Shown here in pieces: positions 1-53,753 of a stretch of DNA of 53,753 bases; within the stretch, counting starts at the first letter, position 1, and each line of letters begins with the position of its first letter. The stretch lies in IMG/VR virus record IMGVR_UViG_3300000549_000001, positions 1-53,753 of that record. One strand, given 5' to 3'. Under the pieces are notes generated by a model, which saw only the letters and a program-made list of their open reading frames with translations, was not told the origin of the DNA and ran no database searches. The position numbers and the translations under genes are program-made. Source of the DNA: a virus.

Positions 1-2
1 GC

Positions 3-104
3 GGGGCCGCCAAGGACGCCGCCGAGACCCCGGCCCCGGCCACCCGACCCAGCCGTCGGGCGCGGAGTGCCCCGAGCGCGGCGACCGAGGAGGAGCCGTT
101 CTAG
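3..104 (+). CDS. C-terminal end of an unidentified protein with an SSB-like acidic tip (partial)
   Basis: Open reading frame entering from the left edge and stopping at TAG 102-104; only the last 33 residues are present. They form an Ala/Pro/Arg-rich, probably disordered tail ending in EEEPF. The end resembles the acidic C-terminal peptide of bacterial SSB (DDDIPF in E. coli), which docks partner proteins. The SSB-like gene at 2652 ends almost the same way (DDEPPF), with a similar basic Ala-rich linker before it. The start and any folded domain lie outside the window, so the function is unknown; a second DNA-binding or recombination protein of the same module is the simplest guess. Confidence 0.6.
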   Translation, partial: GAAKDAAETPAPATRPSRRARSAPSAATEEEPF

Positions 105-216
105 GCAAACCAACACACGGTTGGTGAGGGTGATCTCCGGAGTGCTTCCTGCGTTCGACTCCGGAGGTTGCCCTGACTGTCTCATGTGAATAACACTCGG
201 CACAAGGAGAAAGACC
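105..216 (+). promoter_or_regulatory. Leader with two small hairpins and a weak promoter candidate
   Basis: Gene-free leader before the gene at 217. It holds a short hairpin CCAAC-acacg-GTTGG (114-128 area) and two copies of the self-complementary octamer CTCCGGAG (135-142 and 159-166), which can pair with each other across a 16-base loop. A possible sigma70-type promoter is TTGCCC (168-173), 17-base spacer, TAACAC (191-196); the -10 match is poor. A clear ribosome site AAGGAG precedes ATG 217. The hairpins may end transcription from the upstream gene or shape this leader; nothing seen decides between these. Confidence 0.35.
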
Positions 217-438
217 ATGGCGAACCAGACGCACATCTATCGCATTAGCTGGTCGTGGAAAGAGGAGGGCAACCGACAGGCGACCGGCCATTGGAGCGGT
301 AAGGCCACGACCGTCCCGCGTGCCGTGAGCAAGCTCGTCAAAGAGCTCAACGAGCAAGCCAAGACGGACGGTGAAGACCCAGTCAAGGCGTCGGAGTTGA
401 TGATCCTCGACGTTCGAAGCATGAAGTTCAATGGCTGA
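217..438 (+). CDS. Hypothetical protein, 73 aa
   Basis: Small soluble protein of 73 residues with no family I recognise. It has a beta-like N-terminal part rich in Trp and Arg (ISWSWKEEG) followed by a helical Lys/Glu-rich stretch (VSKLVKELNEQAK). The ATG has a good Shine-Dalgarno (AAGGAG) 10 bases upstream, and the gene overlaps the following nuclease gene by 8 bases, so it heads the recombination operon. An accessory role to the nuclease/Sak4/SSB set is inferred only from position. Confidence 0.7.
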   Translation: MANQTHIYRISWSWKEEGNRQATGHWSGKATTVPRAVSKLVKELNEQAKTDGEDPVKASELMILDVRSMKFNG

Positions 439-1474
439 TGAGATCCCGCTGCTGCGGACCAGCGAGCGGGGAGACTTCAAGTGTCCGTGGTTGTGGTACC
501 ACCACTGGGTCTTAGGCATCAGCCCGGTGCGTCTGCCGACCTGGGGCGTGTTTGGCAGCGCCTTGCATCGGGGATTGCAGGTGTATTACCCGCCCGGCGT
601 CAGGCGCGGTAATATCGGTGACGCCTGCGACGCCTTTCTCGAGTACCTCGATGGGGAGATCCGCAAGATTGGCGTGGATATCTTCGAGGAAGAATACGAA
701 CGCGCAGAGCGGAAAGCGCAGGAGGACAACAAATCTATCAAGCTGGTTCCGGCGCACGAGCTCGGCCCGATCATGCTGCAGGAGTACGCGCAGTACTACG
801 GCCCGGACAAGGACTGGGAGGTCATTCACACAGAACAACCTTTCCAGATCACGGTGCCGACGCCGAACCACACTGGCGCCCTCGTCATCTATGCCGGGAC
901 GTGGGATGCCCTGATGCGGCACCGTCGAACGAAGCGCTATTGGTTGTGGGATCACAAAGGTCCCAAGACGCTGCCCAAAGCCGAGACACTTGAGATGAAT
1001 GACCAGGCAGGCTCGTATCTCTGGGTGGCCAAAGAAGTGTTGCTCCATCTGGGTGTTTTCACCGCTCGGGACGTGATTGATGGCATCGTCTTCAACTATC
1101 TCAAGAAGGCGCTTCCCGACCCCCGCCCAGTGAACGCAGCCGGAGAGAGTCTCAACCAAGACGGCAGCGTGAGTCTCAAGCAACCGGCCCCGCGCTTCCT
1201 ACGGTATGAGAGCTTCCGTGGTCCAGCGCAGAAGGTGATGCAAGCCCGTCGCGTTCAGGACATTGCGATTCATATGCAGGATATGCGGGACGGCACCACA
1301 CCCGTCTACAAGAACGTCACACACGAATGTCCACGCTGCATTCTCTTCGATATGTGCAGCGCCCATGAGGCTGGCGATGATTGGGAGCTCATTCGTGACG
1401 AGCTCTACGTTGTGCGGGACCCGTATGCCGACCACCGTGAAGCCATGCATGCTCGGGGTGGCATTGAACTGTAA
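431..1474 (+). CDS. PD-(D/E)XK nuclease, Cas4/AddB-like with probable Fe-S cluster
   Basis: Predicted DNA exonuclease of the RecB-like PD-(D/E)XK superfamily, 347 aa. Visible motifs: GSALH near residues 42-46 (the GxxxxH-type helix common in RecB/Cas4 nucleases), D159 in GTWDALM, and the catalytic D174-H-K176. Four cysteines, C18 near the N-terminus and C300, C303 and C309 near the C-terminus, match the split ligand arrangement that holds a 4Fe-4S cluster in AddB and Cas4. It is followed by a Sak4-like ATPase and an SSB-like gene, so it most likely resects DNA ends for phage recombination or repair. Cas4-type labels would also fit, but no CRISPR genes are present. Start overlaps the previous gene by 8 bases. 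Confidence 0.85.
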   Translation: MADEIPLLRTSERGDFKCPWLWYHHWVLGISPVRLPTWGVFGSALHRGLQVYYPPGVRRGNIGDACDAFLEYLDGEIRKIGVDIFEEEYERAERKAQEDNKSIKLVPAHELGPIMLQEYAQYYGPDKDWEVIHTEQPFQITVPTPNHTGALVIYAGTWDALMRHRRTKRYWLWDHKGPKTLPKAETLEMNDQAGSYLWVAKEVLLHLGVFTARDVIDGIVFNYLKKALPDPRPVNAAGESLNQDGSVSLKQPAPRFLRYESFRGPAQKVMQARRVQDIAIHMQDMRDGTTPVYKNVTHECPRCILFDMCSAHEAGDDWELIRDELYVVRDPYADHREAMHARGGIEL

Positions 1475-1482
1475 GGAGAGGT

Positions 1483-1803
1483 ATGGATACCAACGAATTG
1501 GCACGGCAACTCTTCGCGAGTCTCGATCGGTTTGCCGGCGAACTTCGGGACGCGCTGCATTCGCCCACGACCCCCGCAGACACGGAGGGCTACGACGGAG
1601 TGGCGACACCCCCGTCAGTGCGGGAGGCTGAAGGGGAAATCACCAAGATCAGGGAACAGGCAGCGGTGCGCGCCAAGAATCTAGCGGAACAGGCCAGCGA
1701 GATGCACAAGCTCGGCGACGCCTACGCAACCGCGTCAGCGATCTGGCGCGAGCTCGCCCTTGGCACCCTGGACAGCCGGGGCGAGGATATGAAGACATGG
1801 TGA
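1483..1803 (+). CDS. Hypothetical protein, 106 aa, helical
   Basis: Protein of 106 residues, mostly helical, with an Ala/Glu/Lys-rich coiled-coil-like stretch (about 48-75) after a short Pro/Thr-rich linker. The start has AAGGAGAGG just upstream. Its stop overlaps the start of the Sak4-like ATPase gene (ATGGTGA), suggesting translational coupling and perhaps a partner role, but no family is recognised. Confidence 0.7.
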   Translation: MDTNELARQLFASLDRFAGELRDALHSPTTPADTEGYDGVATPPSVREAEGEITKIREQAAVRAKNLAEQASEMHKLGDAYATASAIWRELALGTLDSRGEDMKTW

Positions 1804-2639
1804 CTCGGTCTCGCACCCGCACCCGCACGCCAGCCGTCCCACCCCGACCCACCGCGATCACCAGTTTGAGTGAACGCCAGCACTTCAAGAACTGGTTGAT
1901 TTATGGAGACTCCGGAGCCGGCAAGACGGTGCTGGCAGGCACCGCCGAGCGCAATCTGTTTCTCACCTTTGATGCTGAAGGCACCGAGAGCGCCAAAGCG
2001 CACGGGAGCACCGCCCAAGAATGGGTCATGACCGATTGGAAAACCTTCAACGAGGAGGCCTACGAATATTTCGCGTTGGGGACGGGCTGTGAGGACTTTG
2101 AGTGGGTCACCGTCGACACGATCAGCGAGGGCGAGGACGTGTGTTGGCGGGACTACCTCGCTTACATGCATGAGAAGAAGCCCTCCACCCGCAGCATCTA
2201 CAAACCGAGCCTCGACGACTACGCCCCCGTCTGGAATCGTGTCAAGGCGACCGTGGACAAGTGGAATCGGTTGCCGATCAACGTGCTGTATACCGCGCAC
2301 GTGTTGCCCCTGGACCAGTACGACGAGGAGAAGGAGGAGGACTTTATCGAGTGTATGCCGCTCTTGGGAAGTCTCAAGAATGGCGTGCTCAGCCGCAAGA
2401 TCTGCGGCAAGGTCAGCTTGGTCGGCTATCTCGACGCTCGTAAGAAGCGGGTTGACGAGCAGACCATTGAATACCGTCGGTTGTACGTCAGCAAACGACG
2501 CGGCATGATCGCCAAGAATCGGTATGGCTGGGGCTCGTGGGTTGATGACCCCACGATGCCAGCCCTGGTGACGGCAGCCAACTCAGCCCTTGCTGGGGCC
2601 ACCACCCCTCCGCCCCGACGTCGTCGGCGTGCGGGTTAG
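1797..2639 (+). CDS. Sak4-like RecA-fold ATPase (phage nucleotide-binding protein)
   Basis: Single-domain RecA-like ATPase, 280 aa, of the type annotated as phage nucleotide-binding protein / Sak4. Walker A is GDSGAGKT (residues 37-44); a Walker B-like WVTVDT strand puts an aspartate at 107. FDAEGTESAK (about 57-66) is typical of the region after the P-loop in this group. Sak4 proteins are known ATP-dependent single-strand annealing/recombination proteins that work with a dedicated phage SSB, and the next gene here is SSB-like, while a RecB-like nuclease lies upstream. The C-terminus is Arg/Pro-rich. I am fairly sure of the fold and less sure of the exact recombinase class. Confidence 0.8.
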   Translation: MVTRSRTRTRTPAVPPRPTAITSLSERQHFKNWLIYGDSGAGKTVLAGTAERNLFLTFDAEGTESAKAHGSTAQEWVMTDWKTFNEEAYEYFALGTGCEDFEWVTVDTISEGEDVCWRDYLAYMHEKKPSTRSIYKPSLDDYAPVWNRVKATVDKWNRLPINVLYTAHVLPLDQYDEEKEEDFIECMPLLGSLKNGVLSRKICGKVSLVGYLDARKKRVDEQTIEYRRLYVSKRRGMIAKNRYGWGSWVDDPTMPALVTAANSALAGATTPPPRRRRRAG

Positions 2640-2651
2640 AAAGGATGCTCA

Positions 2652-3590
2652 ATGGCACGACCATCACGTGGGACGTCGTTTGTCCGCAACTACAAGGAAA
2701 CCGAGTGGCGCGAGCCGGGTGAGGGTTATACCGGCGAGGAGCCCATGAAGGGTCTCTATCCGATGCGGCTGGTAGGCGTCGAGCCGCACGAGAGCGCGGA
2801 GGGCAATGCGAGTACGCATTGGACCTTTCAGTGTACCGCCGAAGCCATCGGGAAGAACGGCGACAGTTACGAGGGATGGCGAGGGCACAAGTACACCAAC
2901 GATGAGGGTGCTGCATTCATCGAGCAGCAGATCCTTGTCGCACTGGGTGCCATTCGCCCCAACGGCACCATCAAGACCACGCTCGAAGAGCTGGTCCGCA
3001 AGTACGGCAAGGTGACGGTGCTGGGTCGTGTGGTCCGAGAGCGCTACATCCCCGAGGATGGCGAACCGGAATGGCGCGCCAAGCTGGCCACCGTCTTGAA
3101 GAATCGGGACGCACCGCGCGGAACAGGTTCCGACGACGATGACGAGGATGAGGCTGACGAGGAGGTCGAGGAGGCGCCACCAACGACACGGACCAGTCGG
3201 CGCGCCAGTCGCAAGCCCGCCCCCGCGTCGGCAGCCGATCCCGAGGAGGACGAAGAGGACGAGGAGGAGGACGACCAGGAGGAGGAGCCATACGACCTCG
3301 ACGAGCTCGGCGAAGAGCTGGAGGGTTTGACACCCGTTCAGCTCAAGAAGCGGGCTCGCGAGGAATTCGGCTTCACCACGGCACAGTTGCGGGGTGTCGC
3401 GGCGGAGGACATCATCGAACAGATCCTGGACAAGGTGGAGGCCGAACAGGACGGCGAGGACGAGGAAGAAGAGCCCGAGCCCGAGCCGCCGAAGCGGTCC
3501 AAGGCGCGCGCGGCGACGGCCACCAAGTCCGCCGCGTCGGGGCGCAAGCGCGCCAGCACACCGACGGCTGACGACGAGCCACCCTTCTAG
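2652..3590 (+). CDS. SSB-like protein with acidic linkers, SAP-like motif and DDEPPF tip
   Basis: 312 aa. Residues 1-155 look like a compact beta-rich domain with the layout of phage SSB-like (DUF669-type) proteins. Then come a strongly acidic stretch (about 158-172), a basic Ser/Arg linker, a second acidic stretch (about 195-220), and a helical segment (about 215-255, LEGLTPVQLKKRAREEFG) resembling SAP/Rho-N helix-extension-helix DNA-binding motifs. A Lys/Arg/Ala tail ends in DDEPPF, close to the SSB C-terminal partner-docking tip. It follows the Sak4-like ATPase by 12 bases. Role inferred: coats ssDNA and recruits replication and recombination partners. The acidic and SAP-like insertions make it much longer than a plain SSB. 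Confidence 0.7.
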   Translation: MARPSRGTSFVRNYKETEWREPGEGYTGEEPMKGLYPMRLVGVEPHESAEGNASTHWTFQCTAEAIGKNGDSYEGWRGHKYTNDEGAAFIEQQILVALGAIRPNGTIKTTLEELVRKYGKVTVLGRVVRERYIPEDGEPEWRAKLATVLKNRDAPRGTGSDDDDEDEADEEVEEAPPTTRTSRRASRKPAPASAADPEEDEEDEEEDDQEEEPYDLDELGEELEGLTPVQLKKRAREEFGFTTAQLRGVAAEDIIEQILDKVEAEQDGEDEEEEPEPEPPKRSKARAATATKSAASGRKRASTPTADDEPPF

Positions 3591-3602
3591 CGGACGGGTA
3601 TT

Positions 3603-3638
3603 CAACGGGCGGTCACTGGCAACGGTGGCCGCCCGTTG
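3603..3638. terminator. Strong hairpin between convergent genes
   Basis: Perfect 14-bp stem (one G-T pair) CAACGGGCGGTCAC / GTGGCCGCCCGTTG around an 8-base loop. It lies between the rightward SSB-like gene (stop 3590) and the leftward HTH gene (stop 3684). There is no T-run, as often seen for actinobacterial terminators, so it may act in both directions. Confidence 0.65.
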
Positions 3639-3683
3639 GTGTCGGTGCCCTAGACGGGCCCGTGCGCTACCCAGATCCCGAGG

Positions 3684-3986
3684 CTAGGAGCTGCAGAGGG
3701 CGCACGGGCAGGCGGGACGGTGGTTCTGCTTCTCCGGCGGTACGCGCGGTGCTGCCTGCGGGCCGCTCGAGATAAAATTCGTCAGATCCGCGTCAATGGC
3801 CTCAGCGGTAATGCCTGAATTCTCCTCAAGCCTTCGCAACGCGTCGGCGGAGAGATACCGCTCGCCGGCCAGAATCATGGCCATGTGTTGCCGGCTACAT
3901 CCAGCGCGGCGTCCGAGCTCGGTTTTGGTCCAGCCTCTCTCGAGACGAATGGCATCTAATTTCTGAGTGTTAAATCTGTAACCCAT
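3684..3986 (-). CDS. Cro/CI-type helix-turn-helix repressor-like protein
   Basis: The only leftward gene seen. Start set at ATG 3986 (MGYRFN), giving 100 aa; a longer in-frame form from 4067 would add 27 residues that read like translated promoter DNA. An XRE-family HTH spans about residues 10-55: LERGWTKTELGRRAGCSRQ, then GERYLSADALRRLEE. The tail ends in CPCALC, an unusual Cys pair. No Shine-Dalgarno is visible, but TACGCT at 3999-3994 (leftward strand) sits 7 bases before the ATG, as in leaderless actinobacterial transcripts. The operator-like GCAAC triplet repeat lies right there, suggesting autoregulation. It could be a lysogeny repressor or a lytic-cycle regulator. Confidence 0.75.
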   Translation of the reverse strand: MGYRFNTQKLDAIRLERGWTKTELGRRAGCSRQHMAMILAGERYLSADALRRLEENSGITAEAIDADLTNFISSGPQAAPRVPPEKQNHRPACPCALCSS

Positions 3987-4001
3987 GGGGATTAGCGTAC
4001 G

Positions 4002-4016
4002 GCAACGCAACGCAAC
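4002..4016 (-). promoter_or_regulatory. Operator-like repeat, left copy
   Basis: Three tandem GCAAC units ending 16 bases before the start codon of the leftward HTH gene, overlapping where its promoter should be. Its exact inverse lies at 4143-4157. Probable binding site of the HTH protein for autoregulation (inference). Confidence 0.55.
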
Positions 4017-4142
4017 TGACGGACCTGAGCCAAAAAAAATGCTAGGGGCTAAGTAATTTTTGGTCACTCCCCCTCACGCGCGGGAGGTTTTAGCGAAAAA
4101 AAATGCAGCCGGGGATTATGCGGGCGCGCTTCGCATCCTCAC

Positions 4143-4157
4143 GTTGCGTTGCGTTGC
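4143..4157 (+). promoter_or_regulatory. Operator-like repeat, right copy
   Basis: GTTGCGTTGCGTTGC, the perfect reverse complement of 4002-4016. It lies 170 bases before the first rightward gene at 4327, where it could control the early rightward promoter. Confidence 0.55.
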
Positions 4158-4326
4158 GAGGTAGTGAGACCGTCATAGTTGCTCTGTACCGGGCCGCGTG
4201 GCACAGTGCGGCTACACGCACACAGCCGCCTCAAACATCGATAATTGCAATTGCTCAACAGCCAATTGAATGAGAGATCTTCATCTTCATCTTCATCTAG
4301 TTCCATCATTAGAGGGGATACTAGGT

Positions 4327-4596
4327 ATGGCGACGACTGCCACGCCCAAGCCAGTCTCGAGACGCGTCTTATTGCGCATGCCGATTCACGTGGGAACGTT
4401 CCTAGATCTCATGTGTCGGCTCAGTGGGCGGCGCAAACGTCAGGTGGTGGATATGATCTGGGCAGAGGGCATGCGCAGTGTGTTCGGCATCACACCCGAC
4501 GAGCTCTCCATTTGCCGGATGAGCATTCCGCCCCGGACGCACGTTCTCACTGATGATCTTCGCGAGCTGACCGAGCTCGTGTGCGGCGAACGATGA
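4327..4596 (+). CDS. Hypothetical protein, 89 aa, first gene of the replication operon
   Basis: 89 aa from ATG 4327, chosen because GAGGGG lies nine bases upstream; an in-frame start at 4270 would add a repeat-derived HLHLHL segment. The sequence begins MATTATPKPVSRRVLL and carries a basic helical stretch LSGRRKRQVVDMIWAEGM (about 31-48) resembling ribbon-helix-helix or other small DNA-binding proteins. Being first after the control region, a transcription regulator is plausible but unproven. Stop overlaps the next start (ATGA). Confidence 0.7.
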   Translation: MATTATPKPVSRRVLLRMPIHVGTFLDLMCRLSGRRKRQVVDMIWAEGMRSVFGITPDELSICRMSIPPRTHVLTDDLRELTELVCGER

Positions 4597-4850
4597 CGTC
4601 CCGGCGTCGGCGCGCACCGCTGCCGGGATATGCCGAAGCCCGTACGGCATTGGCTCAGCACCTGCATCGCCATCATGACGGCGCTTACGGGCAGGGCACA
4701 CTGGCAGAGCGCGTTTCCCAGCATGACGACTTGCACTTCTTGCGCACGAGCCAGGGGAAGGCGGTGAGCCACCAGCACGCCATGCTGGGAGACAACGAGA
4801 CCATGATTGACGTCGCGCATCGGTATCTGCGAGAGGGTTCGAATGGGTAG
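4593..4850 (+). CDS. Hypothetical protein, 85 aa
   Basis: 85-residue His- and Arg-rich protein, starting at the ATGA overlap at 4593 (a GTG at 4581 would add four residues). It contains AQHLHRHHDG and ends with a helical HRYLREG segment. It overlaps the primase-helicase start by 8 bases. No family recognised; position suggests a small replication accessory factor. Confidence 0.65.
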   Translation: MTSRRRRAPLPGYAEARTALAQHLHRHHDGAYGQGTLAERVSQHDDLHFLRTSQGKAVSHQHAMLGDNETMIDVAHRYLREGSNG

Positions 4851-7695
4851 GGCGACCTCGCAAGCAACCCAAGATCTGCTGGCACCGTGGCTGGTCGGCC
4901 GCGTGCCCGCAGACGGTGATGGCGAGGCGCGCGCCTTCTGTCCGCTGTGCGAGGAGCCCGGCGAAAGCAAATCCCCGAGCGGAAGTTTCAACTTCAAAGA
5001 AGGCGTCTTCACATGTTTCTCACAATGCGGTGGGATGAGCGTGACGACCCTCATGAACATGCTGAAGCAAGACGGGGACTTAGCGCATGCCCACAGCACC
5101 AACGGTCATCGGCCGACGAAGACCGTGGCTCCGCCCCCGACGTCTCCTGCAGCCACCGCGCAACTCCCCACCGAAGCACGCATTGATGACTTCGTGCAGC
5201 GCCTCCTCAGTAACGCGCAACGCTTAGCTGTGATGCGTGATGAACGGGGGCTCACGCGGAAGACCATTGAGACATTCAAGCTGGGTTGGGATGGGCGTCG
5301 TTATACCATCCCAGTGTATGACGAGGATGGATATCTCGTCAATGTTCGGCGCTATGACCCGCACGCTAAAGACGCGAAGAACAAAATGCGGAGTTGGTCC
5401 CGGGGATCGGGCTCTCGCCGTCTCTTTCTCCCCTGGGTTGTTGACGAAAGCGAAACCGTCATCATCGTGGAGGGTGAGATGGACGCGGTGATCGGTCAGC
5501 AATACGGCCTCCCGACGATGGCGCATACCGGTGGTGCGCTGTCCTGGGACAACCGATGGAATGATACATTTCAAGACAAGAAAGTGTTCGTATGTTATGA
5601 CTGTGACGATGCTGGCCGTCGGGGAGCCCGCAAGGTCGCCAGTGCGTTAAAACAGTTTGCTCGTGAGGTGCACGTCATTACGTTGCCGTTGACGGAGAAA
5701 GGCGCAGACCTCACGGATTATTTTGTGAATCATGATCGGAGCGCCGCCGAGTTCTATGTGCTGATGAAGGAGGCCACGGAACAGGCGTACCGCTCGGCGT
5801 CCTTGCAATCCCAACGCTCCTCGACACCCACATCTGTTGACCTTGAGAATACGATGAACCCCGCCTACTTTGACAGACCGATTACCTTCACGGCACAGAT
5901 TGCCGGTAAAACGATCCCGCCACATCATATGCCTCGGCGGTTGGAGTTCGCCTGCAATGAAGGCGGTGGGACGCGGTGTTCTAAGTGTCCGATCAGTGGC
6001 CGCAATCATCTCGAGCTTGACATCCCACCCAACGATCCCATTGCCCTCGAGCTCATTGGGAAGAATGATGAGGGTCGTCGCAAGTCGCTCTTGAAATATG
6101 CAGGGCTACCGCCCACCTGCCCGGACGTGGAGAAAGAAGAAGTCGGTGTGTATAGCGTCGAGGAACTGATTGTCTTGCCCCCGGCGGACGAGCAGGTGGG
6201 TACCGTCAACAAAATTGATCGTAAGATCTATAACGTCGGTTCGTTCGCTAGTCCTGTGAACGCCAAAGCCACCTTTGTCGGAGTGAATACGACGAGCCCT
6301 GCGGATGGTCGTGCGGCGCTCATGACCTGGCTCAGTGAACTTGCCAGCTCCGATATCGATAAGTTCACGGTGACCCCGGAGATTGTGGCGGAGCTCAGCG
6401 CTTTCTGGCCCACGGCGGAGCAGACCCCCATTGCCAAGATGCGTGAGATCGTTCGTGACATTGAAGCCAACGTGACCAAGATCTATGGGCGTCCCGCGTT
6501 GCATATGGCCTATGACCTGGTCTGGCACAGTGCGCTCAATTTCACCTTCAAGGGTGTTGACCTCGGCAAGGGTTGGTTAGAGCTTTTGGTGATCGGGGAC
6601 ACCCGAACCGGCAAGAGTGAAGCCGCCAAGCGTCTTTGCCATCACTACCGCGCTGGCGTTTTGACCACCTGTGAGGGCGCCACCTTCGCCGGGCTCGTCG
6701 GCGGTGTGCAGAAGATCAGTGACATGTGGATGGTGAGCTGGGGCACCATTCCACTCAATGATCGTCGGCTTGTGATCCTTGATGAAGCCGGTGCGCTCGC
6801 GGACAAGGGCATCATTGAACAAATGAGCTCGGTGCGCTCCTCGGGGGTCGCCCAGATCAATAAGATTCAGAGCCGGGACACGCAAGCCCGCACCCGACTC
6901 ATTTGGATCGCTAATCCGGTGGACGGGAGTACCGTCGAAAGCTATGCCAATGGTGCCATGGATGCGTTGCGCGCATTGGCGCACAATCCCGAAGACTTGG
7001 CGCGGTTTGACTTTGCGATGGCGGTGGCCAGTAGTGACGTCAAGGCTGAAGAAATCAATACGCGGAAGCCACCCCACGTCACGCATCGCTACACCCAACG
7101 CCTGTGTAGCCAATTGGTGAACTGGGTATGGTCCCGTACCGCAGATCAAATCGTGTGGGAACCCGGTGTTGAAAATTACGTTCTCGATGTGGCGCAAGCC
7201 CTGGGCGCTCGGTACATTCCAGAACCACCACTCATTCAAGTGGAGAACGTTCGTGTGAAGTTAGCTCGGATGGCGGTCGCGGTGGCTGGTCGGCTCTTCA
7301 GTTGCGATGACAGTGGCGAGCTCCTCATCGTTGGCCGAGAACATGTTCAGGCGGCCGAACGCCTGTTACGCGGCTTTTACGAGATGGATAGCTTTGGCTA
7401 TGCCGAGCACAGCGCCAACGTGTTGTATGAGCGGGCAGAAGCCGCCACCAATGCACGGTCTGTGCAGAAGTATCTGGTGGCTAACGATGATATTTTCGAG
7501 ACGCTCAAGAGCTGTATGGCGGGTCCATTTAAGATGCGAGACTTCCAAGAATTCGGGGGTATGACACAATTGGAGGCGCAAGAAGCGGTGCGGGTCTTGC
7601 AGCAGCAGCGTATGATTCGCCGGTTGAGTCGAGGGTATATCCGGGCAGAACCGACGTTGATTGAGCTGATCAAAGGGATGGAGAGATCACGATGA
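4843..7695 (+). CDS. DnaG-type primase fused to an MCM-like AAA+ helicase
   Basis: 950 aa from ATG 4843. N-terminus: zinc finger with CPLC (about 33-36) and CFSQC (about 57-61). Then a TOPRIM primase core: VEGEMDAV at about 209 and YDCDDAG at about 251. Next is an OB-like region with a Cys/His zinc site (ACNEGGG, CSKC, about 367-387). The AAA+ domain has Walker A GDTRTGKS (about 584-591), GVLTTCEGATFAGLVGGV, Walker B RLVILDEAG (about 642-650), sensor-1 LIWIANP (about 686) and an arginine-finger-like LARFDF, which is the MCM order rather than DnaB or gp4. A winged-helix-like segment ends the protein. Predicted replicative primase-helicase making primers and unwinding the fork ahead of the phage DnaE. 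Starts inside the previous gene (8-base overlap). Confidence 0.85.
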   Translation: MGRATSQATQDLLAPWLVGRVPADGDGEARAFCPLCEEPGESKSPSGSFNFKEGVFTCFSQCGGMSVTTLMNMLKQDGDLAHAHSTNGHRPTKTVAPPPTSPAATAQLPTEARIDDFVQRLLSNAQRLAVMRDERGLTRKTIETFKLGWDGRRYTIPVYDEDGYLVNVRRYDPHAKDAKNKMRSWSRGSGSRRLFLPWVVDESETVIIVEGEMDAVIGQQYGLPTMAHTGGALSWDNRWNDTFQDKKVFVCYDCDDAGRRGARKVASALKQFAREVHVITLPLTEKGADLTDYFVNHDRSAAEFYVLMKEATEQAYRSASLQSQRSSTPTSVDLENTMNPAYFDRPITFTAQIAGKTIPPHHMPRRLEFACNEGGGTRCSKCPISGRNHLELDIPPNDPIALELIGKNDEGRRKSLLKYAGLPPTCPDVEKEEVGVYSVEELIVLPPADEQVGTVNKIDRKIYNVGSFASPVNAKATFVGVNTTSPADGRAALMTWLSELASSDIDKFTVTPEIVAELSAFWPTAEQTPIAKMREIVRDIEANVTKIYGRPALHMAYDLVWHSALNFTFKGVDLGKGWLELLVIGDTRTGKSEAAKRLCHHYRAGVLTTCEGATFAGLVGGVQKISDMWMVSWGTIPLNDRRLVILDEAGALADKGIIEQMSSVRSSGVAQINKIQSRDTQARTRLIWIANPVDGSTVESYANGAMDALRALAHNPEDLARFDFAMAVASSDVKAEEINTRKPPHVTHRYTQRLCSQLVNWVWSRTADQIVWEPGVENYVLDVAQALGARYIPEPPLIQVENVRVKLARMAVAVAGRLFSCDDSGELLIVGREHVQAAERLLRGFYEMDSFGYAEHSANVLYERAEAATNARSVQKYLVANDDIFETLKSCMAGPFKMRDFQEFGGMTQLEAQEAVRVLQQQRMIRRLSRGYIRAEPTLIELIKGMERSR

Positions 7696-8264
7696 CGTTT
7701 CCAATGCTCGTGATACTTCCCTATGCAAACGTCACCGACAGCCTGCGGATTCTCTGCAACGATGATCTGATTGATCAGATTAGACAATGCGAGATTATTC
7801 TGCAAATACTGGCCGAACCGAACACAGACGAGAGCAAATTATTGGTTCACAAGATGTGGCGCGGCTACGAGAGTGCCGTCCTGTGGCATACGATTCAAGC
7901 CTGCCAAGAATTTGATCTGCGTGCGCCACAATGGCAACGGCGGACGTTGGCCGTCACGCGGCGCTCATGGCTGCGGGCCCAGAAGGCGGGGTGGCGGTTA
8001 CCGCCGCTGATGCCCCGGTGGTTTGGCTATCGTCTGGTGCACATGAGCCATCAAAGCCATTTGATTCGTCATCGGCCAGACACCTATGCCCGGCATTGGC
8101 CAGACGTGCCACTCGATATGCCGTTACTCTGGCCGCAAAATGTGCCCGGTCGTTTCGAGTTCACAATTGACATCAGTGCGTTGCATCGCCAGGCGCTAAC
8201 GCGCGGTGAGCTCGTCTTGCGGACCACCTCGACAGACCGTCGTATGAAAGGGATGACGTCGTGA
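7692..8264 (+). CDS. MSMEG_6728-family protein (pyrimidine-dimer-glycosylase-like)
   Basis: 190 aa. The pattern PYANVTDSLRIL near the start, KMWRGYESAV in the middle, and SHQSHLIRHRPDTYARHWPDVP with a final LLWP closely matches the MSMEG_6728 family of actinobacterial proteins, which is related by annotation to T4 endonuclease V-type pyrimidine dimer DNA glycosylases. A DNA repair role is inferred from that family link; activity has not been shown here. The last 35 residues extend beyond the usual family core. ATGA overlap with the primase-helicase gene links it to the replication operon. Confidence 0.7.
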   Translation: MTFPMLVILPYANVTDSLRILCNDDLIDQIRQCEIILQILAEPNTDESKLLVHKMWRGYESAVLWHTIQACQEFDLRAPQWQRRTLAVTRRSWLRAQKAGWRLPPLMPRWFGYRLVHMSHQSHLIRHRPDTYARHWPDVPLDMPLLWPQNVPGRFEFTIDISALHRQALTRGELVLRTTSTDRRMKGMTS

Positions 8265-8488
8265 AGGCTACGATTGACATTGACTACGACAACAAGAACT
8301 TCTCGCACTCCATTGATTGGGGCGGATTGCAGATTACCGGTATCCCCGAAGCCATTATCCTCCTCGACGAGGTGTGGAAAGAAACCCGAGCCGCCCTCAT
8401 TGCGCAGCTTTCGGCGCGTGATCAGGAGGCCATCGGCGTGGCTGTGATCGTCTCGGCAGACAAAGCAAAGGAGCTCCTGCAGTCATGA
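8261..8488 (+). CDS. Hypothetical protein, 75 aa
   Basis: 75 aa, GTG start overlapping the previous stop (GTGA). Begins with acidic beta-like MKATIDIDYDNKNF and ends in a helical segment. No family recognised. It overlaps the oxidoreductase-like gene by 4 bases, so it is translated within the same operon. Confidence 0.65.
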   Translation: MKATIDIDYDNKNFSHSIDWGGLQITGIPEAIILLDEVWKETRAALIAQLSARDQEAIGVAVIVSADKAKELLQS

Positions 8489-9294
8489 GGATATTGGTGT
8501 TGGGATGTGGTCCGGCTGGTCTCCTGGCGACGCATGCCGCCGCGCATTTCCCCGGCGTTGAGATTGTCATCGCGAGCTTCCGTCGCAAGAGCCAATTACA
8601 CGGCTGCCAGTACTTGCACGAACCCATTGACGGCATTGACCATGGCCGGCAACAGATGGTGAGCTACGAGTTGCACGGCTCCATTGACGACTATGCACAA
8701 AAGATCTACGGTTCCCAACCCCTCCCGGTCGCCGTCTCTCCGACCTTGTATGAAGGACTCCGCCCCGCCTGGGACCTGCGGGCAGCGTACGATCAGCTCT
8801 GGGCTCTATATGAAGATCTGATCGTGGAGACGTATCTTCACCCTGCGTCGATCACGGAGGCATTGGCCTACTACGCGCCGGATGCCGTCATCAGTAGCGT
8901 GCCTGCCGAATTGTTGTGCCAGCAGCGCGGCATTCATTCCTTCACTAGTGTGCGCTGCTGGGCGATTGGGGACGCGCCGGAGCGCGGGCAACGGGTGCCC
9001 TTCACCAGTGCCCCGTTTACTGTGCACTGCGACGGAACCAAGGACGTCAGCTACTATCGACTGAGTAATGTCTTCGGTCGTACCACCATTGAGTGGCCAG
9101 GGTCTCTCCCGAAGCCGCCGATCACCGGGGTGGTGAAGTTCGAGAAGCCGTTGATGAGTACCTGTGATTGTTGGGGGGAGAGGATCAAGCGTGTCGGTCG
9201 TTATGGTCGGTGGCAGAAGGGTATCTTGAGCCATCACGCTTATGCCGATGCATTCAACTATGTGCGGGTGCTCACGGAAAAAGCGCGCTCATGA
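8485..9294 (+). CDS. FAD/NAD(P)-binding oxidoreductase-like protein
   Basis: 269 aa beginning with a textbook Rossmann dinucleotide-binding motif GCGPAGLLATHAA (residues 7-19), followed by the segment LHGCQYLHEPI. Proteins with this start and this second motif occur in many actinophages near replication genes, annotated only as FAD-dependent oxidoreductase. The usual second half of a flavin monooxygenase is not clearly recognisable, so substrate and reaction are unknown. In this neighbourhood (nucleotidase, DUF1599, ThyX, DUF4406) a role in nucleotide or base modification is possible but is inference. Confidence 0.7.
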   Translation: MRILVLGCGPAGLLATHAAAHFPGVEIVIASFRRKSQLHGCQYLHEPIDGIDHGRQQMVSYELHGSIDDYAQKIYGSQPLPVAVSPTLYEGLRPAWDLRAAYDQLWALYEDLIVETYLHPASITEALAYYAPDAVISSVPAELLCQQRGIHSFTSVRCWAIGDAPERGQRVPFTSAPFTVHCDGTKDVSYYRLSNVFGRTTIEWPGSLPKPPITGVVKFEKPLMSTCDCWGERIKRVGRYGRWQKGILSHHAYADAFNYVRVLTEKARS

Positions 9295-10100
9295 CAGACA
9301 ATCGTTGGCTGCGCTCGCTGGTACAGCACAATGTTCGGCAGGCGGAGCGGTCCGGCAATACCGTGTTGGCGGCCCAGATGCGGACGCAGGTGGCGTCGCT
9401 GCGTCCTTTGCGATATCGACAGAAGGTGAGACCGGTGTATCGCACTCTGGCCCCTCGGGGCGTTCGTTCGTCACGCGACATGATGGTTGTGCCTCGGCCG
9501 GTGATTGGTCTTGATCTTGATGGAACACTGGGCGACTTTCATCGTCATTTCTTGACTTTCGCTGAGGGCTATCTCCAACGCCAAGTGCGTTGGCACTGGG
9601 ACGGCACCGAACCGTTCTGGCGGATGCTCGGTGTCAGCAAACGGACCTATCGTGAGGTCAAATTGGCCTATCGACAAGGTGGTTTGAAGCGTTCCATGCC
9701 TCTGATCCCCGGGGCCAAAGATCTTGTGAATGGCCTCCGGCGGGAGGGCGCCGAAGTGTGGTTGTGCACGACGCGCCCCTATCTGAGACTCGACAACATT
9801 GACCCCGACACGCGGTTCTGGTTGCGCCACCATCGTCTCGGCTATGACGGCGTGTTGTTCGGCGAGCGCAAGTATCGTGATCTCGCCTTAATGGTGGGCT
9901 GCACGCGCGTGCTGGGGATCCTGGATGATCTTCCCGAGATGGTGGATAGCGCGAACGCTAACAATCTCAACGGCACCCTGATAGAAAGGACATACAATCG
10001 GCATACCGATCTGCCGTCAGTGCCCTCACTCTCGGCAGCCAGCCTGATGTTTCACGGTTTGATCACGACGTGGCGTAAGGAGAACAATGTCCGACCCTAG
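9291..10100 (+). CDS. 5'(3')-deoxyribonucleotidase-like HAD phosphatase
   Basis: 269 aa from the ATGA overlap at 9291. Residues 1-65 form a basic, helical extension without a recognised domain. The HAD motif I is GLDLDGTLGDF (nucleophile D75, acid/base D77); a later LCTTRP fits motif II and GILDDLP the acidic motif near the end. This layout matches NT5C-type 5'(3')-deoxyribonucleotidases, which dephosphorylate dNMPs and tune dNTP pools. The final residues overlap the DUF1599 gene by 14 bases. Confidence 0.75.
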   Translation: MTDNRWLRSLVQHNVRQAERSGNTVLAAQMRTQVASLRPLRYRQKVRPVYRTLAPRGVRSSRDMMVVPRPVIGLDLDGTLGDFHRHFLTFAEGYLQRQVRWHWDGTEPFWRMLGVSKRTYREVKLAYRQGGLKRSMPLIPGAKDLVNGLRREGAEVWLCTTRPYLRLDNIDPDTRFWLRHHRLGYDGVLFGERKYRDLALMVGCTRVLGILDDLPEMVDSANANNLNGTLIERTYNRHTDLPSVPSLSAASLMFHGLITTWRKENNVRP

Positions 10101-10617
10101 CCAGAGCAAGTATGCAATGCGGCAGATCTTCGACGAGGCGCTGAGTCTCTTCGAGCAGAAGAACACCGACTATGGTGATGCCTGGCGCGAACAGGGATGG
10201 CGCGGCAATCTCAGTCGGATTCTGGAGAAAGCCCGTCGTTTGAAGACGGTGCTGTGGCATGGTGGACCGATCGGCTTCGCTGTCGCGGAAGAGGGAGCGC
10301 GACAGACAGCCCTGGATATGATCAACACCCTGGCTTTCTTCATCATCAATCACGACGAGCGTCGGGAGTGGGGCCACGAACCGGCAATTGTCCTCAATCC
10401 CGATGCGCCACCGTGGGTGACAGCGCCAGATGCAGTCGAGCCGAAGAACACCAGCAGGCCCACCATCACCGTGCGTTACCACAACGGTGAGCCTGTTGAC
10501 ACGAACTACATTCCTGCCACGCCGGAAGAGTTCTTCGCGGAAATCGAGGGGGAGTCCGAGAATCTGAAGCCGTCTCCCGCACCCCGTCGGCGCGTCAAAG
10601 ACCAACCGCAAGCCTGA
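10087..10617 (+). CDS. DUF1599-type protein (nucleotide-modification-associated domain 1)
   Basis: 176 aa. Residues 10-100 carry the signature ALSLFEQKNTDYGDAWRE followed by RILEKARRLKTVLW, which I recognise as DUF1599 / Nmad1, a family linked by genome context to modified nucleotides in phages and structurally related to MazG-like all-alpha folds. The C-terminal 75 residues are Pro-rich and probably disordered. Lies directly before the structured element and dnaE. Confidence 0.7.
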   Translation: MSDPSQSKYAMRQIFDEALSLFEQKNTDYGDAWREQGWRGNLSRILEKARRLKTVLWHGGPIGFAVAEEGARQTALDMINTLAFFIINHDERREWGHEPAIVLNPDAPPWVTAPDAVEPKNTSRPTITVRYHNGEPVDTNYIPATPEEFFAEIEGESENLKPSPAPRRRVKDQPQA

Positions 10618-10629
10618 CACCCCACAGAC

Positions 10630-10720
10630 CCGGACCAGCGGCGATGCCCACCTTGACGAGGCGGAGTCGTTGAGGCGATCCCTGCAACCCCCTTCGCAGG
10701 AGATCTCGCCGCTGGTCCGG
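10630..10720 (+). ncRNA. Structured element: 15-bp stem enclosing two small hairpins, before dnaE
   Basis: CCGGACCAGCGGCGA (10630-10644) and its perfect reverse complement (10706-10720) enclose 61 bases. Inside, GACGA/TCGTT and CCTGC/GCAGG can form two more hairpins, giving a junction-like RNA or a large cruciform. It ends 23 bases before the dnaE ATG and is followed by an AGGAG ribosome site. It may be a 5' regulatory RNA, a terminator or processing site, or part of a replication origin; the sequence alone does not decide. Confidence 0.55.
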
Positions 10721-10743
10721 CCACACGCCGCACAGGAGACCAT

Positions 10744-13700
10744 GTGAAGTTCGCGAGCTTGCACCATCACACCACGCTCTCGTACGGCGATGGGTTTCGG
10801 ACGCCTGAGGAACACGTGACCGCCGTGGCAGAGCTCGGGTATGTCGGACTGGCTCTCACGGAGCACGGCAATGTCAGCAGCCATGTGAAGCTCGAAAAGG
10901 CTGCGTTAGCTGCCGGTCTCCGCGCAGGGTATGGGGTCGAGCTCTATTGTGCAACGAATGATGAACGCGGCCAGCTTAAAAACCATTTGACCGTGATCGC
11001 TGAAGACCCCGAAGGATATCGCAATCTGTTGCGATTGGTCAGTGCGAGCTGGCGCAACTTCAGATACAAGCCCACGACCACGTCCGCGATGTTGCAGGAG
11101 TATGCGGAGGGGCTGGTCGTCCTGAGCGGCTGCCTGGGCGGGCTGCTGGCGACCACGCTGTGGGGCGGGAAGGGCGCGCCGGAACGCACGGTCGCCGATA
11201 TAGACGCGGGGGTCCGGGTGGCACGGTGGTTCCGGCGCATCTTCGGGGACCGGTACTACTTGGAAGTCATGCCACACCCGACCTTGTCGCGCCAGAAGGC
11301 GCACAATGCCGTCTTGGCGGAGCTCGGCCGACGTCTCGCCATCCCGCTCGTCGCGACGTTGGATTGTCATTATCCTTCACCCGCCGATCAAGACATGTAT
11401 CCCATCCTCCACGCCATTGACCGTGGGGGTCGGCACAACACGGTCGAAGCACAGAGCCAGTCGTGGGAATACGACGTGGTGCTAGCCCCGCGTGCTCCAC
11501 ACGACATCCTGCACGACCTGTGTGCGACCGGACTGACGCGCAGTCAAGCAAGACAGGCAATGGAATCAACACTCGACATTGCCGAGCGCTGGTGTGTGAC
11601 CATTCCCAAATTCAAGGAGCTCACCTTCCCGGGGGCGCTACCGTCCAACGATCTGTTGGTGCAATGGACGCGAGACGGCTGGAACTATCGTGGATTTGGG
11701 AGCCTCGTCGGCAAGGAACGCCGACGGTATACCGAACGGGTGCAGTACGAGCTTGACCTCATCAAGGCGAAAGGGTTCACGGATTACTTCCTCGTGATCA
11801 GCGATCTGGTGCGCTGGGCGAAGGATCAAAACATTCCGGTGGGCCCCGCCCGAGGCTCTGCCGCAGCCAGCCTGGTGTGTTATCTGCTGCGTATTACTGA
11901 GATCAACCCGATGCAGTATCCGACCCTGCTCATTGAGCGATTTATTGATCCCAATCGGCATGACCTACCCGATGTTGATCTAGACTTCGATGATGAGCAG
12001 CGCTGGCGGATTCGGCAATATCTGGTCGATCAGTACGGTGCGGAGCGCGTCGGTAACCTCGGGACCTTCGTGCAGTACAAAGGCAAGAACAGCCTTGACG
12101 ACATTGCTCGAGTTTTTCAGATTCCCATTGGTGATGTGACTACCGTCAAGGAAATGCTCATCGAGCGCAGCTCGGGGGATCTGCGGGGGAATGCCACCAT
12201 TGAAGACAGCGCGGCGATGTTCCCGAAGGTCGCTGCCATCTTGGAGCGGCACCCCCGGCTGAAGCAAGCGATGCGGCTCGAGGGAAATATCAAGGGCATG
12301 AGCGTGCATGCGGCTGGGCTGGTGGTGGCCAATGAGCCGCTCACAGAGGGCGTGGCTGTCTATACTCGCACGGATAGCAAGACCGGTGAGACGGCTAGTG
12401 TCCTCAGCATTGACAAATACGATGCGGACTATATCAATGCACTGAAAATTGACGCCCTGGGGCTGACCACGATGGGCGCTATTCGCCGATGCCTTGACAT
12501 GATCGGGATGGACCTGCAAGACTTGTACGACTTGCCCACTGACGATGAAGAAGTCTTCGAAGCCTTCCGCGCGAATAAGGTCATTGGCGTATTTCAATTT
12601 GACGGTCGGGCCATGCGCTCCGTCAATCGTGAGGTGCAGCCCACCACGTTCATGGAGCTCTGCGATATCAACGCGCTGGCGCGTCCCGGCCCGTTGCACT
12701 CGGGGGCGGCAGCGGAATACATTCAAGTGAAGCATGGTCGGAAGCCTGCCGAACACTTTCATCCGGTCGTTGACGACATTACTCGCCATACGAATTATCA
12801 GATTGTATATCAAGAACAGATCCTGCAGGTCGTCCGGCGCCTTGGGGGGTTCACGTGGGAGCAAGCAGCGGCGATTCGGAAGCTCATTTCGAAAAAGCAA
12901 GGCGAGCAAGCCTTCAACCGCATGCAACAGTTATTCCTGGATGGGTGTGCCTCCAATGGGGTCAAGGATCACTCGGCGATCCGTATCTGGAAGCAGCTCG
13001 TGACCGCCGGTGCCTATGCGTTCAATGCGGCACATTGTGTGAGCTACGGCACCATCGCGTATTGGACCATGTGGTTGAAAGTCCACCATCCCTTGGAGTT
13101 CTATTGCAGTTCATTGCAGAAGTACGATCCGAAGACAAAGGGCTTTGATCTCTTGAAAGAAGCTGACACGTTCGGGATTCGTATTTACCCGCCTGCACCG
13201 ACAGTGTCGGAAACCTCATGGTCGGTCTACAACGGTGCGCTACTGGCCGGCTTCGTGCAGATACCCGGCATTGGCGAGAAGACAGCGCGGGCGATGGTGG
13301 ACTGGCGCGCAGGAGTTCTGCAGGCGCATGATGCTCAGCGGTCCGCCGAACGCGGTGCGCGCAGGGTGGCGCGGTTGGTCTGGCAGAACTACAGTGACAT
13401 CAAGGGCATCGGCCCAGCGACCATGGAGAAGGTCTCGGTATTTGTCCAAGACCCCGATCCGTTTGGCATTCAACTCCTCGGCAAGAAGCTGGCTGGAGTC
13501 CGAGGATGGCTGAATCAGCACGCTGACGAGAATATGATGCGGCGCCCCACTAGTCGCACCAACGACGTGCCGTACGAGCCCCGGCAAGGCGAGCACATTG
13601 TTTTGGTAGCCGTGCGTGAGAGGAACCTGAAAGACCTCTACGAGCTGCATCGGTCCCGCACCGGGGAGGAGCTCGACAAACGCTCTGTGCGCGAGCCAGA

Positions 13701-13920
13701 GTATGTGAACTGGTGTGTGGTAACTGGTGAGGATGAAACCGGTCCATTGACGATCACAGTGCATCGGTATGGCGGCCTCTACGAGCGCTATAAAGATCTG
13801 CTGTGGGAGATGAATCCGACGCGGGATTTGTTGCTGGTGCGGGGATTCAAGAGGAAAGAGTATCGACGAGCCCTGTATGCGCAGGAGCTGTGGACTATCA
13901 ATACGGAGACAATCATATGA
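10744..13920 (+). CDS. dnaE: DNA polymerase III alpha subunit (DnaE-type) with PHP domain
   Basis: 1058 aa family C polymerase. N-terminal PHP domain starts with LHHHTTLSYGDG (residues 6-17) and keeps TEHGN, so metal-binding residues look largely retained and proofreading by this domain is possible, as known for mycobacterial DnaE1. Palm motifs: GPARGSAAASLV (about 366), catalytic PDVDLDFDDE (about 408-417) and a third aspartate in KIDALGL (about 570). A helix-hairpin-helix-like IPGIGEKTARAM lies near 840. It is about 100 residues shorter than E. coli DnaE, mainly at the C-terminus. It is the replicative polymerase of the phage; no separate epsilon or clamp gene is seen in the window. Confidence 0.95.
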   Translation: MKFASLHHHTTLSYGDGFRTPEEHVTAVAELGYVGLALTEHGNVSSHVKLEKAALAAGLRAGYGVELYCATNDERGQLKNHLTVIAEDPEGYRNLLRLVSASWRNFRYKPTTTSAMLQEYAEGLVVLSGCLGGLLATTLWGGKGAPERTVADIDAGVRVARWFRRIFGDRYYLEVMPHPTLSRQKAHNAVLAELGRRLAIPLVATLDCHYPSPADQDMYPILHAIDRGGRHNTVEAQSQSWEYDVVLAPRAPHDILHDLCATGLTRSQARQAMESTLDIAERWCVTIPKFKELTFPGALPSNDLLVQWTRDGWNYRGFGSLVGKERRRYTERVQYELDLIKAKGFTDYFLVISDLVRWAKDQNIPVGPARGSAAASLVCYLLRITEINPMQYPTLLIERFIDPNRHDLPDVDLDFDDEQRWRIRQYLVDQYGAERVGNLGTFVQYKGKNSLDDIARVFQIPIGDVTTVKEMLIERSSGDLRGNATIEDSAAMFPKVAAILERHPRLKQAMRLEGNIKGMSVHAAGLVVANEPLTEGVAVYTRTDSKTGETASVLSIDKYDADYINALKIDALGLTTMGAIRRCLDMIGMDLQDLYDLPTDDEEVFEAFRANKVIGVFQFDGRAMRSVNREVQPTTFMELCDINALARPGPLHSGAAAEYIQVKHGRKPAEHFHPVVDDITRHTNYQIVYQEQILQVVRRLGGFTWEQAAAIRKLISKKQGEQAFNRMQQLFLDGCASNGVKDHSAIRIWKQLVTAGAYAFNAAHCVSYGTIAYWTMWLKVHHPLEFYCSSLQKYDPKTKGFDLLKEADTFGIRIYPPAPTVSETSWSVYNGALLAGFVQIPGIGEKTARAMVDWRAGVLQAHDAQRSAERGARRVARLVWQNYSDIKGIGPATMEKVSVFVQDPDPFGIQLLGKKLAGVRGWLNQHADENMMRRPTSRTNDVPYEPRQGEHIVLVAVRERNLKDLYELHRSRTGEELDKRSVREPEYVNWCVVTGEDETGPLTITVHRYGGLYERYKDLLWEMNPTRDLLLVRGFKRKEYRRALYAQELWTINTETII

Positions 13921-14513
13921 CGACCTTCTACGTGTCTGGCCATCGTCTCCAGACCGCGCCAGACATCATCCGGGAGTTGACGGGGGATCATCAAGATATG
14001 ACGGGGGTGGTCCGCGCCCTGCTGGGCGACCGGGCCATTGACGAGATGGCGCTGATGTTCCACGATTATCAAACTCTCTTCGCGTTCGTCAACAACGCCC
14101 TGCCGCAGCCTGGCGTGACTCTCTTCAATTACGCCAAGGACGTGGTGCGCACCGAACCCATCGAGAGTGAATACACGGTGGAGTATTGGTTCTTGACTCT
14201 TCCCCTGCCTGGCGTGCGCCTCGAGGCGCTGGTCCAGAATGGCGGGAGCCCCCTCCACACGTCGGTGCAGCTCCGGAACCCGCATAGCGGAACGGGTTCT
14301 GTGGTCAAGATGCACGCGTCGTTCAAATGCGCCTCTGAGGAGGAGTACGGGGATGCGTGCACGGCGTTGCGCCGGTCCGGCTGGGAGCTTGCCCAGCGCT
14401 GCGACAGCACCTACGGGAAGTTCTCGTATTGGCAGTCCACGTGCGATCCGGCGGACCGGCCACAATGGTTCCTGAAGCCCCGCTTGAATCTTCGGGATGG
14501 AGCATCGGCATGA
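13917..14513 (+). CDS. Hypothetical protein, 198 aa
   Basis: 198 aa from the ATGA overlap with dnaE. Mixed alpha/beta composition with several Cys and Trp residues in the C-terminal half (FKCASEEEYGDAC, QSTCDPADRPQWF). No domain recognised. It lies between the polymerase and the SDR gene, each overlapping by 4 bases, so it belongs to the replication/nucleotide operon. Confidence 0.75.
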   Translation: MTTFYVSGHRLQTAPDIIRELTGDHQDMTGVVRALLGDRAIDEMALMFHDYQTLFAFVNNALPQPGVTLFNYAKDVVRTEPIESEYTVEYWFLTLPLPGVRLEALVQNGGSPLHTSVQLRNPHSGTGSVVKMHASFKCASEEEYGDACTALRRSGWELAQRCDSTYGKFSYWQSTCDPADRPQWFLKPRLNLRDGASA

Positions 14514-15232
14514 CGACCAGACAATGCCCCCGACTGTTGATCGTCGGGGCCGCGCACGGTTCTCTTGGTCACACGCTTGAAATGGTGGCGGCAGAGCTCA
14601 ACGAGGAATTTGATTCCATCGTCACCGCTGGCATCACGCCTGACCCCGACGTGAGCGGCGAGGTTTACGAAGACTTCGCTCTGGACGTCACGCATTCCGG
14701 GCAGATCAAAGAAGTCCTGCGGGATGCCGATCCGGACATCATCATCTGTACGGCCGGCGTGAACGAGCCCGTCGCTTTAGGGGAGAACTATCTGGGCCTC
14801 AAGATGGCGGACGCTTTCCGAATCAATGTGATCGGTGTGATGGAGCTCTTGCGCCATTTCGCAGGGATGCCGCATGGGAGCGGTTTGATTCGTCGGTTCG
14901 TCGCGATCAGTAGCAATAGTGCCCGGATCGCGCGCCGAGGATCACTCGCCTATTGCACGAGCAAGGCGGCGCTGAGCATGGGTCTACGATGCGCGGCGCG
15001 GGAATTAGGCGGGTCAACCTATGTGTGGGGGTACGAGCCGGGTCTGTTGGCTGGCACGCCGATGACGACGGCAACGAGATCCTCGATGTCGGGGCAGTTG
15101 CATCGCATGCGTGGCGTGTCGCCCGACGGTCTGCGCACCGTAGACCTCGCCTATCGCATTATCACCGACGTCCTCCAGGCAGGTCCGGCGTACAACGGGC
15201 TCTTGATCCCCTTCGACGCCGGTGAGCAATAG
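14510..15232 (+). CDS. Short-chain dehydrogenase/reductase family protein
   Basis: 240 aa SDR-like Rossmann protein starting at ATG 14510. Cofactor loop GAAHGSLG (about 11-18), the NNAG-equivalent CTAG near 82, a catalytic-type serine in ISSNSA and the YxxxK pair Y148/K152 (YCTSKAA) are all visible, so the catalytic triad looks intact. Substrate unknown. SDR enzymes in phages are uncommon; its presence beside nucleotide genes suggests a role in sugar or nucleotide modification (inference). Confidence 0.8.
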   Translation: MTTRQCPRLLIVGAAHGSLGHTLEMVAAELNEEFDSIVTAGITPDPDVSGEVYEDFALDVTHSGQIKEVLRDADPDIIICTAGVNEPVALGENYLGLKMADAFRINVIGVMELLRHFAGMPHGSGLIRRFVAISSNSARIARRGSLAYCTSKAALSMGLRCAARELGGSTYVWGYEPGLLAGTPMTTATRSSMSGQLHRMRGVSPDGLRTVDLAYRIITDVLQAGPAYNGLLIPFDAGEQ

Positions 15233-15315
15233 CCAATTCCTTCCACTATTCTCTTGAGACTAGGTGGGCTCGTGGCCTACCCCGTACCGTACGCACCATC
15301 GGCAAAGGAGACGGC
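15233..15315 (+). promoter_or_regulatory. Intergenic leader with hairpin
   Basis: 83 bases after the SDR gene. GGTGGGC-tcgtg-GCCTACC forms a 7-bp hairpin (one G-T pair), and TTGAGA at about 15253 could be a -35 box, although no good -10 follows. AAAGGAG is the ribosome site of the gene at 15316. Probably an operon boundary. Confidence 0.35.
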
Positions 15316-15759
15316 ATGGCACAGATCACGAACGATGAGGTTTGTAGCGCCACATGGAATCCTGGGGAATGGCCTTATATCACGCGCTGTGTTCTCCGCG
15401 CGAACCACGGCGAACATCAGCATCGCGACCGCAAAGGGCGCGCTCCGACGGTGAGGGTCTATATGACCGAGAATGTCCATGAGGCCATGATGCGTTCGCA
15501 GGCGGCCGATGCGGTTGTGACGATTCTCACTTCACCGGACCATCGGGGGCCCACCCTGCACCGCGATAAGACCCGCACCCTGGCGATGGTCTGGCCCACG
15601 TTGGCGGCTGCGCTCGCCGGGTTGGTTCAGGCACATGACAAAGACGTACCGTCGGCCCTCCGGCGGGCGCTGGCGATCATCACCGAGAATGAGTCGCCCG
15701 GACGCGGTCGGGGCCTCACTCTGTCTCCCCTCCCGATGTCAGGGGATGATCATGACTAA
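15316..15759 (+). CDS. Hypothetical protein, 147 aa
   Basis: 147 aa, good AAAGGAG ribosome site. The N-terminal part has two Cys and a His-rich patch (RCVLRANHGEHQHRD), compatible with metal binding; the middle is helical (VWPTLAAALAGLVQAHD). The last 20 residues are Gly/Pro/Ser-rich. No family recognised. First of a long chain of overlapping small genes. Confidence 0.7.
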   Translation: MAQITNDEVCSATWNPGEWPYITRCVLRANHGEHQHRDRKGRAPTVRVYMTENVHEAMMRSQAADAVVTILTSPDHRGPTLHRDKTRTLAMVWPTLAAALAGLVQAHDKDVPSALRRALAIITENESPGRGRGLTLSPLPMSGDDHD

Positions 15760-16336
15760 GAAAATGTCCGGCGTTGAGCGCATTGCGGCGGAGCTGGCCC
15801 GCCAAACAACGACGCCACACCACGACGATACACTGATGCACGACGAGCTGGCCTGGGCGGCAACGTGGTATGTCGCGCCGACCGACGTCTACGCGATGGA
15901 GTTTACCCATCGTCGTGAATACCACTTTCGGACGGTGTGGCCGTCTAACAGCGTGATATCGCCTCTGCAGTACCCGCAACGTCCCCCGTCGCGTCTTCAG
16001 TCGCTCGTCATGGCGGGCGCGTTGATCGCTAGTGAAATCGACCGACTGCTCCGCCGGGAGTCCCCTGCTGACAATCCCCTCGAGGAGCGCCCCTGTACGT
16101 TGTACGGGGAACCGCACCCCGCTCATGAATGGCAGGCGAGCATTCTGTCAGATCCGTCCAAACAGGAGCACTACTGGTGTCGTGGAGCAATTGAGGTTGA
16201 CGAGGACGCCCAGCTGATGGAGCGGCGCTGTCCAAAGCCCGAGCGGCATCACGCGCACGACTGGCCGTCATCGCGCGGTGGGCCCGGCCCTAGCTTGGCG
16301 GGTCGCGCGCTCTATTACTGCCCGGGGTGGGTGTGA
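15752..16336 (+). CDS. Conserved phage protein, 194 aa, with ELAWAA...AGALIASEIDRL motif
   Basis: 194 aa from ATG 15752, overlapping the previous gene by 8 bases (an ATG six bases earlier is possible). Residues about 30-95 contain ELAWAATWYVAP, WPSNS and SLVMAGALIASEIDRLLR, a pattern seen in many phage hypothetical proteins of unknown function. A Cys/His-rich C-terminal half (PCTLYGEPHPAHEW, RRCPKPERHHAHDW) looks like tandem metal-binding repeats. Confidence 0.7.
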   Translation: MTKKMSGVERIAAELARQTTTPHHDDTLMHDELAWAATWYVAPTDVYAMEFTHRREYHFRTVWPSNSVISPLQYPQRPPSRLQSLVMAGALIASEIDRLLRRESPADNPLEERPCTLYGEPHPAHEWQASILSDPSKQEHYWCRGAIEVDEDAQLMERRCPKPERHHAHDWPSSRGGPGPSLAGRALYYCPGWV

Positions 16337-16590
16337 TGGCCACCGAACACTTGGGGGAATGCGTGCGGATTCTGCGCGAGGCTCTGGCGTTCACGTCTGG
16401 CGCGATGACCAATGGATACGCGGCGGTCCTCGCCCTGATTGACTTGGATTGGGAGCCGACTAAGGATCGCGATGAGTTGACGTGGCGCGAAGGCTACGAA
16501 CAATGCATGACGGATATCTGTGAAGCCATCGGCCAGGAATGGGGCATCCCCCTGCCCGCCGATCCGCAGCGCCAGGGGGCTCCGACATGA
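16336..16590 (+). CDS. Hypothetical protein, 84 aa
   Basis: 84 aa starting at the TGATG overlap with the previous stop. Helical, with MTNGYAAVLALIDLDW and EGYEQCMTDICEAIG segments. Function unknown; part of the overlapping small-gene chain. Confidence 0.65.
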   Translation: MATEHLGECVRILREALAFTSGAMTNGYAAVLALIDLDWEPTKDRDELTWREGYEQCMTDICEAIGQEWGIPLPADPQRQGAPT

Positions 16591-16832
16591 TCCAGATCAT
16601 TCTTGGGCTCGCTGTGGTGTTGGTCGTGGTCCTCGTAGGGTTCAGCCTGCCCCTGCTGGTCGGGGCAGGCGCCCTGGTCTTGTTGTGGCGCGTCAGCCTG
16701 GTGGTATGGCCGGACAAGCGTTGTTCGTCGTGTCAGGGTATGGGCGCGCGGTCCGGGCCGCTGCATTGGCAGCGTGGCTGCGGGGAATGTCAGGGGTCGG
16801 GTCGGGTGCGGAGAATGGGAGCCAAGGAATGA
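16587..16832 (+). CDS. Membrane protein with DnaJ-type zinc finger, 81 aa
   Basis: 81 aa from the ATGA overlap at 16587. Residues 2-35 are one or two closely spaced membrane segments (IILGLAVVLVVVLVGF, LLVGAGALVLLW). The rest carries CSSCQGMG and CGECQGSG, two halves of a DnaJ-like CxxCxGxG zinc-binding module. A membrane-anchored zinc finger with no known role; it may bind a host protein at the membrane. Confidence 0.75.
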   Translation: MIQIILGLAVVLVVVLVGFSLPLLVGAGALVLLWRVSLVVWPDKRCSSCQGMGARSGPLHWQRGCGECQGSGRVRRMGAKE

Positions 16833-17239
16833 TGATCTACGTCAGTAGTCCGATTACCGGGCATGATGCCAGGAATGAGCCAGCCTTCCGACGGATCGCC
16901 GAGGTGGTTCGCCGACAGGGTCATACACCCGTCGTGCCGCTGGACATCCCGGCTTGGAGCCATGACGCGTCGGTGCCCTGCCCGGCTGGCTACGACATCG
17001 GGGGCGGCCATAGCTCGGCATGCTGGCTGCGGGGTGACCTGGCGTGGCTGCTGCGGTGCGACGCCCTGATCATGTTGCATGGCTGGGAGAAGAGTCGCGG
17101 TGCCCGGTTGGAATGGGCGGTGGCGACGGAGTGCGGTCTGCAGATCTTCTACCCACATGAGATCCCGCCCCGCATGCGGTTCGCTGATGTGTACCTTCCC
17201 GACAGTGTGGTGGATCCGGTAACGGGAGATATGTCGTGA
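16829..17239 (+). CDS. DUF4406 / nucleoside deoxyribosyltransferase-like protein
   Basis: 136 aa from ATG 16829. Starts MMIYVSSPITG, carries a short Cys-containing middle loop (SSACWLRGDLAWLLRCDALI) and then GWEKSRGARLEWAVATECG, the typical order of DUF4406 proteins, which share the fold of nucleoside 2-deoxyribosyltransferases. The glutamate in RGARLEW fits the catalytic position of that fold. Likely acts on a nucleoside or nucleotide base; activity unproven. Confidence 0.75.
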   Translation: MMIYVSSPITGHDARNEPAFRRIAEVVRRQGHTPVVPLDIPAWSHDASVPCPAGYDIGGGHSSACWLRGDLAWLLRCDALIMLHGWEKSRGARLEWAVATECGLQIFYPHEIPPRMRFADVYLPDSVVDPVTGDMS

Positions 17240-17538
17240 ATGAGCGCACCGAGTGGGGCTGGGTTGTCAACGGCAACAAGGCTCCGAGCGTCGGGTCCAC
17301 CGAGTACGTGTGGTGGCGCCGAGGTCTGTCCGACGAGCACTACGCTGAACGGGTGGATTACTCCGAGGAGAATCTGGCGCTGCGCGACACATTGGACGCA
17401 CTGGCCAGGACTCGCGGGGTGTCTGGCTGGACCAACGAAGAGTTGGTCCGTATATTGGCCCAAATCTGGATTTCGGAAGAACTCAAGGGTTCCGAAACAA
17501 TTTCTAAGAAAATATCGACCAAGAGAGAACAGTCATGA
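17236..17538 (+). CDS. Hypothetical protein, 100 aa
   Basis: 100 aa, GTG start in a GTGA overlap. Trp-rich first third (WGWVVNG, EYVWWRRG), acidic helical remainder ending in a Lys/Ser-rich tail. No family recognised. Confidence 0.65.
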   Translation: MNERTEWGWVVNGNKAPSVGSTEYVWWRRGLSDEHYAERVDYSEENLALRDTLDALARTRGVSGWTNEELVRILAQIWISEELKGSETISKKISTKREQS

Positions 17539-17678
17539 TGCAGGGGATTGTAGTGGCCGCGCTCGGCATCATGCAGATCGTGTGTCTGCTGTGCTGTGCC
17601 AGCGACCATCGTCGGATGATAAACATTGAAATGGAAATTGACGAGATCGTGGAGGCACTCCATGCCCGAGAATCCTGA
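17535..17678 (+). CDS. Small membrane peptide, 47 aa
   Basis: 47 codons plus stop, starting at the ATGA overlap. The first 22 residues form a hydrophobic membrane-type helix rich in Cys (IVCLLCCA), followed by an acidic amphipathic helix. It overlaps the next gene by 17 bases. Function unknown. Confidence 0.55.
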   Translation: MMQGIVVAALGIMQIVCLLCCASDHRRMINIEMEIDEIVEALHARES

Positions 17679-17922
17679 GGAGCGGTCCGCCGAGGTGCCG
17701 AGATTGATTGGCTGTGACGACCCAGACTGTGAGGAGCATTCGCGCTCGTTTGATCATCCGCCCGCCATGGAGCAATGGTTTGATGAGCTGTCGCAGGAGA
17801 TCTGCGATGTTGTCGATGAGCTGAAGATTTGGCATCGAGATGCTCGACCTTTCGCCTTGCGGCTCGACGCCGCTCTGTACAAGGCGAACCGCGCTCGGGA
17901 ACGAGAAAAGAAAAATCAATGA
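17662..17922 (+). CDS. Hypothetical protein, 86 aa
   Basis: 86 aa from ATG 17662 (a TTG at 17626 would add 12 residues). Has GCDDPDCEEHSRSF, a possible metal-binding pair of Cys, then a helical C-terminus with a very basic end (KANRAREREKKNQ). Unknown function; overlaps thyX by 4 bases. Confidence 0.6.
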   Translation: MPENPEERSAEVPRLIGCDDPDCEEHSRSFDHPPAMEQWFDELSQEICDVVDELKIWHRDARPFALRLDAALYKANRAREREKKNQ

Positions 17923-18983
17923 CGAAAGACACCAACGAGACCACTCCGGGTGAGAACACCCGGCTGCAGAAATGGGTTGACCCGGCGATGTATGCAGCGA
18001 CGCCGGTTCCGGACGGGGGGCCGCGTGTGTTCCTGTTGTCCGCGACGCCGGATCCCCTGGGCAGCATCGCTGCTGCTGCGCTGCTGTACGAGGGTACTGT
18101 GGTGACGGGCAACGACCAGGTGACGCACGACCAGCGTCAGCGGTACCTGGCGGAGCTCCAGAAGACCAAGATCAAGGCACCGTTGGAGTTCGTGCAGTTT
18201 CATTTCCTCATTGAGGGCGTGACGCGCGGCTTCACCCATCAGCTCGTGCGGCAGCGCACCGCCACCTTCGTCCAGGAGTCGACGCGCTTCGCGGTCAAGG
18301 AAGATGTGCAGGTGGGGCTGCCGCCGTCATTAGTGGGCACCGACTGGGACTCCAGCGAGCTCCGCCGTATTTGGGATGACACCACTGCCGGGGTGCGTGG
18401 CTCATACAATGCTCTGGTTAATGCTGGGATGCCGGCCGAGGACGCACGCGGGCTGCTGCCCACCAACCTGCTCACGCGGATTCACTACTCGACGGACCTT
18501 CGGGCGCTGCTGGACCACGCGGGCAATCGGCTGTGCACCCAAGCGCAATTCGAATGGCGTATTGTCTTCGCGAAGATCGCAGAAGCTATTCGCACATACA
18601 ATCCCGGTCGCGCGCAATCTCGTTCTGTGCGCAATGGTGATACGGAATTGGCCGACTCTCTGCTCTGGGCTGGAGGTCTGGACGCTTGGCAGTGGGAGGC
18701 CCTCGCCGCGCTCTTGCAGCCCATCTGCTACGCCACCGGGAAATGCGAGTTCAATTCCTCCATGGATCGGGCGTGCTCGATTCGGGATCGGGTGCAGGCC
18801 AATCACTCGGTCAATCGCCCCCCTTCAGAATGGGGAGAGCGTGCGGAGCTGGGTATGCCGTCAGTGAGGTATATGAATGACCCTCGACACGGAATACCGT
18901 GGGTTGATGAGCAGAGAGAGAATACCGTCATCCCTAGTATCGATCCGCGCGAGTGGTTGGCCGACCCCGGAGCTGCGCGATGA
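17919..18983 (+). CDS. thyX: Flavin-dependent thymidylate synthase
   Basis: 354 aa, start at the ATGA overlap. The ThyX motif appears as RQRTATFVQESTRF (about 111-124), a variant of RHRxxSxxExSxRY in which His is Gln and the final Tyr is Phe. Downstream LPTNLLTRIHYSTDLRAL and the C-terminal EFNSSMDRACSI fit the family. It makes dTMP from dUMP with methylenetetrahydrofolate, FAD and NADPH. It is longer than the usual 220-250 residues, with an N-terminal lead and about 60 extra C-terminal residues. Supplies thymidylate for phage replication. Confidence 0.9.
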   Translation: MTKDTNETTPGENTRLQKWVDPAMYAATPVPDGGPRVFLLSATPDPLGSIAAAALLYEGTVVTGNDQVTHDQRQRYLAELQKTKIKAPLEFVQFHFLIEGVTRGFTHQLVRQRTATFVQESTRFAVKEDVQVGLPPSLVGTDWDSSELRRIWDDTTAGVRGSYNALVNAGMPAEDARGLLPTNLLTRIHYSTDLRALLDHAGNRLCTQAQFEWRIVFAKIAEAIRTYNPGRAQSRSVRNGDTELADSLLWAGGLDAWQWEALAALLQPICYATGKCEFNSSMDRACSIRDRVQANHSVNRPPSEWGERAELGMPSVRYMNDPRHGIPWVDEQRENTVIPSIDPREWLADPGAAR

Positions 18984-19066
18984 CCAAAAGCGAAGCGTAC
19001 GTGTTTGTGGTGTGCCTGGTCATGTTCGGTCTGGGCGTGCTGGTCGGCTGGGGGCTGGCGCGATGA
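18980..19066 (+). CDS. Single-span membrane peptide, 28 aa
   Basis: 28 residues almost entirely one membrane helix (YVFVVCLVMFGLGVLVGWG) ending in a basic Arg. It starts at the ATGA overlap with thyX and ends in an ATGA overlap with the next gene, which supports translation. Function unknown. Confidence 0.5.
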   Translation: MTKSEAYVFVVCLVMFGLGVLVGWGLAR

Positions 19067-19284
19067 CACGTCGTGACAAAAGCTGGGACTACGGCCGTAA
19101 GGCTTTTATTCTGGAGCGTGGTCTGGAGCGCCCGTCGCTGTATGGCCCGTTGACGGTCATGCATGCTGAGAAAGGTGGCGTTCCCGTCCTGCGTGGCCAG
19201 TCGTCCTGGCGCACCATCTGCGGTCTCTACATTGTGCGGCCCCGCTGGCGCCTGATGATTCAGTTTCGGAGGTTCATGCGGTGA
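19063..19284 (+). CDS. Hypothetical basic protein, 73 aa
   Basis: 73 aa, strongly basic, rich in Arg and aromatic residues (WRTICGLYIVRPRWRLMIQF). Start at ATGA overlap 19063. No family recognised; basic surface would suit nucleic acid or membrane binding. Confidence 0.6.
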   Translation: MTRRDKSWDYGRKAFILERGLERPSLYGPLTVMHAEKGGVPVLRGQSSWRTICGLYIVRPRWRLMIQFRRFMR

Positions 19285-19466
19285 GGACACGAGTGGAGTT
19301 TGATCGGGAAAAGCCGGTTTTGGTCTGGGAAGGGGACTTGCCCGTCGTGCAGGAGGGTCTGTTGCTGCGCGCGCCTGCGCTCGGGGTCGCGGCAGCGCGC
19401 GTGATATATGCGTACGTGACCTTGATGGAGGGCGGAATCGCGCGGCAGACGGTGGTGGCGCATTGA
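19281..19466 (+). CDS. Hypothetical protein, 61 aa
   Basis: 61 aa, GTG start in a GTGA overlap. Hydrophobic central part (LLLRAPALGVAAARVIYAYV) may be beta-rich or weakly membrane-associated. Unknown function. Confidence 0.55.
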   Translation: MRTRVEFDREKPVLVWEGDLPVVQEGLLLRAPALGVAAARVIYAYVTLMEGGIARQTVVAH

Positions 19467-19666
19467 GTGACAGAGACGTTCAATTAACAGATTTCGGCTT
19501 CACGTGGGGTGTGGCGGAGGTGCGGCGGGCTAGCGCGATGCCGGGCGGCCACCTTGTGATTGAAATTCGCACTGAATGTGGGCAGTCTCTTGACGTGTAT
19601 ATCAGCCCTGGTGGTCGCTCTCTTCGGGTGTTTCGCCGACATCGTGAATTGAAGGAAGTGCCGTGA
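19463..19666 (+). CDS. Hypothetical protein, 67 aa
   Basis: 67 aa, TTG start (TTGA overlap); no ATG or GTG is suitably placed. Beta-rich in appearance (HLVIEIRTECGQSLDVYI). Unknown function. Confidence 0.55.
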   Translation: MSDRDVQLTDFGFTWGVAEVRRASAMPGGHLVIEIRTECGQSLDVYISPGGRSLRVFRRHRELKEVP

Positions 19667-19941
19667 CTGTGCGACCTCCCCAGCCGCCTGACCCCGGCGA
19701 GTGCGGGCATGGCATGACGCCTGCGTTCTGCGGGCAGTGCAAGGGGTTGGCGGAGACGGTTGACCCGTATGCGGACGTGCTCATTGAGCGTTTCCTGACG
19801 GCGAAGTTTGACGGTCAGTGCTGTCTGGTCAAGGCACATCGGATTGTTGCGGGCACGACGCTCGGAATGGCCGTCGACGAGGACACCCTCGCAAAGATTG
19901 GGTGGTGCTGTGCATTGTGCGTTGAGAGGATCACGGAATGA
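19663..19941 (+). CDS. Small Cys-rich protein, 92 aa, probable zinc finger
   Basis: 92 aa, GTG start. CGHGMTPAFCGQC (about 13-25) and a second Cys group near the C-terminus (CCALC) suggest zinc binding. Between them is a helical segment. Function unknown. Confidence 0.6.
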   Translation: MTVRPPQPPDPGECGHGMTPAFCGQCKGLAETVDPYADVLIERFLTAKFDGQCCLVKAHRIVAGTTLGMAVDEDTLAKIGWCCALCVERITE

Positions 19942-20063
19942 CATCGCATGAGACGAACGGTTTCTGGGACGCCCTCGCGGCTTGGGCGGCCGGCAGCCTG
20001 ACGGGCGTCGTCATCGTCTTCGGCGTGATCGCCGTCGTATTGTGGTGGATGGGACGGCGATGA
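19938..20063 (+). CDS. Single-span membrane peptide, 41 aa
   Basis: 41 aa in an ATGA overlap. A short polar start, then one membrane helix (SLTGVVIVFGVIAVVLWW) and a basic end (MGRR), so the C-terminus is probably cytoplasmic. Unknown function. Confidence 0.55.
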   Translation: MTSHETNGFWDALAAWAAGSLTGVVIVFGVIAVVLWWMGRR

Positions 20064-20386
20064 GCGACGATGAATGGCGTGTCGGGATGGACATGGGCGC
20101 GACGACGTTCGGCCGGTTATGGCGCCTGGATCGGGACGGCCAGATCGTCGGGCCTGCGGTGCCGTTTGTGGGCGGGGAGATGGGGTGGTCCATGGATACC
20201 GACGACGGGCCGGACGACCTGGTCACGCTCGCTGAGACGTCGATGGCGTTGCGCTGGCAGATTACCGAGGCGGAGTTCTGGGCCATTCTCTCGGCATTAG
20301 TGGAGCCCGACGAGATCGCGCGCGTTCGCCAGGACATCACAGACTGGGATCGATGGGAAGATGATGGTGGCACATGTTTCGATTGA
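20060..20386 (+). CDS. Hypothetical acidic protein, 108 aa
   Basis: 108 aa from ATG 20060. Acidic, Trp- and Asp-rich, with no family I recognise. Its 3' end overlaps the next small membrane gene by 13 bases. An acidic soluble protein of this size could mimic DNA or bind a host protein, but nothing specific supports that. Confidence 0.6.
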   Translation: MSDDEWRVGMDMGATTFGRLWRLDRDGQIVGPAVPFVGGEMGWSMDTDDGPDDLVTLAETSMALRWQITEAEFWAILSALVEPDEIARVRQDITDWDRWEDDGGTCFD

Positions 20387-20553
20387 CGATCGGTTTCAGC
20401 GTCGGCTGCGTCGTCGGGTGGTGGGGGTGCTTCCTGATGGGCTTGCTGGCGAAGTACGGCGACACCCGTCGTGAGAGACCCGCCCCGGGCTCTGTGCAGC
20501 CGCGCATGAATCTGTCAGTGCTGGAATGGACCAACGAAAGGACAACGCCATGA
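20374..20553 (+). CDS. Small membrane protein, 59 aa
   Basis: 59 aa starting at ATG 20374 within the previous gene. Residues 5-26 form a membrane helix (LTIGFSVGCVVGWWGCFLM), followed by a basic and Pro-rich cytoplasmic-type tail. Overlaps the MazG-like gene start by 4 bases. Function unknown. Confidence 0.5.
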   Translation: MFRLTIGFSVGCVVGWWGCFLMGLLAKYGDTRRERPAPGSVQPRMNLSVLEWTNERTTP

Positions 20554-20960
20554 CGGAGCAAGAGACTGTGCTCTTCAATCAGCGGGCCGCCGCAGTCTTC
20601 GCCCGGATGATGAGCGACATTCGTACCAATTGCACCGCCAAGGGGTGGCGCAATGGCACGAACACCGTCGGCGACTACGTCGCCCTGCTGCATTCGGAAT
20701 GCTCGGAGATCTTGGAAGCCTATCGCGATACCCACAGCTTCGCGGCGGAATACGGCTCGCAGCTCTCCAACGGTCAATTGGTGGTGAAGCCGACCGGGGT
20801 GCCGTCGGAATGCGCCGACGTGTTGATTCGATTGTTGGATATGTGCGACGTGTGGGGAATCAACCTCTACGAAGCCTATGTGATGAAGATGGCGTACAAC
20901 CGGACGCGCCCGTACCAACATGGCGGCCGGACGCTGGCGCCTCCGGTTGACCCGTCTTGA
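20550..20960 (+). CDS. MazG-like nucleotide pyrophosphohydrolase
   Basis: 136 aa, start at ATGA overlap 20550. The all-alpha NTP-PPase metal motif is clear: E50-C-S-E53 and, after a loop, E87-C-A-D90 (ExxE ... ExxD), followed by a helix ending in the conserved K.xYNRTRPYQHG. Members hydrolyse (d)NTPs to monophosphates, cleaning or remodelling the nucleotide pool; some phage versions lower host ppGpp. Exact substrate unknown. Confidence 0.75.
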   Translation: MTEQETVLFNQRAAAVFARMMSDIRTNCTAKGWRNGTNTVGDYVALLHSECSEILEAYRDTHSFAAEYGSQLSNGQLVVKPTGVPSECADVLIRLLDMCDVWGINLYEAYVMKMAYNRTRPYQHGGRTLAPPVDPS

Positions 20961-21193
20961 TCGAGATTACCGATGGTCCGTGCGCCGGACAAGTGGTCTG
21001 GGATGACGGTCTGTGCAAGGGCTGGGCAGGCCAGGTCTCGCCGATTTGGCTCTGCCGCCCCGTCTCGTCGAGGGTGGGGGCGGTGCCTGGTCCCTGGTAT
21101 CGCTATGACTGGCAGGGGCCCGACCGGGGCTACCGTGCGACCGGGCAGACGTGCGCTGGGATTGACAGACGGGAGAGTGGTGATGTGGGTTGA
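20957..21193 (+). CDS. Hypothetical protein, 78 aa
   Basis: 78 aa with TTG start (TTGA overlap). Beta-rich, begins IEITDGPCAGQVVW, a pattern seen in small phage proteins with an SH3-like look; ends about 11 bases into the RuvC-like gene. Function unknown. Confidence 0.55.
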   Translation: MIEITDGPCAGQVVWDDGLCKGWAGQVSPIWLCRPVSSRVGAVPGPWYRYDWQGPDRGYRATGQTCAGIDRRESGDVG

Positions 21194-21872
21194 CGCGGAC
21201 ACGGCGGCGCGCTGGCCGGAGGACCCACCCCGACGGCTGGCCATCCCGTGGGAGGACGGTGTCGCCGCGTGGCCGGAGAGGCCCGTCTTGATGGTGCTGG
21301 GCTTTGACCCGGGGGTCGCCACCGGGTGGGCTGCGGTGCGGTGCGACTGGGCGATGCTGTGCCGCGACGGCTTCCGGGCGGTGGCACTCGGTGGGCCCGA
21401 CGTCTTCGGTTGGGCGTCGGGGGAGCTCAGTGGGCCGGAGCCCTACCAAGCGCAGGTGATGATGAGCCTGGCACGCGGGGTGTGGGCGGCCGGAGAATGG
21501 ACGTCAGCGGAAGACTCGGACCTGTTTGTCGTGGCCGTTGAGGACTTTCTTTTGCGGGAGTTCTCGACGGACCGTTCATTGTTGTCGCCGGTCCGGGTGA
21601 CGGCGTGCTTTCACAGTCTCTCGTGGAAGGCGCCGTTTCCGGTGGTGTTGCCGTCGGCGCGCGATGCACAGAAGGTGATGCCGGATGAGCGGTTGCGCTC
21701 GCTGAATCTGTATACGCCGGGGCCAGATCATCAACGGGACGCCCTCCGGCATGCCGTCCTGGTGGCGCGCAAGATGGCCAGTGAACCAGGGTGGCGGGAG
21801 GCCGTGATGACCCGGATGCCGTGGTTACACCCGCCCGGGGCGCCTGTCTTGCAGAGCGTGGGTGAGGCGTAA
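21183..21872 (+). CDS. RuvC-like Holliday junction resolvase
   Basis: 229 aa from ATG 21183. RNase H-fold resolvase motifs: MVLGFDPGVATGWA with D42, VAVEDFLL with E120, and PDHQRDALRHAVLVAR with D182, D186 and H190. This matches RuvC-like phage resolvases, which cut branched DNA before packaging and fix recombination intermediates. It is the last gene before the late promoter, a sensible position for a packaging-linked nuclease. An N-terminal 30-residue Pro/Trp-rich lead precedes the fold. Confidence 0.8.
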   Translation: MWVDADTAARWPEDPPRRLAIPWEDGVAAWPERPVLMVLGFDPGVATGWAAVRCDWAMLCRDGFRAVALGGPDVFGWASGELSGPEPYQAQVMMSLARGVWAAGEWTSAEDSDLFVVAVEDFLLREFSTDRSLLSPVRVTACFHSLSWKAPFPVVLPSARDAQKVMPDERLRSLNLYTPGPDHQRDALRHAVLVARKMASEPGWREAVMTRMPWLHPPGAPVLQSVGEA

Positions 21873-21891
21873 AGAATCGAAAAAATATACT

Positions 21892-21920
21892 TTGGCAACT
21901 CTTTGCTTTCTCGCTATAGA
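21892..21920 (+). promoter_or_regulatory. Strong sigma70-type promoter, probable late promoter
   Basis: TTGGCA (21892-21897), spacer of exactly 17 bases, TATAGA (21915-21920) in an AT-rich patch of an otherwise GC-rich genome. Expected start near 21927. It lies in the only sizeable gap between the early/replication genes and the packaging/virion genes, so it probably drives the late operon. Confidence 0.7.
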
Positions 21921-22099
21921 TAGAGAGCTCTCTTCTCTTCTCTCTCTCTATCTCTCTTTCTTAGGGGGAGGACATCGCAATCTTGTCAGTGGCACTGATG
22001 TCAGGTGAGTGTCGCGGGGTCCAGGTGCGGTAGAGTGGAGGCTAGTCTTTCGGTCTGAGAAAGATTTTCGAATGTTTCCTTTGGAAAGGTGGTTCAGGG
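21918..22099 (+). promoter_or_regulatory. Late leader: inverted repeat over the -10 box, pyrimidine tract and hairpins
   Basis: AGATAGAGAG (21918-21927) overlaps the -10 box and can pair with CTCTCTATCT (21944-21953); this may be an operator or a leader hairpin. Bases from 21928 to 21962 are nearly all C/T. Further on, TCTTTC-ggtctga-GAAAGA and CCTTT-gg-AAAGG form small hairpins just before the AAGGTGG ribosome site of the gene at 22100. No gene is seen in this stretch. Confidence 0.5.
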
Positions 22100-22300
22100 A
22101 TGGCAACGGTGGAATGGCCTCGGGGTGGTTCTGAATACGGTGGATTGCGGGGGCCGATCGCGCCACCGCCGCATGACATCGCGGATTCGCCGTTTGAGCA
22201 GGCGTCGCTGGCTGTGCGGACGAACCCGGATGTGGTCGGGGATCCGCTGGGCTCCGTCGAGGGTGTGCTGGCCGAGGAGCAGAAGAAGGTGCGTCCGTGA
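22100..22300 (+). CDS. Hypothetical protein, 66 aa
   Basis: 66 aa, first gene of the late region, AAGGTGG ribosome site. Pro/Gly-rich first half (GPIAPPPHDIA), acidic second half. No family recognised. GTGA overlap with the next gene. Confidence 0.6.
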   Translation: MATVEWPRGGSEYGGLRGPIAPPPHDIADSPFEQASLAVRTNPDVVGDPLGSVEGVLAEEQKKVRP

Positions 22301-22533
22301 AGGGTCCGTGGGTCATCAGTGTGCGAAACCATCCGTCGGGCGGAGTCATCGCACAATTGGTTCTGGAGAATGGTGATGGGGGTCCGACGGTGGCCGCGCC
22401 CTCACCGGATGACGCGATCGCGGCTGTCAAGGACGCCTGGTCGGCGGAGCTGCACGAGCACTTCACGGATCAGGATTTCACGGTGCGCTGGGAACCGGCC
22501 GTGGCGGAGGGCACCCGTGACGGCACTGAGTGA
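22297..22533 (+). CDS. Hypothetical protein, 78 aa
   Basis: 78 aa, GTG start. Alternating beta-type N-terminal half and an amphipathic helix (SPDDAIAAVKDAWSAELHEH). Overlaps the JAMM gene by 17 bases. Function unknown. Confidence 0.6.
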   Translation: MKGPWVISVRNHPSGGVIAQLVLENGDGGPTVAAPSPDDAIAAVKDAWSAELHEHFTDQDFTVRWEPAVAEGTRDGTE

Positions 22534-22945
22534 TCCGACGGTGGGGTTGGTTGTGCGGGCCGCCGTGGTGCAACAGATCGTCCGGCACTGCCAGGCGGAG
22601 GTACCTCGCGAGGCGTGCGGGGTGCTGGTCGCGCAGGACGGTGATGGGCTCACGCGGTGGATCCCTGTGACCAATGCCCATCCGCGCCCGGAGCACAACT
22701 ATCAGTTCGCGCCCGCTGAATACCTTGCCATCGTCCAGGAATGCGATGACAGCGGCGAGCGAATCCTGGCGGTCGTGCATTCCCATCCTGACGGTCCGCC
22801 GCAGCCGTCGGCGCAAGACATCGCCTACGCGATGCACGAGAATCTCCATTGGGTCATCGTTGACCTGACCGGCTATCCCACGATGCGGTCATTTACGATT
22901 CGAGGTGGACAATGCACGCCAGAGACGATGCTGGTCACTCTGTGA
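22517..22945 (+). CDS. JAB/MPN-family metalloprotease-like protein with full JAMM motif
   Basis: 142 aa from GTG 22517. Catalytic-type glutamate E32 (PREACGVL) and H88-S-H90-x7-S98-x2-D101 form the full JAMM zinc site of Mov34/MPN/PAD-1 proteins, which cleave isopeptide or peptide bonds. In phages such domains are usually fused with NlpC/P60 in tail-tip proteins; here it stands alone at the head of the late operon, next to terminase. Substrate unknown: possibly virion maturation, peptidoglycan stem peptide, or host ubiquitin-like (Pup or ThiS-type) conjugates. Confidence 0.75.
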   Translation: MTALSDPTVGLVVRAAVVQQIVRHCQAEVPREACGVLVAQDGDGLTRWIPVTNAHPRPEHNYQFAPAEYLAIVQECDDSGERILAVVHSHPDGPPQPSAQDIAYAMHENLHWVIVDLTGYPTMRSFTIRGGQCTPETMLVTL

Positions 22946-23148
22946 CCGAGCCATTGACGCTCACCTTCAGCCGGACCGACGACAACCGGGTGCGCGCGTG
23001 CATTTCCAATGGGACGGTCGAAATGGCTTTCGTCAAGGAGACCCGGGAGGACGCGGGTGACCTGGCGGTGGCGATGGCGGCGCATCTGTGGAGCGTCGAT
23101 GCGGGCGACATTGCGGACGCGCTGGTTGTGGTGGAACCGGAGGAGTAA
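22942..23148 (+). CDS. Hypothetical protein, 68 aa
   Basis: 68 aa from GTG 22942 (GTGA overlap); an ATG at 22912 would add ten residues. Beta-type start (LTLTFSRTDDNRVRACI) then a helical Ala/Asp-rich end. Function unknown. Confidence 0.55.
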   Translation: MTEPLTLTFSRTDDNRVRACISNGTVEMAFVKETREDAGDLAVAMAAHLWSVDAGDIADALVVVEPEE

Positions 23149-23870
23149 TGGTGCGGCCAGACGGGGCCCCCGGTGAAGGGTTGTCGCGGCAAGGTGCTCG
23201 GCGACCCTATGTGACGGTCGAAAAGGGCTTCGGTCCTGGCCTCACCCATCGCCAACGGACCGCGTCTGGCCGTCGCTACCGCGCTCGCACGGGTCGAGGG
23301 TGGGGAAGGATGTTGGAAATCATGAGCAAAACCGGTATGAGTATGCGGGAATTCGTGGAGCAATTGAGCGATGAAGAATTGCATCGCGGACGATTGCGTG
23401 ATCACACCGGGGGCTTTCGGGGTCGTCCGCCCACCTGGGTTCCCTCTGAATTCCATCAAGCGTGTATGCGGGAATTGCTCAGCCGTGGAGCGTCTCTCTA
23501 CCGCGAGAACTATTTGGGCGCCATTCGAACAATGACCGCCATTGCACAGGATGGCCGCGTCAAACCGGCTGATCGTATTAAAGCGGCTCAGTTCGTCATT
23601 GAGCGGCTGGAGGGGAAGGTCCCGGAGCGGTTGGAGATCACGACCGAACAACCGTGGCAAGCCATCATCGCGGACATTGTGGCGGATGTCTCAGATGAAC
23701 AGTTGGGTGCGGCGCGCAAGGCACTCGCGGCCGCCAATGATTCCGAGGATGAGATCGTTGACGCCGAGGTCATTGAAGAGGACCACACCCCGGCCCCGTC
23801 GGTGCCCCGGCGACGTCGAGCATCAAGTACTGTTAGGCGTCGGCGAGAATCGGGCGAAAGAGGTGTGTGA
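23148..23870 (+). CDS. Probable terminase small subunit
   Basis: 240 aa from ATG 23148. The core (about 85-165) has a helical block MREFVEQLSDEELHRGRL and KPADRIKAAQFVIERLEGKVPER, resembling phage small terminase/HTH packaging proteins that precede the large terminase. The N-terminal 60 residues are basic, the C-terminal part is acidic then strongly basic (RRRRASSTVRRRR). Role inferred: recognises packaging sites and loads the large terminase. Two small genes separate it from the large subunit. Confidence 0.6.
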   Translation: MVRPDGAPGEGLSRQGARRPYVTVEKGFGPGLTHRQRTASGRRYRARTGRGWGRMLEIMSKTGMSMREFVEQLSDEELHRGRLRDHTGGFRGRPPTWVPSEFHQACMRELLSRGASLYRENYLGAIRTMTAIAQDGRVKPADRIKAAQFVIERLEGKVPERLEITTEQPWQAIIADIVADVSDEQLGAARKALAAANDSEDEIVDAEVIEEDHTPAPSVPRRRRASSTVRRRRESGERGV

Positions 23871-24352
23871 TGGCACGCGACAATGAGACGCATAATGAGA
23901 AGATGATGCGTGAAGCCAAGCAGCAATGGCGGGAGGATAAGACAGCCAAGCCGTTGCCCGGTGCGTCTGGATTGATAGGTTGGGGTCGGGGCCCGCGTGC
24001 CCAGGCTGAACACGACGCGGCCAACGCGCAGGCACGCAAGACGCAAGGCAAGGCGCGGGCCCAGGCCAAACAGGAGGCCAAAGACGCGGCGAAGAAGGCG
24101 GCGCGCGTAACCTCCGCCGAGGCCCGCAAGAAGGCGGCTGCGGCCAGCCGGGAGCGGAAGGCCATGGAGAAGAAGGCCGCGACACAAGCCGCCAATGCGC
24201 TACGAGCGCAGCAAAAGAAGGCCCATCAGCAAGCGCAGGTCGCCGCCAAGAAAGCAGCGCAGGTCGCCGCGCGGAAGGCCGCTGTCCAGCAGCACGCGGC
24301 TGCGAAGAAGGCCGCTACCAAGGCAGCGCAGGCCAAGAAGAGAGGAAAGTGA
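23867..24352 (+). CDS. Lys/Ala-rich histone H1-like basic protein
   Basis: 161 aa starting GTG 23867 (or ATG 23870). After a short N-terminal part, residues about 45-160 are almost only Ala, Lys, Arg, Gln and Glu in repeated AAKKAA/QVAAKKAA patterns, like eukaryotic H1 tails, bacterial Hc1 and actinobacterial HupB tails. It should be an extended, highly positive DNA-binding helix. Its position between the terminase genes suggests DNA condensation during packaging or nucleoid binding; low-complexity sequence means the family call is weak. Confidence 0.7.
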   Translation: MMARDNETHNEKMMREAKQQWREDKTAKPLPGASGLIGWGRGPRAQAEHDAANAQARKTQGKARAQAKQEAKDAAKKAARVTSAEARKKAAAASRERKAMEKKAATQAANALRAQQKKAHQQAQVAAKKAAQVAARKAAVQQHAAAKKAATKAAQAKKRGK

Positions 24353-24353
24353 C

Positions 24354-24515
24354 ATGCCCTTTGTCTCCAAGAAACAATGGCGCTGGGCGTTCGCTACGGG
24401 TCAACCGTGGGCGCGGGAGGCGGCGCACAAGACACCGGGTGGTAAGAAGGTCCGCTTCAAGCGGTTGCCGGCCAGCAAGCACTCGGGTCTCACCGGTCGC
24501 CGAAAGAAGCGCTGA
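24354..24515 (+). CDS. Small basic conserved phage protein, 53 aa
   Basis: 53 aa, begins MPFVSKKQWRWAFATG and ends LTGRRKKR. The motif FVSKKQWRWAFAT and PGGKKVRFKRLP are typical of small phage proteins found next to terminase genes; function unknown, probably nucleic-acid binding from its charge. Confidence 0.65.
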   Translation: MPFVSKKQWRWAFATGQPWAREAAHKTPGGKKVRFKRLPASKHSGLTGRRKKR

Positions 24516-24655
24516 TGCCGAAACAACTGGACGCCCTCGGATGTTCGATTGTTGTGATGGCTCTCAGTGGAATGGTGGTGGTTGTGATGGGTGGTAAGCC
24601 CAACAAGGGCACGCGGAAGGACAAGCGTCTCAAGGAAAACAAGAAGGCTAAATGA
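24515..24655 (+). CDS. Small membrane/basic peptide, 46 aa
   Basis: 46 aa from ATG 24515 overlapping the previous stop by one base. A hydrophobic stretch (VVMALSGMVVVVMGG) then a Lys-rich tail (KGTRKDKRLKENKKAK). The tail alone, from the internal ATG near 24587, resembles short actinophage peptides beginning MGGKPNKGT, so the true start may be there. Confidence 0.5.
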   Translation: MPKQLDALGCSIVVMALSGMVVVVMGGKPNKGTRKDKRLKENKKAK

Positions 24656-24798
24656 ATAGCCATCTGGCCCCGGACCACGACCGGGAGCACTGTTGGTGCA
24701 AGCCTATTATCGTGATTGGTGGTCCGGTGCCGGACGAGCTCTTGTGCGGTGAAGGGATTGAGGAGATCTTGAATGACGGATGCGACGGAACGCCCTGA
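24652..24798 (+). CDS. Hypothetical peptide, 48 aa
   Basis: 48 aa in an ATGA overlap. Contains HCWCKP and two further Cys, so it may bind metal. No family recognised. Ends 37 bases before the large terminase. Confidence 0.5.
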   Translation: MNSHLAPDHDREHCWCKPIIVIGGPVPDELLCGEGIEEILNDGCDGTP

Positions 24799-24835
24799 CC
24801 CGTGTTGAAGAACGACTGAGGAAAGGAGAGCGGCC

Positions 24836-26230
24836 ATGGCCCTGGTCATTAGCAAGAGTCGGCTATGGCCGAAGCTCCTCTACGCACCGAATCGAGCGCA
24901 ACGCGCCATTCATGCCAGCACCGCCCGCAACCGGGTGGTGGCCGCTGGCCGCCGAACCGGCAAGAGCACCGCAGGCGGTCGGGAGCTCGTCCCGGAGGCG
25001 TACAAGGCGTACATGATGCGGAACTACCTCGCGGACCGCGATCAGCGCGCGGAGTTCTGGATCGTGGGCCCGCAGTACACCGACAGCGAGAAGGAGTTCC
25101 GCACCTTCTACAATTCCTGCAAGAAATTGAAGCTGCCATTTGACAAACCAGGCACCTATTACGACAAACGTGGTGGTGATATGACCGTCTCCCTCTGGGG
25201 CGGTCGCTTTCTGGTCACGGCGCAAAGTGCCAAGTATCCCGATCATTTGGTCGGTGAGGGATTGCACGGTGTGATCATGGCGGAAGCCGCCAAGATGAAG
25301 GAGCGCATCTGGCAGCAATACATCCGCCCCACCCTGGTGGACTTTCGCGGTTGGGCGTTATTCAGCAGCACGCCGGAAGGGCGCAATTGGTATTACACGC
25401 TCTGGCGACGAGGCCAGAACGGTGTCGATCCCGCGTGGGCGAGCTTCCGCTTTCCCTCGTGGGCCAATGAAGTCATCTTCCCGCTGGGCAAAGACGACCC
25501 GGAGCTCGCGGCATTGTGTAGTGACCTGAGCGATGAAATGGTTGAGCAGGAAATCAATGCGCAATTCCGAGAGTTCGTGGGCCAGGTCTTCAAAGCTTGG
25601 GACGAGGAATGGCACGTACGTCCGCTGACCTATCAGCCGACGTGGCCGCTGTATCTTGCGACGGACTACGGCTGGACCAATCCGAATGTGTGTCTCTTTG
25701 TTCAGGTTGATCCCTTTGATCGCGTCTACGTGATTGACGAGTATTACCAGACGCATCGTAGCCCGGAAGAGATGGCCCAAGATCTGGTCGACGGCACCCA
25801 CTCAACCCGCCATCCTGCCCTCGTGCGCGCAGCCACCCATCTCTTTCCGGATCCAGCGCAGCCTGGGGCCAGTCATACCCTTGCCGAGAAGCTCAAGGTG
25901 CGCGTGATGGCGAATACCGGGGGCGAGCTCAATGTGCGATTGGAATTGATTCGTAAGTGGTTGAAAGATGAGAACCCGCATTTGCCGTACGACCATCCGG
26001 ACCGGCGTCCCTTACTGATTGTTGATCCACGCTGCAAACACACCATTGAAGAGTTCGAGGCGTACCGCTATCCCAAGACGCGCGAAGAATCGGTACAGAA
26101 TGAAGCCGAACTGCCGATGAAGAAAGACGACCATACGCCGGAGGCGCTGGGGCGGTTCTTTGCCGGGCATTTCGGTGCTCAGGCTGTCCGGGGGCGCCCG
26201 CGTGTGCAGCGTGTACGGTTCCGCCGGTAG
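24836..26230 (+). CDS. terL: Terminase large subunit
   Basis: 464 aa packaging motor. ATPase: Walker A AAGRRTGKS (about 37-45) and a Walker B of the actinophage form GVIMAEAA (about 144-151), with FSSTPEG as motif III. Nuclease: ATDYGWTNPN (about 274-283) supplies the first RNase H-fold aspartate; later acidic residues (VDPRCKHTIEEFEAY) fit the rest. Cuts concatemers and pumps DNA into the prohead through the portal encoded next. Good ribosome site AAAGGAG. Confidence 0.93.
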   Translation: MALVISKSRLWPKLLYAPNRAQRAIHASTARNRVVAAGRRTGKSTAGGRELVPEAYKAYMMRNYLADRDQRAEFWIVGPQYTDSEKEFRTFYNSCKKLKLPFDKPGTYYDKRGGDMTVSLWGGRFLVTAQSAKYPDHLVGEGLHGVIMAEAAKMKERIWQQYIRPTLVDFRGWALFSSTPEGRNWYYTLWRRGQNGVDPAWASFRFPSWANEVIFPLGKDDPELAALCSDLSDEMVEQEINAQFREFVGQVFKAWDEEWHVRPLTYQPTWPLYLATDYGWTNPNVCLFVQVDPFDRVYVIDEYYQTHRSPEEMAQDLVDGTHSTRHPALVRAATHLFPDPAQPGASHTLAEKLKVRVMANTGGELNVRLELIRKWLKDENPHLPYDHPDRRPLLIVDPRCKHTIEEFEAYRYPKTREESVQNEAELPMKKDDHTPEALGRFFAGHFGAQAVRGRPRVQRVRFRR

Positions 26231-26268
26231 GCGCGGTACGCTGGCCGGCATCACCCCGGAGGAGCGCC

Positions 26269-27843
26269 ATGACCAGCCCGACCGTGTTCACGCAATGGAG
26301 TACCATTCAGCCGTTTGTTGGCGCGAACCTCCCAGCCTGGGTGCCCCCTCTCGATGCGCTCCGCATTGCCAGCTATCAGAAGTATGAAGAGATCTATTGG
26401 ACCTCCGAAGAGGGATTCACGAACAAACTACGGGGGGATAATGAGAACCCCGTCTTGATGCCGACGGCACGCACCATCATTGACACTGTCAATCGGTATG
26501 TCGCGCCCGGCTTCACCTACACCGTGACGGGGGAGGACGCAACAGCGGTCCAGGTGGCGCAACTCGCCTTCACAAACTTGTTCACGCGGGAGAACTTCTT
26601 CAGTCAATTCAATGGGAGCAAACGCTACGGCCTCATTCACGGGGATTGGTATTGGCATGTCCTGGCCGATCCACTGAAGCTGCCGGGTCGTCGGCTGAGC
26701 ATCAAACGGGTGGATCCCGGCGCGGTATTTCAAGTCTTCGAGAGCGACATCCTGCCGGAAGGCGACCCCGACAAAATCATTCGGGTGCATATCGCCGAAC
26801 AGATCCTCATCAATGGAGATGTGCGGGTCAGCCGTCTGACCTATGAGCGGCTGTACGATCCCAATACGGGCCTCCCCCTCGGCGTGCAGCGCAGCCACGG
26901 CATCTTCAAGCTGGAGAAATGGTGGCAGGCCACCGTGGCTGAAACGTGGATTCTGAATGACGAAATGCTCCCACCGGAGATCAAGACCATTCCGGTGTAC
27001 CATCTGAAGAACTTCGATGCTACCGCACCGTACGGCAGTAGCGAAATGCGCGGTCTGGAATCGGTGTTGCTGGGGATCAACCAAACCATCAGTGACGAAG
27101 ACCTGACGCTCGGTGTGGAGGGGCTCGGTATTTACGCGACCGACGGTGGCGCTCCGGTTGACGAGAATGGTAATGAGGTTGAATGGATTATGGGGCCGGG
27201 CCGGGTCCTGACACAAGCCAACAATCTGAAGCGCATCAACGGTGTGGGCAGCGTGGTGCCCTACGGCGACCATTACAATCGCTTGCTCGAAGCGGTACGG
27301 ATGGCGGTTGGGGCCAGTGATGCAGCCACCGGGAAGATCGACAGTGCAACAGCGGAGAGCGGAATCGCCCTTGCGTTGCAATTGGCTCCCATTCTCGCGT
27401 ATAGCGCTGAGAAGGACCAAACGATCATCGACGTGCATAGTCAGATGTTCTTCGATCTGTGCTTCTGGTTGCAGGTGTATGAAGACCTCCCGCTCACCAC
27501 CACTGGTGACGATGGACAATTGACGGCAGCAGTCGTGATCACGCCCATCATCGGCAGTAAGATCCCAGCCAATATCAAAGAGGTGATTGAGCGCGTGACG
27601 ACTCTGCGCAGTGCGTCTCCGCCCATCATTAGCCTCCAGACAGCGCATGCGTGGCTCGCGGCGGTGGGATTGGTGTTGGCTCCGGACGAGCTTGCATTGA
27701 TTGAAAACGAGCAATCGAGCGCTTTGAATGCGTTGGGTCCACTGGCCACGCAGGATCTGGTGAGCACCCAGCGGACGACCGCTGAGCTCACGGGTGCGGG
27801 GAGCCCGGCTGGCCATGGGACAGGGGCCAATAGTGGCAATTGA
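26269..27843 (+). CDS. Portal protein
   Basis: 524 aa, directly after the large terminase. Features typical of actinophage portals: N-terminal region with LRGDNENPVLMPTARTIIDTVNRYVAPG, a central beta-rich wing, and a helical stem/crown in the second half (GASDAATGKIDSATAESG, then IALALQLAPILAYSAEK). Forms the dodecameric ring at one capsid vertex. Ribosome site GGAGGAG upstream of ATG 26269. Confidence 0.85.
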   Translation: MTSPTVFTQWSTIQPFVGANLPAWVPPLDALRIASYQKYEEIYWTSEEGFTNKLRGDNENPVLMPTARTIIDTVNRYVAPGFTYTVTGEDATAVQVAQLAFTNLFTRENFFSQFNGSKRYGLIHGDWYWHVLADPLKLPGRRLSIKRVDPGAVFQVFESDILPEGDPDKIIRVHIAEQILINGDVRVSRLTYERLYDPNTGLPLGVQRSHGIFKLEKWWQATVAETWILNDEMLPPEIKTIPVYHLKNFDATAPYGSSEMRGLESVLLGINQTISDEDLTLGVEGLGIYATDGGAPVDENGNEVEWIMGPGRVLTQANNLKRINGVGSVVPYGDHYNRLLEAVRMAVGASDAATGKIDSATAESGIALALQLAPILAYSAEKDQTIIDVHSQMFFDLCFWLQVYEDLPLTTTGDDGQLTAAVVITPIIGSKIPANIKEVIERVTTLRSASPPIISLQTAHAWLAAVGLVLAPDELALIENEQSSALNALGPLATQDLVSTQRTTAELTGAGSPAGHGTGANSGN

Positions 27844-28114
27844 CGAGAGGGCCGAAGATGCCGGTCTGGGATTCCGCTATGTCTTCACGTCGTATCAAGA
27901 CCACGAGAAGGTCGGGATCATTGAATGGCATCCCGGCTGTACTGACGAGGGCGGATCCGTTCTCTTTGATCTTCCTATTATCCGCGAGCACTTTCCGGAG
28001 CGCCCGCGCTGGACCGTTGAGCGCTGGGAACCGCTGACGCTTAGCCCGTCGATTCTCTGCAAAGTATGTGGCTGGCATGGCTGGCTCCGGGACGGGCGCT
28101 GGGTGCCCGCATGA
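27833..28114 (+). CDS. DUF6527-like small protein, 93 aa
   Basis: 93 aa from GTG 27833, picked because CAGGGG lies eight bases upstream; ATG 27815 is possible. The C-terminus SPSILCKVCGWHGWLRDGRW contains the CxxCG...HG pattern of DUF6527-like zinc-binding phage proteins. Sits between portal and MuF-like genes and overlaps both. Function unknown. Confidence 0.6.
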   Translation: MAIDERAEDAGLGFRYVFTSYQDHEKVGIIEWHPGCTDEGGSVLFDLPIIREHFPERPRWTVERWEPLTLSPSILCKVCGWHGWLRDGRWVPA

Positions 28115-29022
28115 GCCGCCGACAACCGCATCAGTTGTGGGATGGGCCCGGATTGAGCCCTGGCTTGCTTTACCTTCGCGTGGAGCAGGATGTTATTCGC
28201 CAAGTCATTGACGATCTGCGGGACGCCTCGGCGGATGCGGAACGGCGTATTGTGCGACTCTCGATGCGCGAGGGATTAGGCTCGGTGGTCCGGCGGGCGC
28301 AACTGTCGTCAATTCGTCGCGAGCTCCATCTGGTACAGACCACGTTGTGGCGCTCCATTGGCGGGCGGATTCGGACCAATGGTTCCCAGATCGCGCTCGC
28401 GGCGTCCCTGGCTGAAGAGCATATGGAAGAGGCTCTCTTTCGGCTCGTGCGCCGAGGTATTCCCGAGCCGTTGCTCCGAGCCCAGCGCGCCTACGCGCAA
28501 CGCGTCGTCACGACCTACTTCGGTCGGTCGGCGCATCGGGTGCCGCTGAGCGAGCGTGTTTTCCGCAGTGAGCGCCTCGCCTCTGGTTGGGTTGACCGCG
28601 CCATCAATCGCGTGATTCTTCAAGGCGGTTCGTGGCAGGAGATGGCTGCATCCGTTCGACCAGTGATTCATCCAGACACACCCGGTGGGGTGAGCTACGC
28701 CGCGAAACGGTTGGCGCGTACTGAGCTCAACAATGCTTTCCATGAAGCGGGCAAACAAACCGCACGAGCGAATCCCTATGTGGTGGCGATGCGTTGGCAT
28801 CTGAGTATGACGCATGTGTTCGTTCCGGGCACAGACGAGATTTGCGAGCAATACGCCACCGCCAAGGATTTCGCCCCGGCTGCGGTGCCGGACAAACCGC
28901 ACCCGCAATGTCTCTGTTATACCGCGCCGGTTCCGATGGATGAGGATGATTTCCTGCGTTCTCTTCTGCAATCTCCGCCCGATGACGTGGCTGACCACTT
29001 TGGCCAGGCCCAGACCGCGTAG
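28111..29022 (+). CDS. MuF-like / phage head morphogenesis minor capsid protein
   Basis: 303 aa from ATG 28111. The C-terminal third has the MuF signature: KRLARTELNNAFHEAGKQTA followed by TDEICEQYAT and HPQCLCY. The first 150 residues are helical. In SPP1 and Mu relatives the protein is internal to the head, binds the portal and is ejected with DNA. No toxin domain is attached here. Confidence 0.8.
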   Translation: MSRRQPHQLWDGPGLSPGLLYLRVEQDVIRQVIDDLRDASADAERRIVRLSMREGLGSVVRRAQLSSIRRELHLVQTTLWRSIGGRIRTNGSQIALAASLAEEHMEEALFRLVRRGIPEPLLRAQRAYAQRVVTTYFGRSAHRVPLSERVFRSERLASGWVDRAINRVILQGGSWQEMAASVRPVIHPDTPGGVSYAAKRLARTELNNAFHEAGKQTARANPYVVAMRWHLSMTHVFVPGTDEICEQYATAKDFAPAAVPDKPHPQCLCYTAPVPMDEDDFLRSLLQSPPDDVADHFGQAQTA

Positions 29023-29030
29023 CGGGGTTC

Positions 29031-29059
29031 TTGGCTGGTCTTTCCGGGTGGGGTAACCT
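29031..29059 (+). promoter_or_regulatory. Candidate promoter before the scaffold gene
   Basis: TTGGCT (29031-29036), 17-base spacer, TAACCT (29054-29059) in the 105-base gap between the MuF-like and scaffold genes. The -35 is close to that of the late promoter at 21892 and the spacing is the same. It could boost capsid gene expression. Confidence 0.45.
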
Positions 29060-29127
29060 GCTGCCAGGCCCGACCGTGTACGGACCCCTCCCGGTGACAG
29101 CGTGCACCACGACCCCAAGGACTTCAA

Positions 29128-29823
29128 ATGACAATCACTCTCGTTGATCCTTTCCCGGGTGCTGCCCGCAGCCTCGCGTGGATTCCACGTGGTGGCGACG
29201 GGACCGACAGTACTGCCGTGGAGGACACCACTGACGAGACGGATACCACGGACGACAATGAGGATGACGAGGACACCGAGGACGCGGATGCGACCACTGT
29301 GTCGAAGGCGGATTTCGACAAGCTTCAGGCCTCATTCTCGGCCATGCAAAAGCAGCTCTCGGCCGCGGACAAGAACAAGGCAGCCGCCCAGAAGGCGCTG
29401 GACGAGCTCCAGCGTAAGGAGAAGTCAGAGCTGGAAAACGCCAAAGCGGACGTGGTCAAGCTCACCGCCGACGCTGATGGTTGGCGCGAGAAGTTCACCA
29501 CTCAGGCCGTCACGAATGCTTTCCTGCGTGAGAGTATGGAAGCCGGCATCGCCTGGCACAACGCCGCGCTGGCACAGCAGGCGCTCGGGGCGGTGGAGGT
29601 CGGCGAGGACGGTGTGATCGCGGATATGCCGGGCAGAATCAAGGCGCTCGCCAAGGAGCAGCCTTTCCTCGTGAAGAAGACCAGCGAGGGAGACGGCACG
29701 AACGACAATTCCACCAAGTCCGCTTCCGGGTCGAATGTGGGCAGCAAGGGTGGCAAAGGCAAGGGCAACGGCCAGCTCAGCGAGGAGGAGCTCATGCGAC
29801 GCTTCCCCGCGCTGAAGCGGTAA
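29128..29823 (+). CDS. Scaffolding protein
   Basis: 231 aa: Gly-rich start, very acidic Thr/Asp/Glu block (about 25-58), long coiled coil (about 60-120, FDKLQASFSAMQKQLSAADK), then a Gly/Ser/Lys-rich linker and a short charged C-terminal helix (EEELMRRFPALKR) that likely contacts the capsid protein. Length, coiled coil and position just before the capsid genes are typical of phage scaffolds. Confidence 0.8.
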   Translation: MTITLVDPFPGAARSLAWIPRGGDGTDSTAVEDTTDETDTTDDNEDDEDTEDADATTVSKADFDKLQASFSAMQKQLSAADKNKAAAQKALDELQRKEKSELENAKADVVKLTADADGWREKFTTQAVTNAFLRESMEAGIAWHNAALAQQALGAVEVGEDGVIADMPGRIKALAKEQPFLVKKTSEGDGTNDNSTKSASGSNVGSKGGKGKGNGQLSEEELMRRFPALKR

Positions 29824-29845
29824 TCATCGAGAAAGGACTGTCACC

Positions 29846-30226
29846 GTGGCACGGTTCGATAAAGTTGATCCGTATGCAGGAGGGTTCAGAGGCCTCCTGA
29901 ATGCGGATTGGTTGCTTGCTGACGTGGGCGTGGTGCGCGGTGTCAGCCTGAACGGCAGTGGTCGGTTGGTCAAGGGCGGAACGTTGACGAACCAGAAAGG
30001 CCTCGTGGCGCTGGGCAAGATCCGGCTGGCCGGCGAACCCATCGACGCCATGACCAATGGCGAGATCGTCGAATGTGCGGGACTGGCGGCCGGTACGGAC
30101 TACTACCTGGCCACCGATGGCACCCTCACCGCCACCGCGCCAGCGACGGGTGTCAACGGGGTCTACGTGGGCTTCACGGTCGAGGCGGATCGCCTGGTCG
30201 TGCGGCTGCAGAAGGTGCAGGGCTGA
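29846..30226 (+). CDS. Probable capsid decoration protein, 126 aa
   Basis: 126 aa, GTG start after GAAAGGA. Beta-rich, Gly-rich throughout, with GEIVECAGLAAGTDYYLATDGTLTA, resembling small head decoration/stabilising proteins placed between scaffold and capsid genes in many phages. Exact family not recognised. Confidence 0.6.
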   Translation: MARFDKVDPYAGGFRGLLNADWLLADVGVVRGVSLNGSGRLVKGGTLTNQKGLVALGKIRLAGEPIDAMTNGEIVECAGLAAGTDYYLATDGTLTATAPATGVNGVYVGFTVEADRLVVRLQKVQG

Positions 30227-30229
30227 GCC

Positions 30230-31510
30230 ATGGGTCTCAATGTTCTGAATCGGAAGAGGCTGTTGCCGGCCAGTGCTTTCTCGACGGTTCCGGGGGTCAG
30301 CCCCGAGGGCACCGCTATGAAGGCCGTCTTGCGCCTCCCGAGCGTGCAGAATCGGCTCGCCGAATTGTTCGACTTCCTCCCGACCGGCTCCGCGTACGGT
30401 GTCAGCGAGAGCGCCGACGTGGTCACGCGCACCATTGATGGTGTTGATACCAACGTGTTGTGGGCGGCCTATCAACAGGCTGTCGCCTTCCGCAACGCCC
30501 AGCGTCAGCCCATCATGGACTTCCTGACCTACAACGTCAACACGCCTTTCGAAGGCATTCCGGTCGTTGACGGGACGGCACGTTTCGAGCGTGCGAGTGA
30601 GTACGGCGTGCCTCGGTCGGCGCGGGTGGCGGGGAGTTTCCGGTGGATGGGTTTCGACTTCGACTGGTTCGATCTGTCGACCCGATTCACCTGGGAATTC
30701 CTGGCAGACGCCACGGCCTCGCAAGTGGACGCGGTCGCCCAGGCGGCTCTGGAGGCGGACAACATCCTGAATCATCAGATGGTGATGTGGACGTTGTTCA
30801 ACAACACGACGCGGCCCGTCACCATCGATACCCGGCCGTACACCGTGTACCCGTTCTACAACGGTGACTCGGAAGTGCCGCCGACCTACAAGACCACCAC
30901 CTTCACGGCGCCGCACAACCACTATCAGATCAGTGGTGGTGCGACGGTCGTGAGCGGTGACCTGGACGACATGTACACCGAGCTCGCACATCATGGGTAT
31001 CTCAAGGCCAATGGCTATGAGCTCATCCTGATGGTGAACAAGGCGCAGGGTGACGTCATTCGGGGCTTCCGCAGTGTGGCCAACGGCGGGACGGCACTGT
31101 ACGACTTCATCCCGTCGGTGAACACCCCGTCCTTCCTGCTCCCCGTCACGTTGCGGCTGGCCGAGAATCAGCCGCAGCCGCCGAGCTCGTTGCGGGGGAT
31201 GATGGTCATCGGTTCCTACGGTGAATTCATCATCATTCAGGAGGACTACATCCCGGCCGGCTACATGGTCGCCTTCGCCACGGGTGGCCAGCAGAGCGTG
31301 CAGAACCCCATCGGTATTCGCGAGCACGCGAACACGGCGTTGCGGGGACTGCGTCTGGTCAAGGGTCGGAACGCGGATTACCCGCTGCAGGAATCCATCT
31401 ACCAGCGAGGATTCGGCACTGGTATTCGTTTCCGGGGTGCGGGCGTCGTGATGCAGATCGCCGCGTCCGGCTCGTACGCCATTCCGGCCGCCTACGCCAC
31501 CCAGCCGTAA
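30230..31510 (+). CDS. Major capsid protein
   Basis: 426 aa, after scaffold and decoration genes and followed by a strong terminator, the usual place for the capsid gene. HK97-type features are plausible: N-terminal region with a long helix, beta-rich E-loop-like SFRWMGFDFDWFDL, and a C-terminal axial domain with repeated beta strands. It contains no obvious delta domain, in line with the separate scaffold. Confidence 0.8.
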   Translation: MGLNVLNRKRLLPASAFSTVPGVSPEGTAMKAVLRLPSVQNRLAELFDFLPTGSAYGVSESADVVTRTIDGVDTNVLWAAYQQAVAFRNAQRQPIMDFLTYNVNTPFEGIPVVDGTARFERASEYGVPRSARVAGSFRWMGFDFDWFDLSTRFTWEFLADATASQVDAVAQAALEADNILNHQMVMWTLFNNTTRPVTIDTRPYTVYPFYNGDSEVPPTYKTTTFTAPHNHYQISGGATVVSGDLDDMYTELAHHGYLKANGYELILMVNKAQGDVIRGFRSVANGGTALYDFIPSVNTPSFLLPVTLRLAENQPQPPSSLRGMMVIGSYGEFIIIQEDYIPAGYMVAFATGGQQSVQNPIGIREHANTALRGLRLVKGRNADYPLQESIYQRGFGTGIRFRGAGVVMQIAASGSYAIPAAYATQP

Positions 31511-31522
31511 CCCGAGGACGGG

Positions 31523-31558
31523 GGGACGGCCCGACCACAATGCGGGCCGTCCCTTTCT
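31523..31558 (+). terminator. Intrinsic terminator after the major capsid gene
   Basis: Perfect 11-bp stem GGGACGGCCCG / CGGGCCGTCCC with a 9-base loop, followed by TTTCTCT. Likely lowers expression of the tail genes relative to capsid. Confidence 0.8.
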
Positions 31559-31581
31559 CTCGTGAACCCGAATGAGGAGTC

Positions 31582-31947
31582 ATGGCACGCATCATTGATT
31601 TCGAGAGCAAGCTCAGCGCCGAGGATCGTGAATACCTCTACCAGAAGAATCGGCACGATCTCATCGCCGAGAACGATCGGCGGTTTGGAGACGACAATGG
31701 GGAAGCGTCGGAAGCGCCGCAAAGGCCGGAAAGCGTCCACAGTCCGGCGACCACCCCTGTACTGACCCAGCAGGACGCGCCCATCGACACTGGTCCGGTC
31801 GACGAGCCCTACTCGGAGTGGACCGTGGACGAGCTCAAGGAGGAGCTCAAGGACCGGGAGCTGCCGGTCAGCGGCACCAAGCCCGAGCTCATCGCGCGCC
31901 TGGAAGAGCACGACGCCGCCGACGAGGGTGACGACACCACCGATTAG
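31582..31947 (+). CDS. SAP-domain protein, 121 aa
   Basis: 121 aa, AGGAG ribosome site. N-terminal MARIIDFESKLSAEDREYLYQ is helical; the middle is Pro/Thr-rich; the C-terminal part WTVDELKEELKDRELPVSG followed by KPELIARLEEH is a clear SAP motif (about 77-112), a helix-extension-helix that binds DNA. Found after the capsid gene in several actinophages with unknown role; it may bind packaged DNA or the connector. Confidence 0.7.
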   Translation: MARIIDFESKLSAEDREYLYQKNRHDLIAENDRRFGDDNGEASEAPQRPESVHSPATTPVLTQQDAPIDTGPVDEPYSEWTVDELKEELKDRELPVSGTKPELIARLEEHDAADEGDDTTD

Positions 31948-31955
31948 GAGGACAG

Positions 31956-32303
31956 ATGGCGCTCACGACTGAGGAGCTCGCTTTTATTCGGGAGTCAGTG
32001 AGCGAGCCGAATGATGCTGGCGGGTGGACCGAGGCACGATTCAATACGGTCGCCACGGGCGCAACGCACCCCGACGGGAGCTACAATCTTCGGCTCCTCA
32101 GTGCGTTGGTGTGGGAGGCCAAAGCTGCCTCCTTGGTCACGGCCGTGAATGTGAGTGAATCGGGATCAAGCCGGGATGCGAGCCAAGCGTTTGATCACGC
32201 GATGGCGATGGCCAAACGCTTTGGCGCCGACGCGGTCGTCCCGGCGGAATCCCCCGAATCCCGCCCCCGCAGCACTCGAATGGTCCGACCAACGCGAGGA
32301 TGA
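31956..32303 (+). CDS. Probable head-tail connector (adaptor) protein, 115 aa
   Basis: 115 aa, mostly helical, starting LTTEELAFIRESVSEPND, with a DGSYNLRLLSALVWEAKAA segment like gp6-type adaptors that dock under the portal. Ser/Arg-rich tail. Assignment rests on size, helicity and position after the capsid gene. Confidence 0.6.
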   Translation: MALTTEELAFIRESVSEPNDAGGWTEARFNTVATGATHPDGSYNLRLLSALVWEAKAASLVTAVNVSESGSSRDASQAFDHAMAMAKRFGADAVVPAESPESRPRSTRMVRPTRG

Positions 32304-32306
32304 GGA

Positions 32307-32720
32307 ATGGCAACGAAGATCTCAACCACAGCGCGCAATGCGGCCTGTGATGCGATTGTCGATCTTTTCGACGCGGACGCTGGTCCGGGTACGATCAAGA
32401 TCTATACCGGTGCGCAACCGGCGGACCCGCAGACCGCGCCGAGTGGGACGCTGTTGGCGACGTTCACGTGTGCCGATCCGGCCTTCGGCAACTCTGCCAC
32501 GGGAACAGCCACACTGGCGGGTACCCCACTGGCCACGACCGGGCTCGCTGCGGGGACGGCCGGCTGGTGGCGGGGTGCCGACCAGAGCGGGGACGCGGTG
32601 ATGGATGGCTCTGTCACGGCCACGGGTGGCGGTGGCCAGATCGAGCTCAACACAACAACCATTTCTGTCGGCGTGGCGGTTGAAATCACGTCCGGCACCG
32701 TCACAATGCCAGGGTCGTGA
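32307..32720 (+). CDS. Putative structural protein, 137 aa
   Basis: 137 aa. After a short helical start (STTARNAACDAIVDLF) the protein is beta-rich with many Gly, Thr and Ala (GTATLAGTPLATTGLAAGTAG) and an ending VAVEITSGTVTMPG, similar in style to small phage structural/decoration proteins. Precise role unknown. Confidence 0.55.
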   Translation: MATKISTTARNAACDAIVDLFDADAGPGTIKIYTGAQPADPQTAPSGTLLATFTCADPAFGNSATGTATLAGTPLATTGLAAGTAGWWRGADQSGDAVMDGSVTATGGGGQIELNTTTISVGVAVEITSGTVTMPGS

Positions 32721-32724
32721 ATTC

Positions 32725-33933
32725 ATGGTACCGACAAGACGTCATTCATTGCGAACGATCGGTCAAGCGGCCTTCGCGCTGTTATGGGCGGTAGGATTGA
32801 TTCTGGCCATGGCGGGTCTGGTGCTCGCGGCTGGTCCTGACCCGATGCCCCGGGTATGGGCGGACGAGCGAAGCTGTACCGTCAATGGTCAAGGGCAATG
32901 CACGGTCGCCCATGGATTGGGCTCGGTGCCTGTCTCCATTGTCGTGACACCGAAATCTGCCGCGTCGTACGGCCTGGTGGTCGTGAGTACAACCGCGACG
33001 ACCGTCACTGTCCGCGCTACGGTGTCCAATCGTGTGATCGTCTTCTTCGCGATCGCGGCGGGTCCAGGGATCGCTCCGCCACCCACCACGACCACGACGG
33101 CACCACCACCTACGACCACCACAACCACGGCGCCTCCTCCGCCGCCACACGGCTTCCCGTCACCGGCCAACACGGGTGTTCCGGCCGGAACGTTGTTCGC
33201 CGACACACGCGGTTTGTACTACGCGCGGACGACCGGTGAAGTGCTCGACCGGATTCACTTCACGGATAGTTTGGTCATTGAGGCCAGTGGTGTGATCGTG
33301 ACCAATTCGCAAATCGACGACACGGTGCTCATTTCCGGACCGAATCATTCTGTGACGGTGTCTGATTCGACAATCGGTCCGGCGGTCTGTGGTACACCCG
33401 CATGGAGTTCGGGTATGAGCACCGACGACGCTACCGGCAGCTACACCTCCCTGCGTAATCACGTCCGGGGCCATTCTGACGGCTTCCAGGCGGGTGGCAC
33501 CAACATGCGCGTCGAGGACACCTTTGTGGATCTCTGTACCACCACCGGGGACCACGGTGATGGCGTGCAGGATTATCCGTTCGCGAATGGGATGGTGTTG
33601 AATCACAACACCTTTGACGAGAAGGGTGAGCCGGGTCAGAACTCTCCGGTGTTCATGAGTGGTGGTGGCCACGGGGGACCCGTCTCCACCAACATCACGA
33701 TCACGAACAATCTCGGCCTCGGTGGGGCGTATACCTTCTACTTGTGGCCGGGTGCCGAGACGTGGATCGTCACGGGCAATCGCGCTGTGACGGACGTTGG
33801 CACCTTCGGTCCGTACATCACGAGCGGTCGCTGTGCCCAGGTGACGGAGTGGGCGGACAATGACGTTGTCACGGTCGACAACAATTACGCCATTACGGCG
33901 ACCCTCGCCGACAATGTGCCGTGTCCGAACTAG
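32725..33933 (+). CDS. Right-handed beta-helix protein with signal peptide and Pro/Thr linker
   Basis: 402 aa from ATG 32725. Residues about 12-36 are a signal-peptide or membrane-anchor helix (ALLWAVGLILAMAGLVLAAG) after a basic start. Then a beta domain (about 40-110), a low-complexity Pro/Thr linker (about 115-142), and a Cys-containing, Gly/Asn/Thr/Val-rich domain with repeated short strands (VIVTNSQIDDTVLI, ITITNNLGLGG) typical of pectate-lyase-like beta-helices. Such domains bind or cut polysaccharide. A secretion signal is unusual in the virion cluster, so it may be an exported moron-type protein rather than a virion part. Confidence 0.65.
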   Translation: MVPTRRHSLRTIGQAAFALLWAVGLILAMAGLVLAAGPDPMPRVWADERSCTVNGQGQCTVAHGLGSVPVSIVVTPKSAASYGLVVVSTTATTVTVRATVSNRVIVFFAIAAGPGIAPPPTTTTTAPPPTTTTTTAPPPPPHGFPSPANTGVPAGTLFADTRGLYYARTTGEVLDRIHFTDSLVIEASGVIVTNSQIDDTVLISGPNHSVTVSDSTIGPAVCGTPAWSSGMSTDDATGSYTSLRNHVRGHSDGFQAGGTNMRVEDTFVDLCTTTGDHGDGVQDYPFANGMVLNHNTFDEKGEPGQNSPVFMSGGGHGGPVSTNITITNNLGLGGAYTFYLWPGAETWIVTGNRAVTDVGTFGPYITSGRCAQVTEWADNDVVTVDNNYAITATLADNVPCPN

Positions 33934-33942
33934 GAGCATTGT

Positions 33943-34497
33943 ATGAGCTTTCAATCCTGGGAAGAAGTCCTCGCGTCAGCCCAGAGTGACGGCACGGCGC
34001 TCAATACGTCGACAACAGCCACGTCCATTCTGCCGGGCTCCGCCAAGCGCACCATTGCGGCCAATCAGTTCTTGGTCGGGAGTGTGCTGCGGGTGCGCGC
34101 CCTGGGTCGTATTTCCAATATCGTGACGACACCCGGTACCCTCACATTGGATCTTCGCCTGGGATCAGTGGTGATTTTCAACGGCGGAGCGGTCGCCCTC
34201 AACACGACGGCGAAAACAAATGTGGGTTGGTGGTTTGAAGCGCAGCTCACCTGCCGGGCCATCGGTGGCGGGACAACAGCAAACTTCATGGGGCAAGGCA
34301 CCTTCATGTCGGAGTCTGTGCAAGGCGCGGCCGCTGGATTCATGGCGGTCGCCAGTCTGCCGGCCAGTGTGCCCGCTGTGGGAACAGGGTTCGATTCTAC
34401 GGCAGCGCAGATCTTGGATCTCTTCGCGACCTGGTCTATTTCGAACGCGGCCAACTCCATCCAGGTGCATCAGTTCACCGCCGAGCTGCTCAATTAG
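33943..34497 (+). CDS. Putative structural protein, 184 aa
   Basis: 184 aa, beta-rich jelly-roll-like composition (SVLRVRALGRISNI, TLTLDLRLGSVVIFNGG), no Cys except one, similar in style to phage head-fibre or tail structural proteins. No family recognised. Lies within the inserted surface-protein group between connectors. Confidence 0.6.
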   Translation: MSFQSWEEVLASAQSDGTALNTSTTATSILPGSAKRTIAANQFLVGSVLRVRALGRISNIVTTPGTLTLDLRLGSVVIFNGGAVALNTTAKTNVGWWFEAQLTCRAIGGGTTANFMGQGTFMSESVQGAAAGFMAVASLPASVPAVGTGFDSTAAQILDLFATWSISNAANSIQVHQFTAELLN

Positions 34498-34508
34498 AAG
34501 GAGGTTAT

Positions 34509-34730
34509 ATGGCACGAATCTGGGAATGGCAGAATCCGAACAATCCACCCGAGCCGGACGGCAGCGAGTCAACGCTGCACGTGCGCACAACGAAGAGGAG
34601 CTATCTTCTGGAGCGACCCAACCTGCCCGACGACACACACACCTGGCGTCCCGTCGTGGCACCGGGCAATACCAAGCTCTGGAATGACTGGGTGGAAAAC
34701 TGGGGTCCGCTGACAGCGGTCGAGGAGTAA
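34509..34730 (+). CDS. Hypothetical protein, 73 aa
   Basis: 73 aa, Trp/Pro/Asn-rich (WEWQNPNNPPEPDG), AAGGAGG ribosome site. No family recognised; a small structural or chaperone-like protein is possible. Confidence 0.6.
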   Translation: MARIWEWQNPNNPPEPDGSESTLHVRTTKRSYLLERPNLPDDTHTWRPVVAPGNTKLWNDWVENWGPLTAVEE

Positions 34731-34733
34731 GAC

Positions 34734-36722
34734 ATGGTCGCCGCGTCGGTCGGTGCTGTTGGGACACAAGCCACAGAGGCGACGAGCACATTCGCTGATG
34801 TCCCGGCACCGCCCAGCGTGGTGGCTGGCAAAGGTGTCATTGTTTGTCTCTTTCTTGATGGCGCGGCGCAAACGGTCACACCGCCCGATGGGACGTGGCA
34901 GGAAGCACCCAATGCTCCCGTGAATGTCACCGGAGGCAGCCATGGCCTCCATGTGTTCTGGCATCGTGCGGCCGGCAGTGAAGCCGGGCCCTATACCTTC
35001 ACCTGGGGAAGCTCGACTTTCCGGGCGGGTCATGCATTGCGAATTGACGATATGGTTGCCTCGGGCAACCCTTTTGACACGCCGTGTGGCGCGGCGGAGG
35101 ACAATACCATCGCCTCGACGAGTCCGCCGGTCTCGACGACCTCGCTTGACGTTGATCGCTGCGTTGTCTGGGTGTCAACAAACTGGAGTGGTGGCACGCA
35201 AGGGAGCGCGTGGACGCCACCGACGGGATTCACAGAACATTTCGAGGCTCTCTACGGCACGATGACTGCCGCGAGCAAAGCGTTGCCCACAGCGGGGTCC
35301 ACTGGCAGTGTGACGGGTACCTGTACCGGGAGCGACCGGCGTACCGCGTGGATCGGCGCTATTATCGGGACCACCGTGGGCGGCTCTGTGGTGGGTCCGG
35401 GCGCTCGCGCCAGTGCTCTCCATCCCGGTCGCGGTCCCTCGCGCTTTGCACGTTTCCGTCAGTCGCCGCGCTCCTTCACGATCACCAAAATCAGCGGTAT
35501 CCTCACCGCGACCATGGGGCCCATCACAGCGGCGATGAGCGCGACCGTGAAAGTGGCTGGCACCCTGGCGGCCACGTTGCCCAGCACCACGGCGGCGATG
35601 GTAGCCCGCGCGATCGTGCGGGGGGCGGCCGCCACAACGCTCCCGTCGCTCACGACCACTGTCGCGGGTCGCGCGATTGTGCGTGGTACTGCCTCCTCAA
35701 CGCTGCCCAGTGTGACGACATCGATAAGCGCGCGTGCCGTGGTGCGTGGCGCACTGGGAGCAACCCTCCCCTCGGCGTCTGCGCAGCTTGCCGCCACCGT
35801 GCGCGTCGGGGGCGTGCTATCGGTCACTTTGCCGTCGGCCAGCACGCATGCTGCTGCCCAGAGCACCGTGCGGGGCGGACTGGTTGGCGTATTGCCGTCT
35901 ATGGCTGTTCAGGGCCTCGGAATGGTGCGCGTATCGGGCAGTCTCAGTGCGGCATTGCCCTCGCTCACCATCGCCTTTGGTGGGGTCGTCCATACGCCGG
36001 ATAGCCTGCTCATCGTCGTCCTGCCCTCTGCCGGCAGCGCTGCTGCTGGACGGGTAGTGGCACGCGGGACGATTCTCGTGACGCTGCCTCCGTCCGGCAT
36101 GGCAGCCACCGCAACGGTCACCGTTCATTCAGCCCTCACAGCACCGCTGCCCTCGTTGACCGTCGTGATGACCGGGACTGTGACGGCAACGACAAACCAT
36201 GGTTCGCTGGCGGCTGGGTTGCCCGCAGTCACCGTGACCATGGCGGCCCATGTCTCTGGCGGGATGACAGCGGTTCTGCAGGCTACACTACCGTCGGTAG
36301 TGGCCGGACGATGGCGGGATGGTGAGATCATGATGGTATTGCAACGCGTCAATACGCTGCAATTCATTCTTGCCATGCCGATTGAGATCATTCTTATTCC
36401 CGTCCTTGAGGTCAAGGCGCCCTCCGGTGGGACGCAATTGATCGACCAACCAGCCCGTGCACCCCAGCTCTTCCGCCTCATCCCGATGAGTCATACCGAG
36501 CGGCCCGTCCGTTCAATTGCGACCACGGGCGCTGACGCCGGGCAGCAGCGTCGTTACGACTACACATTGTTGGGTCAATGGGATGCCATCATGCAGGAGA
36601 ACGACTGGTGGCAAGACGAGAGCGGCCAGTGTTGGATCATCGATGCTCTGGTGTCGTATAACGGGTACGAGCGGAAGGGTCTTGTGACCTCTTACGGTCG
36701 GAGGCCCCGCCATGGCAACTAG
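34734..36722 (+). CDS. Fusion: adhesin-like domain, thirteen 21-aa repeats, C-terminal head-closure-like domain
   Basis: 662 aa in three parts. Residues 1-220: beta-rich domain with PPDGTWQEAP, HGLHVFWHRA and YTFTWGSSTFRAGHALR, a type found in secreted and phage surface proteins. Residues about 250-522: thirteen repeats of a GxLxATLPSxT...V unit with period 21. Residues about 533-662: LLGQWDAIMQENDWW, QCWIIDALVSYNGYERKGLVTSYG, matching actinophage head-closure proteins. An in-frame ATGATG at 36330 opens exactly at the last domain, so a separate 130-aa head-closure product by internal initiation is possible. Inferred: neck/collar appendage tethered to the head-tail joint. Confidence 0.65.
   Translation: MVAASVGAVGTQATEATSTFADVPAPPSVVAGKGVIVCLFLDGAAQTVTPPDGTWQEAPNAPVNVTGGSHGLHVFWHRAAGSEAGPYTFTWGSSTFRAGHALRIDDMVASGNPFDTPCGAAEDNTIASTSPPVSTTSLDVDRCVVWVSTNWSGGTQGSAWTPPTGFTEHFEALYGTMTAASKALPTAGSTGSVTGTCTGSDRRTAWIGAIIGTTVGGSVVGPGARASALHPGRGPSRFARFRQSPRSFTITKISGILTATMGPITAAMSATVKVAGTLAATLPSTTAAMVARAIVRGAAATTLPSLTTTVAGRAIVRGTASSTLPSVTTSISARAVVRGALGATLPSASAQLAATVRVGGVLSVTLPSASTHAAAQSTVRGGLVGVLPSMAVQGLGMVRVSGSLSAALPSLTIAFGGVVHTPDSLLIVVLPSAGSAAAGRVVARGTILVTLPPSGMAATATVTVHSALTAPLPSLTVVMTGTVTATTNHGSLAAGLPAVTVTMAAHVSGGMTAVLQATLPSVVAGRWRDGEIMMVLQRVNTLQFILAMPIEIILIPVLEVKAPSGGTQLIDQPARAPQLFRLIPMSHTERPVRSIATTGADAGQQRRYDYTLLGQWDAIMQENDWWQDESGQCWIIDALVSYNGYERKGLVTSYGRRPRHGN
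35481..36300 (+). repeat. Thirteen tandem coding repeats, period 63 bases (21 aa)
   Basis: Each unit encodes roughly G-x-L-x-A-T-L-P-S followed by a beta-type stretch ending in V-R or A-I-V-R-G. About 819 bases, that is 13 x 63. Individual copies have diverged at DNA level but keep the LPS core and period, with a few 1-3 residue indels. Confidence 0.75.
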
Positions 36723-37074
36723 GCGTCGCATTGACTTCGGGGAGATCCGGGCGAAGCTGGGTAAGTTTGATGAGCGGGCGAATGATGCCATTAGCAAGGT
36801 CTTCGTGTTTCAGGCCGCTCGCAGCGAGGCTTATATGAAGACGCGTGCACCCTGGACGGATCGCACGACCAATGCGCGTAATGGGTTGTTCGCACTTCCC
36901 ATTGACGAAGGTGATCATCACACTCTTGTTCTGTCGCACTCAGTGTCGTATGGCATTTGGCTAGAAGTCCGGAGCGCTGGCAAGAACGGCATCATCGTGC
37001 GCGCGTGGATTCAGGGCTCCAATGAGATATGGCGCACTCTCTCGAAATTGTTTGCTCTCATGGAAGGGGGATGA
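36712..37074 (+). CDS. Neck / minor capsid protein (HK97 gp10-like), 120 aa
   Basis: 120 aa, ATG inside the previous stop region (11-base overlap). Helical start with FDERANDAISKVFVFQAARSEAYMKTRAPW then DRTTNARNGLFA and a beta C-terminal half (VSYGIWLEVRSAGKNG). This matches small neck proteins of the HK97 gp10 type between head closure and tail terminator. Confidence 0.7.
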   Translation: MATRRRIDFGEIRAKLGKFDERANDAISKVFVFQAARSEAYMKTRAPWTDRTTNARNGLFALPIDEGDHHTLVLSHSVSYGIWLEVRSAGKNGIIVRAWIQGSNEIWRTLSKLFALMEGG

Positions 37075-37075
37075 G

Positions 37076-37498
37076 ATGGCCCCCCGTGCGGCGGTGCGCA
37101 GCCTGCTCGGCACCGATACCGAGCTCATTGCCATGGACTTCTCTGTCGATAACATCTACTCGTCGCATGCCCTTGACACACCCGACCGCGACTTTCGATG
37201 GATTGTTGTGAACTGGATTGACGAACCGAAAGCCTTCGGATTGGTGGGCCCCTGCTTAGCGGAAATCTGGCTGTATCAGCCGAAAGAGATGTCCCGCGAT
37301 TATGGCGTGCTTGATTCAGCCCTTGTCCGTGTGCGGGAGTTGATGTGTACCGCGACGCACGTGCCCGGCGCTGACGGATGGACCCTCAGCGAGGCGTCAT
37401 GGCAAGGTGATTCAGCCGATCTCTTTGATGACAGTTTCCAGGCTTTGACGAAGTTTTCTCGTTACCGCATTGCAGCACGCAATGTGGTTGTCCCCTAA
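37076..37498 (+). CDS. Probable tail terminator protein, 140 aa
   Basis: 140 aa from ATG 37076 after GAAGGGGG. Contains LDTPDRDFRWIVVNWIDEP and DYGVLDSALVRVRELM, with an alpha/beta layout and length typical of tail terminator proteins that cap the tail tube and join it to the neck. Position just before the tail tube genes agrees. Confidence 0.65.
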   Translation: MAPRAAVRSLLGTDTELIAMDFSVDNIYSSHALDTPDRDFRWIVVNWIDEPKAFGLVGPCLAEIWLYQPKEMSRDYGVLDSALVRVRELMCTATHVPGADGWTLSEASWQGDSADLFDDSFQALTKFSRYRIAARNVVVP

Positions 37499-37508
37499 GG
37501 AGAATGTT

Positions 37509-37877
37509 GTGGTGAGCAAGCGCATTCCGGAGCAGGTCACGGATGAGAGCACCCGCGAGGGAGTGGTGGCGGACAACCCCGAGGAAGACCTTGCGCCCGT
37601 GCAGGGCGTTGACGCACCCGGCGAGCCGGAGGACGGGACCGGTGAGCCGGAGGACGGGACCGGTGAGGAGCAAGCCCAGCCCATGATCCACTACAGGGGG
37701 TCGTCGAGTATTCGGGAGGTCACGGCGGAGCAATGGCAACAGGTGGGGATTGAGGGTCAGGGCACCGTGGTGTGGAACAGCGACAACAACCACGCCCTCC
37801 CCCTCTCCGACCTGACCGAGGACGCCCAGCGCTATCTCGGCAACGAGCCCGGTTTCGAAATCGTGAATCCGGAATGA
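37509..37877 (+). CDS. Hypothetical acidic protein, 122 aa
   Basis: 122 aa, GTG start (37509 or 37512) after AAGGAG. The acidic, Pro/Gly-rich N-terminal half contains a near-perfect 21-base tandem duplication encoding GEPEDGT twice (about 37619-37660). The C-terminal half has EVTAEQWQQVGIEGQGTVVW and a helical end, like small actinophage head-tail region proteins. Function unknown. Confidence 0.6.
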   Translation: MVSKRIPEQVTDESTREGVVADNPEEDLAPVQGVDAPGEPEDGTGEPEDGTGEEQAQPMIHYRGSSSIREVTAEQWQQVGIEGQGTVVWNSDNNHALPLSDLTEDAQRYLGNEPGFEIVNPE

Positions 37878-38086
37878 TTGAGCTCCGATGCCGCGCCAAG
37901 AAGCACGCTCTGTTGGTGGAGTGTGGTTCTGGTATCATCGAGATAAAGTGTGACTCTCGATGGTGCGGTGCGGGGTCGGGGGTGGCAGCTCTGCATCGTT
38001 GGGATCTCGCCACCGGACAACTGACAAGTACACAACTGTATCGAACACCACAACTGAATACCCCACAATCGAGGAGTAGGTCATGA
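37874..38086 (+). CDS. Com-like small zinc-binding protein, 70 aa
   Basis: 70 aa, ATGA overlap at both ends. Starts MIELRCRAKKHALLVECG and continues IEIKCDSRWCGA, with Cys at 6, 17, 26 and 31, then ALHRWDLATGQL. Resembles the small zinc-ribbon (Com-like) proteins that many actinophages carry before the tail tube gene; one of the usual Cys positions is Lys here. Unknown role, possibly translational control. Confidence 0.6.
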   Translation: MIELRCRAKKHALLVECGSGIIEIKCDSRWCGAGSGVAALHRWDLATGQLTSTQLYRTPQLNTPQSRSRS

Positions 38087-38937
38087 CAATGCCGACCGCG
38101 CTGCCGTATGGCATGCGCGATGTGAAGTTCACGCGGTACACGGATGCGTCCGGGACCATTCTGGACACGGTCAGCGTTGATCTGCCGAATGGTCAGACGT
38201 TCAGTTTCTCGGAAGCTGAGGAGTTCACGGAGCTGCGGGGTGACGACAGTACTGTCGCCATCCACGGTCAGGGCTCGTCGGTGAACTGGGAACTGGAAGC
38301 GGGAGGGTTGGATCTCAAAGCATGGGAGATCCTCACGGGCGGAACGGCCACCGAGAGCGGTCTGACACCCAACCGACAGTGGACACTGCGCAAGCGGTCC
38401 CGCGCCATTCGCCCGTACTTCCGCGCCGAAGGTCGGGCCATCAGCGACAGCGGTGGCGACGTGCACTGCGTCGTCTATCGGTGTCGGGCCAATGACACAG
38501 TCGAGGGTTCATTCGCCGACGGTGAATTCTTCATCACCCACGCCAGCGGTCGCGGCCTTCCCATTCTCGATGACGTCAATGATCTGCTGTACGACTTCAT
38601 CATCAATGAGACCGCTGTGACCATCCCGACGACACCGGTGGCCAACCCCACGATTCAGGCGCCTCCCACGGGTCTGGCCTCGGGTGCGGTCACGGCAACC
38701 ACCGTGGTGCTCACCTGGGTGGCTGCGGCTGGCGCCACATTGGCCAGCGACTACAAGGTGCAGCGCCGGACCGCCTTCACTGATTGGGTCGACGCGACCA
38801 CCACGTCGGCCACCACTACGGGTGCTACGGTCACGGGCCTCACGACCGCCACGCAATATCAGTTCCGTGTGCGTGCGGTGACGGTGGCCAACGGCGCCTC
38901 CAACTGGACGACCCCTGTCACTGCGACTACCTCGTAA
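38083..38937 (+). CDS. Major tail tube protein with C-terminal fibronectin type III domain
   Basis: 284 aa. Residues 1-175 are beta-rich with the tail-tube style DVKFTRYTDASGTILDTVSVDLPNGQTFSFSE broken in two parts and DDVNDLLYDF; residues about 188-284 form an FN3 domain (APPTGLASGAVTATTVVLTW, VQRR, VTGLTTATQYQFRVRAV). FN3 or Ig-like additions to tail tubes are common and decorate the tail surface. Position before the chaperones and tape measure supports the call. Confidence 0.8.
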   Translation: MTMPTALPYGMRDVKFTRYTDASGTILDTVSVDLPNGQTFSFSEAEEFTELRGDDSTVAIHGQGSSVNWELEAGGLDLKAWEILTGGTATESGLTPNRQWTLRKRSRAIRPYFRAEGRAISDSGGDVHCVVYRCRANDTVEGSFADGEFFITHASGRGLPILDDVNDLLYDFIINETAVTIPTTPVANPTIQAPPTGLASGAVTATTVVLTWVAAAGATLASDYKVQRRTAFTDWVDATTTSATTTGATVTGLTTATQYQFRVRAVTVANGASNWTTPVTATTS

Positions 38938-38967
38938 CCATTCCTCTCGGGACATTAGGAGCACAGG

Positions 38968-39507
38968 ATGCCCTCCCAATACCGCCCCGTCGCTTGGGGC
39001 AAGCCCATTCACGAAGAGCTTACCGTGCCGTCCGGCGGCCTCTGCTTGGTGCGGAGAATCGAACCGCTTGATCTTCTCAGCGATGAATTCCTCGGTAGCA
39101 TTGATATGCTTGGCGGCGCTGTTCTCGAGCAGATCAAGCGCGTCCAATCCCCCCTCGGTCCGGTACAGCCCGGCGTGGAGGCGGCAGCCGAGCAGGAAAG
39201 GATCAACAAGATCTTCGCGGCGATGAGCAATCCGGACAATCTGCCGGCCATGATTGACCGCGTCGTCATGCGGGTCGTGGTGGAACCGCGTCTGCAGCCA
39301 ATCCCGTCCGAAGGCAATGGACGGTCGGAGGGGGACATCTACATTGATCAGGTGCCCTTCGAAGACAAGATGTTCATCTTCAACCATGCGATGGGCGCCA
39401 TGTCGGCGCTGAACTCTTTTCGTCCGCAAGCCGATGCAACTGTGGGAAACGTGGAACCTCTCGCAGGCATATCACACCCCACCGAGCGCCCTGCTGGGTC
39501 TGGATGA
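38968..39507 (+). CDS. Tail assembly chaperone, first frame (gpG-like)
   Basis: 179 aa in its own frame. The core (about 1-150) has VPSGGLCLVRRIEPLDLLSD at the start and a helical rest, and lies just before the tape measure like gpG chaperones. The last 30 residues (from about 150) are Pro/Gly-rich and unlike the rest, as expected where a ribosome reads past the frameshift point. A second frame begins within its 3' end, so the functional pair is probably G and a G-T fusion. Confidence 0.7.
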   Translation: MPSQYRPVAWGKPIHEELTVPSGGLCLVRRIEPLDLLSDEFLGSIDMLGGAVLEQIKRVQSPLGPVQPGVEAAAEQERINKIFAAMSNPDNLPAMIDRVVMRVVVEPRLQPIPSEGNGRSEGDIYIDQVPFEDKMFIFNHAMGAMSALNSFRPQADATVGNVEPLAGISHPTERPAGSG

Positions 39508-39721
39508 TCCCCTAGCGTCCTATTGCCTGGATAAAGCTGTGATGTACTTCGGTCAGGCGGTTGAGCGGGCCATCACGGAGGCAACGGCGCAAGGCACCCG
39601 CAAGAAGCCGCTGACAGATGCTCAGCGGAACCAGAAGATCAATGAAGTGATGCAACGGTGGCTCGGGATTGCACCAGTCAAGCGCTATCGCGATCCGATG
39701 GAAGGCCAACGAAAGCGGTGA
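39413..39721 (+). CDS. Tail assembly chaperone, second frame (T-like)
   Basis: The frame is open from 39413; read alone from ATG 39434 it gives 95 aa. LWETWNLSQAYHTPPSALLGL and DDPLASYCLDKAVMYFG match the T part of actinophage tail chaperones, which is made as a frameshift fusion to the first frame. The ATG has no recognisable ribosome site, which supports expression by frameshift rather than separate initiation. Basic C-terminus. Confidence 0.7.
   Translation, partial: TLFVRKPMQLWETWNLSQAYHTPPSALLGLDDPLASYCLDKAVMYFGQAVERAITEATAQGTRKKPLTDAQRNQKINEVMQRWLGIAPVKRYRDPMEGQRKR
39418..39423 (+). other. Candidate +1 frameshift site TTT-CGT
   Basis: To join the two chaperone frames the ribosome must move +1 (or -2) after the downstream-frame stop at 39410-39412 and before the upstream-frame stop at 39505. 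At TTT-C the phenylalanine tRNA can re-pair with TTC in the +1 frame without mismatch, giving ...NSF-VRKPMQLWETW... The exact site is inferred. Confidence 0.4.
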
Positions 39722-39724
39722 CAC

Positions 39725-42700
39725 ATGCCGGACTATAACCTCGGCCGCGCCCATGGCACGATCAAGGTTGACTATGACGGACGCGGTGTCCGGCAAGCTG
39801 ACGAGGATCTGAGCAAGCTAGGAAAGACGACTGAGGACACTGAGCACAAAGTCACCGCGTCCAGCCAACACAGCCAAGCGGAGATGGCGTCACTGGCGGC
39901 TGCGTCGAAGAAGTTGCAGGGGGAGGTTGCGCGGGCGGCAGCGGCGGAGATTGCTGCCAAAGCGCGGTTGCGTGCGGCAGAGGAAAACCTGGCCGCTGTC
40001 CGTGCCGCCTCCGTGTCCGGTGCGCAGAGGATCGCTCGGGCACAGCAAGAAGTGATTACGGCGCAAGCGAGGGTAGCGAACTCCTCTGATCGGCTTCGGC
40101 AATCCCAGGCGGCGCTCTCGGCAGTTCAGCAGAAGCTCGCGGGTCAACGCAATCCTCGTGTTGATGTTGAGGGGGATCCCTCAAAGCTGCAGGCGATGTC
40201 GGAGCATCTCAAGAATATCGACAAAAACTCGCATACTGCTGTCAGCGGTTTGAATGCGTTTAGCGGTCGTTTGAAGGCGATGATCGCCGCTGTGTCCCTC
40301 GCCTCCCCGACGGTGGCGGGTCTGGGTGTGTCGCTGGTTGCACTGACTGGATTGGCTGGCGTCGCGGCTGGTGGTCTTGCCGCACTCATTGCGGTCGGTG
40401 GGACCATTGTCACGGTCTTCGGTGGTCTCGGGAACGTTTTCAAGCAAGCGGCGCAACAATCCGCGAGCGCCGGTCAGTCTGCGATCCAAGCTGCCCAACA
40501 ACAGCGTGCGGCTGCTCGCCAGGTTGAGCAGGCGCTCATTGGTGTCCGCAATGCCTATGAAGGGCTCTCCCGCGCGCGGGAGGATGCCGCCCGCGTCGCC
40601 CAGCAAACCGCACAGACCATTGTGGGGGCGGAGCGTGCTTGGCGTGATGCGCAAACCGCAGCGACGCGGGCGCAGGAAACACTGACCAAAGCACGTCGAG
40701 ACGCTCTGCGCGGAATCCAAGATCTGCAATCCGCGCTGACGGGTGGCGCTCTTGATGAACGCCAAGCGATCATTGATGTCCAGCGCGCGCAGGATGATCT
40801 GAATAAAACACTCAAGGATCCCCGCGCCTCCAAGCTTGATCGCGACCAGGCCATTTTAACTCTTGAGAAGCAAAAGGAAGCGCTAGAAGCCGTTCGACGG
40901 AGCAACAGCCGCCTTGCTGACGATGAGTCGGCAGCGAGCAAAGCGGGCGTCGACGGTGCAGACGCTGTTCGTTCTGCCAATGAGGAGGTGCTGCATACCA
41001 AAGAAAGTTTGTCTGACGCACAGCTCTCTCTGGCGCAAGCAGTGGTTCAAGGGGCTCGCGATCAAACGGACGCTCAGCGCGCGATTCGCGATGCGGTAGA
41101 AGCGGTCGCGAATGCGCAGGCGGATCTGCAAGATGCGAATACCCAAGCTGCGCAAGCTGGCCAGAGCGGCGCGGCGAAGATGGCCGACGCCATGGCGCAA
41201 GTCAGCCCGAAGGCAAGGGAGCTCGTTACCGCTATTCTGGGGCAGAAACAAGCCTGGCAAGACGTCAAATTCGCCGTCCAAGACGCCGCGCTCGATGGTG
41301 TGGCGAAGGATGTCGCCCCACTGGCGCAACGGTGGTTCCCGTTGCTCAAGACCGGTATGGCCGGGATTGCCCAGGAGCTCAATGGGCTCATTCAGGCCAT
41401 CATTGCTTTCCTCATGCAGGCCAACACCACGCGCGACGTTGCCACTATTTTCATCAATACGCGCGCGGCCGTACATAACCTCATACCAGCTATCATCAAT
41501 CTCCTCAGCGTGTTTGTGAATTTGGCGGCTGTGGGCTCGGGCTTCCTGCCGGGGCTTGCGCAGAAGTTCGCGGATGTCACGCAACGTGTGCGGGAATTGA
41601 CAGACCAGACGCGTCAAAGCGGCGCGATGAGTGACTGGATTCAAGGCGGCATTCACGCGGCTGGCGAGCTCTGGCAATTGCTCAAGAATCTCGCAAGTAT
41701 TATCGGCACAATCTTCACCGCCTTTGATCAGTCCGGCGGTGGGGCTCTGCAGTCCCTTGTGACGCTGACCGGTGCGTTGGCAGATTTCCTCAAGACGGCT
41801 CAGGGTCAAGAGATCCTCCAACAACTCGGCAAGACTCTCGCCGCAGTCGCGAAATTGTTCGGCACAGTCTTGTTTGGCGCCATTCACGCACTGGCGCCCG
41901 CCTTTGTGATCTTGGCCCCCCTGATCCAACAGTTTGCGGATATTCTCGGGAAAGAGATCTTCATTGCCCTAACAGCGCTGGAACCCCTCCTCACATTCTT
42001 TGCACATGTGATTGAATTCCTGGGTCCCGTGTTGGTCCCCCTGATCGCCACCATGTTCCTGCTCAATAAAGCCATTGGTATTATCGCGGTTGGTTTCCGC
42101 ATCTTAACCGCTGTGATGGCGACCAACCCCTTCATTCTGATCACCATTGCCATAATCGCCCTCACGATTCTCATCATCACGAACTGGGACCGGATCAAGA
42201 CCTTTCTCATTGAGGCCTGGCAGCTCATCCGCGACGAAGCGCTGGCGATCTGGGACCACATCAAGAGCGCCATCGTTGATCCGGTAGTGACTGCCATGGA
42301 GCTCGTCATCGCGACTGTTCAGCGGCTCATTGACGGAATTCGGGAGCGGTGGAACAGCCTCATTGATTTGACTCATCGTGCCTTTGATCTCTGGGGTTCT
42401 GCCGTTGTTGATCCCATTAAGGGAACGATTGATCGCGCGCTGGACTTCATCGGGGCGTTGCCGGGCAAGGTTGGAGACTTCTTCAAGGGGGCCGGGGAGT
42501 GGTTGCTGCACGCGGGCGAGGATATCATCAATGGCCTGATCCGTGGGATTGGGAATATGGCCGGTCGGCTCTGGGATCGTGTTGAGGGTATTGGTCGAGA
42601 CATCGGTAATGCCTTCAAGAATATTCTGAGCATCTTCTCTCCGTCGAAGGTTTTCGAGAAGTTTGGTGAGTTTACGATCCAGGGCTACATCGTCGGTTTG

Positions 42701-42973
42701 GACGCGATGCAGGGAACCGTCGTTCAACGCGTGATTGAAATTGCCGCTTCCATCACCAATGCTGGCACCCTGGACGCGCTCGCCCCACCCGCGCCCGCCA
42801 TGCTGTTGCCGGCCACCGTGACGCAGGCTGCCGCAGCCCCCGCGACCATCGTCATACAGAATCTCAACATTCCAGTCACGGGGAACCTTGACCCGACTAA
42901 CCCGGTGGCGTGGCGCAAAGCCATTGTGAGTCTCAAGGAAGGTATTCGTGACGTGGAGAGGCAGAGCCGATGA
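39725..42973 (+). CDS. Tape measure protein
   Basis: 1082 aa, the largest gene. Long helical Ala/Gln/Arg-rich coiled-coil stretches (about 40-140 and 235-510), hydrophobic membrane-type segments (about 185-240, and around 770-820, LTILIITNWDRI) and a C-terminal domain with IINGLIRGIGNMAGRLWD and FSPSKVFEKFGEF, typical of tape measures. By the usual 0.15 nm per residue rule the tail would be about 160 nm long. Also likely to help DNA entry at the membrane. Confidence 0.92.
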   Translation: MPDYNLGRAHGTIKVDYDGRGVRQADEDLSKLGKTTEDTEHKVTASSQHSQAEMASLAAASKKLQGEVARAAAAEIAAKARLRAAEENLAAVRAASVSGAQRIARAQQEVITAQARVANSSDRLRQSQAALSAVQQKLAGQRNPRVDVEGDPSKLQAMSEHLKNIDKNSHTAVSGLNAFSGRLKAMIAAVSLASPTVAGLGVSLVALTGLAGVAAGGLAALIAVGGTIVTVFGGLGNVFKQAAQQSASAGQSAIQAAQQQRAAARQVEQALIGVRNAYEGLSRAREDAARVAQQTAQTIVGAERAWRDAQTAATRAQETLTKARRDALRGIQDLQSALTGGALDERQAIIDVQRAQDDLNKTLKDPRASKLDRDQAILTLEKQKEALEAVRRSNSRLADDESAASKAGVDGADAVRSANEEVLHTKESLSDAQLSLAQAVVQGARDQTDAQRAIRDAVEAVANAQADLQDANTQAAQAGQSGAAKMADAMAQVSPKARELVTAILGQKQAWQDVKFAVQDAALDGVAKDVAPLAQRWFPLLKTGMAGIAQELNGLIQAIIAFLMQANTTRDVATIFINTRAAVHNLIPAIINLLSVFVNLAAVGSGFLPGLAQKFADVTQRVRELTDQTRQSGAMSDWIQGGIHAAGELWQLLKNLASIIGTIFTAFDQSGGGALQSLVTLTGALADFLKTAQGQEILQQLGKTLAAVAKLFGTVLFGAIHALAPAFVILAPLIQQFADILGKEIFIALTALEPLLTFFAHVIEFLGPVLVPLIATMFLLNKAIGIIAVGFRILTAVMATNPFILITIAIIALTILIITNWDRIKTFLIEAWQLIRDEALAIWDHIKSAIVDPVVTAMELVIATVQRLIDGIRERWNSLIDLTHRAFDLWGSAVVDPIKGTIDRALDFIGALPGKVGDFFKGAGEWLLHAGEDIINGLIRGIGNMAGRLWDRVEGIGRDIGNAFKNILSIFSPSKVFEKFGEFTIQGYIVGLDAMQGTVVQRVIEIAASITNAGTLDALAPPAPAMLLPATVTQAAAAPATIVIQNLNIPVTGNLDPTNPVAWRKAIVSLKEGIRDVERQSR

Positions 42974-44178
42974 CCACCGCAACCGTTCAGGTGGGACGCT
43001 TAGTGTTGCGCGAAGATCTCACGATTCCGGAGACCGTGGATTCGTCAGGCGTCCGGACGATGAAGCTGACAGGCCAGGAATCCATCCCCCGGCTGTCCGC
43101 AGCTACCGTCGCGCAACGCCGCAGTGATCTTCTCGGGATGTTGAATGCTTTTGTCCCGGTGGTCTTCAGCACGAAGGCTCTCTTCAATGGCTACTATCGG
43201 ATTGTGGACTGTGGTGGTGAGATTGAGGATTGGGGTGGTGGCATTGTTGTTTTTCGATGGAATATGACATTGCGTCGGGAAGGGACCATCGCTGAGATAG
43301 ATATCGAGAGTCGTTTGTCTGGCGCGCAGACACGCGTCAACGACTTTGGTATTACGGGCGATCGGGTGCACGCGCCCTCGGGCGGTGCGGTGGCGTATTG
43401 GGCCGGGACGAGCGTTCCGACGGTTGTCGACCGTGCGAGCCAAGATGGGACGGTGCGGCTGTACCGGGCGCTCGGCCTCACCGTCAATCCTCGGTGGATC
43501 ATTGTTCCAGAGCTCTATGGTGTTGGTCGTTGTCGTTTGATCGATGTTGACGGTCAAGAGCGTGCTGGCATGAGGTTCTCTCTGCCGGCAGGATCGTGGC
43601 AACTCACCAATGGAATTATGAATGTGACGCCGGGTACCGGTGGTGCCACTTTCACGATTGGCACATGGGATAGTGGCGTCTGGACGGCCACGTCGTGGAT
43701 TGTGCAGACAGGCAGTCCGTATGTCGCCATCACAACTTTCGACACCATCACGGTCTTGCGCAACGACTACGAAACAATCACCCTGCGCTTTGTGAAGTCG
43801 TTTACGACCAATGGTCGCCTCTTCGTTGACGTCACGGTGCGTCGGGGCAGTCGGGTGGTGGAGCTCTACTGCCAGAACGAATATGGCACCAACATGAAGG
43901 TTCTGCGCTCTGTCGCTGCTGTGGGTACCCAAACCGCTGGTTATGTTACGGCAAATGCGAATGATGCCGACGGGAATCGTTATGCTGTCATGAGCGCGCG
44001 GACCTTCACGGCTGACACCACGATCGGTGGGGTTGAGAAGCTCGCGACGCCCACACTGGATGTGGGTATTGGTGTTGTCTTGAACGGGAACACTGCCGTG
44101 AGCGGCGATACGGCGGCTGACCTCTATACGCAGTATCTCGGGATGCCCACGGAAGTTGTGCAGGGAGTGAAGAGATAA
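42970..44178 (+). CDS. Distal tail protein-like minor tail protein, 402 aa
   Basis: 402 aa in an ATGA overlap with the tape measure. Beta-rich; N-terminal half includes LTIPETVDSSGVRTMKLTG and GGEIEDWGGGIVVFRWNMTL, with a galectin-like second part (about 150-330, TIGTWDSGVWTATSW). Position after the tape measure and size fit a Dit-type ring with a carbohydrate-binding-like insertion. Confidence 0.7.
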   Translation: MTTATVQVGRLVLREDLTIPETVDSSGVRTMKLTGQESIPRLSAATVAQRRSDLLGMLNAFVPVVFSTKALFNGYYRIVDCGGEIEDWGGGIVVFRWNMTLRREGTIAEIDIESRLSGAQTRVNDFGITGDRVHAPSGGAVAYWAGTSVPTVVDRASQDGTVRLYRALGLTVNPRWIIVPELYGVGRCRLIDVDGQERAGMRFSLPAGSWQLTNGIMNVTPGTGGATFTIGTWDSGVWTATSWIVQTGSPYVAITTFDTITVLRNDYETITLRFVKSFTTNGRLFVDVTVRRGSRVVELYCQNEYGTNMKVLRSVAAVGTQTAGYVTANANDADGNRYAVMSARTFTADTTIGGVEKLATPTLDVGIGVVLNGNTAVSGDTAADLYTQYLGMPTEVVQGVKR

Positions 44179-46934
44179 TGGCAGTCACGGAGACACTGCG
44201 CGCTCTCGGGGGATGGTCCTTGCAGCTCGTCCCCGAGATCCCCCGGGAAGTATGGGATGCGCTCACATACTTCGGCCATATTGCAATTCACGCTGGTCCA
44301 GTTGATCCGCGCCGGGACGGTGACGCTCTGCTGACGAGTGCCCGCTACGTAGGCGTCTTGCGGGACAAGACGAACGAGGACACTTATACCCTCGGTGGGC
44401 CAGGCATGGCCATGTGGCTCGGGGATGAAGACGACAAAGGCCCTGTTATTGAGAGCCTCTTGACGATCAACAATCTGAGTTTCGAGAACACCCTCCGCGC
44501 CATCTTGCCACCAGCCTCGAGTGCCATTCTTGAGGGGACTTATTTCAACATTGGGCAAAACTTCACGGGGACCTTTCAATTCGTGACGCAACGCCAGGCG
44601 GTAGACTATGTCACCTCAACATTGGGGGCAGACTGGCGCGTCCGGGGCACTGGGCACTTAGACGCTGGTCTTGAGTCCAGTCTCTTTGTCACGAATCCGG
44701 TGGCTGCCGTGCTGCGACGAGACAGTGGGGTGGAGATGGCGATGCGCGCTTTCTCCGGCACTCTGGGAACGGCGCAAGACGTGCAAGACTTCACCACACG
44801 CGTCGTGTTGTTAGAGGATGATGGAGCGGGTGGATTCATTTCCGTGGCGGACGCCGATATCTTGCCCGGTCTCAATCCCTACAAAGACGTGCATGGTGCG
44901 GCGGTGCGGATGACGCGCATGATCAATGAGACCGCGACAGACCCGACGAATGCGGATGCGCGCGCCCAACTCCAACTCAACCGTTTTACGGGGACGCGGG
45001 ACGCCCTCACATTGTCGACGGATGAATATGATCTCAAGGGGACGGTCGCCGTCGGTGATTATCTGTGGGTCTATGATCCAGAGATGAAGCTCTATGACAA
45101 TGCCACCCAGGTGATCTTTCGTGGGGTGCGTATCAATCCGCTGAAGCTCCGGCTGACGGAAATGACCTGGCCGATCATCGAGGGGATGAGTATCGCGTAT
45201 CGCAATGAGAATGGTGTGTGGTTTGACCTCACACGATATCTCATTCCGGAGAGTGGCGAGACCGCACTGGTCGTGGGGGGCTATAGTCGCTCTTTGACTG
45301 GCGAGGCTGGTGGCGGTGGCAGTGCGGGCTCGGCACCCACACCTGACGTCACCGTTCCGGGGACACCAACCTGGGATACAACGAACTTCTTGCATGGTGT
45401 GTATCAGTCGCCCATCAACGGTGACACGAAAGCGCAGAGCGAGCTCCGGTGGTTCCAGCCGCTTAACCTTGATGGTTCAACGATCAATGATGGTGACCAT
45501 TATGAGATTCGATATCGTCAATCTAGTACGCCGCTCTTCGCGGTCACACACACGCAATTGGCTGCCTTCACGCATGCCCAGTTGGCGGCGAACGGTGGGA
45601 CCTTCGGTCAGCCGCTGCACTACGCGGTCGGCGAGTGGCAGTACCAAATTGTACCCTTCGACAAGCTTCGGGTCATTCTCTACGAGCTCACAGCCTCGAT
45701 GCCCTATGAAGCCCAGATTCGGGCCGTAGACGCCGCACAGCCGCCTAATGCTGGGGCCTGGTCTGTCCTTACGGCGTGGCAAACAGCCGCCGACTCCCTA
45801 GCACCGTCAACGCCAGCGCCACCAGTGGTAGCAGCCAGCCTCATTGCCGTTGAGATCACACATTTTCTCGGGAAATCCGGCGGTGGGACCTTCAATCTTG
45901 AAAGAGATCTGCATCACTTCGAGGTGCACGCAGAATACGAACCCGGCTTCCATCCCTCCGATCTGACTTTGGTTGGGAAGTTGATCGCCAATGCTGGGAT
46001 GATCGTTAGTCAGATCCCGGTGATCGGAACATTCGGCATGCCGCAGACGACCGCCATGTATTTCAAAGTCGTGGCGGTCGATGCCTCGGGCAACAAGAGC
46101 CTCCCGTCAGCCGCAGCCGTCGCGACAGCGCAATTGATCGATGACGCTCACATTGCCTCGCTCACTGTCAGCAAGTTGACCGCTGGCACCGTGACGGCTT
46201 CGTACGTACACGCGGGTTGGATGCGGATTGGTGCGGGGGCACCCGGCAGCGGTGCTGGTCCGGCTATTGAGCTCACGCCGGGGAGCATTCAATGCTTCAA
46301 CGACATTGATGGATTGACCTTCAATTTGGACGGTGCCACCGGGAATGTCTTACTGTCCGGTACTGTCACGGGTAAAGGGCTGACACTTGAGGGCGCTCTG
46401 GGTGGGAACTTGAAGGTTGTTGACTCGGGGGGTGTCCAGCGCTTGCATGCGTCTAGTAGTGATGTGACCATGCGCGATGCCAACGGCAATGCAGTGTTCT
46501 CGAATGTCACATCTAGTGGCTGGGGAATTACGAAACCAGACCTCCCCTACTCCATGTATCCGTACGGTCCGTGGGACGCGACGCAGGTGCAGGGGGCGTC
46601 CTGGCAAACCACCTGGCTATTCCGTATTCCAGTCAATCATCCAAAACTTGCATGGGGTGTTCAATCTCAGTGTATTCTTGGGGGTTCGACAGGAGAAGTA
46701 CGCATTATGTGGAGCACCGCGGATCCGCCCTCAACGGAATTTGACTGGCCCGGGAACATTATCTTCTCGCGGACTGGCATGGTTGCGAACTCATCGTTCG
46801 CAGATAGTGGAACCTTCAGTTGGCCAACTGATATGTTTGGTGATCAAGTGTGGATTTGGTTGGCGGCCCGTCGTCCCAGCGGAACCGGCAATACGAGTAT
46901 CTCACCCATGTACTTCTACGGTTATGCGGATTAG
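44178..46934 (+). CDS. Tail hub / tail-associated protein with C-terminal adhesin-like region
   Basis: 918 aa starting at TAATG overlap. Residues about 1-370 look like a tail-hub (Tal/gp27-like) region with repeated strands and the siphophage pattern TEMTWPIIEGMSIAYRN. Gly/Ser linker (TGEAGGGGSAGS) near 380, then FN3-like segments (about 400-640: YEIRYRQSST, TASMPYEAQIRAVDAA, FKVVAVDASGNKSLPSAA) and a beta-rich C-terminal adhesin region. Probably forms the tail tip and contacts the host surface. No lysozyme or peptidase motif recognised. Confidence 0.75.
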   Translation: MAVTETLRALGGWSLQLVPEIPREVWDALTYFGHIAIHAGPVDPRRDGDALLTSARYVGVLRDKTNEDTYTLGGPGMAMWLGDEDDKGPVIESLLTINNLSFENTLRAILPPASSAILEGTYFNIGQNFTGTFQFVTQRQAVDYVTSTLGADWRVRGTGHLDAGLESSLFVTNPVAAVLRRDSGVEMAMRAFSGTLGTAQDVQDFTTRVVLLEDDGAGGFISVADADILPGLNPYKDVHGAAVRMTRMINETATDPTNADARAQLQLNRFTGTRDALTLSTDEYDLKGTVAVGDYLWVYDPEMKLYDNATQVIFRGVRINPLKLRLTEMTWPIIEGMSIAYRNENGVWFDLTRYLIPESGETALVVGGYSRSLTGEAGGGGSAGSAPTPDVTVPGTPTWDTTNFLHGVYQSPINGDTKAQSELRWFQPLNLDGSTINDGDHYEIRYRQSSTPLFAVTHTQLAAFTHAQLAANGGTFGQPLHYAVGEWQYQIVPFDKLRVILYELTASMPYEAQIRAVDAAQPPNAGAWSVLTAWQTAADSLAPSTPAPPVVAASLIAVEITHFLGKSGGGTFNLERDLHHFEVHAEYEPGFHPSDLTLVGKLIANAGMIVSQIPVIGTFGMPQTTAMYFKVVAVDASGNKSLPSAAAVATAQLIDDAHIASLTVSKLTAGTVTASYVHAGWMRIGAGAPGSGAGPAIELTPGSIQCFNDIDGLTFNLDGATGNVLLSGTVTGKGLTLEGALGGNLKVVDSGGVQRLHASSSDVTMRDANGNAVFSNVTSSGWGITKPDLPYSMYPYGPWDATQVQGASWQTTWLFRIPVNHPKLAWGVQSQCILGGSTGEVRIMWSTADPPSTEFDWPGNIIFSRTGMVANSSFADSGTFSWPTDMFGDQVWIWLAARRPSGTGNTSISPMYFYGYAD

Positions 46935-46949
46935 ACGGAGGAGACGACT

Positions 46950-47891
46950 ATGTCAACAGTGACCCCTCGTCTGGGGCTGACGCTGCCAGCAACCACAGAG
47001 GCCTACGATATTGCCGTCGCCAATGGGAATATGACGCTGTTGGATGCGGCGCCCGCCAATGCGGTGATCTGCACTTCCAGTACGCATCCCTCCGCCTCGG
47101 CTACCGGCGACCTCATTTTTGAATCGGATACCCAGAACTTTCTGATCCGCCATAGTGCCACCTGGAAAGGATTCAACGCTCGGGCGTACTTGTGCACCTC
47201 GGGCGCGCGCCCGACGTCAGCGCAGAGCTTGGGTGGATTAATTATTTTCGAGACAGACACGGGTCGCTTCCTCGTGCGCAACTCCGCGAATAGTGCCTGG
47301 TTGTTCCCCACCATCGCCTTCGTCGCAGCCCTCAGTGATATCACCTCTCCGCTCAATAATCAGATCGCTTTTGAGGGTGCGACCCGCTCGTGGAGCTTGT
47401 ACGATTCCTCGGCGCCGATGTGGGCGCCCATCAGTGTCAGCGGCCAGGTGCGGTCTATTTATCCGAGTCAGACCACACCGTTGACAGCAGCCGTCAGCGC
47501 CGAGACCGACGTCCCCAAGCTCGCCTTCACCACCGTCAGTCTTCTCTCCGGTCATCGCTACGAATTCGAATACAAGCTCAACCTCGGGACCAGCGCGGCG
47601 GCCGATGCTTTCGACCTCAATTTGCGCAAAGGTGCGGCAGTCACGGGCACGCTTGTCCAAACATGTCGTCATATTGCCGTGGCGACGGGGAACTTCTCAC
47701 CAACAGTCATTGTGCGGTTTTACTACACCGCTGCGATCACTGAAGTGGGAACGGCGAACTTCCGCCTGAGCGTCGCGCGGTCTGCGGGCGGCGGCACTAT
47801 TCAGGTCTATCAAGACGCCACCATGGTGAACTTCGCTACCATGCGGGATATGGGCATTCCGGGAGCAGGCATTGTGACCACGGTGGCGTAA
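46950..47891 (+). CDS. Minor tail / receptor-binding type protein, 313 aa
   Basis: 313 aa with GGAGGAG ribosome site. Begins with the tail-fibre style VTPRLGLTLPATTEAYDIA and ANGNMTLLDAAPAN, two repeated units (TGDLIFESDTQNFLIRHS and GGLIIFETDTGRFLVRNS) and a C-terminal jelly-roll-like domain (about 170-313). Likely a tail-tip fibre or receptor-binding protein. Confidence 0.7.
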   Translation: MSTVTPRLGLTLPATTEAYDIAVANGNMTLLDAAPANAVICTSSTHPSASATGDLIFESDTQNFLIRHSATWKGFNARAYLCTSGARPTSAQSLGGLIIFETDTGRFLVRNSANSAWLFPTIAFVAALSDITSPLNNQIAFEGATRSWSLYDSSAPMWAPISVSGQVRSIYPSQTTPLTAAVSAETDVPKLAFTTVSLLSGHRYEFEYKLNLGTSAAADAFDLNLRKGAAVTGTLVQTCRHIAVATGNFSPTVIVRFYYTAAITEVGTANFRLSVARSAGGGTIQVYQDATMVNFATMRDMGIPGAGIVTTVA

Positions 47892-47914
47892 ACTATGGGT
47901 CGTCCAAAGGAGAC

Positions 47915-48079
47915 ATGATGGCACAGGTCAATGGTGATCACGTGATCGCCAAAATCGCGGAGCGGTCGGGCGGGCTCATCGCCGACCTGCTCTGTCAATT
48001 GGCCATGAAAGATGTTCGGATTGAATACCTTGAAAACCAGGTGCACGCACTGACGGCTGCACAGGAAGACCCACGTTAG
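47915..48079 (+). CDS. Hypothetical protein, 54 aa
   Basis: 54 aa, AAAGGAG ribosome site; start could be ATG 47915 or 47918. Helical throughout, ending in a coiled-coil-like VRIEYLENQVHALTAAQ. Small helical proteins of this kind often follow tail genes; function unknown. Confidence 0.6.
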   Translation: MMAQVNGDHVIAKIAERSGGLIADLLCQLAMKDVRIEYLENQVHALTAAQEDPR

Positions 48080-48089
48080 GAGCGTTGTA

Positions 48090-48308
48090 GTGACACCAGA
48101 CGCTCGGCGAAGATTCCGTATCACTCGTGACGCCGCCATTGTCTTCGTCGCGTTAGGCTTGAGCATTTACGAGATTGTTTGGGGCGGCGCACGACCCACC
48201 GTCCTGACATTTCTCGGCATGCTGCTCGCTGCCCCGCTGGCCTTGCGCGCTGATGAATCCAGACGAGCTGAGAAAAGAGGGCAGCATGACACTCAACACG
48301 TTGATTAG
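48090..48308 (+). CDS. Small membrane protein, 72 aa
   Basis: 72 aa, GTG start after AGGAG. Basic start (RRRFRITRD), two short membrane helices (AAIVFVALGLSIYEIV and TVLTFLGMLLAAPLAL) and a charged tail, the layout of actinophage small membrane proteins next to endolysins, sometimes called holins. Likely part of the lysis set. Confidence 0.6.
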   Translation: MTPDARRRFRITRDAAIVFVALGLSIYEIVWGGARPTVLTFLGMLLAAPLALRADESRRAEKRGQHDTQHVD

Positions 48309-48378
48309 GCAGTATCCAATCACAGCCTTGTGGATCGTCCTCGGGCTGATTCTCTGGGTTGGGGTGATCCTCAAGTGA
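48286..48378 (+). CDS. Single-span membrane peptide, 30 aa
   Basis: 30 aa starting within the previous gene (23-base overlap) with AGAGGGC upstream. One membrane helix (ALWIVLGLILWVGVIL). Overlaps the next gene by GTGA. Possible holin-like or antiholin peptide. Confidence 0.5.
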   Translation: MTLNTLIRQYPITALWIVLGLILWVGVILK

Positions 48379-48764
48379 AGAGAATTCTTCGCAATCGTCC
48401 GTTCATGGTCTGTTTGATTCTGGTCTTCTTGGTCGTGGGTCCGGGATACTTCCGCTTGGAGCAGATCAGCAACCGCACGAGTGAGGTCAGCGACCGTACC
48501 GGTCAAACGGTACGACAGGAAGAAGCGACCCAGTATTGCCTTCGACAAATCGTTGACATTTTGGTCGTTCGTTCGGCGGCGATCAACGAGGCGGCAAAGT
48601 TCAGATCTGACATCTTGGACGAGGTCTTGCGGTCAGCGGCGTCAGGAGATATTGCGACGCTTCGGGAGAATCTTCAGAAGTATGTTCAGGCCTCTGACTA
48701 TTACAAAGGTGTGCTCAAAGATAATCCTGTCCCCGATCGACCGAACTTGACTTGCCCGAGCTAG
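48375..48764 (+). CDS. Membrane-anchored coiled-coil protein, 129 aa
   Basis: 129 aa, GTG start. Basic N-terminus, one membrane helix (FMVCLILVFLVVGPGYF, about 9-25), then an extracytoplasmic helical region (about 30-110) with two Cys. This N-in topology next to endolysin and holin genes suggests a lysis accessory (spanin-like or holin-like) protein, by position only. Confidence 0.6.
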   Translation: MKRILRNRPFMVCLILVFLVVGPGYFRLEQISNRTSEVSDRTGQTVRQEEATQYCLRQIVDILVVRSAAINEAAKFRSDILDEVLRSAASGDIATLRENLQKYVQASDYYKGVLKDNPVPDRPNLTCPS

Positions 48765-48810
48765 CGATGATCATCGGGAGCGGGTACCGTACGCCACGAA
48801 AGGAGGGATC

Positions 48811-49800
48811 GTGACAGAATTCATTCCTGACATTTCACATCATCAGCAGGGCATCAGTATTTCTGGCCTCAAGAACGCTGGGGCGGCTGCGCTCCTGGCA
48901 CGGGTGGGTCAAGGGGCTGGTCGACGTCTCGACCCTGCCAAGGGCACCTATGGGACCATTCGCGATCGCCAATGGGAGACGTACCGTGCCGAAGCGCGCC
49001 GGATCGGATTGACGATTATGCCGTACTGGTATATCGGCAACTTGATCTCCCCCGAGGAGAACGCCCGACTGGCCCAAGAATGGTGTGGCGACAACCAACT
49101 CGTGTGGATGTTGGATCATGAGGATGGCTCCGGATCAATCGCGTTCTACCGTTCTGTGCTGGCGGCCTTCACCGCCCGGGGAATGCACGTCATTCTGAGC
49201 TATATTCCGCGCTGGTATTGGTCGACGGTCGGCAGTCAATCCCTCATGGGCATCCCACCGCTGGTCAACAGCGCCTATCGCGGAGGAACCGGGACCCCAG
49301 CGCAGATCTACCCCGGTGACACAACGGCTGGGTGGACAAGTTACGGCGGGGCCCCCGTCGCGCTTTTGCAATTCACCAATCAAGCGACGATGGGTAATCG
49401 CAGGGTTGATTGCTCAGCTTGGCGGGGCTCGCAGCAAGCATTGATGGACTTCATTCACGGAGGAGAAGAGATGGGACGCGTTGACGACATTAGCCAGGAA
49501 GTCCTGGACAAGATCGCCGTGCGGACGGCCAACGAAACGCTCTGGCGCGACAGTGATCCATCGCCTGAGGAAAACGTACCGGTCTGGACGGCCATCAACG
49601 GCATCCGTGATCAGGTCGATGCGATCAAGGGCGTCGTGGATACATTGCCGTCGGCAGCCGGGGCGGTGCCCGACCCGACCGCGCTCGTCGCAGCCATGGC
49701 CACCAACAACGACTTCATGAGCAAGCTTGGGGAAGCTGTCGCCGACGCTCAAGATCGTCACGCACGCGACAACGACCTCACCACCGGACCCGTGACCTGA
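48811..49800 (+). CDS. Endolysin, GH25-type lysozyme
   Basis: 329 aa, GTG start after AAAGGAGG. N-terminal 210 residues are a GH25-like TIM-barrel muramidase: FIPDISHHQQG with D7, YWYIGN, WMLDHEDG with D103 and E105 near the expected catalytic positions, and ALLQFTNQ near the end of the domain. The rest (about 220-329) is helical and acidic with no recognised cell-wall-binding repeat; similar C-termini occur in actinophage lysins. Cleaves peptidoglycan glycan strands at lysis. Typically works after the holin encoded next. Confidence 0.85.
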   Translation: MTEFIPDISHHQQGISISGLKNAGAAALLARVGQGAGRRLDPAKGTYGTIRDRQWETYRAEARRIGLTIMPYWYIGNLISPEENARLAQEWCGDNQLVWMLDHEDGSGSIAFYRSVLAAFTARGMHVILSYIPRWYWSTVGSQSLMGIPPLVNSAYRGGTGTPAQIYPGDTTAGWTSYGGAPVALLQFTNQATMGNRRVDCSAWRGSQQALMDFIHGGEEMGRVDDISQEVLDKIAVRTANETLWRDSDPSPEENVPVWTAINGIRDQVDAIKGVVDTLPSAAGAVPDPTALVAAMATNNDFMSKLGEAVADAQDRHARDNDLTTGPVT

Positions 49801-49815
49801 ACAAAGGAGAAAGAA

Positions 49816-50193
49816 ATGAACGGTATGTCCATTCGGCGCGAACCGGCGATGTTCTTGGCCTTGCTGGCCGCGCTGTTGCAGGTCGTCAGCGCCAGTGTCT
49901 TCCCATTGTCCGACGAGCAGCAAGGCGTCCTCAATGCAGCGTTCGCGGTGTTGTTCGGCGCGATCACGGCGGCGATGGTGGGCATGGACAAGCTCCTGCC
50001 GCTGCTCGGCGGCGTCTTCCAGGCTGTCATCTCGGTGGGGACCGCCTTCGGTTTGGAGATGGACCCCACCCTGCAGAGCGCCATCATGGCCGTCATCGCG
50101 GCTGCCGTCGGCATGTTCGTCCGCACGCAGGTTGTGGCGCCTGTCACTGCGGAGGGTCAGTTCGTGATGCGCGACCTGAACCGGGCGGCCTAG
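49816..50193 (+). CDS. Holin
   Basis: 125 aa, AAAGGAG ribosome site. Three probable membrane helices: about 9-30 (AMFLALLAALLQVVSASVF), 38-58 (VLNAAFAVLFGAITAAMVGM) and 84-106 (AIMAVIAAAVGMFV), with short loops, directly after the endolysin gene. Fits actinophage holins that open the membrane for the lysin. Confidence 0.75.
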   Translation: MNGMSIRREPAMFLALLAALLQVVSASVFPLSDEQQGVLNAAFAVLFGAITAAMVGMDKLLPLLGGVFQAVISVGTAFGLEMDPTLQSAIMAVIAAAVGMFVRTQVVAPVTAEGQFVMRDLNRAA

Positions 50194-50412
50194 ATAGTAG
50201 CTGTCGTCAGCGGCATGCTGCATACTGACGGGGTGGGTGCTTGCCGAGGCCCCACCTGGCGCGCTGGCCGTGCCTCGCCCGGACCCCGGTCTCCTGGTCG
50301 GTACGTGTCGCGTCCGTACCCAAGCCCTCGCCAGGAGACCGGGTCCGTTGCGTTCTTGCACCTTCTGGAGAGGGTATGCGACCATGGGGTCTCCCGAACA
50401 GAAGGATGACCA
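50194..50412 (+). promoter_or_regulatory. Gap after the lysis genes with a long nested stem-loop
   Basis: 219 bases with no gene seen. GGACCCCGGTCTCCTGG (50281-50297) pairs with CCAGGAGACCGGGTCC (50331-50346), 16 bp with one bulged C; the 33-base loop contains GGTACG/CGTACC, so a nested hairpin forms. No T-run follows. It may end the late transcript or be the 5' structure of the gene at 50413; a weak TTGCGT box lies at 50348. Confidence 0.5.
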
Positions 50413-50724
50413 ATGATCATCACTCGACTATGCGCTGGCCTGCTGAGCATGGTGGCCGCCACCGCCTGCGCATCTGCAGCCCCCGTCACACCCGCCGCGC
50501 TCTCAGCACCGGTGGTGCAACGGACCTGTTACAACACGGACCCCGCCTTCCTCCTACCGGTTCGTATCCACGTCAACGGCACGGCTGTTGATCTGGACTG
50601 TGGGGCCCGCATCTTCGTTGGTGCGGACGGGCAATGCTGGATCGAGATTGCTGACCAGCGTACGGACATCCCTTGCACCGACCCGGCCCGAGAGAAATCT
50701 CTTGCGCATCGATTCGTTCCATGA
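50413..50724 (+). CDS. Secreted or lipoprotein-like protein, 103 aa
   Basis: 103 aa. Signal peptide ITRLCAGLLSMVAATACA with a lipobox-like ATAC at about 16-19 (or a normal cleavage at ASA). The mature part has four further Cys (RTCYNTDP, DLDCGARI, GQCWIEI, IPCTDP), suggesting disulfides in an extracellular beta-rich domain. Exported small proteins in this position are often superinfection-exclusion or envelope-interacting factors; specific function unknown. Confidence 0.6.
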   Translation: MIITRLCAGLLSMVAATACASAAPVTPAALSAPVVQRTCYNTDPAFLLPVRIHVNGTAVDLDCGARIFVGADGQCWIEIADQRTDIPCTDPAREKSLAHRFVP

Positions 50725-50750
50725 GAAGATTCATCCCTCGGCACCACTAA

Positions 50751-50762
50751 CCCTCCGGAGGG
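50751..50762 (+). promoter_or_regulatory. Palindrome covering a ribosome site
   Basis: CCCTCCGGAGGG, a perfect 12-bp palindrome whose right half is the GGAGGG Shine-Dalgarno of the gene at 50767. The site could hide itself in a hairpin or bind a dimeric regulator. Confidence 0.4.
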
Positions 50763-50766
50763 CATC

Positions 50767-51081
50767 ATGATCAGCAAAGCCAGTCCAGCGGAAATTGACA
50801 GGGCGCGCTACGATCGTCTCGTTGGTCAGGTACACGTTCTGCTGGCCAGGCTGAACGAGGCCATTGGCGGTGGAGCGACCTTTGGTTACTTGGGGAACCT
50901 GGACACGTGCTTCGGTGATGACCGGAGCTGGTACGTGTTCCTGCCGCACCCCGGCCGGGCCGGTACGTCTGCGGATCGGCTGGGCGGCTTCGGTACCGGG
51001 GATGCGGCTGGCGTGAAAGCCCTGGTAGCGCAGCTTTGCGGGGCGCTGACCATGGCTGAGTACCTGGCCAACCGTCGCTGA
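50767..51081 (+). CDS. Hypothetical protein, 104 aa
   Basis: 104 aa, strong GGAGGG ribosome site. Helical start (DRARYDRLVGQVHVLLARLNEAIGG broken by Gly), a beta middle with FGYLGNLDTCFGDD and WYVFLPHPG, and a helical end. No family recognised. Followed 18 bases later by an intrinsic terminator. Confidence 0.65.
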   Translation: MISKASPAEIDRARYDRLVGQVHVLLARLNEAIGGGATFGYLGNLDTCFGDDRSWYVFLPHPGRAGTSADRLGGFGTGDAAGVKALVAQLCGALTMAEYLANRR

Positions 51082-51098
51082 ACCCAGCACAGACACGG

Positions 51099-51123
51099 GC
51101 CCCGCTACGGCGGGGCTTTTTCT
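51099..51123 (+). terminator. Intrinsic terminator with T-run
   Basis: GCCCCGC-TACG-GCGGGGC (51099-51116) followed by TTTTTCT. The 7-bp stem is identical to the terminator at 53689, only the loop differs. Confidence 0.9.
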
Positions 51124-51383
51124 CGATCATAGACATTTGCTTCTGCATATACCTCGTACGGCTGACCTCACAAGCATATGCCTCTGACCAGGGGAAATCG
51201 ACAGAATCGAATGGTCGGGTGCCAGTGCCTACTTCGGCCCTTCTCGAGCCTACGTCGGTTCTAGGGGCCTATACGGGGTGACCCTCGACAAGGCGTGTTG
51301 TGCTGCGGGCGTAGACGGGTCTTGTGTGATCTCGTGACATGTGAGAGGGTGGTCCCCTCGGCATGCACGACCAGGAGGGCACC
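51122..51383. promoter_or_regulatory. Gap with two GCATATRC boxes
   Basis: About 260 bases without a gene. Right after the terminator T-run are GCATATAC (51145-51152) and GCATATGC (51174-51181), starts 29 bases apart. A third GCATATGC follows the matching terminator at the window end. Possible promoter or regulator sites; no convincing -35/-10 pair was found. AGGAGGG is the ribosome site of the next gene. Confidence 0.4.
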
Positions 51384-51707
51384 ATGACCAGCCACGCGCA
51401 GTGCACCCACCAGGCCTCTCCGGAGGCTCGGCGGTCGTGCCGTATGCTGCGACCGGTGCTGGCCTGCGCAGCTCATCACAACCTAGTCGTCAAGCAGGTG
51501 GGCGACGACCCGAAGTATCCGCAGTACGAGATTCGTACGCAACGTGACCGTGACTGGGATACCCGAATGCTCATCACGAGTGGTTTTAATACCCCGACTG
51601 TGTCGCTTCGGCAAGCGACCGGACAGTGGAAGAGCCAGCCATGGAAAAATATCACGACGTGGCTTTTCATGATGGCGGATGACGACAAGAGAGGGCAATT
51701 GGCATGA
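51384..51707 (+). CDS. Hypothetical protein, 107 aa
   Basis: 107 aa from ATG 51384 (an upstream ATG at 51363 lacks a ribosome site, this one has CCAGGAGGG). Several Cys/His in the first third (CTHQASPEARRSC, ACAAHH) suggest possible metal binding; the rest is mixed. ATGA overlap with the DUF2786-like gene. Confidence 0.6.
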   Translation: MTSHAQCTHQASPEARRSCRMLRPVLACAAHHNLVVKQVGDDPKYPQYEIRTQRDRDWDTRMLITSGFNTPTVSLRQATGQWKSQPWKNITTWLFMMADDDKRGQLA

Positions 51708-52522
51708 GTGACAAAGAGACCACGCAGGCTCAAGCCGCCCGGCGGATCGCCGCGTTGTTGGCGCTGGCGGAGGACGCGGCGAAGCAAGGCAATGAGGCTG
51801 CCCGCGACACGTACATCGAGAAGGCAAGCGCACTGCAATTGCAGTACGTGATCGACAACGCCATGCTCGCCGACGTGAGTCAGCGCGCCAGTGACGTGGT
51901 GATCACTGAGGACTTCTGCACCGAGTCCAACACCCCACTGATCAAGGCGAAGCGAATCCTGATCAACAACATCGCGCTGCATGCACGCGGCACGGCGGTC
52001 ATGATGCCGGAGCTCAAGCGGGACAAGAACGGTGACGTGGTCTGGAAGAACGGCAAGCCCGTGTACGACCGCCGTGCGAAGATCCGCGTTTGGGCGCACG
52101 AAAGCGACATGGCGTTCATCCGCACGCTGTACACGAGCCTGCTGCTGCAGATGCAAACGATGATGGCTGCCGACGAGCGTGCAGCTTCCACAGGAACCTT
52201 CGGAGACAGCATGCCGCAAGCCTGGCGCGTGAGCTACGCGCATGGGTGGGTGGCGCGGGTGGCCTCCCGCTTGCGGGAGATCAAGATGCGCCAGGAGCAG
52301 GCCAGCCAAACGCGCGAGCCCGGTACAGCGCTGGTGTTGCGCGACCGGTCTCTGGTCGTCCAGGAAGCCCAAACGAACGCTGTTGGCCGGACCCGGAAAA
52401 CCGGATACAAGATCCACGACACCAATGCGGCCGGCAAGGCTGCGGGCTACGTGGCGGGTGGGCACGCTGACCTGGGTCAGGGGAAGGTCAGCTCCGGCGC
52501 ACGCGGCCAGCTCGGCACGTAG
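51704..52522 (+). CDS. DUF2786-like protein, 272 aa
   Basis: 272 aa. N-terminus ARRIAALLALAEDAAKQGNEAARDTYIEKA, read in parts, matches the DUF2786 helical pair that begins a group of phage and bacterial proteins of unknown function. The middle has VWAHESDMAFIRTLYTSLLLQMQ, also typical. The C-terminus is basic and Gly-rich (GYVAGGHADLGQ). Function unknown; some relatives are linked to Tol/Pal-free envelope or metalloprotease-like folds, but no catalytic motif is visible here. Confidence 0.7.
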   Translation: MSDKETTQAQAARRIAALLALAEDAAKQGNEAARDTYIEKASALQLQYVIDNAMLADVSQRASDVVITEDFCTESNTPLIKAKRILINNIALHARGTAVMMPELKRDKNGDVVWKNGKPVYDRRAKIRVWAHESDMAFIRTLYTSLLLQMQTMMAADERAASTGTFGDSMPQAWRVSYAHGWVARVASRLREIKMRQEQASQTREPGTALVLRDRSLVVQEAQTNAVGRTRKTGYKIHDTNAAGKAAGYVAGGHADLGQGKVSSGARGQLGT

Positions 52523-52529
52523 AACAGCT

Positions 52530-52593
52530 CGGCGAGAAGCTACCACGGATTACCAGCACACCGCGCTATCGGGTTCAATCCCCGGCTCGCCGA
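52530..52593 (+). ncRNA. Shortened tRNA-like fold (7-bp acceptor and perfect T-arm)
   Basis: A 7-bp acceptor-like stem CGGCGAG (52530-52536) / CTCGCCG (52586-52592) and a 5-bp T-arm TCGGG-TTCAATC-CCCGG (52569-52585) with consensus T-loop, in exact tRNA geometry, then A at 52593. The middle is only 32 bases, too short for both D- and anticodon arms, and no 5-bp anticodon stem forms. No CCA follows at once. It may be a degenerate tRNA, a tRNA-mimic, or an attP-type remnant of a host tRNA 3' end. Confidence 0.5.
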
Positions 52594-52615
52594 CTCCCCA
52601 ATGAAAGGATAGGTA

Positions 52616-52864
52616 ATGTTGAGGATGATTGCGGTCATTCTGTTTGGCACCATGGCCGTCGTGGGCGTCTCCGCCTGCCAGGAGCCCGTCACGTGCAAGG
52701 GCAATGTCGTCAAGCGCATTCCGAACAGCGACGGCACTGTGTCGCTGCGGGTGCACAAGTCGGCGGGCAACGCCGAGACGGATTTCTGCACGGCGGCCAA
52801 CTTGAAGGCCACCACCATCCGGCGCTGCGACGTGGGCAGCAACTACCCGCAGTGTGCGGGGTGA
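52616..52864 (+). CDS. Small lipoprotein, 82 aa
   Basis: 82 aa, AAAGGA ribosome site. Signal peptide MLRMIAVILFGTMAVVGVSAC with lipobox VSAC (C21), so the mature protein should be lipid-anchored outside the membrane. Mature part of about 60 residues has four more Cys (VTCKG, DFCTAA, RRCDVG, YPQCAG), probably two disulfides. A role in blocking superinfection or altering the envelope is plausible for a small phage lipoprotein. Confidence 0.65.
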   Translation: MLRMIAVILFGTMAVVGVSACQEPVTCKGNVVKRIPNSDGTVSLRVHKSAGNAETDFCTAANLKATTIRRCDVGSNYPQCAG

Positions 52865-52867
52865 GCC

Positions 52868-52984
52868 ATGCTATGGCTAGTGGAGCGCCTGTATGACCTG
52901 GCGCTCGGTGTGCTGCTGACAGCCGTCCTGGTCGGTGGCGCCTGGTGGGCAGCCCACACCTACCCGCGCGACCGAGATCGGTAG
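52868..52984 (+). CDS. Small membrane protein, 38 aa
   Basis: 38 aa, starting three bases after the lipoprotein stop. One membrane helix (LALGVLLTAVLVGGAWWAA) with a short N-terminal amphipathic part and a charged end. Unknown function. Confidence 0.5.
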   Translation: MLWLVERLYDLALGVLLTAVLVGGAWWAAHTYPRDRDR

Positions 52985-53008
52985 GACTTTTTCTCGCGTC
53001 CTCCTTGT

Positions 53009-53062
53009 GCCCGCTGGCCTCGTATGAGAGGCTTCTCCTATCGGCAACCGGGGCCAGCGGGC
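53009..53062 (+). ncRNA. Structured leader: 11-bp stem with inner hairpin
   Basis: GCCCGCTGGCC (53009-53019) pairs perfectly with GGCCAGCGGGC (53052-53062) over 32 bases that include a GAGA-ggct-TCTC hairpin. It ends 22 bases before ATG 53085, the same arrangement as the element before dnaE (23 bases). Confidence 0.5.
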
Positions 53063-53084
53063 CCCTCTCAGGAGGGCAAGACAC

Positions 53085-53672
53085 ATGACCACCTTCGTTC
53101 TCTCCCCCACCAGCGCCTTCACCGCAGCCTCCCCCTACCGCTCCCCGCGCGTCATGTTGGAGCAGGATTTGCTGGCCGCCTACACCCAGCGCGATAACGG
53201 TACGCTGCGACACTTGGAGCTGGCGCCCCTGGGCAGCCCGCGCCGGGACACCGCCGAGTGGGTGAGCGAGCAGGTGGGGGACGGCATGGCTGTCAAGGCC
53301 ATTGCCCGCGAGATGCACGTGAGTGTGGCCACGGTGCGCCGGTACCTGCTGAGCTTGGAGCTGACCGAGCAGATTGAGGCCGACGAGTGGGAGGACCTGG
53401 GGTTTGACGCCGAGGGCGAGCCTGTGTGGGTGGCCATGCCCGTCACCGAGGAAGACCTCCACGACGAGGAGTGCACCTGCGCGGCGGAGGTGCTGGGCAA
53501 CAATTGGCACACCCAGGGTTGCGCGCTGGCACCGAGCGCCGTGTTGGGCGACCACTGCGAGCCGGAGGGCACTACCGCTGAGGAGCTGGAAGGTGCACTG
53601 GCGGCCAGTGTGAGCGCCGTGACCTACACCCTGGCGGGCCCGGGTGGCCACGCCATGAACAACCCCCACTAG
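53085..53672 (+). CDS. Helix-turn-helix protein, 195 aa
   Basis: 195 aa with ribosome site GGAGGG. HTH at about 60-85: VGDGMAVKAIAREMHVS followed by VATVRRYLLSLEL, like resolvase/MarR-type recognition helices. Acidic C-terminal half with Cys/His (DEECTCAAEVLGNNWHTQGC), perhaps metal-binding. Alone on its transcript (leader structure before, terminator after), so probably a regulator of phage or host genes. Confidence 0.65.
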   Translation: MTTFVLSPTSAFTAASPYRSPRVMLEQDLLAAYTQRDNGTLRHLELAPLGSPRRDTAEWVSEQVGDGMAVKAIAREMHVSVATVRRYLLSLELTEQIEADEWEDLGFDAEGEPVWVAMPVTEEDLHDEECTCAAEVLGNNWHTQGCALAPSAVLGDHCEPEGTTAEELEGALAASVSAVTYTLAGPGGHAMNNPH

Positions 53673-53688
53673 GGCTCCGGCCCTGCGA

Positions 53689-53710
53689 GCCCCGCTTCGG
53701 CGGGGCTTTT
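53689..53710 (+). terminator. Intrinsic terminator with T-run
   Basis: GCCCCGC-TTCG-GCGGGGC followed by TTTT, the same stem as the terminator at 51099, with a stable UUCG tetraloop. Confidence 0.9.
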
Positions 53711-53728
53711 CGCAGACCCATAACGTGT

Positions 53729-53736
53729 GCATATGC
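53729..53736. promoter_or_regulatory. GCATATGC box after terminator
   Basis: Third copy of the GCATATRC motif, again just downstream of the shared terminator type; the window ends before any following gene. Confidence 0.35.
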
Positions 53737-53753
53737 AACAACGGTGTCTGAGC

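Follow-up and report, generated by a model that had tools for sequence, protein, structure and literature searches.

Introduction

Proteins in which a primase is followed by an MCM helicase have been described from bacterial mobile elements. BcMCM, from a Bacillus cereus prophage, consists of an archaeo-eukaryotic primase fused to MCM and has both 3′-5′ helicase and primase activity (PMC4538821, which reviews the work of McGeoch and Bell, 2005; Samuels, 2009; Sanchez-Berrondo, 2012). The PrimQH-MCM proteins, also of bacterial mobile elements, have the same order of parts, with an N-terminal primase and a C-terminal MCM (PMC5862659), and the MCM proteins of phages and plasmids are known either with an archaeo-eukaryotic primase or as separate helicases (PMC5862659, PMC4538821, PMC7581432).

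Here we analyse a gene from IMG/VR virus record IMGVR_UViG_3300000549_000001, a tailed phage whose structural genes lie further downstream; this whole stretch of 53,753 bases is referred to as the window. The protein shares with BcMCM, which we compare by its description, and with the PrimQH-MCM proteins the arrangement of primase and MCM and the setting in a bacterial mobile element. Unlike in BcMCM, its primase is of the DnaG/TOPRIM type with a CHC2-type zinc ribbon, and this type is unrelated to the archaeo-eukaryotic primase; DnaG-MCM is thus the architecture class of BcMCM with a primase from another, unrelated family. A zinc ribbon and TOPRIM primase ahead of a ring helicase is also the layout of T7 gp4 and Twinkle, whose ring has a RecA fold, whereas the helicase described here is MCM/AAA+ and expected to move 3′-5′ instead of 5′-3′. 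The first-pass annotation of this DNA held a bacterial-style primase joined to MCM in a phage to be unusual. This stands for the DnaG-type primase but not for phage MCM itself, which BcMCM had already made known. In the open-access literature we found no description of a DnaG-MCM fusion, although a prior one is possible; the apparently new elements are the fusion with DnaG, how often it occurs and the exchange of the primase.

Results

The gene at 4843–7695 (+ strand, as are all features of the protein given below) is a single, intact ORF that runs from an ATG at 4843 to a stop codon at 7693–7695 and encodes 950 amino acids with no internal stops. GAGAGG, a plausible ribosome-binding sequence, lies a few bases 5′ of this ATG; a TTG in the same frame (4807) could also serve as the start but is less likely to. 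Sequence and structure prediction confirm that the ORF encodes a DnaG/T7-gp4-type primase, with zinc ribbon and TOPRIM, followed by a full-length MCM with zinc/OB N-tier, AAA+ motor and winged helix, and every primase and MCM motif named in the first-pass annotation was found in its expected place. Conservation was counted in 63 homologues, 21–63% identical to the window protein. As D253, D255, K591, E648, N691 and R721 are present in 63/63, R809 in 62/63 and K674 in 61/63, the motif set is, judged from the alignment, well beyond chance. The AlphaFold2 model, a monomer built on the 63-sequence alignment, has a mean pLDDT of 89 and a pTM of 0.68, with the relative placement of the domains uncertain; residues 82–105 (5086–5157) form a linker predicted to be disordered (pLDDT <50). 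A chimeric contig as the source of the fusion is ruled out, the same fusion being found in 40 phage records (≥80% query coverage), in most of 80 viral contigs and in some bacterial MAG contigs.

By its sequence and model, the N-terminal half is a primase of the DnaG/gp4 type with an intact TOPRIM site, in agreement with the zinc finger and TOPRIM core read from the sequence at first. The CHC2-like zinc ribbon (C33, C36, C58 and C62, in the pattern CPLC...C...C; 4939–5028) matches the Pfam model Zn_ribbon_DnaG weakly in the window protein (E=0.16) and significantly in the relatives at loci L006, L007, L008 and L010 (down to 3e-11). Across the 63 sequences its positions are C, then H or C, then C, then a variable fourth; the cysteine at this last position (residue 62) is replaced in roughly half of the family. 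The RNA-polymerase/TOPRIM core (residues 111–325; 5173–5817) is recognised by Toprim_2 in Pfam (residues 207–293, E=4.7e-7) and by TIGR01391 (dnaG; E=1.3e-15), and the best matches of a PDB search with a profile of ten homologues were bacterial DnaG and T7 gp4. It carries the TOPRIM motifs EGEMD (E210, D214) and DCD, the latter with the invariant D253 and D255. The catalytic E210 is kept in the window protein but gives way to A or G in 7 of the 63 homologues, so that priming may be altered in some members of the family, though not in this one. No archaeo-eukaryotic primase is present at the N-terminus of the window protein, which is TOPRIM; such a primase is found only in the sister clade described below.

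Like archaeal and eukaryotic MCM, the helicase half combines a zinc/OB N-tier, an AAA+ motor with helix-2 insert, pre-sensor-1 hairpin, arginine finger and sensor 2, and a winged helix; unlike them, it is about 15% identical, falls in a separate long-branch clade and has its own primase attached. The N-tier (residues 329–500; 5827–6342), where the hhalign alignment to archaeal MCM begins, is predicted to have an OB-like fold and a C4 zinc ribbon, of whose cysteines C371, C379 and C382 occur in 61–62 and C426 in 52 of the 63 homologues. Because the Foldseek alignments, at ≥550 columns, exceed the AAA+ part, the N-tier is included in the fold match. The AAA+ motor (residues 512–846; 6376–7380) is recognised by Pfam, phmmer, PDB profile, Foldseek and hhalign. 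It contains Walker A, GDTRTGKS (585–592; 6595–6618), with the invariant K591, and Walker B, LVILDE (643–648, in LVILDEAG, 643–650; 6769–6786), with the invariant E648. The helix-2 insert, EGATFAGLVGGV...WMVSWGTIP (611–637, in AGLVGGV...WGTIPLNDRR, 611–642; 6673–6753), aligns with the MCM helix-2 insert GKASSAAGLTAAV...FVIEAGALML, and the pre-sensor-1 beta hairpin (669–681, with INKIQSRDTQAR at 672–683; 6847–6885), with its lysine K674, is a strand-turn-strand in the model and aligns with ISITKAG of MCM; in the PDB profile search both could be matched to MCM6 and MCM2 position by position. Sensor 1 is IANP (689–692; 6907–6918) with N691, and the arginine finger EDLARFD (717–723, with LARFDF at 719–724; 6991–7011) places R721 in line with SRFD of MCM. 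R809 lies in the sensor 2 helix RVKLARMAVAVAGR (804–817; 7252–7293), which aligns with lesmIRLseA of MCM. The C-terminal winged-helix domain (about residues 871–935; 7453–7647) has the order H-H-H-E-E in the model and is aligned by hhalign to the C-terminus of archaeal MCM.

The assignment of this half to MCM is supported by profile and fold comparison of the predicted protein, which also bear out the MCM motif order proposed at first. When the PDB was searched with the single sequence (phmmer), the best matches were all MCM, with MCM9 and MCM2 first. A profile built from 13 helicase halves gave significant matches to MCM chains only, from E=4e-12, in an alignment that passes through the helix-2 insert and pre-sensor-1 hairpin and then through sensor 1, the RFD arginine finger and sensor 2. 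Among the 60 matches of this profile listed at E≤10 there was no DnaB, SF3 or RepA and no chelatase or YifB chain; the non-MCM matches among them were two irrelevant chance matches and nothing else. The best 50 Foldseek matches of the model in the PDB were all MCM (E 2e-22 to 2e-19, ≥550 columns), and hhalign against eight archaeal MCMs gave E=4.6e-19 over residues 336–934, with 543 collinear columns that begin in the zinc/OB N-tier and reach the winged helix. MCM thus came out well above DnaB in both kinds of search, the check that the first-pass annotation had proposed.

If the C-terminal half were a DnaB/gp4 RecA-fold or an SF3/D5 helicase, the protein would be an ordinary phage primase-helicase, and both its label in public records ('DNA primase/helicase') and its N-terminal half, which is of the same kind as that of T7 gp4 and of the PHROG 'DNA primase/helicase' families, would fit. 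We give this reading practically no credence, since Pfam and NCBIfam, like the PDB profile matches listed, show no DnaB, SF3/D5 or RepA match to the helicase half, all of the best 50 fold matches are MCM, and the order of helix-2 insert, hairpin, RFD and sensor 2 is specific to MCM; a DnaB/gp4 or SF3/D5 identity is refuted by the PDB profile, Foldseek and hhalign results, RepA is equally without matches, and the early remark that DnaB/gp4-style motifs are missing was correct. Slightly less remote, but still very improbable, is another AAA+ protein of the hairpin-insert clade (YifB/ComM, Mg chelatase or MoxR) in place of MCM proper. The Pfam MCM model PF00493 passes its cut-off in 14/14 control genomes, mostly bacterial, and also in bacteria without MCM, presumably through AAA+ proteins of the YifB/Mg-chelatase type. 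We therefore dropped the Pfam match as sole proof, it being non-specific, and for the same reason the controls with YifB and family HMMs matter. YifB does align by hhalign (E=2.6e-6), but locally, over 110 columns only against 543 for archaeal MCM; the family HMM scores are 5–13 bits for YifB against 4–63 for archaeal MCM, most of them 22–63; and the N-tier and winged helix can be aligned only with MCM. With a match that is only local, and no chelatase or YifB chain among the PDB profile matches listed, we reject a YifB/Mg-chelatase identity.

Relatives were found by tblastn in 53 annotated phage records, 40 of them with ≥80% query coverage, which include Microbacterium Krampusvirus, Arthrobacter Wollypog, Bacillus, Weizmannia and Paenibacillus phages and one metagenome siphovirus. 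At least 209 IMG/VR contigs carry relatives, and the viral-contig matches number 209 for the DnaG version as against 13 for the version with an archaeo-eukaryotic primase. Direct homologues that are full-length DnaG-MCM proteins occur in Krampusvirus (gp47), Wollypog (gp50), the Bacillus BSTP phages, Weizmannia Youna2 and Paenibacillus API480; they are 23–41% identical to the window protein, the nearest viral contigs being 59–63% identical, and are annotated only as primase or primase/helicase. Public names for primase-MCM proteins are otherwise 'DNA primase', 'DNA primase small subunit' or, in PHROGs, 'unknown function' (phrog_18685), the last family being an archaeo-eukaryotic primase-MCM fusion (1979 bits to Bacillus phage vB_BboS-125). 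Identification of DnaG-MCM thus corrects the annotation in public records. Among 172 loci whose MCM module is nearly complete, 164 have the DnaG half in the same frame; the loci are not all independent, some contigs being counted twice. The other eight are three archaeo-eukaryotic-primase fusions, three loci cut by contig ends and two apparently without a TOPRIM primase (L138, 3886–5718; L167, 3686–5848), L138 having no DnaG half anywhere on the stretch examined. Four full-length copies of the fusion lie on bacterial MAG contigs and are probably prophage or phage.

DNA_primase_S and DNA_primase_lrg domains (PriS/PriL-like), and not DnaG, precede the same MCM module in Bacillus phage vB_BboS-125, in plasmid p3 of B. 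velezensis and in related viral contigs. When the profiles of the two groups were aligned, the match began at residue 324 of the window protein, directly after the primase half, and ran for 623 columns to the end (E=4e-107). A maximum-likelihood tree built from the MCM motor separates the two primase types into sister groups, which takes a single change (support 85/89 for the DnaG group and 90/67 for the archaeo-eukaryotic group), and sets the phage MCMs as a whole off from archaeal MCM (100/100), with a very long branch between them; a wider quick tree gave the same split between phage and archaeal MCM. The trees point to a phage-specific MCM lineage whose primase half would have been exchanged once between archaeo-eukaryotic (PriS/PriL-like) and DnaG types, in either direction, the root of the phage MCM tree lying on the very long branch. 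On the same tree the polymerase type, Pol III alpha or Pol A, requires at least two changes, which speak neither for nor against direct contact of the fusion protein with either polymerase.

The fusion gene lies in a replication cluster. Ahead of it are an exonuclease (431–1474; phrog_1218), a Sak4-like protein (1797–2639) and an acidic, probable single-strand-binding protein (2652–3590, +), which has no Pfam match; its C-terminus, DDEPPF, resembles the tail of bacterial SSB, and its position is that of the DUF669/'putative SSB' genes of Youna2 and BSTP12. Downstream, a replicative polymerase of the Pol III alpha (DnaE) type is encoded at 10744–13920 (+; Pfam PHP, DNA_pol3_alpha and DNA_pol3_finger). 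Krampusvirus and Wollypog have the same gene order around the fusion. A single ORF encodes DnaE in the window, whereas Krampusvirus DannyDe (L004, 19851–23202) has it split over two genes, as does Wollypog (L005, 17450–21326), where an HNH endonuclease lies between the two. The ORF directly 3′ of the fusion gene (7692–8264) matches the Pfam model for pyrimidine dimer DNA glycosylase, though only marginally. DnaB was found in none of the 39 records with the MCM module, a count that is firm for the complete phage genomes only, several records including the window being fragments; DnaB_C is absent from the whole window record. Pol III alpha is present in 21 of the 39 and Pol A in 16, never both, and every record with a recognised polymerase has one or the other. 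Pol A accompanies the archaeo-eukaryotic primase in 8/8 records, and DnaG records have either polymerase. Upstream of the fusion gene (3400–4900) a search for origin iterons gave nothing more than repeats of two copies each and a single inverted pair of 15 nt, which are not convincing. This perfect pair, GCAACGCAACGCAAC (4002–4016 and 4143–4157), has one arm inside and the other upstream of a reverse-strand HTH gene and is possibly an operator.

Discussion

MCM rings move 3′-5′ on the leading-strand template, and in the eukaryotic CMG their N-tier is at the fork; T7 gp4 and DnaB have a 5′-3′ motor that sits on the lagging strand. The locus as a whole is best explained, and we consider this probable, if the fusion gene encodes the phage's own replicative primase-helicase. 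A replicative role is supported by the grouping of the gene with those for an exonuclease, Sak4, an SSB-like protein and DnaE, by the lack of DnaB in 39/39 records and by the presence of the phage's own polymerase. The MCM part would form a hexameric ring that travels 3′-5′ on the leading-strand template in the manner of cellular MCM and BcMCM, with a motor that would use K591, E648 and a trans-acting R721. The primase is joined to the N-tier, the side turned towards the fork in the eukaryotic CMG, and for this reason the DnaG domains would sit beside the excluded lagging strand at its exit and prime there, and the primers could then be extended by the phage's Pol III alpha subunit. For the hexamer and the geometry of the fork we reason from these analogies, the model being of a monomer.

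Alternatively, the MCM could serve initiation, through origin melting or recombination-dependent restart as for helicases of the SCCmec Cch type, with the host DnaB at the fork. MCM-like helicases of mobile elements can bind their own origins (PMC7581432), recombination genes (exonuclease and Sak4) adjoin the fusion gene, and neither an origin nor a loader of the phage was recognised in this analysis. A tethered primase, an own polymerase and the lack of a phage DnaB nevertheless fit a fork helicase better, and we regard the initiation or restart role as rather unlikely. With the fusion protein taken as the fork helicase, a broader proposal would be that a large group of tailed phages replicates with a hybrid fork, in which a 3′-5′ MCM ring carries DnaG on its fork-facing N-tier, works with either Pol III alpha or Pol A, and has had its primase exchanged once; here we lean only slightly towards acceptance. 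If true, primase identity and helicase polarity would be interchangeable, although a match between the two is assumed for cellular replisomes.

To our knowledge, every DnaG described partners a helicase that runs 5′-3′ on the lagging strand. With DnaG covalently attached to an MCM, which is expected to run 3′-5′ on the other strand, the placement of the primase at the fork becomes testable in one protein, and the fusion is borne by isolated phages, Microbacterium Krampusvirus and the B. subtilis BSTP phages. The PriS/PriL-type sister clade, which shares the MCM module of the window protein, provides a natural domain swap that bears on why bacterial and archaeal replication enzymes are unrelated. 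In two of the Bacillus/Weizmannia relatives (L006 and L007), queuosine/deazaguanine genes (QueC, 6-carboxytetrahydropterin synthase, FolE and a radical SAM protein) lie directly 3′ of the fusion gene, which suggests that the DNA of these phages is modified.
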